40,557 bases of DNA from Actinomycetota bacterium (GTDB lineage Bacteria > Actinomycetota > Acidimicrobiia > Acidimicrobiales > Ilumatobacteraceae): positions 1 through 40,557 of the forward strand of contig WLGW01000009.1 of the NCBI GenBank assembly GCA_009703055.1, given 5' to 3'. Both the position numbers and the translations under genes were made by a program. Shown one piece after another: positions 1 to 40,557 of the stretch; position 1 is the stretch's first letter; each line of letters opens with the position of its first letter. The notes beneath the pieces were generated by a model. That model did no database searches. It saw nothing but the letters and a program-made list of their open reading frames with translations, and was not told the origin of the DNA.

Positions 1-48
1 AGGTTGGAAGCGTGCGATTGCCCTTGTACGGTAAGGGTCTAACTACGA

Positions 49-125
<77 letters not shown>

Positions 126-165
126 GTAGTGGATGTCAGCAATGACATTGCACTTCTACATTTCT

Positions 166-197
166 AAAACCCTCGGCCTCCACGGGTCGGGGGTTTT
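166..197 (+). terminator. Terminator-like hairpin downstream of tRNA-fMet
   Basis: AAAACCCTCG / CGGGGGTTTT 10-bp inverted repeat (one G:U) with 12-nt loop and T-rich 3' arm. Confidence 0.65.
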
Positions 198-305
198 GGT
201 TTTCTCGGGCAAAGTTCACATTCGTTGGGTTACTTCAACTGAGCCCATAAATGGCTGTACCTGCTCTAATTGTGAGTCCCCAAATTTTGATCGATTGAGC
301 GCATT

Positions 306-1463
306 ATGAGTATTCGAGGCGCGGCCTATATCGCCGGCATTTATGAACACCCAGGACGAGACCTTCCTGACCTGACCGTGTGGGATATTCACATCGATGT
401 TGCACTTGGTGCACTCGCTGATGCCGGCCTTGGCATGGAAGACGTTGACGCGTTGTTCTGTGATGGCACTGCCGGCTTTGGAGTTCTGACCCTCGCTGAT
501 TACTTCAACATCAGCCCCTCTTATGTGGACAGCACAGAGACCGGTGGTTCGTCGTATCTTGCTCATGTTGGTCACGCAGCAGCGGCCATTGCAGCAGGGA
601 AGTGCAACGTTGCATTGGTGACTCTCGCTGGGAAGCCGAAGAGCGGTTGGCAAGGTCCATCCTTCACCCCAGGACCAGAATCTGCATTTGAGCAGGTGTG
701 GGGAATGATGGGCGCGCCACATTCCTATGCGCTTGCAGCACAGCGTCACATGTATGAATTCGGCACCACGTCTGCACAGCTTGCAGAGATCAAAGTGGCT
801 GCGAGTATTCACGCACAGTACAACCCCAATGCATTCCTGCAAAAGGTTGTCACGGTGGAAGAAGTCGTGAATTCACCAATGGTTGCCGACCCATTGCATC
901 GTCTCGATTGTTGCGTTGTCACCGATGGCGGTGGCGCACTCGTGATTGTGTCGCCAGAGATTGCCAAGAAGCTCGGCAAGACCAACGCAAAAATTCTTGG
1001 CCATGGCGAAGCGGTAAAACACACCAACAACGGCCGTATTGATCTCACCCATACCGGTGCGGTGTGGTCGGGACCGAAGGCGTTTGCAGAAGCTGGTGTC
1101 ACGGCGAAAGACATCAACTACGCATCGATCTACGACAGCTTCACGATCACGGTGTTGCAAACCATTGAAGATCTTGGTTTCTGTGAAAAGGGGAAGGGCG
1201 GCGCATTTGTTGCCGATGGTGGCCTTGTTGCACCGTTTGGCAAGTTGCCGTTCAACACCGATGGTGGGGGATTGTGCAACAACCATCCTTCGAACCGTGG
1301 TGGCATCACCAAAGTGATCGAGGCAGTTCGGCAGTTGCGCGGTGAAGCACACCCTGCAGTGCAAGTACCGAACCCACAGGTTGCTCTCGCACATGGCACT
1401 GGCGGAAGTCTTGGCTCTCGTCATGGCTCGGTCACTCTTATTCTCGGACAGGAAGACGCATGA
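306..1463 (+). CDS. Thiolase family protein (acetyl-CoA acetyltransferase / SCP-x or Ltp2-like)
   Basis: 385-aa ORF; thiolase-like features (NVALVTLAGKP, CCVVTDGGGALVIVS, ASIYDSFTITVLQ, C-terminal ALAHGTGGSLGSRHGSVTLIL); paired with a DUF35 gene. Confidence 0.85.
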   Translation: MSIRGAAYIAGIYEHPGRDLPDLTVWDIHIDVALGALADAGLGMEDVDALFCDGTAGFGVLTLADYFNISPSYVDSTETGGSSYLAHVGHAAAAIAAGKCNVALVTLAGKPKSGWQGPSFTPGPESAFEQVWGMMGAPHSYALAAQRHMYEFGTTSAQLAEIKVAASIHAQYNPNAFLQKVVTVEEVVNSPMVADPLHRLDCCVVTDGGGALVIVSPEIAKKLGKTNAKILGHGEAVKHTNNGRIDLTHTGAVWSGPKAFAEAGVTAKDINYASIYDSFTITVLQTIEDLGFCEKGKGGAFVADGGLVAPFGKLPFNTDGGGLCNNHPSNRGGITKVIEAVRQLRGEAHPAVQVPNPQVALAHGTGGSLGSRHGSVTLILGQEDA

Positions 1464-1870
1464 GCACTTTGCCTACCCCCGCCCCAACAGTCACCCAGGC
1501 CAATGCTGCTTTCTGGGCAGCGACTGCAGAAGGTCGCTTTCAGTTGCAGCGATGCAATGAGTGCGACACGGTGTTGTGGTTCCCACGTCGTCATTGCCCA
1601 TCGTGTTGGACAGACAACGTTTCAACGTTTGATGCGAGTGGCAAGGGTGTTGTCTATAGCTTCACCGTCATCCGTAAGGGTGCCATGGCATACAAAGAAT
1701 CCGGTCCATTTGTCATTGCGTACGTAGAGCTTGCAGAAGGCCCGCGCGTGATGACGAACATCGTTAACTGCGATGTGGAGACCGTGAAGGTCGGCATGCC
1801 TGTCGAAGTGGTGTGGCATGACACCGGTCAGGGCAGTGCGTTGTATCGCTTTCGCCCCGTAGCGAACTAG
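1460..1870 (+). CDS. Zn-ribbon/OB-fold DUF35 protein, probable partner of the upstream thiolase
   Basis: Zinc-ribbon CNECDTVLWFPRRHCPSC followed by OB-fold-like GKGVVYSFTVIRKG; ATGA overlap with the thiolase. Confidence 0.88.
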   Translation: MSTLPTPAPTVTQANAAFWAATAEGRFQLQRCNECDTVLWFPRRHCPSCWTDNVSTFDASGKGVVYSFTVIRKGAMAYKESGPFVIAYVELAEGPRVMTNIVNCDVETVKVGMPVEVVWHDTGQGSALYRFRPVAN

Positions 1871-2446
1871 TTAGCGACTGGCTTCCAGCTGATACATCGG
1901 TAAGCCATCAACGGGTGTCCATAGCCCCGCACCCACTTGGGTGAAATACGGCTGTAATTGCTTTCGATACCACGCCGCACTGCGCTTGTACACCTGTAAA
2001 TCTGTGCCGCGAGAGTCAACGATGTTCTCGTAATCCCACTTTGTCGGAATCTCGAGATACAGCACGCATCGTGTTGCGGAGGCGAGGTTCTCAATTGCTT
2101 TGATGAACGATGTGTTGTCCAAGTACTGCAACACACTGTGGCAAATCACGAGGTCGTATTTGCCGCGAGGCTTCCACTCTGCGATGTTGCGCAGTTCGTG
2201 ATTCCAGGTCTCGCATGCATGCTCGCTCACATCAATGGAACGAACTGTGATCGCAGGATGATTCGTGTTGTACCAGTCGCGCCACATGCCCATGCCTGCA
2301 CCAACATCAAGAACTGTGGCGACATCCACACCCCACCAAGCACACATGCTGTGAACTGCTGTGGCGAGATGTGCGATGCGTTGCTCGTCATGAGCGCCAT
2401 CTTTGCCGTAGAACCTTTTGTAATAGGCGCGATCAAAACGAGTCAT
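1871..2446 (-). CDS. Class I SAM-dependent methyltransferase
   Basis: VLDVGAGMGMWRDW and DLVICHSVLQYL motifs; start trimmed from the ORF track to ATG at 2446 (MTRFDRAYYKRFYG) so it does not overlap the upstream gene. Confidence 0.8.
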   Translation of the reverse strand: MTRFDRAYYKRFYGKDGAHDEQRIAHLATAVHSMCAWWGVDVATVLDVGAGMGMWRDWYNTNHPAITVRSIDVSEHACETWNHELRNIAEWKPRGKYDLVICHSVLQYLDNTSFIKAIENLASATRCVLYLEIPTKWDYENIVDSRGTDLQVYKRSAAWYRKQLQPYFTQVGAGLWTPVDGLPMYQLEASR

Positions 2447-2456
2447 TGTGTTAACG

Positions 2457-3245
2457 CTACGACTTAAACCCTGATGCAATCCACACATCAACGCTGACGT
2501 GAGTAACAGGTGCTGCATCTGCCGCTGTTTGCCACACGAGTGGAGTCATGGAAAACAAGTCTTGGGCAGATTCTTCTGTGAGATCTAAATCAAATTGCAG
2601 GCGTTGGGCATTAGTGGCATGTGCCGGCGGTTCATCGCGACGTCGTTCCCGTTCAAGAATGTTTTCGTCACGCTTTGGACGCATCTGATGCAGGTGATGA
2701 GCACCAGGAGTCGCTGTGACCCATTGTCCGCATGGGGCAAGAACTCGCTGAAATTCTTCAAGGGAGTGTGGCGCAAAGATGCTGAACACTGCGTCGCATG
2801 ATTCATTGAGTACGGGAAGGCGAAACGCAGTCCCGACGACAAACTGCGCATCAGGTAGCAGCTTGCTGGCCATCTGTACGCCTCGCTTGGCGATGTCGAG
2901 GCCATATTGATCTGGGGATCTCATGTGCGACAAGTACGAACCCTCACCGCATCCGATATCGAGAACAGCTCCATCAACATCGCCGATTGTGTCGGCGACT
3001 GCTTGTGCGATGGGGTGATATGCACCCGTTGAAAGGAATCGTCGTCGTGCCGCGAGCGAATCCGGTGTGTCGCCTGACACGGTGCCTGCGGAGATTCGTC
3101 CAGCGACAAGGAGATTGAGGTATCCCTCCCGAGCGCGGTCAAAAGAATGACTATTCGGGCATTGAACACCACTTGTTGTCTCGTGAAAAGACAACCCACA
3201 GTGGGGGCATGCAAATACCGAGTGGTATTTCATCGCTTCTGCCAT
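2457..3245 (-). CDS. RlmA-like 23S rRNA (guanine-N1) methyltransferase
   Basis: N-terminal zinc finger CPHCGLSFHETTSGVQCPNSHSFDRAREGYLNLL plus VLDIGCGEGSYL SAM motif; typical RlmA architecture. Confidence 0.8.
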   Translation of the reverse strand: MAEAMKYHSVFACPHCGLSFHETTSGVQCPNSHSFDRAREGYLNLLVAGRISAGTVSGDTPDSLAARRRFLSTGAYHPIAQAVADTIGDVDGAVLDIGCGEGSYLSHMRSPDQYGLDIAKRGVQMASKLLPDAQFVVGTAFRLPVLNESCDAVFSIFAPHSLEEFQRVLAPCGQWVTATPGAHHLHQMRPKRDENILERERRRDEPPAHATNAQRLQFDLDLTEESAQDLFSMTPLVWQTAADAAPVTHVSVDVWIASGFKS

Positions 3246-3285
3246 CCCTGCAGTCTCGCATTAGGCTGAAGTAAAAGGAGTTGTC

Positions 3286-4302
3286 ATGGCAAACGCTGTG
3301 TTTACGGCAAAAAACACAGCACTCGTGGCATTGGGGTGCGTTGACGCCCCCCTTGAAGTGACCTCTGCCTGGATTGACGAGCAATTGGCTGAAACCTATG
3401 CCGCATGCGGCGCTCGCCCTGGTCTTCTCGAGCACGTCGCAGGCATCAAGAGTCGCCGCTGGTGGCCAGAAGGCACAACGTTCGACCAAGTGGCAGCACT
3501 AGCCGGTCGTGAGGCTCTCAAGAATGCCAATGTGCAGGCCTCAGATATTGATGTTCTGATTAGCACCTCAGTGTGTAAACACCATCTCGAGCCATCATTG
3601 GCCTCTGCAGTTCACCATCAACTCGGTTTGTCGTCTTCTGCAATGAATTTTGATTTGGCAAACGCGTGTCTTGGTTTCATCAATGCGATTTGGATTGCTT
3701 CACAGCTCATTGATTCTGGTCAGGTGCGGTATGTCCTCATCGTTGACGGCGAAGGCAGTCGGTACACCCAGGAAGAGACCATTCGTCGTCTTCAGATGCC
3801 GGGGACTACTGCCGAAGATATTTATGCCGAATTCGCTTCGTTGACATTGGGCTCTGGTGCAGTTGCTGCCGTGCTCGGACCAGCCGATCAGGGTGGCCAC
3901 CGCATTGTGGGCGGTGTGTCGCGTGCAGCAACAGAGCATCACGATTTGTGCATCGGCACTCTTGATCGAATGACAACCGATACACGTGGGTTGCTGGAAA
4001 ACGGTATTGCACTTGCGAATGATTGTTTTGTTGAGGCAGACCAATATGACAAGTGGAAGAACGACATCGACTGGTACATCTTGCATCAAGTCAGCAAAGT
4101 GCATACCGATGGGGTGTGTGCGCAATTAGGAATTGATCTTGCGAAGGTTCCTGTGTCTTTCCCTGAGTTGGGAAACGTTGGCCCCGCTGCAATCCCCCTG
4201 ACGATGGCGAACAATCAACATCTGTTTAAAGATGGCGACAACATTCTGTGTATGGGTATCGGCTCTGGTCTCAACGTCAGTTTTGTTGAACTGCAATGGT
4301 GA
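3286..4302 (+). CDS. oleA: OleA, thiolase-superfamily 3-oxoacyl-ACP synthase III-like acyl-CoA condensing enzyme
   Basis: KAS III-like fold with NACLG catalytic Cys, LEPSLAS glutamate region, WYILHQVSKVHTD histidine and GNVGPAAIP; immediately followed by oleBC and oleD. Confidence 0.9.
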   Translation: MANAVFTAKNTALVALGCVDAPLEVTSAWIDEQLAETYAACGARPGLLEHVAGIKSRRWWPEGTTFDQVAALAGREALKNANVQASDIDVLISTSVCKHHLEPSLASAVHHQLGLSSSAMNFDLANACLGFINAIWIASQLIDSGQVRYVLIVDGEGSRYTQEETIRRLQMPGTTAEDIYAEFASLTLGSGAVAAVLGPADQGGHRIVGGVSRAATEHHDLCIGTLDRMTTDTRGLLENGIALANDCFVEADQYDKWKNDIDWYILHQVSKVHTDGVCAQLGIDLAKVPVSFPELGNVGPAAIPLTMANNQHLFKDGDNILCMGIGSGLNVSFVELQW

Positions 4303-6713
4303 AAAACGTTCGGCAGTTGCCGGGCATCGACCCGACGTGGGTTCGTTCGTACACCATTCATCGAGATGGAAATAGTGAAACCATTGCGGTGCTGGAGGCG
4401 TCTCCAACCACCCCGATACGCGGAACTGTTGTGTGCGTCCATGGCAACCCCACGTGGTCGTACCTATGGAGACAGATCGTTCAAGAACTAGGCCAGGACT
4501 ATCGCGTGATTGCGATTGATCAACTGGGCATGGGTTTTTCGAGTCGCCCGATTGGTGCACGAACATTGGCCCAGCGCATTGAAGACCTTGATGCATTGAT
4601 TGACGCGGCAGATGTTCATGGGCAAGTCACTCTGATTGCTCATGACTGGGGTGGTCCTGTTGCGCTGGGGTGGGCAACGAAGAATAAAAAGCGTGTGGAA
4701 AAACTTGTGTTGTTCAATACCGGAACACACATTCCAACGACAGGTGTGCCAGGTCTCATTCGAGTATCGAATACACCGTTCTTGCGTAATGCCATTTGTT
4801 CCACGTCAAAGGCGTTCCTTGTTGGAGCAGTTGCGCCCACTGGCGGCATTCCTCGCGACATTCGTTCTGCTTATTACGCGCCATATGCCAGTGCGGCTCG
4901 CAGGCGTGCGATTGCTGACTTTGTTGCCGATATTCCTACGACTCCTAGTCATGTCTCCGCCGCAGAACTTCAACGCGTGGCAGAACAAGCGCATGAGATC
5001 AAGGTGCCCACATTGTTGATGTGGGGGACACGCGATTTTGTGTTCCACACAGGTGTTCTTGCAGATATGCAAAAGACATTCCCGCATGCTCACACCATCA
5101 CACTCGACATTGGGCACCTCTCACCAGAGCATCCAGACGCCGCACGATTGGTGCACGAATGGCTGGATAGTGCAGGTGCTCTTTCCGTTGGCGGCCCAGC
5201 GGAAGGCTTTGCAGACCTCAATGCTGCGATGCATCGTCGGGCGTCAACTACGCCGAACAGTGTGGCTGTTTTTGATGCCAAGGAAAAACTCACAACATCG
5301 TGGGCCGACTTGTTGTCGATGGTGCAATCAAGCAGAGGGCATCTTCGACGTGCTGGAGTGAAGTCGGGAGATCGAGTTGCGATTCTGACACCGTTTTCCG
5401 CCCAGACAATTGCCTGCATTTACGCTTGCTGGTCAGAAGGAATTGTGCCGGTTGTTGCAGATCCTGGTTTAGGGATCTCAAATATGCGCCGGGCTTTGCG
5501 AGAGAGCCGCCCGCAGTTTGTTCTCACGGTGCGTGCAACAAGAATTGCGTCGCGTGTCCTGCATCTTGCTCATCGTGCCCAGCGGCTTGACCTCGAAGAA
5601 GTGACGTCAATCAGTGGGCAAAGAGTGACTGAATCTCCTGCTGTGGTTGATTCTCAAGAGGCAGCAGTTCTGTACACCTCGGGAGCAACTGGCCCTGCAA
5701 AAGGTGTGGTCTACACCCACGGGCAACTACGTGCACTGGCACACGCAATTCAGCAGCAGTTTTCAATCACCGATGACGATGGAATCGCAGCGGCGTACAT
5801 TCCATTTGCGTTATACGGTCCTGCATGGGGTGTGCCTGTTGCACTTCCGAAAATCAACGTCGTTGCACCGGGCAAGCTGGCCGCCAAAGATCTTCACGAC
5901 GCACTCAACGGTGTCAACGGAACAATTCTCTTTGCCGCTCCGGCTCCGTTACGCAATGTCATCAAGGATGCAGCAGTTTTCCCCACTGTTCGTTGCATGA
6001 TGTCTGCTGGTGCTCCAGTGAGTGATGCTCTGCTGCATGACGTTGCACACGCGTTTCCTCATGCTGAACTTTTCAGTCCCTACGGAATGACAGAGATGTT
6101 GATTGTGACTGATGGTGTGCGGGCTGAAGCATCACACCATGAAGGAGTATCGGTGGGCCGCCCCTTGCCAGGTGTTGATGTCATGGTCTTGCCATTGGGT
6201 TTCACGTCCGACGATGTGGTTCATCCCGTTGCTGATGGCGTGACCGGAGAAGTGTTTGTGACAGGCCCGTGGCTTTCGGTGGGTTACGACCAGCACTGGC
6301 AACGCAACAGAGATGCCCGCGTGCAGTTCAACTCACGAGAATGGCATCGCACGGGCGATGTAGGCCATGTGAAGAATGGTCTCTTTATTGAGGGTAGAAG
6401 TGCTCATGTTCTTCGAATTGGCGACACAGTTTTGACACCAGTTCCGATTGAACAAGCGGTAGAGAATCTCCTTCCCGATGTCACAGTTGCTGCAGTGACT
6501 GTGCCCGTCGGTTCGTCTTCTGCGCTGGTCGTTGTGTTGTGTGACGGAGAGACAACAGGAGCAGCTGTGCGTCCGATTGAAATGAAGGTGCGCGAAGTGG
6601 CTCCCGATGTAGTCGCGGTGTTGTTTAAGAAGAAACTGCCCGTCGATCGTCGTCACAACTCAAAGATTGATCGCATCGCACTTGGCCAGTGGGCCAATGA
6701 ACAGTTGACCTGA
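4296..6713 (+). CDS. OleBC fusion: alpha/beta-hydrolase (OleB) plus AMP-dependent beta-lactone synthetase (OleC)
   Basis: N-terminal alpha/beta hydrolase (VVCVHGNPTWSYLW, VTLIAHDWGGPVALGW) and C-terminal adenylate-forming domain (VLYTSGATGPAKGVVYTHGQ, FSPYGMTE, EWHRTGDVG) in one 805-aa ORF. Confidence 0.92.
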   Translation: MVKNVRQLPGIDPTWVRSYTIHRDGNSETIAVLEASPTTPIRGTVVCVHGNPTWSYLWRQIVQELGQDYRVIAIDQLGMGFSSRPIGARTLAQRIEDLDALIDAADVHGQVTLIAHDWGGPVALGWATKNKKRVEKLVLFNTGTHIPTTGVPGLIRVSNTPFLRNAICSTSKAFLVGAVAPTGGIPRDIRSAYYAPYASAARRRAIADFVADIPTTPSHVSAAELQRVAEQAHEIKVPTLLMWGTRDFVFHTGVLADMQKTFPHAHTITLDIGHLSPEHPDAARLVHEWLDSAGALSVGGPAEGFADLNAAMHRRASTTPNSVAVFDAKEKLTTSWADLLSMVQSSRGHLRRAGVKSGDRVAILTPFSAQTIACIYACWSEGIVPVVADPGLGISNMRRALRESRPQFVLTVRATRIASRVLHLAHRAQRLDLEEVTSISGQRVTESPAVVDSQEAAVLYTSGATGPAKGVVYTHGQLRALAHAIQQQFSITDDDGIAAAYIPFALYGPAWGVPVALPKINVVAPGKLAAKDLHDALNGVNGTILFAAPAPLRNVIKDAAVFPTVRCMMSAGAPVSDALLHDVAHAFPHAELFSPYGMTEMLIVTDGVRAEASHHEGVSVGRPLPGVDVMVLPLGFTSDDVVHPVADGVTGEVFVTGPWLSVGYDQHWQRNRDARVQFNSREWHRTGDVGHVKNGLFIEGRSAHVLRIGDTVLTPVPIEQAVENLLPDVTVAAVTVPVGSSSALVVVLCDGETTGAAVRPIEMKVREVAPDVVAVLFKKKLPVDRRHNSKIDRIALGQWANEQLT

Positions 6714-6715
6714 AA

Positions 6716-7687
6716 ATGAAAGTTCTTGTCACGGGCGCCACCTCAATGATCGGCAGAAAAACTGCTGAAGAGCTGCTTCGTCGTGGGCATGATGTCCAGA
6801 TTCTTCAGCGTGGATCTTCTGATCTGGAAGTCCCCATTTTTCGTGGGGATATTCGTGATGCAGATGCAGTGCAGAAAGCAGTGAGCGGCTGTGACGTTGT
6901 GATTCACGCTGCAGCAAAGGTCGGAATCGTGGGTCGCATCTCTGAGTTTCGTGACATCAATGTTGTGGGAACACAGCACGTGATGAGTGCTGCTGTTGCT
7001 GCCGGTGCTCGGGGCGTTGTGTATGTGTCGTCTCCCTCTGTTTCGTACAGCACGACGCCTGTTCTCGGAGCTGTTTCACCACCTGCACGTGATGACGTGT
7101 TGGGTCATTACTCTCAGACAAAGTCTGTTGCAGAGCGTGCGGTGCTAGCGGATACGCGCATTGCAGCAGTTGCTCTTCGACCGCATTTGGTATGGGGACC
7201 AGGAGATACGCAACTTGTAGGCCGAATTGTGGAGCGGGCGCGACAGCGCCGCCTTGCATTGGTCAACAATGGTGAAGCAGTTGTTGATTCGACGTACATC
7301 GACAACGTTTCTGATGCGTTAGCCGCAGCTGCAGAGCGTGTGGGTGTGCAAGAGAACCTCAGTGGCCGTGCTTTGGTTGTCAGCAATGGTGAGCCTCGCA
7401 CGGTGGCAAGTTTGGTGCAGTCGATTTGTTCTGCTGCCAATGTTTCCTATGCACCACGAAACATTGGCTTGGGCGCTGCAGTGCGATTGGGAAAGGTGAT
7501 TGAGGCTGTGTACAAATTGCGGCCGCATTCAGAGCCACCTCTCACCGCATTCACCGCGTATCAATTGGGTATCTCGCATTGGTTTGACATCACTGAAACA
7601 AAGGAACTGCTGCAGTGGTCTCCACGGATCAGCCTTGATGAAGGCTTCGCACTACTTGCGCAGTCTTTTGCATCGCCTACGGAGTAG
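6716..7687 (+). CDS. oleD: OleD, NAD(P)-dependent 2-alkyl-3-ketoacid reductase (extended SDR)
   Basis: VLVTGATSMIGRKTAEELL nucleotide-binding motif and Y-x3-K (HYSQTKSVAE); 2 nt downstream of oleBC. Confidence 0.9.
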   Translation: MKVLVTGATSMIGRKTAEELLRRGHDVQILQRGSSDLEVPIFRGDIRDADAVQKAVSGCDVVIHAAAKVGIVGRISEFRDINVVGTQHVMSAAVAAGARGVVYVSSPSVSYSTTPVLGAVSPPARDDVLGHYSQTKSVAERAVLADTRIAAVALRPHLVWGPGDTQLVGRIVERARQRRLALVNNGEAVVDSTYIDNVSDALAAAAERVGVQENLSGRALVVSNGEPRTVASLVQSICSAANVSYAPRNIGLGAAVRLGKVIEAVYKLRPHSEPPLTAFTAYQLGISHWFDITETKELLQWSPRISLDEGFALLAQSFASPTE

Positions 7688-7699
7688 ACAGAGAGGTCG

Positions 7700-8104
7700 T
7701 TAGCCGATCTGAAGAAATTCCACCAAGTTGCCATCGGGATCTTCAACGATGGAAATGGTGACTCCCGAGCGAATGGCGGTGGGAGGAACTTGCACCTTAT
7801 GGCCAGCGTCTTTACACGCTTGTGTGATTTCTTCCAGGTTGCTGACCGAGATGGTGAAGTAGCGGTACCCACAAGCTGCCGTGATCGGTCCACCGACTGG
7901 ATGTGCTGGTGATGGGTCGGTGCTGACGAGCTTGATGGTGGTGGTGCCACACAACAATCGATGCATGTTCCCGCCTCCAGGCATTGGCATTGTGCCTTGC
8001 AGTTCGAATCCCAAGAGATCCTTGTAGAACGCCAGTGAGTTTTCGATGTTGCACACCACGATTCCGAGATCGATGGAGTCTTTGGTTACCTGTGCCTTGG
8101 TCAT
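7700..8104 (-). CDS. VOC/glyoxalase-fold family protein
   Basis: DLGIVVCNIENSLAFYKDLLGFELQG and SIVEDPDGNLVEFLQIG. Confidence 0.88.
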   Translation of the reverse strand: MTKAQVTKDSIDLGIVVCNIENSLAFYKDLLGFELQGTMPMPGGGNMHRLLCGTTTIKLVSTDPSPAHPVGGPITAACGYRYFTISVSNLEEITQACKDAGHKVQVPPTAIRSGVTISIVEDPDGNLVEFLQIG

Positions 8105-8194
8105 ACGGTCACCATAGTTGCCATTCGTTGCCCTATTTGCCGTCGAGATGAGAGTGACACATCGGAAGGCACGACAGAAGGCAAAATAGACGGG

Positions 8195-8908
8195 ATGACG
8201 ACGACGCGACGCTTTGTGGGCACTGTGGTGGCGATGACTGTCCTCATCGCATTGTTATCAGTGATGGTCATCATGCAGCGCGGTTACGTGCATGAGATTT
8301 ACGTGCTTCCTCAATCAGACGGTCGAACTTGGTTTGAGTGGTTCGACTGGTATTCCATCCGCCTTGCTCGTCGCCTTGTTGAGGACAAGTCATTTTTTGA
8401 AGCAACCGCACTTCTGGGACTTCGAGGACTAATTCTGACTTTCTGTGTGCCGATACTTGCGCTCGTTGCATGGCGACGGAGAACGTGGGCACCAATAGTC
8501 GGGTTTGTCATTGTTCTTCTCTTTGAAACTGGTCTTGCTGGTTCTATGAAAATGGCAATGGGTCGACAATTTCCATGGGAGTCATGGCCACGTATGGGTG
8601 CGTTGGAATCTGGGGAACTTGCGTTTCCTTCCGGTCATGCAACGAATGTGGTGGCGCTACTCGGATACATGGCGTGGTACTTCACCAAGGCGGGCTCGAT
8701 CATGCGCAAGGTTGCGTGGGGTCTGGTAGCTACGGCATCAATCATTGTCAGTGTTTCGTCATGGTTGATCCGAACACATTGGCCAACCGACCTAGCCGCA
8801 GGAACTGCGTATGGCGTGATTGCTCTTGTGACGGTGATTGCGTTGTACAACGCGGCAGGACTTAATCCTTCGGCCACTGCTCAGCATTCGCCAACAACTC
8901 GTCCCTGA
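8195..8908 (+). CDS. PAP2-superfamily membrane phosphatase
   Basis: Multiple TM segments; AFPSGHATNVVA and IRTHWPTDLAAGTAYG match the PAP2 signature (PSGH, SRxxxxxHxxxD-like). Confidence 0.85.
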   Translation: MTTTRRFVGTVVAMTVLIALLSVMVIMQRGYVHEIYVLPQSDGRTWFEWFDWYSIRLARRLVEDKSFFEATALLGLRGLILTFCVPILALVAWRRRTWAPIVGFVIVLLFETGLAGSMKMAMGRQFPWESWPRMGALESGELAFPSGHATNVVALLGYMAWYFTKAGSIMRKVAWGLVATASIIVSVSSWLIRTHWPTDLAAGTAYGVIALVTVIALYNAAGLNPSATAQHSPTTRP

Positions 8909-10166
8909 ATTGTGGATGACCAATCATCGCTAGCGCACGAGAACGTTCACGAATAGAACGACCCTCAAGTTCGGCGATGCCGTACTCAGTGATAATGATG
9001 TCGAGCTGATGACGCGGTGTACTCACCACACTGCCTGCTGGAAACTGAGGCAAGATCCGACTTGTGAGAACACCATTCACCATGCTGGTGGAAGGAAGAC
9101 AAATCAGACTGCGACCCGAAAGATTGAGTCCGGGGCCTGCAACGAAATCTTCGTGACCACCAACGCCACTAAATTGTTGTCCGTTGATGGTGTCGGCCAT
9201 GACTTGTCCGGAGAGATCCACTGCAAGAGCACCGTTGATTGAAATCATGTCTCGATTGGTAGAGATTCGCTCAGGTGAATTCACAACTTTGACTGGCAAG
9301 AAACGAACGTCTTCGTTTTCATGAAGCCATTCGTATAGTTCTGGAATTCCTGCAGCAAACGTTGTCGGGGAGAAACCATCAAACTCGTTGCCCTTTTTGT
9401 TGGTGACCTTTCCTGCTTGATGAAGTCGCATGAGTCCTGTTGTGAACATCTCAGAGTGCACTCCGAAATTACCGAGGTCACCATTGGCAAGGAATGTTGC
9501 AATCTGGTTGGGGATGCCACCGATTCCGGTCTGCAAAGTGCAACCACTGTGAATGAATGACAATGCAAGTTGAGCAATGGTCAGTTCAGCTTCTGTGGGT
9601 TCTGTGTCGGCGAGATTCAGCGGCGCACGATCAGTGGTAATCAGTGCATCAATGTTGTCGACGTGAATGCGATGGGGGTGGTGCGGCATGATGCCAAACG
9701 TGCGGGGGAACTTTTCACTGACTTCGACGATCAAGAGTCGATCTGGGTCGGCAGTAACACGATTGATTTCGTCGACGCTTGCTCCGGCGTGGACGGACAA
9801 ACTGACCCACCCGTCAACGGGGGGAGAACCGGCAGTCGCGATGACCCGGGGCTTGAGCCATTCCAGCACGGGCTCAAAGCGGCGAAAGTCTGCTGGCACG
9901 TAGTCAATGGAGGCTCCAGTGTCGCGTAGGAAGCGTTCTGCGGGGCCGAAAAAGCCGCTGCGATAGTGGACGCCCTTCTGGGTCAAAACCCCATACAGGT
10001 CAGGCATGAGGGCTCCGAAGATCTGGAGGTTCTCGAAGTCTGTCCGTTCGCCAAGGGCGTGCATGAAGCCACCGGGAACACCTGGTCCGAGGGGCACTGC
10101 CATGGTGTCGGTTGACCGAATGAGGGCAACAGCATCAGCGAGGTTCATAGAAGCCATGTGACCCAT
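8862..10166 (-). CDS. Acetyl-CoA hydrolase/transferase family protein (4-hydroxybutyrate CoA-transferase-like)
   Basis: GCTLQTGIGGIPNQIATFL, GVGGHEDFVAGPGLNLSGRSLICLPST, ITEYGIAELEGRSIRER; start trimmed to ATG 10166 because the longer ORF runs through the divergent FAD gene. Confidence 0.88.
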   Translation of the reverse strand: MGHMASMNLADAVALIRSTDTMAVPLGPGVPGGFMHALGERTDFENLQIFGALMPDLYGVLTQKGVHYRSGFFGPAERFLRDTGASIDYVPADFRRFEPVLEWLKPRVIATAGSPPVDGWVSLSVHAGASVDEINRVTADPDRLLIVEVSEKFPRTFGIMPHHPHRIHVDNIDALITTDRAPLNLADTEPTEAELTIAQLALSFIHSGCTLQTGIGGIPNQIATFLANGDLGNFGVHSEMFTTGLMRLHQAGKVTNKKGNEFDGFSPTTFAAGIPELYEWLHENEDVRFLPVKVVNSPERISTNRDMISINGALAVDLSGQVMADTINGQQFSGVGGHEDFVAGPGLNLSGRSLICLPSTSMVNGVLTSRILPQFPAGSVVSTPRHQLDIIITEYGIAELEGRSIRERSRALAMIGHPQFRDELLANAEQWPKD

Positions 10167-10212
10167 GGTACGCAAGTAGTGGTTCCATGTGTCGTCTGGC
10201 AGGCTCTGAGTA

Positions 10213-11427
10213 ATGCAGTCCGACATTCTCATCATTGGCGGTGGTCCAGCTGGTTCAGCTGCTGCCATCACCGCAGCACGTGCCGGCCTGAAAGTGATTC
10301 TTTTTGAGAAAGGCGTCCATGGACGCGACAAGGTGTGCGGCGACGGACTCACGCCACGTGCCATCGGTGCGCTTGATGAATTGAGAATTGATTACTCCGT
10401 TGCACATCGCATCGATGGCTTGCGAATGATTGCTGGGAAGAAGCAACGCGAACTTGCATGGCCGACAACAGCAAAGTTTCCGAATCATGGTGCTGTCTGG
10501 CCGCGTCATCGTTTTGATACTCATCTCATCGACGTTGCTATCGCCAGCGGAGTTGACGTTCGGTTTGGATGCGAAGCACTGCCAGTTCTTGAAGACGGCA
10601 CAGTGATTGGTGTGAGTGTGGGGTCGGAGCAATACCGTGCGCCCTTCACGATTCTTGCAGCAGGTGCGCAAGGAATGGCTGCAACAATGCTTGGCGCTGT
10701 TCGTGACCCGAATGAAACATTCGGTCTTGCCATTCGTGCGTACGCACCTACTCCGCGTCACGCTGAGCGTCACCTCGAGGCGTGTCTTAGTTTGAGTGAC
10801 GAACATGGCACTGCAGTGCCTGGTTACGGATGGATGTTTCCGGCGGGCGATGGCACTGTCAACATCGGAGTTGGCGCATTGAGCACGATGAAGGGATTCA
10901 AGAAATTGAATCTGAATACCTTGCTTGATCAATACGCATCACTTGTTCGCGACTCATGGTCGTTGGGTGATTACATCGAAAAGCCGCGCGCATGGCGCTT
11001 GCCAATGAGTTGTATCCGCCGACACGGACCTGGGTGGGTTGCTATCGGTGATGCTGCAGGATTCGTGAACCCCATGAACGGTGAAGGAATTGACTACGGA
11101 CTGGAATCAGGAATTCTTGCTGCAGAGAAATTCATTGCAGATCCGGTCACTGCGTCAGAGGCATACGACCGCGAAGTAGGAGAACGCTTTGACGCATTCT
11201 TACGAACAGGTCGTCGGTTTAGTTTCTTGATTGGTCATCCGTGGTTATTGAAGCCAGGTTTGCGTATTGCCGTCGGAACCCAAGCAGCAGCAGACATCAC
11301 GTTGTCGGTCATGGGAAATCTCATTGATTCGAAGACTCCTGGAGCCGCAGGTCGAGTGATGAAAGTTGCCGATACGGCACTGCGCATTGCTGACCCCGTT
11401 CTGCGTCGTACGCGCGCTCGTGCGTAG
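10213..11427 (+). CDS. Geranylgeranyl reductase family FAD-dependent oxidoreductase
   Basis: DILIIGGGPAGSAAAITAARAGLKVILFEKG, DKVCGDGLTPRAIGAL, GWVAIGDAAGFVNPMNGEGIDYGLESG. Confidence 0.92.
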   Translation: MQSDILIIGGGPAGSAAAITAARAGLKVILFEKGVHGRDKVCGDGLTPRAIGALDELRIDYSVAHRIDGLRMIAGKKQRELAWPTTAKFPNHGAVWPRHRFDTHLIDVAIASGVDVRFGCEALPVLEDGTVIGVSVGSEQYRAPFTILAAGAQGMAATMLGAVRDPNETFGLAIRAYAPTPRHAERHLEACLSLSDEHGTAVPGYGWMFPAGDGTVNIGVGALSTMKGFKKLNLNTLLDQYASLVRDSWSLGDYIEKPRAWRLPMSCIRRHGPGWVAIGDAAGFVNPMNGEGIDYGLESGILAAEKFIADPVTASEAYDREVGERFDAFLRTGRRFSFLIGHPWLLKPGLRIAVGTQAAADITLSVMGNLIDSKTPGAAGRVMKVADTALRIADPVLRRTRARA

Positions 11428-11453
11428 CTCTGACGGGGAGATAGGTTGAAGCC

Positions 11454-11828
11454 ATGAGTGCAACAAAGCCTGAAGTAACAGTTCCTGCTGGTAATCCACC
11501 TGAAGACCTTGTCATCGAAGATGTCATCGTCGGCACCGGAAATGAAGCAAAGGCAGGTGCCAATGTTGAAGTGCACTACGTCGGCGTTGCATGGAGCACT
11601 CAGCGCGAATTTGATGCCTCATGGAATCGCGGTGACTCATTTGAGTTTCGTTTGGGAGCCGGGCAAGTCATTGCTGGTTGGGACCATGGAGTTGCGGGAA
11701 TGAAAGTGGGCGGACGTCGAGTGCTCACCATTCCGCCGGCAATGGGGTACGGAGCGCAAGGCGCTGGTGGCGTTATCAAAGGTGGCGAAACTTTGATTTT
11801 TGTTGTCGACCTTCTCAACGTGAACTGA
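11454..11828 (+). CDS. FKBP-type peptidyl-prolyl cis-trans isomerase
   Basis: VEVHYVGVAW...FDASWNRGDSFEFRLGAGQVIAGWDHGVAGMKVGGRRVLTIPPAMGYGAQG. Confidence 0.95.
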   Translation: MSATKPEVTVPAGNPPEDLVIEDVIVGTGNEAKAGANVEVHYVGVAWSTQREFDASWNRGDSFEFRLGAGQVIAGWDHGVAGMKVGGRRVLTIPPAMGYGAQGAGGVIKGGETLIFVVDLLNVN

Positions 11829-11834
11829 TTCATT

Positions 11835-12305
11835 ATGTCTGACATCAATTTCTTCACCGCCAATGCATCTCTTGCTGATGTTCCAAAATTGGAAGTTCCT
11901 GAACTGACGTTGATGTACCGCATTGAGATGGCAGGGGAGTTGTTCTACAACTTGTTGGCTGACCGTGTGAACAACGAAGAGGCCGCATCCCTGTTGCGGA
12001 AGAACGCTGTTGAAGAACGTGGACATGCTCGTCGGTTGGCCAGAATGATCAGCATTAAAAATGGCACTGAATGGGAGCCAACTGCAGAGGAAGCCGAGCT
12101 TCTTGATGTCCCGCTTCCCGACACCATTGATGCGCGAATGTTCGCGGGCATCGTAAAGGGTGAACTGAATGGCGACATTGGCTACCAGAAATGGGCTGAC
12201 GCTGAAGACAATGAAGAAGTGGAACGACTTCTTCGTCTGAATGGTCGCGAAGAAACTATCCACGCAGGTCGTGCACAGCAGGTGTTTGACCTTTTGAGCG
12301 CGTAG
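11835..12305 (+). CDS. Ferritin-like domain protein
   Basis: Helical protein with carboxylate/His spacing YRIEMAGELFYN...EERGHARRL and a second half GREETIHAGRAQQ, consistent with a ferritin-like di-iron fold. Confidence 0.65.
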   Translation: MSDINFFTANASLADVPKLEVPELTLMYRIEMAGELFYNLLADRVNNEEAASLLRKNAVEERGHARRLARMISIKNGTEWEPTAEEAELLDVPLPDTIDARMFAGIVKGELNGDIGYQKWADAEDNEEVERLLRLNGREETIHAGRAQQVFDLLSA

Positions 12306-12308
12306 ATC

Positions 12309-12662
12309 ATGGCTGCCGGTGTCGTTGTCTATGACGGCGACTGCGGTATTTGCGAAGCAGCTTCTGGCTTCATCCGTCGACACATTTCTCAAGTCGATGT
12401 GATGTCGCATCGTGAATACGGTGTCTCATCTCTGGCATCTGTGTGGTTCTTGACATTTAATGGTCGCTACGAAGGGGCAGATGCCGTTTCGCGCATTCTT
12501 CGGCTCTCTGAGAAGCGAGTTCTCCGTATGAGTGGGATTGTGATTGCTCTGCCAGTGATTCGCATTGTCGCACGAATTGTGTACTTCATCATCGCAAAGA
12601 ATCGACGAAGAATTTCTCGACTGTTTGGCTTGAAAGCTTGCTCAGTCCCTCAAGCAAGATAA
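12309..12662 (+). CDS. DCC (DUF393) family thiol-disulfide oxidoreductase-like protein
   Basis: N-terminal VVYDGDCGICEAASGFIRRH motif. Confidence 0.82.
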   Translation: MAAGVVVYDGDCGICEAASGFIRRHISQVDVMSHREYGVSSLASVWFLTFNGRYEGADAVSRILRLSEKRVLRMSGIVIALPVIRIVARIVYFIIAKNRRRISRLFGLKACSVPQAR

Positions 12663-13280
12663 CTAGCGCACCTCTGAGTTTTGCGGCAACATGCGTCGGC
12701 GGCGCCACCATTTTCGTACGGGGCCCGTTGTGTACTTACTCGTTGCACCAATGAGTGCCGTTGAGATAAGTACACGAGGAAGAATCGCCATCTTTGCGAG
12801 ATGAGGTGCGAGCGCAACGGATGACACGAGCGCAACGGGATAGATCCATGCAATGTCTGCAACAAATCGTCCTGTCTTGGTGCGGTGTCGGTCAACTTCT
12901 CCTAAAGCATTAAAGAACTCTTCGGTGCCTGCCGTTGCAGTGACCCTCTCTGAGTCAATGAGTGAATCACCCCTATCGCGAAGATCTTGGCGAATCTCCG
13001 AGCGCTCCCACTGGCGTAGTGACAGGACATCGGCGAATCGAAACACCATTTGGTAGGTGTTGTTGTTGCGGTCAGGATGCAAAGTTGTCGCGCCCAAACA
13101 GCCAGGAGCTTCTTGAACTGCTTGTTGCATCTCAGTGCACCATTGCTCAAATTCAGTGCGATATCCCTTCTTGGGGATTCGTGCGATGGTGATCGTCACT
13201 GTCCCAGGAGCAATCTTGGGAAGGCGCCCTGTCTCGAAGTTTCCTGTTAAGTCGGGCATGGGCGTTACGGTAGTGGGCAT
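12663..13280 (-). CDS. Antibiotic biosynthesis monooxygenase (ABM) domain protein with C-terminal hydrophobic segments
   Basis: VTITIARIPKKGYRTEFEQWCTEMQQAVQEAPGCLGATTLHP...YQMVFRFADVLSLRQWERSEIRQ. Confidence 0.75.
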   Translation of the reverse strand: MPTTVTPMPDLTGNFETGRLPKIAPGTVTITIARIPKKGYRTEFEQWCTEMQQAVQEAPGCLGATTLHPDRNNNTYQMVFRFADVLSLRQWERSEIRQDLRDRGDSLIDSERVTATAGTEEFFNALGEVDRHRTKTGRFVADIAWIYPVALVSSVALAPHLAKMAILPRVLISTALIGATSKYTTGPVRKWWRRRRMLPQNSEVR

Positions 13281-13303
13281 CCCGACTATCGGGGGTTCAT
13301 TTC

Positions 13304-13891
13304 ATGCGTGCTCTCGTTGTCTACTGCCATCCTGTTGAGGGAAGTCTCTGTTCCGCAATACGCGACGCTGCAGTAAAAGGCCTTTCTGCAGCCGGACATG
13401 ACGTCAGCGTGATTGACCTCGCTGCTGATGATTTTGATCCTGTGATGCCCGTCGAAGAGTGGCGAACATATATGGATCGCAAAATTGTGACGACGCCAGA
13501 GATTGTTCGCTACATCGAAAAGGTGCAAGAGAGCGAGATTCTCGTATTTGTATACCCCACGTGGTGGTCGGGCTTGCCCGCACAACTGAAGGGCTGGCTG
13601 GAAAGAGTTCTTGTCGTTGGAGTGGCGTTTCGTTTCACGAAGAAGGACCGTGTTCGCCCAGGTCTGACACAGATGCGACGCATTCATGTGATTTCCACGT
13701 ATGGCTCTCCGAAGTTGTATGTCCGCCTGGTGAATGACAACGGTCGTCGTATTTTGACGCGAGCTCTTCGTTTGTGTGGAACAAAGCGAACAAGAACGTC
13801 ACATCAAGGTTTGTATGCGCTTGATACATCGACGCCAGAGAGTCGTCAGCAGTTCTTGCGAGATGTTGAGAAAAAGATGACGACGTTATGA
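13304..13891 (+). CDS. NAD(P)H dehydrogenase (quinone)/flavodoxin-like fold protein, tandem copy 1
   Basis: MRALVVYCHPVEGSLCSAIRDAAVKGL, ILVFVYPTWWSGLPAQLKGWLERVL. Confidence 0.88.
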   Translation: MRALVVYCHPVEGSLCSAIRDAAVKGLSAAGHDVSVIDLAADDFDPVMPVEEWRTYMDRKIVTTPEIVRYIEKVQESEILVFVYPTWWSGLPAQLKGWLERVLVVGVAFRFTKKDRVRPGLTQMRRIHVISTYGSPKLYVRLVNDNGRRILTRALRLCGTKRTRTSHQGLYALDTSTPESRQQFLRDVEKKMTTL

Positions 13892-14499
13892 ACGTTCTCG
13901 TAATTTCTGCTCATCCATCGCCGGACTCGTTTATTGGAACGTTGCGCGAAGAAGTCCTGGCTGAGCTCTCTCAGCTTGGTCATGATGTTCGCCATCATGA
14001 TTTGTATGCCGAGGAATTCAACCCTGTCTTCAGCTCTTATGAACGGCTGAATCATGTGGGGGATATCCATGAGAAACTACGACGGTTGCCCGATCTGAAA
14101 CCCCACGTTGAAGATATTCAGTGGGCACAGGCTCTCGTGCTTGTGTACCCAACGTGGTGGTCGGCGCAGCCGGCAATTCTTAAAGGGTGGATTGATCGAG
14201 TACTCATGAATGAGATTGCATGGATTCTTCCTGAGGGTGCTGCACGAATTCGTCCTCTGCTGACCAACATCAAAAAGGTTGTTGTCGTCACCACACATGG
14301 TTCAACAAAGTTTGTGAATGCATTGGAAGGCGAAGCAGGAAAGCGAACGGCTTTTCGTTCCATTCGTTTGATGTTCAACAAGAGAACCCGGTGTCATTGG
14401 ATTGCTTTGTATGCACTTGACCATGCTTCTGCAAGGAAGCGCGGCCAGTTGATCATCCGTGTTCGTCGGCGTGTTCGTCGAGATCTCGGTTCTGCGTAG
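13888..14499 (+). CDS. NAD(P)H dehydrogenase (quinone)/flavodoxin-like fold protein, tandem copy 2
   Basis: MNVLVISAHPSPDSFIGTLREEVL, LVLVYPTWWSAQPAILKGWIDRVL; ATGA overlap with copy 1. Confidence 0.88.
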   Translation: MNVLVISAHPSPDSFIGTLREEVLAELSQLGHDVRHHDLYAEEFNPVFSSYERLNHVGDIHEKLRRLPDLKPHVEDIQWAQALVLVYPTWWSAQPAILKGWIDRVLMNEIAWILPEGAARIRPLLTNIKKVVVVTTHGSTKFVNALEGEAGKRTAFRSIRLMFNKRTRCHWIALYALDHASARKRGQLIIRVRRRVRRDLGSA

Positions 14500-15751
14500 C
14501 TCTCGGCAGCGCATAGACAAGTGCCACGATGGCAATCAGTCGTACAGCAACTGCAGATGTCACCGAATGTCGGGGGTGTTCAATACCTGACGTCAGCAGT
14601 GTTGTGGCATAAATAGCGACAAGCGTGATGCACATGGAAGCAAGAAAGAGGAAATCCTTTCGGCTCTTGAGAAATACAAGAAGAAGTGCTCCGATGGTGA
14701 TGATGCTCCATAGTTCCCATGATCCGAAAAGCACTCGAGGAATCATCGGGCCATTTTCCAGTGGAAGAAAGTCATCATTGGGCGGTGAGAGTGTTGCGTT
14801 TGTGAGTGATGTCAATCGAGAGAATGTGTCTGTGGGGTGTGTAAGGACGTAGCGAACGTATGTCCTCCAGCCGCTGTCATGAACCCATTGTGCAAGTGGG
14901 GCTCCTCCGACACGCATGAGTGTGGGTGGCACTTGACCATCGGGGAGAGGGATGACTGCTGAGACTTCGGATGGCAGTTGATCGATGTAGTCGTAGCCAG
15001 TGGCATCTCGCATTCCTTCTGAAAGAGGCATGCCTTGTTGAGCGAACCATGCAAAACGAGTGTCATCAGTAATCACTCGTTCCTGCAGAACTGTATAGAA
15101 ATTCAGCGCTGACGTAGAACTGTTCCCTTGAAGTTGCAAAACCCCGCCGACCAACACGACAAGCAGAATCAGTGTTGTGAGCGAGACCTTGCGTCCTCGA
15201 CTAGCTATGAAAGCGATGAAGGGCGAGACGAGAACGATGAGAAGCACCCAGAGATGAACTGGTCGCGTGTAGGCACACAGAGTCACACTGGCAAGCCAAA
15301 TGCTGATGGATAAGGGGTTGGCGTTCTTGCGCATGTTCAGTGAAGCGGCAATTGTCAAAACAAAAAATGAGATTCCGAGAGATTCGGACAGAAGCGCCAG
15401 GTCGTATCGAACAACTTGAGGGGATACCCCCAAGAGCAGAACTGTAGAGAGCACTGCACGGGGGTAGCGAGACATCTTGGAAAGGATGAGCGCACACCAT
15501 GACCATGCGATAGCGGCGATGACGGCCTGAAGAGTGATTCGTCCGACGTCGGTATCGACCAGTGCATAGAGAAATGGCACGGACCAGAAGCGATCGATGT
15601 CGCCCAGAAACCGAAATGACTCGTAGCCAGTTGTGTCGGGGAATCGGGCTATCGGCCGATCAAGTGAAGCCACTGCACGAAGAGCGAGGGAAAGAAAGAT
15701 AGCCAGTGGGGTGAACGTCGATGTGCGCATCAACTGGCGGAGACGATGCAT
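14453..15751 (-). CDS. Multi-pass membrane protein of unknown function (possible GT-C-like topology)
   Basis: 432-aa ORF with about 9 hydrophobic stretches; no clear motif recognised. Confidence 0.65.
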   Translation of the reverse strand: MHRLRQLMRTSTFTPLAIFLSLALRAVASLDRPIARFPDTTGYESFRFLGDIDRFWSVPFLYALVDTDVGRITLQAVIAAIAWSWCALILSKMSRYPRAVLSTVLLLGVSPQVVRYDLALLSESLGISFFVLTIAASLNMRKNANPLSISIWLASVTLCAYTRPVHLWVLLIVLVSPFIAFIASRGRKVSLTTLILLVVLVGGVLQLQGNSSTSALNFYTVLQERVITDDTRFAWFAQQGMPLSEGMRDATGYDYIDQLPSEVSAVIPLPDGQVPPTLMRVGGAPLAQWVHDSGWRTYVRYVLTHPTDTFSRLTSLTNATLSPPNDDFLPLENGPMIPRVLFGSWELWSIITIGALLLVFLKSRKDFLFLASMCITLVAIYATTLLTSGIEHPRHSVTSAVAVRLIAIVALVYALPRATQNRDLDEHADEHG

Positions 15752-15807
15752 ATATGTACGGTAGTCGGGTCGTCATAGTTGATGTGAGGTCTAGTACCGT
15801 CATCAAG

Positions 15808-16791
15808 ATGAAGACAATGTTGGTCGAAGCCCTTGGTTCAGTTGAAGATCTCACACTCGTTGAGATGGAGAGCCCGGCGCTCATTGATGGTCACATACGT
15901 ATTGAGATCCTTGCTTGTGGGTTGAACTATGTCGATGCCTTGATGATTGAAGGCAAGTATCAAATCAAGCCACCGGTGCCATATCGACCAGGCTCCGAAG
16001 TGGTGGGTCGCGTCACAGAGGTTGCATCTGATGTCACTCGTGTCAAAGTCGGCGACCGAGTGTTTGCGCCTGTAGGCAACGGAGGTTTCTCTAACGAAGC
16101 AGTAGTGGCGGAGAGCCGCGTTCTCGCACTTCCCGACAACATCACAGATGGTCAAGGTGCAACGTTTATGCAGAGCTACCTCACTGCGTGGTTTGCATTT
16201 AACTACCGTGCGTCCATTGTTGAAGGCGACACCATGTTGGTCTTAGGCGCTGGCGGTGGTGTTGGTCTCGCTGGCGTGGACTTAGCTGTATCAATGGGAG
16301 TGAAAGTCATCGCAGCTGCTTCAACTGAAGAGAAGCGTCAACTTGCACTGTCGAGAGGAGCCTTCGCTGCTATCGATGTTTCAACCGAAGATGTCAAGGC
16401 TCGAGCACGCGAACTTGCTGATGGTCGACTCGATCTGGTGTACGACCCAGTTGGCGGTGACTTAGCTGCTCAATGCTTGCGAGCGTTAGCGCCTGGTGGT
16501 CAGTACATGGTCGTCGGTTTTGTCGCCGGAATTCCTCAGTTACCTGCAAATCATGTCTTGCTCACAAACCGCACAGTGGTCGGTGTCGACTGGGGTGCAT
16601 GGATGTTGCGCAATCAAGTTGACAACGCAAAGATGCTGGTCGAAGTGATGGGTGAGATGGCAAAAGGAAAGTTGCATCCAGTTGAGCCAGTGACGTATCC
16701 CATGTCTCAAGCTGCACAAGCATTGAAAGATATGCAGAATCGAAAGATTGCCGGCAAAGTTGCCCTCGTGCCCGATTTTGACGGTGTCTGA
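15808..16791 (+). CDS. NADPH:quinone reductase / zinc-type alcohol dehydrogenase superfamily (MDR)
   Basis: GCGLNYVDALMIEGKYQIKPPVPYRPGSEVVGRV, GATFMQSYLTAWFAF, VLGAGGGVGLAGVDLAVSMG; start trimmed to ATG 15808 (MKTMLVEALGS). Confidence 0.92.
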   Translation: MKTMLVEALGSVEDLTLVEMESPALIDGHIRIEILACGLNYVDALMIEGKYQIKPPVPYRPGSEVVGRVTEVASDVTRVKVGDRVFAPVGNGGFSNEAVVAESRVLALPDNITDGQGATFMQSYLTAWFAFNYRASIVEGDTMLVLGAGGGVGLAGVDLAVSMGVKVIAAASTEEKRQLALSRGAFAAIDVSTEDVKARARELADGRLDLVYDPVGGDLAAQCLRALAPGGQYMVVGFVAGIPQLPANHVLLTNRTVVGVDWGAWMLRNQVDNAKMLVEVMGEMAKGKLHPVEPVTYPMSQAAQALKDMQNRKIAGKVALVPDFDGV

Positions 16792-16804
16792 TTTCAACTA
16801 AAGA

Positions 16805-18838
16805 TCAGGGAGCGCATGTCGCGCTTCCCTGGTCATAGGGAAGATTGTCAACTGCACTCACGAATGACCATGAGAATGCTGTGGGAGTGAATGTCACATT
16901 CATCACGCCGTGTTCAATGTTGGTGCGGTACTGGCTGCCAGGCACCGGAGCATCGATTGGGTACACGGGTGCGCCGCCGAGGCCTGTGATGAAGAGCGGA
17001 ACTCCACCTACTGCAGGGGCACCTGCTGCATTGAGGGGTGCGAAGCGCTCGTAATGGTGATCGTGGGCAGTAAACACAACATCTGCGCCGCCAGCAACGG
17101 ACGCCTCCCACAATGGTTTGACTGTTGCAGTAGCGAATCGTCCACTGGAAACAAATGGGTGATGCATCATGACCGCTGCACAACGCCCATCAGTTTTTGC
17201 GCGTAGCAGTTCGGCCTGTAGCCATTGTGTTTGTGGAGACGTTGCGGAGCATCCAGCAAACAGAAGACCTTGGCACCATGAATCAACGGCGATGATTCGC
17301 CAACCACCTGCATCTGTCGTCCAGTACGAAGGTGACATTTCAGCGAAATAGTCGACGTAACCAGCAGCACCACCGGTGATGTACTCGTGATTGCCCCGCA
17401 CTGGGTATGTGATGTTTTTGAAACGTCCCCAAGTCGGTTCATAGAAAGCAGCGATCTCTGCGGTGCTGGCACTTTCGTATTGGAGGTCACCAAGAGCGAT
17501 GACTCCCTCAGGGGCAAGTGATGTTGTGAGCAGGGCGGTTGCAACTTCGCCGCATTGAGTTCCGATTGGTCCGACACCAAACCGGTCTCGTCGAGGCGTG
17601 TCGCACGAGATGTCACCTGCGATGACGACTCGTGCTGAAAGATCAGTGCCAATGGGTTTCATGCGCACCCCGTTTTGCCACACCGCGGTCCCACGCATGC
17701 GATTCCCACCGCCGCTGTCGCCCAGTTGACCATTGAGACCAAGGCCCCAGCACCACATGCCACTTGTTGATACAGCAATTCCACATGCATGCGAAGCACC
17801 AGTCGTGAGTGAAGTGAGCGTGCCAACAGCTGATGAAGCAATGACCTTCTGGGGAGCCGCTTTGCGGATGCTGGTTCCGTTTGCTAACTGTCCAAATCGA
17901 TTTCGTCCCCAACACCAGGTGGTTCCTGCCTCAGTCAGGGCGCAAGCGAACTCGCTACCAGCAGAGATGGCAGTGGGGCTCTTCACTCTGATGGTGACTG
18001 GTGTGTAACGAGATGGGCCTGATGTAAGTCCCAGTTGTGCGTAGTTATTTCGTCCCCAGCATTGAACTCGTTTGATGACAGAGGCAATACATGTGAATGA
18101 ATCACCGGTCGTGACAAGTGTGGCTCGCACTGTCGGAACATATGCGGGAACAGGCTGGCTTGCCGAGGAGCGAAGACCAAGGCGTCGATACTGGTTCGAA
18201 CCCCAGCACCACACCGAACCAGTGGAACGCACTGCGCAACTATGGGCAAGGCCCACATCAGCAGAGATGACTGAATCAATGCGTGCACGAACTGGGACCA
18301 CTGTGTTTGTCTTTGTTCCATCACCAAGTTGCCCGCTGGTTCCGAGACCCCAGCACCACAATGTTCGATCTTGCAAGATTGCACACGAGTGATTGGCGCC
18401 GACAGCAACACTGGTGACACCGACGAGTGGAATCTGCACTGGAATAGGTGAGTCAACGCGGACAATTGCAGGAGGAATTGTTAGTGCGTCGAGGGAGGAG
18501 ATGATTTGACCCCAGCACCACAAAGTCGCATCGCTTCGCACTGCGCAGGTGGAATGAGTGTTGGCAGAGAGTTGAACGGCATTTGTCATCAAAGATGGTG
18601 CAAAAGCAATTGATCTCGTCGTTGTGCCAGTGCCGAGTTGGCCTCGTGAATTAGATCCGGTGCACCAGACGTTTCCGTCTCGGATGATGCAGGTGTGTTC
18701 ATTGCCTGCTGCAGGGGCAGACAGTGCTGGTGTCACAGCAAGACCAGGAACGTTGGGGGTTGCAGATTGTGCAGTGGGGGCGGCAATTGAAAGAACTGAC
18801 GTAAACAGAGCAGCCGAGAGAACAGAGACGAACTTCAT
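16805..18838 (-). CDS. Secreted RCC1-repeat protein fused to calcineurin-like metallophosphoesterase
   Basis: Signal peptide MKFVSVLSAALFTSVLSIAAPTAQSA; seven RCC1-like blades (C-x-(5-9)-WCWG...GQLGDGT); C-terminal GDLQYE, RGNHEYI, MMHHPF, FTAHDHHYERF motifs. Confidence 0.9.
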   Translation of the reverse strand: MKFVSVLSAALFTSVLSIAAPTAQSATPNVPGLAVTPALSAPAAGNEHTCIIRDGNVWCTGSNSRGQLGTGTTTRSIAFAPSLMTNAVQLSANTHSTCAVRSDATLWCWGQIISSLDALTIPPAIVRVDSPIPVQIPLVGVTSVAVGANHSCAILQDRTLWCWGLGTSGQLGDGTKTNTVVPVRARIDSVISADVGLAHSCAVRSTGSVWCWGSNQYRRLGLRSSASQPVPAYVPTVRATLVTTGDSFTCIASVIKRVQCWGRNNYAQLGLTSGPSRYTPVTIRVKSPTAISAGSEFACALTEAGTTWCWGRNRFGQLANGTSIRKAAPQKVIASSAVGTLTSLTTGASHACGIAVSTSGMWCWGLGLNGQLGDSGGGNRMRGTAVWQNGVRMKPIGTDLSARVVIAGDISCDTPRRDRFGVGPIGTQCGEVATALLTTSLAPEGVIALGDLQYESASTAEIAAFYEPTWGRFKNITYPVRGNHEYITGGAAGYVDYFAEMSPSYWTTDAGGWRIIAVDSWCQGLLFAGCSATSPQTQWLQAELLRAKTDGRCAAVMMHHPFVSSGRFATATVKPLWEASVAGGADVVFTAHDHHYERFAPLNAAGAPAVGGVPLFITGLGGAPVYPIDAPVPGSQYRTNIEHGVMNVTFTPTAFSWSFVSAVDNLPYDQGSATCAP

Positions 18839-18890
18839 GAGAAGCCTTCACGCTAGTGAGAAACCCACTGCGAGGGACATCGGTCTCTGT

Positions 18891-20240
18891 TTATAGAGAG
18901 AACGGCGTGTATCCCGGCGCAGTGAGAGACCACGGCTGAATTTTTTCAAGGTGAGCAGCGAGTCCGAGAGCCAGACCATCTTGAAAACGCGGAGCAACTA
19001 CTTGCATTCCGCAAGGTACGCCATGGTCGTCAAGACCCATCGGAACAGAGACAGCAGGGTGCCCTGTGTAGTTATTGTCGGGGGTATTGAGAGTGATCAT
19101 TGGATCATCGGTTGTGCCCGCGCGTGTTGGTAGTGGGCCTTCAGCAGGCCATGAGCGAGCATTTGCTGTTGGTGTCACGATGACGGTTCCCGCAGTGAGG
19201 AGGTCATCAAAGCGTGCAGAAACGTCATGTCGCTTGCGTTGCGCCGCAATGTACTGGTCAACAGTGACAGTAGAGCCGAACTTCAGTTGTGCCTGCACAT
19301 AATCAGTGAGTTGATCCCAGCGATGCTCTTCGTGACGAAGACTTTGAGTGAGTTCTGCAGTGGAGATCACAAACCAATTCCATATCGTCTCGTTGTTGCT
19401 CGGTGAATCAATGCGCTCAACCTGGACACCACTGCGCTCAAGTGTCATCAGGGTGTTCTCAAAGTTCTCTTCAATCTCAGGATCAACATCTGATCGAAAG
19501 GTGCGACATGCCAACACTCGCGTCGGCATGACAGGAGCAAAGTGCACTCCGTCGCGAGGGACTGCAAGAAAATCACCACGGGCTTCACCGATTGTGACTG
19601 ACGCTTCTGTGAGGACATCAGCAACAGTTGCCCCTGTGGTTCCTTGCGTTGAGAATTCAATCCAGCGCGGCAAAATGTTACGACCAATCGCGCCCATCGT
19701 TGGTTTGTATCCAACAAGACCTACTGCAGCAGCCGGACCACGAACGCTTCCTCCACCATCTGATGTTGTGGCAAGAGGTGTCAGCCCAGCTGCAAGGGCA
19801 GCGGCAGAACCACCGCTCGAGCCACCAGGAGACTGCGCAGTGTTCCACGGATTTCGTGTGGCGCCATAGATGGCGTTCGACGTGTAAGCCGTGGCACCAA
19901 ACTCGGGGCTGTTTGTGCGGCCGATGACAATGGCACCAGCGGCACGAAGTCGTTGCACCACCGTGTCGTCAGTTTCGTCGGGGGCTGCATCAACGTATAG
20001 ACGAGATCCTGAGGTCGTGACGTGTCCCTTCACCCGAGCCATGTCTTTCACCAGAAGTGGTAGTCCTGCGAGTGCACCTTCTCGAGAATGATTTCGTGCA
20101 GTCTCTAGTGCCTCTTCGGCGTAGAGAGCCACGACGGCATTTAATTCTTTTGCGGACTCGATTCGACGAAGACTCTCGTTGACAAGATCAACAGGGTCGA
20201 TGGCGCCAGAGCGGACACGTGCGGCAAGTTCAGCGAGCAT
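18891..20240 (-). CDS. Amidase signature family enzyme
   Basis: LAGLPLLVKDMARVKG, GRTNSPEFGATAYTSNAIYGATRNPWNTAQSPGGSSGGSAAALAAGLTPLATTSDGGGSVRGPAAAVG. Confidence 0.95.
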   Translation of the reverse strand: MLAELAARVRSGAIDPVDLVNESLRRIESAKELNAVVALYAEEALETARNHSREGALAGLPLLVKDMARVKGHVTTSGSRLYVDAAPDETDDTVVQRLRAAGAIVIGRTNSPEFGATAYTSNAIYGATRNPWNTAQSPGGSSGGSAAALAAGLTPLATTSDGGGSVRGPAAAVGLVGYKPTMGAIGRNILPRWIEFSTQGTTGATVADVLTEASVTIGEARGDFLAVPRDGVHFAPVMPTRVLACRTFRSDVDPEIEENFENTLMTLERSGVQVERIDSPSNNETIWNWFVISTAELTQSLRHEEHRWDQLTDYVQAQLKFGSTVTVDQYIAAQRKRHDVSARFDDLLTAGTVIVTPTANARSWPAEGPLPTRAGTTDDPMITLNTPDNNYTGHPAVSVPMGLDDHGVPCGMQVVAPRFQDGLALGLAAHLEKIQPWSLTAPGYTPFSL

Positions 20241-20273
20241 GTAGTGACACTAGTGATGTCACATCGTTGTTCA

Positions 20274-21467
20274 TTAACGGACGGGAACCCAGCGCCAATC
20301 AAGGGAAGTAATTGTTGGATCAACGATTTCAAAGATGGACAATCCGATGACAGTCGCACGCGAGGACATTCCTGTGTCGGGGCGGATGTCGGCGTGAGCA
20401 GGGGCATTTTCTGCTGCTTGAAGAATTGTGCGGCGCGCAATAGCTGCGTATCCGGCAATCTGCTCGGACACTGCATCTGAGTGTCGTGCTGCAATGAATG
20501 CTTCGAGCCGGAATCGACGCCACTGCACATACGACGGTGACATGTAGTTAGTCAATATCTGGGTGACCATTGCACGCTGGTCTGGGGCGGTGAAGACGCC
20601 TGCCCATGAACGGGCATCGTGTGCCGTTTGTGGGGGGAAAAGCACCTCGAGACAATCCGAAACCAAAGAGTCTTTGTTTTCATACAGACCATAAATGGCA
20701 CCAACACTCACACCTGCGCGGCGCGCGATACGAGAGACAGTGGCGCGATGGACACCGGAACGCGCAATGACATATTCACTGGCTGAAATGAGCGCATCAC
20801 GAACATCGTCGTACGTTGTGGGGAACGCATACGGCGCAACTTCCCGAACTGGACCCGCGGGTTTCGATGGCTTCGTTCCTCTTTGTAATGCGACCATAAA
20901 AGATTCCAGAAAAGGAAATGGATCAATGTCTTGAATTGACTCGTTGCTGTATGAAGAGTTCAGGAGAGCTGCGCCAAACACTGTGCAGATGGCTCCGACA
21001 ACAGCTTGTCGATCTGCTCCATCTGTAGAGGGACCCACGCCGTGGTCTTCCATCAGCCCGTTGATGTCACGTTGAACAACTTCGGCGATGACCTCATCGC
21101 GACGAGAGGCCACAATAACTTCCATCGCACTTCCCAGATCGGGAATTGCATCCTCACCACTTGCACGCTCGAACAATTCTCTGATCTGTTCTGAATTCAC
21201 GGTGGATCGTGAGAGAACAGATTCGATAAGAAGCGACAAGATCTCTGACAACATTGGCCAAAAACTTTTCTCCCACGCAAGGACAACAAGTTCAGACCGA
21301 TCATCGCATCGCGCGTAGATGGCACCACTGGAGAATCCGGCATCGGCAGCAACACGCGTGAGTGCCATCTGGTCAACTCCAACAGTCCGCACTGCTTTAG
21401 CTGCACTCTGTGCAACCTTGAGATCTGTCTGTCGAGACTTCTCCGATTGCCGACTAGCGATTGCCAT
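20274..21467 (-). CDS. Tandem-domain TetR/AcrR-family transcriptional regulator
   Basis: Two HTH regions in one ORF: VDQMALTRVAADAGFSSGAIYARCDDRSELV and VHRATVSRIARRAGVSVGAIYGLYENKDSLV; start trimmed to ATG 21467. Confidence 0.85.
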   Translation of the reverse strand: MAIASRQSEKSRQTDLKVAQSAAKAVRTVGVDQMALTRVAADAGFSSGAIYARCDDRSELVVLAWEKSFWPMLSEILSLLIESVLSRSTVNSEQIRELFERASGEDAIPDLGSAMEVIVASRRDEVIAEVVQRDINGLMEDHGVGPSTDGADRQAVVGAICTVFGAALLNSSYSNESIQDIDPFPFLESFMVALQRGTKPSKPAGPVREVAPYAFPTTYDDVRDALISASEYVIARSGVHRATVSRIARRAGVSVGAIYGLYENKDSLVSDCLEVLFPPQTAHDARSWAGVFTAPDQRAMVTQILTNYMSPSYVQWRRFRLEAFIAARHSDAVSEQIAGYAAIARRTILQAAENAPAHADIRPDTGMSSRATVIGLSIFEIVDPTITSLDWRWVPVR

Positions 21468-21543
21468 GGGTTGATTGTCCCACAGCAACCCATGAATTTG
21501 TTAGGCAGTGAAAGTGTGCTCTATTCAGATGCGAAGAGATTGT

Positions 21544-22206
21544 TCACGAGGGGATTGCCCAATCAATGGGGCGGTGGCCTACTTGTTCTAATGCAGTGTT
21601 GACCCGTGAAAACGGCTTGCTCCCAAAGAATCCTCGATAGGCAGACAAGGGGGAGGGATGGACCCCTTCAATCACCACGTGATGGGGCTGGGTGATGAGG
21701 GTTTTCTTCTTTCGCGCATGTGCGCCCCAGAGGAGAAAGACAACAGAATCAGGCTTTTCGTTGATTTTTCTAATGATGACATCAGTCAAAGTCTCCCACC
21801 CGCGTCCGTAATGAGATCCGGCTTCTCCTCCCCTCACAGTGAGAGTTGTGTTGAGCAAGAGCACTCCTTGTTGTGCCCAAGAGATGAGGTTGCCATGAGA
21901 AGGAATTGCAGCACCAGTGTCATCGTGCAGTTCTTTCAGAATGTTTCGCAGTGATGGTGGTATCGGTGTTCCTTTTGAAACTGAGAAGGCGAGTCCATCA
22001 GCTTGTCCGTCACCGTGATACGGGTCTTGTCCAAGAATGACGACTTTGGTGTCACTCAAAGATGTCGCGTCGAGCGAGGCAAAGACTTTTTCTTGCGGTG
22101 GAAATACGTGATGTGCAGAGCGCTCATCATGAAGAAACTGAGTCATTGATAAAAAATAGGGACTAATGAATTCATGCTGAAGAATGTCGTCCCATGAAGA
22201 TTTCAC
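21544..22206 (-). CDS. ung: Uracil-DNA glycosylase (family 1)
   Basis: VVILGQDPYHGDGQADGLAFSV and GVHPSPLSAYRGFFG; start is uncertain. GTG at 22206 (VKSSWDDILQHEF...) matches the usual UNG N-terminus; the ORF-track start overlaps the divergent ROK gene. Confidence 0.92.
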   Translation of the reverse strand: MKSSWDDILQHEFISPYFLSMTQFLHDERSAHHVFPPQEKVFASLDATSLSDTKVVILGQDPYHGDGQADGLAFSVSKGTPIPPSLRNILKELHDDTGAAIPSHGNLISWAQQGVLLLNTTLTVRGGEAGSHYGRGWETLTDVIIRKINEKPDSVVFLLWGAHARKKKTLITQPHHVVIEGVHPSPLSAYRGFFGSKPFSRVNTALEQVGHRPIDWAIPS

Positions 22207-22306
22207 GCTGTAATCGTAGAAAACAATCGAAGACTTAGGTACTTCGTAGAAAAGTTTGTCGTATTTTCGTTTGGAAATTAATTGTTTTTGCGAGAATAGA
22301 CGCCTT

Positions 22307-23200
22307 ATGGATTTGGCACTCGCAATCGACATCGGAGCAACGAAGTTCTCCGTCGGTTTGGTGACTCGTGCCGGAGAACTTGTCGACCGTCTCAATGTTC
22401 CTGTCGATCACACCGCAACCGCAGAAGAACTTTTTGATGATCTCGACAAAGCTGTTCATTCACAACTCGTGAGAGCTCGCGACCATCACGGCGCAACTCC
22501 ATCTGTTGTTGGGGTGGGTTCTGCCGGTCCGATTACTCGCAATGTTGAAACAGTGTCTCCACTCAACATTCCGCAGTGGAAGAATTTTCCTCTTCGTGAT
22601 CAGCTTGCATTCAGCACCGGTCTTCCTGTTTTTGGCGATGGTGATGCCAAGGCCCTGGCTCTGGCCGAAGGCTGGCTAGGGGCCGCCAAGGGCGTCGACA
22701 ACTTCATGGCCATGGTCGTTTCCACGGGTGTGGGCGGCGGAATCGTGCTCAATGGGCAGCTTTTGGACGGCGAAAGCGGCAATGCGGGCCATGTGGGGCA
22801 TGTGATTGTGGAGCCCAATGGGCGTCGGTGCACCTGTGGGGGCCGTGGCTGCCTGGAAGCAGAGGCCTCTGGTCCCGCCATCGAGGCAATAACTGGTCGA
22901 ACCCCATCGCAGCCCACCTACGAGACAATGGTCCGTACGGGCCGTATGGTCGGACGCGGTGTCGCTTCTGTCTGCAACCTTCTTGATCTCAAACTTGTCT
23001 GTGTCGGCGGAAGTGTCGCACTCGGTTTTGGTGCAACGTTTTTTAACTCTGCTCAGAAAACGCTTGATGAGTTGTGCGGACTTGAGTTCTCTAAGAATGC
23101 TCGCATTGTTCCAGCGCGTCTTGCGGATGAAGGACCACTTGTTGGTGCATCTGCTGTCGGCTGGCGCGGTTTAAATCGCGCCGTGTCTTCTCAGGTTTAG
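22307..23200 (+). CDS. ROK family sugar kinase/transcriptional regulator-like protein (kinase-like)
   Basis: LALAIDIGATKFSVGLV, VSTGVGGGIVLNGQLLDGESGNAGHVGHVIVEPNGRRCTCGGRGCLEAEASG (zinc-binding ROK signature). Confidence 0.93.
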   Translation: MDLALAIDIGATKFSVGLVTRAGELVDRLNVPVDHTATAEELFDDLDKAVHSQLVRARDHHGATPSVVGVGSAGPITRNVETVSPLNIPQWKNFPLRDQLAFSTGLPVFGDGDAKALALAEGWLGAAKGVDNFMAMVVSTGVGGGIVLNGQLLDGESGNAGHVGHVIVEPNGRRCTCGGRGCLEAEASGPAIEAITGRTPSQPTYETMVRTGRMVGRGVASVCNLLDLKLVCVGGSVALGFGATFFNSAQKTLDELCGLEFSKNARIVPARLADEGPLVGASAVGWRGLNRAVSSQV

Positions 23201-23206
23201 AAGTAG

Positions 23207-24163
23207 TTACTTAATCCACTGCAGGAGATCAACTTGCACGCGTGTCATCGGCTGCTGAACATCGATCCATTCACCAATGCTGGGAATAGGACGTCCTCTA
23301 GAAACAATCAACATTGATGTGTGCATGTGTGGTGGTTCCAACACATTGAGACGCTGGCGTTGATAGTGGAACGGACTGCGACCATCTGGGAGAAGCGTGA
23401 CACCATGCGCTGTTCCGCATCCGACGAGAACGATTTCTCCTGGTCCGTCAACCTTGACTTGGCGATAACCAGCGCGCATGCCAGCTTCAATCGGATGATG
23501 ATCAACAATGTCCGCAGAGAGCTGCATCATTGACTTATCGCCATGCCACAGGGGAGTTCCGAGGCGAATGCGAAAGTCTCGATCGGGGTGAGTGGTCCGC
23601 AACTTTTCGTATGAAGCACTATCAAGATGGCTGACGTATATCGGGAGTCGAGCATCAAGAACATCGAGCCATGTCGTGACATCCTTGAGATGCAATGCAG
23701 CGTCGCCGTCTAGTGGTGGATGAACTGCAAAACCACGAACCGTGAGTCGTGCATTCTCGATGTCGGATAACAACGATTGCAGCATGGACTTCTCGACGCC
23801 GTAACGCATCGCTGAAGACTGAAGCTTCACAATGACCTCACCGGTCCATCCAGCAGAGTTCAGCGCAATCACATGATGAGGCGAACTAATCGTCATCACC
23901 GTATTCAAAGGTAAGTTTTTTGGTGGGGCAGTAAGTGTCGGCGTGAGAACGATCGGGGTCACGTTGCTCGGAATGTCTCGTGCTTCGAACACAGTTCCGA
24001 CGGCAACTTCGTTACTGAGTTGGCCTGCGAGCGGCATGAGATTCCAGCGACGAAACCCGTATCCGTTGCCCTTGACGACAGGAACGAGGCCAGGCATTGC
24101 CTTGGCAACACTTTGAACATGTGCGAGCCAACGGGGCTCATTCACTGCAAGTCGAATCGTCAC
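23207..24163 (-). CDS. Alanine racemase-like (PLP, N-terminal barrel) family protein in the mycofactocin operon
   Basis: VPVVKGNGYGFRRW resembles the PLP-lysine motif of alanine racemase; barrel-like continuation (SSAMRYGVEK, RIRLGTPLWHGD); GTGA overlap with mftF stop. Confidence 0.72.
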   Translation of the reverse strand: MTIRLAVNEPRWLAHVQSVAKAMPGLVPVVKGNGYGFRRWNLMPLAGQLSNEVAVGTVFEARDIPSNVTPIVLTPTLTAPPKNLPLNTVMTISSPHHVIALNSAGWTGEVIVKLQSSAMRYGVEKSMLQSLLSDIENARLTVRGFAVHPPLDGDAALHLKDVTTWLDVLDARLPIYVSHLDSASYEKLRTTHPDRDFRIRLGTPLWHGDKSMMQLSADIVDHHPIEAGMRAGYRQVKVDGPGEIVLVGCGTAHGVTLLPDGRSPFHYQRQRLNVLEPPHMHTSMLIVSRGRPIPSIGEWIDVQQPMTRVQVDLLQWIK

Positions 24164-25539
24164 ACCTTTGACCGTAGTCGGATTGAACTACGAGTGACTA
24201 CCGGCAATAAACATCTGAGGTTGCGGTCTCGAAAAACGCCAGTCCACACGCCGACGCCATATGCCATGGGGTCAAGAATACGAAGAGCGATATACCCGAC
24301 GGTATGTCGCGGTTTATTGCGCATGAGTCCGTACATCGCAGGCACGAAAGCACTGAAGACAAAGACTGCTCCGACTCGCAGTGAGAATTGGCCTACGAGA
24401 AGTACGGGTGGCCACCAGACTCGCACGACTGCAGAAGTCAGGAGTCGAACCGTGGAGAACCATCCTGTCATCGCGAGTTTTGCTCTCGTTGTGAGTGGAA
24501 TTTTGGTCTGACGCAATGTGATCGAGAACCACACAAGCATGAGAGGCACGAGAGCGGCTGCGACAAAGACATATCCACTAAGAAGTGCAATGGCTGGAAT
24601 CAGCATCACGATGTTGGCACGCAGTGGCGCTGCAGTGAACGGATGTTTTCTATCGAGTGATGCTGCGCTGCGTCCGTAGCCGAATCGTTGTTTCAGTAAC
24701 GCACGTATTGTCATGCGAGGTGCGTGATGACAGACCACTGTTGGGTCGTATCGGACAGTTTTTTCTGCTTCCACCATTCGCCAGATGAGGTCAACGTCTT
24801 CACCGAGTCGCATCGATGTATCAAATGCATGCATCTCTTTCACGACACGTGTGCGAGCGACAAGGACAGCAGCAGGAACATAAGAGACGCGCGAGAGCGG
24901 ACGAACAACAGAAGGAAGAAGTCCGAGATCTAAGGGGGAGTGAAAAGTCTCGTACTCGGCAACAAGTGATTCTCCAGCTGCACTTGCAACTCGCGGTGCG
25001 ACAACATCGACACTCATGTCGGTGAAGTGAGAAGTCAGAGCGAGAAGTTGGTGAGTAGTCACTGTTGTGTCATCGTCCACAAAGGCGACAAACGTAGTTG
25101 CGACTGTGTTGAGCCCTGCATTGCGCGCTTCGCTTGGGCCCTTGTTGGCAGCTAATCGGATGACCTCGGCGCCACTGACAACAATCTCTATTGGTGAACA
25201 GTCATCAACGACAATGAGGTGCAGTCCGGCGAGCGAATCCACCAATGTTTGCAGGCGTTCTAGGTGGGTGGTCTCGGAAACATATGAGGGGATAACAACT
25301 GTGAGATCCGCAGCGTTCCCAGGTGTGTCATACGCCGGGTGAACTGCCCCTTTGGCGAGCAGACGTTGCGTCAGAGCTGCGTGATTAACGGGAAGAGGTT
25401 TGTTGTTTTCGATTGCATCAAGAATCTTTTGACCAGCATCAGTGACTGAGAAATAAGTCAGCGGTGATCCCGCAAGGAGTCCTGATCCATTCTCGGACCG
25501 AAACCATTGATCATCAGTTGTGAGACCTGATGTGTTCAT
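24160..25539 (-). CDS. mftF: Mycofactocin biosynthesis glycosyltransferase (GT2 family)
   Basis: LLAGSPLTYFSVTDAGQKILDAI N-terminal region plus GT2 domain (LTVVIPSYVSETTHLERLQTLVDSL, LIVVDDCSP, KGPSEARNAGL, FVDDDT); ATGA overlap with mftE. A GTG start at 25554 is also possible. Confidence 0.88.
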   Translation of the reverse strand: MNTSGLTTDDQWFRSENGSGLLAGSPLTYFSVTDAGQKILDAIENNKPLPVNHAALTQRLLAKGAVHPAYDTPGNAADLTVVIPSYVSETTHLERLQTLVDSLAGLHLIVVDDCSPIEIVVSGAEVIRLAANKGPSEARNAGLNTVATTFVAFVDDDTTVTTHQLLALTSHFTDMSVDVVAPRVASAAGESLVAEYETFHSPLDLGLLPSVVRPLSRVSYVPAAVLVARTRVVKEMHAFDTSMRLGEDVDLIWRMVEAEKTVRYDPTVVCHHAPRMTIRALLKQRFGYGRSAASLDRKHPFTAAPLRANIVMLIPAIALLSGYVFVAAALVPLMLVWFSITLRQTKIPLTTRAKLAMTGWFSTVRLLTSAVVRVWWPPVLLVGQFSLRVGAVFVFSAFVPAMYGLMRNKPRHTVGYIALRILDPMAYGVGVWTGVFRDRNLRCLLPVVTRSSIRLRSKV

Positions 25540-26228
25540 TTCTTTGTTGTCCACTCACGGTGGCAGTCAAGTACATGTGCACGAAGAGAGTTGGTGTACA
25601 AATCGAGGACTGCTTTCCCATGAGACGCAGTCGCAGTGCTTGCATCGCCAATGATTCCATTTTCAGAAACTGCTTGCACCCCACCTTGACGCATCGCGTC
25701 AACAAGTCCGGCTTCATGTGTCGCACCGCGTGCAATCACATTGCTGCGAACTTCATTGGGTGCGATATGCAATAAAAGAGACGTCTCGGTATGGCCAGCA
25801 TGCATGTCGCCACCGATGTATGACGGCAATGACCAGATGCTGTGTGTGATCTTTTCGTACGCAAGTGCGGATGTGATGGCTGCCAATGCATCTGCATTGC
25901 CTCCATGACCATTGACGATGCAGACTCCCCGTGCCCATGACGCAGATCGACAAATTGCGACAACTGAATCCTTCAATGCCTGTGTGCCTGTGCTGAGAGT
26001 GCCAGGGAAACCGTGATGTTCATCACTTGCAGTGATGGAAAGAGGAGGCGCTGACATCACATTGACAGTGCGGAGGTCTTCGTGACGCAGGACGTCAGAA
26101 ATCACACGAGTGATGATGATGGTGTCGGTATCAAGAGGCAGATGAGGTCCGTGTTGTTCCCATGCACCCAAAGGAAGAAGAAGTATTGGACGTGAGTCAG
26201 CGATTTCGGCAGATGTCGCAGAGCCCAT
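25536..26228 (-). CDS. mftE: Mycofactocin system creatininase-family peptidase
   Basis: LLPLGAWEQHGPHLPLDTDTII, SITASDEHHGFPGTLSTG, VNGHGGNADAL; operon context. ATG at 26228 preferred over TTG at 26237. Confidence 0.9.
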   Translation of the reverse strand: MGSATSAEIADSRPILLLPLGAWEQHGPHLPLDTDTIIITRVISDVLRHEDLRTVNVMSAPPLSITASDEHHGFPGTLSTGTQALKDSVVAICRSASWARGVCIVNGHGGNADALAAITSALAYEKITHSIWSLPSYIGGDMHAGHTETSLLLHIAPNEVRSNVIARGATHEAGLVDAMRQGGVQAVSENGIIGDASTATASHGKAVLDLYTNSLRAHVLDCHREWTTKK

Positions 26229-26240
26229 AGAGAACAATCT

Positions 26241-26828
26241 CTACTTCTTGACGTCGAGAGTGTTCTCGCTACCTGACAAAAGGCGCTTGATGTTCGAAAC
26301 ATGTCGAACTTCAATGAAAAGAGCTATCCCGACAAAAGCGAAGACTTCCCATGTCGGCTTCTTGGACAGAGCAATCATGATGATGGGCAAAGGCACAACA
26401 ACGATGGATGCGATGGAAGCCTTCTTTGTCAACTTCATCAGACTGATCCATGTGATGGCACAGATGATCATGAAGAGTGGATGCAATGGCAACAACAGGC
26501 CAGCGCCTGTGGCAACACCCTTGCCGCCCTTGAATTTACGAGTGATAGGGAAGAGGTGTCCGAGAATGGCAAAAGCTCCGCACACGTAGGCAATGGGGCG
26601 ATCACCTAAGAAGATGGCAGCAGGAATGGCTCCCTTTGCAGCATCAATTGCGAAAACAATGGAGCCGTATTTCCAGCCCAAAGCCCGTGCAACGTTGCTT
26701 GCACCAGGGTTACCCGAGCCGAAAGTTGTGATGTCAACGCCTTTGGCGCGAGCAACAACAATGGCACTGGGAATGGTGCCGATGAAGTACGACGCAATTG
26801 CTGCAAGAACAACAACGACTGGACTCAT
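26241..26828 (-). CDS. PlsY-like glycerol-3-phosphate acyltransferase
   Basis: SYFIGTIPSAIVVARAKGVDITTFGSGNPGASNVARALG...FKGGKGVATGAG; ATG at 26828 overlaps the mftC stop (ATGA), so the ORF-track start at 26999 is too long. Confidence 0.9.
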   Translation of the reverse strand: MSPVVVVLAAIASYFIGTIPSAIVVARAKGVDITTFGSGNPGASNVARALGWKYGSIVFAIDAAKGAIPAAIFLGDRPIAYVCGAFAILGHLFPITRKFKGGKGVATGAGLLLPLHPLFMIICAITWISLMKLTKKASIASIVVVPLPIIMIALSKKPTWEVFAFVGIALFIEVRHVSNIKRLLSGSENTLDVKK

Positions 26829-27940
26829 GAGTTGACCTTGATGCGGGCTGGCTTTGAATGGTCCATGGAAGGACGGGGAAGAAGAGCAACGGGAACTGCA
26901 CCCAACAACTTCTCGCCGTCGCCGCCGACACATTCTGGGTCGGGTCCATCGAGTGGAATGCCTGTGAAGAACTTGGCTGCCATGCAACCGCCTTGGCATG
27001 CGTCAAACGCACCGCACGATGCGCAAGCGCCGGCACTTTGTGGTTCGCGAAGTTCGAGGAACAAATCAGATCCGCGCCAGACCTTGGTAAAGCCGCCATC
27101 ATCCAAAACATTTCCTGCTTTGAAGTCTTCGTGAATCACGAACGGGCATGCATACACATCACCCAGTGGATCAATGAGACACACCACGCGACCTGCTCCA
27201 CACATGTTGAGGCCGGGGAGTGATTCACCGAATGCATTCAGGTGGAAGAAAGAGTCACCAGTGAGAACGTTTTCTCCATGAGCCAACAGCCAGTCATAAA
27301 TCTGCCGTTGTTGTGCGTTGGTGGGGTGCAACTCATTCCACGTGTCGGCGCCACGGCCGGCAGGACGAAGGCGGGTGATGCGCAACTGTGCACCAAACGA
27401 ATCTGCGAGTGCTTTGAACTCATCGAGTTGATCAACGTTGTGACGTGTCACAACAACAGAGATTTTGAATTGACCAAAGCCAGCATCACGAAGATTTTCC
27501 ATTGCAGTAATTGCTGTTGCGTACGATCCTTCGCCGCGCACTGCGTCGTTGACCTCTGCAGTGGTTCCATCAAGACTGATTTGAATGTCGAGATAATCCA
27601 TAGCGGCCAAACGCTCGGCGTTCTTCTTGTCGATAAAGGCACCGTTGGTCGAGAACTTGACGCCAATGCCGTTCGAGATTGAGTGCTCGAGAATCTCAAA
27701 GAAGTCACGACGCACCATAGGCTCGCCGCCACCGATATTGATGTAGAACACCTGCAAGTCACGCAGTTCATCAAGAACTGCTTTTGCCTGCTCTGTTGAC
27801 AATTCACGCTCGTCGCGCTGACCAGAACTGGAGAGGCAGTGGACACATGCAAGGTTGCAGGCGTAGGTGAGTTCCCATGTGAGACAAATTGGGGCATCAA
27901 GCCCTGACTTCATCTGGGTAACGAGGCTTTCAGCGGACAC
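26825..27940 (-). CDS. mftC: Mycofactocin radical SAM maturase
   Basis: Radical SAM CNLACVHC, INIGGGEPMVRRDF, SPASM-like C-terminal cysteines (CGAGRVVCLIDPLGDVYACPF, CASCGAFDACQGGC); adjacent to mftB and mftA. Confidence 0.95.
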   Translation of the reverse strand: MSAESLVTQMKSGLDAPICLTWELTYACNLACVHCLSSSGQRDERELSTEQAKAVLDELRDLQVFYINIGGGEPMVRRDFFEILEHSISNGIGVKFSTNGAFIDKKNAERLAAMDYLDIQISLDGTTAEVNDAVRGEGSYATAITAMENLRDAGFGQFKISVVVTRHNVDQLDEFKALADSFGAQLRITRLRPAGRGADTWNELHPTNAQQRQIYDWLLAHGENVLTGDSFFHLNAFGESLPGLNMCGAGRVVCLIDPLGDVYACPFVIHEDFKAGNVLDDGGFTKVWRGSDLFLELREPQSAGACASCGAFDACQGGCMAAKFFTGIPLDGPDPECVGGDGEKLLGAVPVALLPRPSMDHSKPARIKVNS

Positions 27941-28196
27941 GAATGATCTCCGATGTGGTGAGAGAGGAAAGTGCCTTCACGAAGGAAGGCCAGCGCTGCT
28001 CCTCGACTCCTTCACCTGCGAGTGCATCGCGAAGTGAGGGATACGTGGAGACATTGCGTACCACCCGAACAATGTCGGGATGGCGAAGAAAGACGAGGCG
28101 TCGGTTGCCATAGTGATAGGCGAGCGCCCCGAATGGCTCGGGTCGCAGGGCGACCTGCGGGTGCATCTCGCACGCCGACTCGAGCGTGAGGGTCAT
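27930..28196 (-). CDS. mftB: Mycofactocin peptide-binding chaperone (RRE-like)
   Basis: Small protein MTLTLESACEMHPQVALRPEPFGALAYHYGNRRLVFLRHPDIVRVVRNV between mftA and mftC; start trimmed to ATG 28196. Confidence 0.9.
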   Translation of the reverse strand: MTLTLESACEMHPQVALRPEPFGALAYHYGNRRLVFLRHPDIVRVVRNVSTYPSLRDALAGEGVEEQRWPSFVKALSSLTTSEIIRVR

Positions 28197-28201
28197 AACG
28201 G

Positions 28202-28219
28202 CTGAGCCTGAGGGCTCAG
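28202..28219 (-). promoter_or_regulatory. Hairpin over the mftA stop codon, between mftA and mftB
   Basis: Perfect 7-bp inverted repeat CTGAGCC-TGAG-GGCTCAG with 4-nt loop, no U-tract. Confidence 0.45.
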
Positions 28220-28335
28220 TAGACACCGCACATGCCATCAATGGAGATTTCCTCAACAAGGAGCTCTTCAGTGACGACTGCTTCGGTGGCTTCGACCTGC
28301 TCGGCGACTGGGGTCTGTGGGGTGTCTTGTTCCAT
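28216..28335 (-). CDS. mftA: Mycofactocin precursor peptide (39 aa), absent from the supplied ORF track
   Basis: Reverse-complement translation ATG GAA CAA GAC ... ATT GAT GGC ATG TGC GGT GTC TAC TGA = MEQDTPQTPVAEQVEATEAVVTEELLVEEISIDGMCGVY, ending in the MftA C-terminal signature IDGMCGVY. Confidence 0.97.
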   Translation of the reverse strand: MEQDTPQTPVAEQVEATEAVVTEELLVEEISIDGMCGVY

Positions 28336-28355
28336 GCCTATGAGAGTACCCCCGC

Positions 28356-28385
28356 CAGGCCCCACTAGAGAAGGTTGGGGGCCTG
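28356..28385. promoter_or_regulatory. Inverted repeat in the divergent mftA / alcohol dehydrogenase intergenic region (candidate operator)
   Basis: CAGGCCCC (28356-28363) and GGGGCCTG (28378-28385), perfect 8-bp arms, 14-nt spacer. Confidence 0.4.
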
Positions 28386-28405
28386 TGAGTAATCTTCAAG
28401 GACAC

Positions 28406-28426
28406 CAGTTGGGCCTCGTCCAACTG
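28406..28426. promoter_or_regulatory. Second inverted repeat (operator or 5'-UTR hairpin) upstream of the first alcohol dehydrogenase
   Basis: CAGTTGG-GCCTCGT-CCAACTG, 7-bp perfect arms and 7-nt spacer; lies downstream of a TAATCT -10-like box (28390-28395). Confidence 0.4.
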
Positions 28427-28446
28427 ACCGAACCAAAGGGGACGTC

Positions 28447-29562
28447 ATGAAGACGAAGGCAGCAGTGCTCTGGGAAGTTAATGCTCCATGGAGCGTCGAA
28501 GAGATCGAGCTTGATGCTCCTGGTCCAGGCGAAGTTCTGGTCAAGATTGCCGCATCAGGCATGTGCCACTCAGATGAGCACCTCACAACAGGTGACCTTC
28601 CATTCGCACTGCCCATCGTGGGCGGCCACGAAGGCGCCGGCGTTGTGGAGCAGGTCGGCGAAGGCGTCAGCTGGATTGCCCCTGGCGATCACGTGGTGTT
28701 CGGTTTCATCCCATCATGTGGACGTTGCCCAAGCTGCTCCACCGGTCATCAGAACTTGTGCGACCTCGGTGCGCTCATGGGACTTGGTCTTCAGATTTCT
28801 GACGGAACCTCACGTCACCACGCACAAGGCAAAGACCTCACACTCATGTGCATGCTCGGAACCTTTGCGCATCACACAGTGGTGAACGAAGCATCGTGCA
28901 TCAAGATCGAAAAAGATGTTCCTCTCGACAAGGCATGCTTGCTCGGTTGCGGTGTTGTCACCGGTTGGGGTTCAGCTGTGTATGCAGCAGATGTTGCTCC
29001 TGGTGACACTGTTGTGGTTGTCGGCGTGGGCGGTATCGGTGCAAACGCAATTCAGGGCGCAAAGCTCGCTGGTGCAAAGCGCATCGTCGCCATCGACCCT
29101 GTCGAGTTCAAGCGCGAAAAGGCAATGGAATTCGGCGCAACTCACACAGTCAGCTCAATGGCTGAGGCATTGCCGTTCTTGCAAGAACTCACATGGGGAA
29201 CCATGGCAAACAAGGTCATTTTGACAATGGGTGTGGGCGATGGTCAGCTCATGGGTGAAGCAATGGCACTTGCTGCAAAGCGTGGTCGCGTTGTTGTCAC
29301 CAACATTCACCCTGCTTTTGAAATGGGTGGAGCGAACATGAGCCTTCTTGATCTCACATTGATGGAGAAGCAAGTTGTTGGTTCTTTGTTCGGTTCGGGT
29401 AACCCACGTGCCGACATTCCGAAGCTTCTTGGCATGTACCGCGAAGGTCAACTTGATCTCGACGGCTTGGTGACAAACACCTACACGCTTGATGACATCA
29501 ACCAGGGATACCAAGACATGCGTGATGGCAAGAACATCCGCGGCGTTCTCGTTTACGAATAA
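28447..29562 (+). CDS. NDMA-dependent-type zinc alcohol dehydrogenase, copy 1 (mycofactocin-associated)
   Basis: MKTKAAVLWEVNAPWSVEEIELDAPGPGEVLVKIAASGMCHSDEHLTTGD, GGHEGAGVV, CGRCPSCSTGHQNLC structural-zinc lobe, VVGVGGIGANAIQGAKLAGA; good SD (AAAGGGG) and divergent from mftA. Confidence 0.92.
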   Translation: MKTKAAVLWEVNAPWSVEEIELDAPGPGEVLVKIAASGMCHSDEHLTTGDLPFALPIVGGHEGAGVVEQVGEGVSWIAPGDHVVFGFIPSCGRCPSCSTGHQNLCDLGALMGLGLQISDGTSRHHAQGKDLTLMCMLGTFAHHTVVNEASCIKIEKDVPLDKACLLGCGVVTGWGSAVYAADVAPGDTVVVVGVGGIGANAIQGAKLAGAKRIVAIDPVEFKREKAMEFGATHTVSSMAEALPFLQELTWGTMANKVILTMGVGDGQLMGEAMALAAKRGRVVVTNIHPAFEMGGANMSLLDLTLMEKQVVGSLFGSGNPRADIPKLLGMYREGQLDLDGLVTNTYTLDDINQGYQDMRDGKNIRGVLVYE

Positions 29563-29594
29563 ATCAACCGCTTAGAAAACTTTCAGGGGGAATC

Positions 29595-30746
29595 ATGAAA
29601 TCACGTGCTGCTGTTTTGTACGGAATGGATCAGCCATGGGTCGTCGAAGAGATTGAAGTCGACGAACCAAAGGCGAATGAAGTTCTCGTCAACTGGAAAG
29701 TCTCCGGTATGTGCCACTCAGACGAGCACTTCGTCACGGGTGACATGGTTCCTCCGAAGGAACTCCTTGCCATGATGGGCGTGGATGATTTCTTCCCATT
29801 CATCGGCGGTCACGAAGGTGCTGGCGTTGTAGTGAAGTGTGGCCCTGGCGTCACGACATTGCAGCCCGGCGACCATGTGTCAGCCAGCTTCGTCCCATCC
29901 TGTGGGCGTTGCCGTTATTGCTCCACAGGGCGTCAAAACCTCTGCAATCTGGGCGCAGGAACCCTCACGGGCGGCATGATCACTGATGGCACCCACCGTC
30001 ACCATGTCAAAGATGGTCGCCCCGTGAAGTTGATGGCCAAGTTGGGCACATTCTCTGAATACGCAACAGTGGCAGAGGCATCACTCATCAAGGTGGAGAA
30101 AGATCTTCCCCTCGATGCAGTCGCATTGGTGTCATGCGGTGTTGCAACGGGTTGGGGCTCAGCCACCAACCGCGCCGACACGCAACCTGGCGACACTGTT
30201 GTCGTCGTTGGCATCGGTGGCATTGGCATTAACGCCGTTCAAGGTGCTCGCATGGCTGGCGCCAAGCGCATCATCGCAATTGACCCTGTGGAGTTCAAGC
30301 GCGAGAAGGCAATGGAGTTCGGTGCAACGCATACGTTCTCATCGATGGCCGAAGCGATTCCTCATATCAATGAATTGACATGGGGTGAGATGGCCGACCG
30401 CGTCATCATGACCCCCGGCGTGTTGCACGGCAACATGATGGGCGAGGGTATGGCAATGGTTGGCAAGGGTGGTACATGTGTTGTCACTGCAATCTCGCCC
30501 ATGCATGAGACAAGTGCAGACATCAACCTCTTCCAGTTGGCAATGTGGAACAAAGAAGTCAAGGGAACCATCTTTGGCAGCTTGAACCCACGTGCAGACA
30601 TTCCAAAACTTCTCGACATGTATCGCGTTGGTGACCTCAAACTTGATGAACTGATTACAAAGCGGTACACGCTTGATCAAATCAACGAGGGCTACCAGGC
30701 AATGCGTGACGGCGAAAACATTCGCGGCGTCATTGTCAATGACTAG
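29595..30746 (+). CDS. NDMA-dependent-type zinc alcohol dehydrogenase, copy 2 (mycofactocin-associated)
   Basis: Paralog of copy 1 with the same zinc motifs (CGRCRYCSTGRQNLC) and an insertion (MVPPKELLAMMGVDDFF) after GD; SD CAGGGGGAATC. Confidence 0.92.
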   Translation: MKSRAAVLYGMDQPWVVEEIEVDEPKANEVLVNWKVSGMCHSDEHFVTGDMVPPKELLAMMGVDDFFPFIGGHEGAGVVVKCGPGVTTLQPGDHVSASFVPSCGRCRYCSTGRQNLCNLGAGTLTGGMITDGTHRHHVKDGRPVKLMAKLGTFSEYATVAEASLIKVEKDLPLDAVALVSCGVATGWGSATNRADTQPGDTVVVVGIGGIGINAVQGARMAGAKRIIAIDPVEFKREKAMEFGATHTFSSMAEAIPHINELTWGEMADRVIMTPGVLHGNMMGEGMAMVGKGGTCVVTAISPMHETSADINLFQLAMWNKEVKGTIFGSLNPRADIPKLLDMYRVGDLKLDELITKRYTLDQINEGYQAMRDGENIRGVIVND

Positions 30747-31668
30747 CGCTGCCTCTCTACGGAACACGCTCTCATCACAAGTGGTGGGGCGAACTCGTGA
30801 ACTTGAATTAGTTCTTGCGGCGTTAGCTGCTGATCGTCACGTGTTGTTAGAAGGTCCTCCGGGCACTGGTAAATCAACGTTGTTGCGTGCAGTTGCTCAA
30901 GGACTTGGCATCGGATTCGAGTTTGTCGAAGGCAATGCCGAGTTAACACCTGCACGTTTGGTGGGTCACTTCGACCCCGCACGAGTTCTGAATGAGGGCT
31001 ACGACCCATCGGTGTTTGTAGATGGACCCTTGGTCTCTGCGATGCGCGATGGTTCTTTGTTGTATGTCGAAGAGATCAATCGCATTCCCGAAGAAACACT
31101 CAACGTTCTCATCACTGTGATGAGTGAAGCTGAATTGAATGTTCCACGTTTGGGTCGCATTGCTGCTTCACCTGGCTTTCGGTTAGTTGCTGCAATGAAC
31201 CCATTCGATGCAGTGGGTACAGCACGCATCTCTGGTGCCGTGTACGACCGTGTGTGTCGTGTTGCGATGTCGTATCAATCTGCTGAAGAAGAACAAGCAA
31301 TTGTTCGCCGAAATACCGAAGGGTCTTTAGTGACCGATGCATGGCTTACAAAGGCCGTAGAAGTCGTACGACGCACTCGTCAGCACCCTGACCTGCGTGT
31401 GGGCTCATCTGTTCGTGGCGCCGTTGACTTCGCAAAAGTGGCGGTTTCATTGGCTGAATTGCGCGAATCCACTGTTGATCAACCAAGTGTCGGTGTTGAC
31501 GCCGCACTGGTTGCATTGTCAGGGCGCGTGCGTGTGCGCGAAGGTGGCGTGCGTACATCTGAAGAAATCGTGACGGAAATTTGGCAAGACGTTTTTGGCC
31601 GTGTTGAGGGAGACCCTGGCGAGGGAAAAGCTGGAGCCCCGATGAACCGGGGCACGACCTCCCTCTAA
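30739..31668 (+). CDS. MoxR/AAA_5-type AAA+ ATPase (0-frame product, 309 aa)
   Basis: Walker A LLEGPPGTGKSTLL, Walker B SLLYVEEINRI, FEFVEGNAELTPARLVGHFDP; ATG 30739 overlaps the end of dehydrogenase copy 2 by 8 bp. Confidence 0.9.
   Translation: MTSAASLRNTLSSQVVGRTRELELVLAALAADRHVLLEGPPGTGKSTLLRAVAQGLGIGFEFVEGNAELTPARLVGHFDPARVLNEGYDPSVFVDGPLVSAMRDGSLLYVEEINRIPEETLNVLITVMSEAELNVPRLGRIAASPGFRLVAAMNPFDAVGTARISGAVYDRVCRVAMSYQSAEEEQAIVRRNTEGSLVTDAWLTKAVEVVRRTRQHPDLRVGSSVRGAVDFAKVAVSLAELRESTVDQPSVGVDAALVALSGRVRVREGGVRTSEEIVTEIWQDVFGRVEGDPGEGKAGAPMNRGTTSL
31607..31653 (+). promoter_or_regulatory. Candidate programmed -1 ribosomal frameshift cassette
   Basis: AGGGAG (31607-31612), 10-nt spacer, in-frame slippery heptamer G_GGA_AAA (31623-31629), 6-nt spacer, hairpin GCCCCG-ATGAAC-CGGGGC (31636-31653). 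All lie inside the 31608-31668 window where both frames are open. Confidence 0.72.
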
Positions 31669-32594
31669 CAAAGGAAGGCGAAGCCGCCGACCAGGCAGTT
31701 GCAGATGCGGGCAAGCGCACCACGTCACGTCGCGATCTGTCGCGCAACAACAACTTTGAACAGATTTCTCCGGAAGTAGGAGAACTCGATGAGTATGCCG
31801 TTGATGAAGCTATGCAAAACAGCCCCGACGAAATTTTGGGATTACTCGCAGATCTCACGGGTGCCACTGACCCGAAGTTGCGTGAGTTAGCAAAGCGTCT
31901 CGCCGGCAGATTGATGTTGGATCTAGGTGCGCGCGGACGTGCTCGCCCACGCGGCATCGGCAAGATGGTGGAACAGGCATACAGTCCAGAGGCTGGTGAC
32001 ATAGACATCGATGCGAGTCTTGAAGCAATCAGTGAATCGCGTCGTGGGCATGCCATTGATCCTGATCGTTTGCGTGTGCGCGGATGGCGTAAGCCGGGCA
32101 CTGCCTTTTGTCTACTGCTCGATCGCAGTGGCTCTATGGGTGGTCAGCCATTGGCGACGAATGCCGTGGCAACTGCATCGATTGCAAGTCGTAATCCTGA
32201 GGACTACAGCGTGATTGCATTTGGGAAAGATGTCGTCGTGACAAAGAGTCAGGATGTGCCGAAGTCGAGTGAGCGTGTGATTAACGATGTCCTCACACTG
32301 CGTGGGCATGGCACAACCGACCTCGCAGGAGCATTGTTGGCTGCACGTCAACAGTTGTCGCGATCACGTGCAGGTCGTCGCATCACGATTCTTTTGTCTG
32401 ATTGCCGAGCAACCGTAGAAGGCGATGCTGAGATGGCGGCCCATGGCATGGAAGAACTGATTGTGATTGCTCCTCGCGATGATCATGATGAAGCGCGTGC
32501 GTTTGCCAACAGAGTGGGGGCGCGTTTGGCTCTTGTGGGTGGACCCAGCGAGATTCCTGAAGTTATTGCGTTTGCGTTGGAAGCGAGCGCGTAA
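31629..32594 (+). CDS. VWA (von Willebrand factor A) domain module with MIDAS, probably expressed as a -1 frameshift fusion to the AAA+ ATPase
   Basis: MIDAS DRSGSM, GTTDLAGALLAAR, ILLSDCRATVEGD. ORF track starts at ATG 31812, but the same frame is open back to 31608 with protein-like coding sequence (KEGEAADQAVADAGKRTTSRRDLSRNNNFEQISPEVGELDEYAVDEA) and no ATG/GTG/TTG. Confidence 0.75.
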   Translation, partial: SWSPDEPGHDLPLTKEGEAADQAVADAGKRTTSRRDLSRNNNFEQISPEVGELDEYAVDEAMQNSPDEILGLLADLTGATDPKLRELAKRLAGRLMLDLGARGRARPRGIGKMVEQAYSPEAGDIDIDASLEAISESRRGHAIDPDRLRVRGWRKPGTAFCLLLDRSGSMGGQPLATNAVATASIASRNPEDYSVIAFGKDVVVTKSQDVPKSSERVINDVLTLRGHGTTDLAGALLAARQQLSRSRAGRRITILLSDCRATVEGDAEMAAHGMEELIVIAPRDDHDEARAFANRVGARLALVGGPSEIPEVIAFALEASA

Positions 32595-32614
32595 ACCCCG
32601 TCGTTACTGACGAA

Positions 32615-33880
32615 TCAGTATTGGCAAGTGGGGTCGTTCGGAGGGATAACTCCGCGTGTGTCCTGGTCGATGCTGACCTTTGGAACAGTTGTCGTTGTTG
32701 GTGCTGTGACAACGGTTGTCTTGCTGCTGCCAGAACCGCTTCCGGACCGAGGGAGCGATGTTGAGGCAATGACAGCCAGTGTGGTTGTTGTCGTTGTGGC
32801 GACAGTTGTGGTTGGTGCACCTTTGATCGTGCTACTGAGACTTGCCTTGCCTTGAAACACCGACAGAATCTTCTTTGACGTGCTGCTCTCGAGATCAGGA
32901 ATGATGACTGCTGCTTTGTCAATCATGGTGCCAGTACCAGGCATTGTGTAACTGCCCATCGTCTCAGTGTCAAAGTTCTTCATTGCTTGACCTAACTGCA
33001 ACACAGTGAGTGGTGTGAGTTTGTCGTCAGTGATGATGTTCTTTAGTGCAGCATTCATAATGCCTGTGGCAACACGTGGATTGGAGCGAGCTTTGTCCAA
33101 TGATTTACGAATGACTCGCTTCATAAAGTCTTGCTGGCGTGAGATACGGCCATAGTCAGATGTGCCATCTGTGCGCCACTTGCGCGTTGCAGGGTCGAAC
33201 CAGGAATAGTGGCGAGACCGCATGTAGGCCAAAGCATGGTCGCCTTGAAAGGTGTAACACACGCGTGCACGGAGAACCTTGAAGCCTGTTCGCTTGTCTC
33301 GAGCCTTGTATTGGAAAGGAACTCGAACACCACCAACAGCGTTGACGATGCCTGCGAAAGCGCAGAAGTCAACATTGATGTAATGGTCAATGCTGATATC
33401 GAAGTTTTCCTTCAGAGTCCGAATCAACCGGTTGGGATCGTTCTTGTTGAAGTTTGCATTGATGCGGTTGCTGCGAGATGAGCCAGCTTGCTTCACCCAC
33501 ATATCTCGAGGGAAGGAAAGAATTGCTGCTTGGTTATCAATGGGGTTGACGCGCACAACCATGAGGGAGTCGGATCGGCTGCCATATGCGCTGCGCTTGC
33601 CAAAACCTCCGTAGAACGGTGAATCTTTGCTGATGCACGCGTTGTTGTCAGAGCCAGTAATGAGGAAGTTTTTGGCTTTACGGTCGCCTTCAGGAAGATT
33701 CAGATTGCCATCTGAGTTGTTCGTAGTGTCAATGGCGACAACTTGACGATTTCCGAGCTTCCAGTTGGCGTAGATCAACCCTGAGCCAGCAACAATTGTG
33801 ATGACAGCCAACGTGATATTGAAGATCACAAAAATGCGCTGCTTCCCGCTGTGGCGCGATTTCTTGATGGCGTCTGTCAT
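32615..33880 (-). CDS. LytR-CpsA-Psr (LCP) family cell-wall ligase with Thr/Ser-rich C-terminal tail
   Basis: N-terminal TM, NFLITGSDNNAC, RSDSLMVVRVNPIDNQAAILSFPRDMWV, HYINVDFCAFAGIVNAVGGV; tail TTTVATTTTTTLAV...TAPTTTTVP. Confidence 0.9.
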   Translation of the reverse strand: MTDAIKKSRHSGKQRIFVIFNITLAVITIVAGSGLIYANWKLGNRQVVAIDTTNNSDGNLNLPEGDRKAKNFLITGSDNNACISKDSPFYGGFGKRSAYGSRSDSLMVVRVNPIDNQAAILSFPRDMWVKQAGSSRSNRINANFNKNDPNRLIRTLKENFDISIDHYINVDFCAFAGIVNAVGGVRVPFQYKARDKRTGFKVLRARVCYTFQGDHALAYMRSRHYSWFDPATRKWRTDGTSDYGRISRQQDFMKRVIRKSLDKARSNPRVATGIMNAALKNIITDDKLTPLTVLQLGQAMKNFDTETMGSYTMPGTGTMIDKAAVIIPDLESSTSKKILSVFQGKASLSSTIKGAPTTTVATTTTTTLAVIASTSLPRSGSGSGSSKTTVVTAPTTTTVPKVSIDQDTRGVIPPNDPTCQY

Positions 33881-33939
33881 GCGTGTGTAACCGTAGTTCT
33901 CGGGGTGGCTCGTAGGTTGTCGTTGCAGGGAAGTCTGGG

Positions 33940-36513
33940 CTATTCCGCAGGTGGCGCAAGGGTTACAGCCACAGAAACATCTGAAACTTCTGCGATGGTG
34001 CTACTCCAGTTGGTGACAGACCCAGCGTTTGCGATGTCTTCCCAGCCATCAGTGATCGCCTTGACTGCAGATTCAGATGCTGTAACCACTGCCAATTCGA
34101 CAATCGCTCTTTGGCTGACTTTTGCTTCCGTCTTTGCGCGACGAATGAGGGCGAGAGTTCCACAGACTGCATCAATGAATGCGTCATCTGCATCAATGGA
34201 TAGTCCTGCTGTGAGTTCTTCTGAGTTCGGCCATGTTGCTTGATGGATGGAACCGGTTTGCCACCAGCTCCAGACTTCTTCTGTCGCGAATGGGAGAATC
34301 GGTGCAAAGAGACGCTGCATGGTTGATAATGCGCGGCACAAAGCGGCGCGAGCTGATGCTGCACCTTCTGCATTGCCGCCTTCACCGTATGCGCGAGTCT
34401 TGACAAGTTCAACGTAGTCATCACAGAACCACCAGAAGAAAGATTCTGTGCGCTCGAGAACACGTGCGTAGTCGTAATTCTCAAATGCAGTAGTGCATTC
34501 ATCAACAACCGCGGCAAGACGACGCAACATTGCGGCATCAATGTGATGTGAAGGAGTGATTGTTTCGTCTGCGTCACCAAAGCCGAGTACAAACTTGGTC
34601 ACGTTCAGCAACTTGGTTGCAAGCTTGCGACCAACTTTCATTTGGTCTTCGCTAAATGCGGTGTCGATGCCAGGTCGTGCGCCTGCAGCCCAGTAGCGAA
34701 CTGCGTCGCTGCCGTACTTTTCAAAGAGATCTATCGGAGTGACAACATTGCCCTTCGACTTCGACATCTTCTTGCGATCAGGATCGAGAATCCATCCGGA
34801 CATTGCAGCGTTACTCCAGGGAGCCATGCCATGTTCGAAGTGAGAACGCACCATGGTGGAGAACAACCACGTACGAATGATGTCGTGACCTTGTGGGCGA
34901 ACATCAAATGGGTACACGCGTGAGAACAGGTCTGTATCGTCTTCCCATTTCGCAGCAATTTGCGGTGTGAGTGATGAGGTTGCCCATGTGTCCATGACAT
35001 CGGGGTCACCGATGAAGCCACCAGCCACGCCACGTTGCTCAGCGGTAAATCCAGCTGGAACGTCGGTGCTGGGGTCAATCGGCAACGCTGATTCCTCAGG
35101 AACAATTGGGCTGTTATGCATGATTTCGCCCTGGGCATCGAGTGGATACCAGACAGGAACAGGCACGCCGAAGTAGCGCTGACGGCTAACAAGCCAGTCA
35201 CCATTGAGTCCTTCGACCCAGTTGGAATAGCGATGACGCATGTGGTCGGGGTGCCATGTGAGTCCTGCACCGCGAGCCAATAATTCATCACGCAATGCGG
35301 CGTCGCGACCGCCGTTGCGGATGTACCACTGACGGCTCGTCACAATCTCAAGAGGACGATCGCCCTTTTCGTAGAACTTCACAGGGTGCGTAATGGGGCG
35401 AGGCTCGCCGACCATTTCACCGTTCTCCATCAGCATCGTGGCGATTGCGGTTTGTGCTTGCTTCGCAGACTTGCCAACAAGTGATGCGAAGTGTTCGAGA
35501 CCAGTTGCATCGGTCAGTCCCTGAGGTGCATCAGCAACAATGCGACCATCGCGGGCGATGATGGGGCGCATTTGTAATTGCAGTTCTCGCCACCAGATCA
35601 CGTCGGTGAGATCGCCGAATGTGCAACACATTGCGATGCCTGTGCCCTTATCGGGTTGTGCAAGGGAATGTGCCAGAACAGGAACTTCCACATTGAACAG
35701 TGGAGAACGCACTGTCTTTCCGAAGTACGGGATGTAGCGTTCATCGTCAGGATGTGCAATCAGTGCAACACATGCTGGAAGAAGTTCGGGGCGCGTGGTG
35801 TCAATGAGAATGTCGCCGGAACCATCTGACTTGTGAAACTTCACTGTGTGATACGCACCAGGGCGTTCGCGATCTTCTAATTCAGCTTGTGCAACTGCAG
35901 TTTTGAAATCAACATCCCAGAGAGTGGGGGCCTCTTGTGTGTATGCCTCACCACGCTTCAAGTTGCGAAGGAACGCACGCTGACTTGTACGACGAGAACG
36001 TTCATCAATCGTTGTGTAAAGAAGAGACCAATCAACAGAGAGTCCCAGCTGACGGAAGAGATCTTCGAAGACTTTTTCATCTTCAGCGGTGAGTTCTTCG
36101 CACAACTCGATGAAGTTCGGACGTGAGACAGGAACTGGTTTGTGATCCTTTGGCGGATCACCACGGAATGGCGGCTGCAGATTGGGAACGTACGGAACTG
36201 AAGCATCGCATGACACACCGAAGTAATTCTGAACGCGACGCTCGGTGGGCAGGCCGTTGTCATCCCAACCCATGGGGTAGAAAACGCTCTTGCCGCGCAT
36301 GCGCCAGAACCGAGCGACAGTGTCGGTATGGGTATAGGAGAACACATGGCCCATGTGCAAAGAGCCGCTGACAGTGGGGGGAGGGGTGTCGATTGCGAAC
36401 ACATTCGAGCGCTCAGCGGAGCGATTGAAGGAATATGTGCCCTGCGACTCCCAAGAAGTGACCCATTTGGGTTCGATGTCGTCAAGGGAGGGCTTCTCAG
36501 GGACAGTGGACAT
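33940..36513 (-). CDS. valS: Valyl-tRNA synthetase
   Basis: 857 aa; class I signatures PPPTVSGSLHMGHVFSY and KKMSKSKGNVVTP; WDDNGLPTERRVQNYFGV editing/catalytic-core context. Confidence 0.93.
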   Translation of the reverse strand: MSTVPEKPSLDDIEPKWVTSWESQGTYSFNRSAERSNVFAIDTPPPTVSGSLHMGHVFSYTHTDTVARFWRMRGKSVFYPMGWDDNGLPTERRVQNYFGVSCDASVPYVPNLQPPFRGDPPKDHKPVPVSRPNFIELCEELTAEDEKVFEDLFRQLGLSVDWSLLYTTIDERSRRTSQRAFLRNLKRGEAYTQEAPTLWDVDFKTAVAQAELEDRERPGAYHTVKFHKSDGSGDILIDTTRPELLPACVALIAHPDDERYIPYFGKTVRSPLFNVEVPVLAHSLAQPDKGTGIAMCCTFGDLTDVIWWRELQLQMRPIIARDGRIVADAPQGLTDATGLEHFASLVGKSAKQAQTAIATMLMENGEMVGEPRPITHPVKFYEKGDRPLEIVTSRQWYIRNGGRDAALRDELLARGAGLTWHPDHMRHRYSNWVEGLNGDWLVSRQRYFGVPVPVWYPLDAQGEIMHNSPIVPEESALPIDPSTDVPAGFTAEQRGVAGGFIGDPDVMDTWATSSLTPQIAAKWEDDTDLFSRVYPFDVRPQGHDIIRTWLFSTMVRSHFEHGMAPWSNAAMSGWILDPDRKKMSKSKGNVVTPIDLFEKYGSDAVRYWAAGARPGIDTAFSEDQMKVGRKLATKLLNVTKFVLGFGDADETITPSHHIDAAMLRRLAAVVDECTTAFENYDYARVLERTESFFWWFCDDYVELVKTRAYGEGGNAEGAASARAALCRALSTMQRLFAPILPFATEEVWSWWQTGSIHQATWPNSEELTAGLSIDADDAFIDAVCGTLALIRRAKTEAKVSQRAIVELAVVTASESAVKAITDGWEDIANAGSVTNWSSTIAEVSDVSVAVTLAPPAE

Positions 36514-36522
36514 AGGTCTTAA

Positions 36523-36532
36523 ATCGTAGGCT
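36523..36532. promoter_or_regulatory. Candidate bidirectional promoter with overlapping -10 boxes (valS/cysS)
   Basis: Only 26 nt between divergent starts; ATCGTAGGCT reads TAGGCT on + (7 nt before cysS GTG) and TACGAT on - (9 nt before valS ATG). Confidence 0.45.
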
Positions 36533-36539
36533 TGTCAGA

Positions 36540-37901
36540 GTGCTGAACCTCTACGACACCGCCACCAAGAGCGTGAAACCTCTCGCCATGCGAGAGCCGG
36601 GCAAGGTCAGCATCTACCTCTGCGGCCCTACGGTCTATGGACCACCCCACCTGGGCCATGGCCGAGCCACCCTGGTCTACGACATCCTGCGCCGGTACCT
36701 CTCTTATTCGGGTCTTCAGGTTCGCTTGGTCTCGAACATCACCGATATCGACGACAAGATCATCGACCGCGCCCAGCGCGAGGGTCGCCCCTGGAACGAG
36801 ATCACCGACAAATGCGAAAACGTATGGTTTGAGGCGATGGGCAAGTTGGGTGTTCAGCGCCCCGACGATGTTCCCCATGCCACGGAATACGTGCAGCAGA
36901 TGGTGGACATGATTGCCACGTTGATTGGTCGCGATGCCGCGTACGTCACCGATGATGGCGTGTACCTCAGCATTGCTGCAGTGCCCGACTATGGCTTGCT
37001 CGCACATCAGAGTGTTGATGACATGTTGAGCGGTGGCGGCGACCGTGAAGTGTTCGGCGCTGGCAACAAGAAGCATCCGGCTGACTTTGCATTGTGGAAG
37101 TTCACTAAGCCCGGCGAGCCAGCGTGGCCATCACCGTGGGGCGAAGGTCGTCCGGGCTGGCACAGCGAGTGTGTGGTGATGAGCCTGGAACTTCTTGGTG
37201 AAGGGTTTGACCTTCACTGCGGTGGAGCAGATCTTCGTTTCCCGCACCATGAGAACGAACGTGCACAAGCTGTTGCGCTCGGCAAAACATTCGCGAATCA
37301 TTGGATGCACAACGGCTTTGTTGTGGACCTTGAAGGCGAAAAGATGTCGAAGAGTCTTGGCAATGTGATGAACCTTCTTGACTTGCTTGAGAAGTATGAC
37401 GCCCGTGCGTATCGCATGTTGTTGTTGCAGACTCATTACCGCTCACCAGTGCGTGTTGGTCAAGACAACATCGACTCCTGTGCTGCGGCGCTCGCTGGTC
37501 TTGATTCGTTTGCTGCGCGCACTGCTTCGTATGCAGGTGGTGTTGCTGACCGCGACATCGTCGCGATGTTCCGCGCATCGATGGATAACGATCTTGATAC
37601 TCCTGCCGCCATGGCGTTGGTGTTTGACACTGTGCGCCGTGCAAACATTGCAACCGACTCAGGGAAAGATGCGGCTGTTCCCGCAATGCGCGCAGCAGTG
37701 ATTGAGTTGCTTGAATCACTGGGGCTCTCGTTGTCTTCCGGCGATGACAACGATGATGACATCATTGCGAAGGGCCGGGCACTTGATGAAGCTCGCGCCG
37801 CAAAAGATTTTGCAACAGCAGATGCAATTCGTATTGAGTTGCAGAACCTTGGATATCTCGTAGAAACCTTTAAGGAAGGCACGCGCATTCGTCGTGGCTA
37901 A
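36540..37901 (+). CDS. cysS: Cysteinyl-tRNA synthetase
   Basis: [70 protein letters not shown]; full-length with C-terminal domain; GTG start. Confidence 0.95.
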
Positions 37902-39075
37902 GCGCGAACGCACACCAATGCCTGCGGGTTATTGGATTATTTGGACAACTGTCGCTCTCGACCTCATTGGTTTTGGCATCATCGTGCCCATCCTCGGTCA
38001 TTACGCGGAAACATTTGGTGCCAATGGACTCCAGGTAGGTCTCATGTTCGCCACGTTCTCAGTTGCGCAGATGATTTTTGCGCCGATTCTTGGGCGTGTT
38101 TCTGATCGCATCGGACGCAAGCCAGTCATCATCTTTTCGCTTGTCGGTACTGCGGTGGGAAGCATCGTGACGGGTTTGGCAGGGGCGTTGTGGGTGTTGT
38201 TCCTCGGACGTGCACTTGACGGCGCATCAGGTGCGAGTGTTGCCGTCGCGCAGGGTGCGGTGGCCGATATTGCTCCACCAGAACAGCGCGCCAAGTTGAT
38301 GGGAATGATGGGCGCAGCATTCGGTGTGGGTTTTGTTGTTGGCCCCGCACTTGGCGGACTCGCCGCTTTAGGTGGGCCACATGTTCCCTTCTTTGTTGCA
38401 GGTGCGATTGCCGCGGTAAACGCAGTGATTGCAATCTTCCGACTTCCGGAAACAAAACCAGATACGTCTCATGTGCCAGTTGCTTCGAAAAAGCGGAGTG
38501 CACTTTCACCCGCGTTGCAACGCTTTGCGATTGTTGGCTTCATTTCGATGCTCGGATTTGCCGGTTTTGAATCGACATTTTCTCTGTGGGGCAAAGAGAA
38601 CGCAAACTTCGGATTCACCAGCGGCACTGCCTCGTTGGTTTTTGTCTTCGTCGGCATCACGTTGGTCGGAGTACAGGGTGGCCTCATCGGACCTCTCACA
38701 GCGAAACTTGGTTCACGAAAATTGCTGCGCCTTGGACTCGTGTTAGTTGCAGTGGGGCTGTTGTTGTTGAGTCTTGCAACGTCGTGGATTGTGTTGCTCG
38801 TTGCACTGTTCCTGTTGTCCGTCGGTCAAGGATTCTCTAGTCCGTCGGGTAGCTCACTTGTGGCAGAACTTGCGCCAGTGGAACGACGCGGAGAAGCAAT
38901 TGGTTATCAACAAAGCACAGCGGCGTTTGGTCGCATCGCCGGCCCGGTGATGGCTGGCTTGTTGTTCGACCGCGTTGGGATCAGCGCGCCGTTCGCAGTG
39001 AGTGGCGTTCTGATGGTGGTAGCGCTCATGGCTGTGTGGAGCATCACTCGCCCCGCTGCGGTTGCCGTTCAATAA
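37894..39075 (+). CDS. MFS transporter (12 TM, tetracycline/multidrug-type)
   Basis: DLIGFGIIVPILGHYAETFG, GRVSDRIGRKPVIIFSL signature, GRALDGASGASVAVAQGAVADIAPPEQRAKLMG. Confidence 0.93.
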   Translation: MAKRERTPMPAGYWIIWTTVALDLIGFGIIVPILGHYAETFGANGLQVGLMFATFSVAQMIFAPILGRVSDRIGRKPVIIFSLVGTAVGSIVTGLAGALWVLFLGRALDGASGASVAVAQGAVADIAPPEQRAKLMGMMGAAFGVGFVVGPALGGLAALGGPHVPFFVAGAIAAVNAVIAIFRLPETKPDTSHVPVASKKRSALSPALQRFAIVGFISMLGFAGFESTFSLWGKENANFGFTSGTASLVFVFVGITLVGVQGGLIGPLTAKLGSRKLLRLGLVLVAVGLLLLSLATSWIVLLVALFLLSVGQGFSSPSGSSLVAELAPVERRGEAIGYQQSTAAFGRIAGPVMAGLLFDRVGISAPFAVSGVLMVVALMAVWSITRPAAVAVQ

Positions 39076-39402
39076 CTAGCGAAGAGAGTTCACCATTGCG
39101 GCCATGATGGCCACCGAGATGGCTTGCGATGTTCCGATCGCTGCGACCATCTTCCACGTCTGTGCACGGAAACCTTTTTCCATCGCAATGCGTACCTCTG
39201 CGATGTCGGCTTTGAGTTCCGCCTTGATCTCGGCCATCTCGGCGCGGAGTTCTAACTTGGCCATCGTGACGTCGTCTTTTGTGGCGAGGTGGGACCATCC
39301 GGCTGGCGGTAAGTGCTCCATCAGAATGTCCCCCTCTCGGTTGCCGAGGACCTCACGGATTCGAGAATGAAGAATCCATCGGTCTGTTTCGATTGTGCTC
39401 AA
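39076..39402 (-). CDS. Small coiled-coil protein with C-terminal TM segment, unknown function
   Basis: LSTIETDRWILHSRIREVLGNREGDILMEHLPPAGWSHLATKDDVTMAKLELRAEMAEIKAELKADIAEVRIAMEKGFRAQTWKMVAAIGTSQAISVAIMAAMV; likely TTG start at 39402 rather than the ORF-track start 39525. Confidence 0.65.
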   Translation of the reverse strand: MSTIETDRWILHSRIREVLGNREGDILMEHLPPAGWSHLATKDDVTMAKLELRAEMAEIKAELKADIAEVRIAMEKGFRAQTWKMVAAIGTSQAISVAIMAAMVNSLR

Positions 39403-39547
39403 AGTACACCTCTTTTTCTGCTTGTGTACGTGAGATGTGCACTCCAAAACCCTTGTACGGCATGATGAAAAATCGGCACCCTGTGAAATCTGCCGAACAC
39501 ACTCCACTACTTGTGCTGTTGGCAATACCCGCTAGTAACTTTGAGCC

Positions 39548-40557
39548 ATGGCTGAATTTTCCCTCCACCTCAACGATGACCAATTGCAGATCAAAGACTG
39601 GGTGCACCAGTTCGCAAAAGATGTGATTCGCCCCAATGCAATCGAGTGGGATGAGCGCGAAGAGTTCCCATGGCCAATCGTGCAAGAGGCAGCAAAGATC
39701 GGCATGTACGGCTGGGAGTTCTTGATGAACAACATGTCAGACCCCACTGGTTTGACAATGCCCGTGACAATCGAAGAGATGTTCTGGGGCGATGCCGGTA
39801 TCGGTATGGCCATCATGGGTTCCGGTTTGGCAGCTGCAGGTATTGCCGGTAACGGCACACCAGAGCAAGTAGCGGAATGGGTGCCGCAGTGTTACGGCGA
39901 TGCAAATGATGTGAAGCTCGGCGCGTTCTGCGTGTCTGAGCCAGACGCCGGCTCCGACGTGTCATCACTTCGCACACGTGCCGTGTACGACGAAGCAAAA
40001 GATGAATGGGTATTGAACGGTACAAAGGCATGGATCACCAACGGTGGTATTGCAAACGTGCACGTTGTGGTGGCAGCAGTTGATCCTGCACTCAAGGGTC
40101 GCGGTCAGGCGTCCTTCATCATTCCTCCCAACACAAAAGGTTGCAGCCAAGGTCAGAAGTATTTGAAGCACGGCATTCGTGCATCGCACACGTCAGAAGT
40201 GGTGTTGGACGATGTGCGCATTCCTGGTCATTGCTTGTTGGGCGGCAAGGAAAAGCTTGATGCAAAGCTTGCTCGTGCACGCGACATCGGCAAGACCGGC
40301 GAAGCACAGCCTGCAATGAAGACGTTCGAGTCGACTCGTCCAGCAGTGGGTGCACAAGCACTTGGTGTTGCACGTGCTGCCTACGAAATCGCGTTGGACT
40401 ATGCCAAGGAGCGCACCGCGTTCGGCAAGCCCATCATCATGAACCAAGCAATTGCGTTCAAGTTGGCCAACATGGCAACACAAATTGATGCATCACGTTT
40501 GCTCATCTGGCGCGCCTCTTGGTTGGGTCGCAATGGCGGCTTCACCAACGCTGAAGG
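39548..40557 (+). CDS. Acyl-CoA dehydrogenase, 3' end truncated by the window (absent from the ORF track)
   Basis: Open from ATG 39548 (MAEFSLHLNDDQLQIKDWVHQFAKDVIRPNAIEWD) to the window end; AFCVSEPDAGSDVSSLRTRA, LNGTKAWITNGG, YAKERTAFGKPI signatures. Confidence 0.95.
   Translation, partial: MAEFSLHLNDDQLQIKDWVHQFAKDVIRPNAIEWDEREEFPWPIVQEAAKIGMYGWEFLMNNMSDPTGLTMPVTIEEMFWGDAGIGMAIMGSGLAAAGIAGNGTPEQVAEWVPQCYGDANDVKLGAFCVSEPDAGSDVSSLRTRAVYDEAKDEWVLNGTKAWITNGGIANVHVVVAAVDPALKGRGQASFIIPPNTKGCSQGQKYLKHGIRASHTSEVVLDDVRIPGHCLLGGKEKLDAKLARARDIGKTGEAQPAMKTFESTRPAVGAQALGVARAAYEIALDYAKERTAFGKPIIMNQAIAFKLANMATQIDASRLLIWRASWLGRNGGFTNAE

Follow-up and report, generated by a model that had tools for sequence, protein, structure and literature searches.

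Among the described systems closest to the locus analysed here are the fs-chlD genes, the frameshifted magnesium chelatase genes of Antonov and colleagues: a single gene, read with or without a −1 frameshift, gives a long AAA+-VWA product or a short AAA+ product (PMC3711429, PMC9227772). In-frame fused relatives and a structure downstream of the slip site are likewise common to both. The two differ in the slippery heptamer, which is A_AAA_AAR in fs-chlD (PMC5009743) and G_GGA_AAA in our family, and in identity, as our family falls below the ChlD/CobS cut-offs, comes without CobN/ChlH in 15 of 15 genomes and is embedded in a mycofactocin/NDMA-alcohol-dehydrogenase (NDMA-ADH) context. The layout of the signal is that of Escherichia coli dnaX (gamma/tau), where a Shine–Dalgarno (SD)-like element precedes the heptamer by about 10 nt and a hairpin follows it after about 6 nt, and where the short and long forms share an AAA+ N-terminus. 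dnaX is, however, an unrelated clamp-loader gene with the heptamer A_AAA_AAG, and the direction of the shift separates our own loci, most of them being predicted to shift to the long form and nine to the short one. At the protein level, the best folds of both parts of our gene lead to NorQD and CbbQO, in which an enzyme-activating AAA+ ring works with a VWA partner; published data fit a single NorD on each NorQ hexamer (PMC9976466). In the literature that we checked, however, NorQ and NorD, and CbbQ and CbbO, are separate proteins for which frameshifting is not mentioned, and they serve nitric oxide reductase and Rubisco as clients. Finally, midasin (MDN1/Rea1) carries AAA+ and MIDAS/VWA parts on one chain but is a eukaryotic ribosome-assembly factor of some 4,700–4,900 residues.

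Organization of the Locus

Our window, that is, the whole 40,557-nucleotide stretch that was analysed, contains an AAA+ ORF of MoxR/NorQ-CbbQ type on the forward strand (30739..31668), running from ATG 30739 to a TAA stop at 31666–31668; its ATG overlaps the end of the upstream alcohol dehydrogenase gene, whose stop lies at 30744–30746. The 309-aa product of this frame consists of the full AAA+ module and a 12-aa tail past the slip site. The VWA frame is at −1 relative to it and opens after a TGA at 31605–31607. The short overlap of the two frames holds, all on the forward strand, an SD-like stimulator AGGGAG (31607..31612), exactly 10 nt, the slippery heptamer G_GGA_AAA (31623..31629; GGA AAA in the 0 frame, GGG AAA in the −1 frame), a 6-nt spacer and a presumed stimulatory hairpin (31636..31653) whose 6-bp GC stem encloses a 6-nt loop (GCCCCG/ATGAAC/CGGGGC). 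The 0-frame stop (31666..31668, forward strand) then ends the short, ATPase-only product. A shift at the heptamer would add 321 aa of linker and metal-binding VWA domain with its MIDAS motif DRSGS (31629..32594, forward strand), giving a predicted AAA+-VWA protein of 297 + 321 = 618 aa in which GDPGEGK is joined to SWSPDEPGH; the predicted junction peptide is GEGKSWSPDEPGH. Between 31608 and 31811, the VWA frame has no ATG, GTG or TTG, and its first ATG is at 31812. A first-pass annotation had placed the ORFs, AGGGAG, the 10-nt gap, the heptamer, the spacer, the stem and the start-less stretch, and all these coordinates agree exactly with the raw sequence.

The hairpin of the window is, by itself, unexceptional: a 46-nt stretch folds at −14.4 kcal/mol, with a z-score of −1.23, and 27 of 200 shuffled sequences are at least as stable. 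The window alone is thus insufficient as proof, and the argument has to rest on the position and pairing of the stem across relatives. A search against the known frameshift elements in Rfam found none that match.

Conservation of the Frameshift Signal

We gathered AAA+ relatives at the genus, family, order and phylum level, together with named genomes, and after the removal of duplicates were left with 168 non-redundant loci. The nearest named relatives belong to Ilumatobacteraceae and other Acidimicrobiia, and the further ones to Geodermatophilaceae, Pseudonocardiaceae and Nocardiopsidaceae, among others. As these loci are related, independence is overstated and all P values given here are only indicative. 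In 119 loci, the VWA frame is at −1 and a canonical heptamer lies in frame; nine have a fused frame but keep the heptamer, with a −1 stop 3–21 nt later, and 11 are in-frame fusions without a recognisable slippery site, some of them paralogs. A further 18 are other −1 cases, eight lack the VWA part (six truncated by contig ends or gaps and two stand-alone ATPase genes) and three fall outside these classes.

Such a distribution bears directly on the most trivial explanation, that a sequencing or assembly indel, or decay to a pseudogene, has split an ordinary fused gene. The window does come from a draft genome of 119 contigs, and genuine in-frame fusions are present among the relatives, which the first-pass annotation had listed as a finding that would point to an indel. 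The fusions are distant ones, however, and the same −1 phase recurs at the same heptamer in 119 non-redundant loci from many genomes, the single-contig genomes G061, G170, G176 and G304 included, while nine of the fused genes retain the heptamer; coding constraint is, moreover, seen on both sides of the junction. We regard an indel as ruled out by the 119 loci, and the explanation as a whole as having practically no chance of being correct.

The signal itself is conserved beyond what the protein demands. The canonical heptamer is found in 128 loci, as G_GGA_AAA in 125 and as C_CCA_AAA in three. In the same genes, 14% of glycines are encoded by GGA and 30% of lysines by AAA, and from this codon usage the pair GGA-AAA would be expected at about 4.9%. 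All 23 same-genus orthologs keep G_GGA_AAA, and none of them shows a VWA start with a non-conserved junction, which would have spoken against the first-pass reading. The synonymous-site conservation that this reading anticipated is also present: among these orthologs, no synonymous sites in the ATPase ORF are better conserved than those of the slip codons, with a synonymous identity of 0.96 over the last four ATPase codons against a mean of 0.41. Beyond the stem, the codons CAC GAC CTC (window 31654–31668) likewise show unusually high synonymous conservation; pairing between them and the bases immediately preceding the stem may lengthen it.

The dnaX-like logic of SD-like element, slippery site and hairpin, proposed for the window, holds family-wide. 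A stem scoring 15 or more and starting 4–9 nt past the heptamer was present in 92% of loci, against 15% of control windows, which were taken from these same genes (Mann–Whitney U test, P = 7e-54), with the mode of the offset at 6 nt and the controls flat. Conservation of the hairpin, as it had been envisaged, applies to position and pairing but not to the sequence of the 6-bp stem: there are 63 distinct stem sequences across loci, including changes on both sides of a pair, for example from G-C to C-G. Folding energies of the whole stretch, compared across loci (mean z-score −1.4), were less informative than the stem offset. Upstream, complementarity to the anti-SD peaks 6–10 nt before the heptamer, where 57% of loci, compared with 14% of controls from the same genes, reach −4 kcal/mol or lower. 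In 114 of the 119 loci, a stop closes the 0 frame no more than 60 nt from the heptamer, and in 38 it comes after a single codon.

These distances also weigh on the possibility that the second product arises from transcriptional slippage at the A/G run and not from slippage of the ribosome. Both mechanisms are known from dnaX, depending on the species (PMC3711429, PMC5009743), and about ten A follow one another at the AAA+/VWA junction of L213, a distant relative, where transcriptional slippage is possible. Such slippage has, however, been described at runs of about nine A or T (PMC5009743), a length that GGGAAAA does not reach, a stem at 6 nt and an SD-like element at 6–10 nt are ribosomal distances that would not be expected, and in three loci G_GGA_AAA is replaced by C_CCA_AAA. 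We consider transcriptional slippage highly unlikely for the window.

The −1 frame is, judged by its substitutions, under coding constraint already before its first ATG. From the hairpin to the first VWA ATG, substitutions among the 23 same-genus orthologs fall on the three codon positions of the −1 frame in the proportion 1546:724:6419, and the start-less stretch is, on this pattern, evolving as −1-frame coding sequence. If the locus were two translationally coupled genes, with the VWA protein started independently by reinitiation after TAA 31666 or at ATG 31812, the latter start would remove about 61 conserved residues that evolve as coding, and no earlier ATG, GTG or TTG is available to the VWA frame in the window. 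Coupling draws some support from 50 of the 119 loci, which have some ATG, GTG or TTG between the heptamer and the start of the VWA profile, from the distant relative L104, whose junction GGGGGAATGA is an ATGA overlap where reinitiation could occur instead of or besides slippage, and from the paralog L034, in which both parts are in the same frame with a stop between them. In the other 69 loci, on the other hand, there is no start codon at all between the slip site and the VWA part, and the conserved heptamer, stem spacing and −1 phase would be left unexplained. Independent initiation is therefore very unlikely, and the case for this and the other rivals (transcriptional slippage, an indel, chelatase identity) is weak.

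The sequence-based requirements for a −1 frameshift gene of the X_XXY_YYZ type, an in-frame slippery heptamer within the overlap of two ORFs and conservation of the heptamer and its stimulators beyond protein constraint, are thus fulfilled. Together, the comparative evidence from the heptamer, the stem, the SD-like element and the −1-frame coding excludes a sequencing indel and favours programmed −1 frameshifting, the reading originally suggested for the window and by far the best one; it rests on comparison, without reporter, proteomic or ribosome-profiling data. That shifting takes place at a useful efficiency is only an inference.

Several loci outside the main class deserve mention. On visual inspection, several of the other −1 cases have shift-prone runs of another kind, for example G_GGG_GAA or runs of A. 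L079, L084 and L086 belong to a paralogous AAA+/VWA family whose VWA part is at −1 and whose junction carries T_TTT_TTC in frame. In L217, the VWA part is at +1 after a C-rich stretch, through either a +1 shift or a homopolymer error. L035 (G012), a near-identical relative, has an upstream frame change that interrupts the AAA+ gene, either a broken gene or an assembly fault, and its junction signal is intact. Among the in-frame fusions, no slippery site is recognisable in L065, L066, L204, L208–L211 and L216, and their lineages may have the long form only; given the 11 fusions of this kind, two products may not be required in every lineage.

Protein Identity and Genomic Context

The AAA+ part matches AAA_5 and MoxR-like profiles, with 91 bits for PF07728, and the VWA part matches PF13519 and PF05762, with the MIDAS residues DRSGSM, T230 and D258 conserved. 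AlphaFold (AF2) models of both are confident (pLDDT 89.9 for AAA+ and 86.5 for VWA), and the slip site lies in a disordered linker past the AAA+ module. The best fold of the AAA+ part is NorQ (E = 2.4e-19), with CbbQ close behind, and that of the VWA part is NorD (E = 3.8e-9), with the midasin MIDAS next. By sequence, the AAA+ part is nearest to midasin, NorQ, CbbQ and CobS, and its strongest match in the PDB is midasin, at 164 bits. With a NorQ/CbbQ-fold AAA+ core and a MIDAS-bearing VWA domain of NorD-like fold, the gene has the fold features of a MoxR-type AAA+/VWA system.

A real frameshift could still serve an fs-chlD-type chelatase, supplying the small and medium subunits of a Mg- or Co-chelatase, and the first-pass annotation had drawn the comparison with chelatase-type genes. 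fs-chlD genes do make AAA+ and AAA+-VWA products by −1 frameshifting (PMC9227772), and there is a weak match, of 43 bits, between the AAA+ part and BchD-ChlD. The family scores are, however, far from their cut-offs (in bits, 43 against 499.6 for ChlD, 36 against 779 for Cob-chelat-sub and 26 against 558.6 for CobS), and the CobN/ChlH large subunit is absent from all 15 carrier genomes, the control genomes having scored as expected. Because the large subunit is missing from these 15 genomes, the gene is not a chelatase; unmet cut-offs and absent CobN/ChlH exclude this identity, which we find hardly credible, and the genomic linkage places the gene in the mycofactocin/NDMA-ADH system instead.

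That linkage is close. The gene sits in a locus for mycofactocin, a cofactor of alcohol oxidation, overlapping the end of an NDMA-dependent alcohol dehydrogenase (TIGR03989; 29595..30746, forward strand; 559 bits, cut-off 440) that is its probable client or partner. A second such dehydrogenase (TIGR03989; 28447..29562, forward strand; 563 bits) lies upstream of the first, and on the reverse strand are the mycofactocin chaperone MftB (TIGR03967; 27930..28259; 94 bits, cut-off 33) and the radical SAM maturase MftC (TIGR03962; 26825..27940; 624 bits, cut-off 265). Of 127 loci, 97 have a dehydrogenase like that of the window as their immediate upstream neighbour, and all 33 upstream dehydrogenases sampled are TIGR03989; about a quarter of the signal-bearing loci have no NDMA-ADH detected in this position. 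Across 298 genomes of the order, MftC is found in 76 of 81 carriers of the gene and 40 of 217 others (P = 1e-34), and TIGR03989 in 79 of 81 carriers and 38 of 217 others (P = 5e-40). Adjacency to NDMA-ADH and mft genes and co-occurrence with MftC together make the gene mycofactocin-associated. As 40 MftC-positive genomes of the order lack it, the gene is not essential to mycofactocin use.

Proposed Mechanism and Novelty

Very probably, the locus is one gene with two readings, separated by a −1 frameshift; that it encodes a NorQD-like activator of alcohol dehydrogenases is the less certain half of this explanation, of which the efficiency, the ratio and the client are inferred parts. Ribosomes in the AAA+ frame would reach G_GGA_AAA with the SD-like stimulator about 10 nt upstream and the GC hairpin 6 nt downstream; the fraction slipping to −1 would make the 618-aa AAA+-VWA fusion, and those that do not slip would stop at TAA 31666 and leave the 309-aa ATPase. 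We infer that ATPase and fusion assemble together into a MoxR-type ring with few VWA domains, as in NorQ6-NorD1, and that this ring acts on the product of the gene just upstream, the NDMA- and mycofactocin-dependent alcohol dehydrogenase, by remodelling or activating it. A frameshift-set stoichiometry of ATPase and VWA remains an inference for lack of data on efficiency. The proposed function, that of a NorQD-like activator acting on mycofactocin-dependent alcohol dehydrogenases and having a frameshift-set subunit ratio, is inferred from fold and context, and we lean towards it without great assurance.

With similar reserve, we somewhat favour the view that this is an undescribed, Actinomycetota-wide frameshifting family, consisting of MoxR AAA+/VWA proteins that are associated with mycofactocin, activate NDMA-dependent alcohol dehydrogenases and have their ATPase to VWA ratio set by a −1 shift whose polarity has flipped at least twice. 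In the literature searched, we found no paper linking mycofactocin with VWA proteins or frameshifting, and the only match for mycofactocin together with MoxR was unrelated work on Mycobacterium chelonae prophages. Overlap with the actinobacterial set of a 2020 MBE study of fs-chlD genes cannot, however, be excluded. The locus matters as a conserved and widespread recoding signal in a gene that standard gene callers would report as two, and as a candidate activating chaperone for mycofactocin-dependent alcohol metabolism that goes unmentioned in the mycofactocin literature that we checked. With the ratio of ring and partner set by a frameshift, the question of MoxR/VWA stoichiometry becomes testable.

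Polarity of the Predicted Shift

In the window and most of its relatives, the shift is predicted to give the long form. In the nine loci with a fused frame and G_GGA_AAA (L073, L075, L077, L078, L081, L083, L085, L185 and L187), the −1 stop follows 3 nt after the heptamer in seven and 15 and 21 nt after it in two, and here, as with dnaX of E. coli, it is the short form that the shift would yield; L077 has an additional frame change downstream. The common junctions AAAAGCCTGA and AAAAGCTGA are one base apart. On a FastTree tree, the fused class with the slip site needs three changes, two of which are forced by well-supported branches, and the sister loci L033 and L187, joined with a support of 100, differ in polarity, the predicted shift giving the long form in the former and the short form in the latter. 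Since both frameshift polarities are known in dnaX (PMC3711429, PMC5009743), there is a precedent for such a switch. That polarity has flipped at least twice in the family with the product pair unchanged, a part of the new-family reading, is not excluded, and the switch would then be a natural experiment in which selection preserves the product pair and not the frame. In two genomes of one phylum-level family, a separate AAA+ gene stands beside an AAA+-VWA fusion (L206, L207, L215 and L218); this arrangement is a duplication and a third route to the same product pair.
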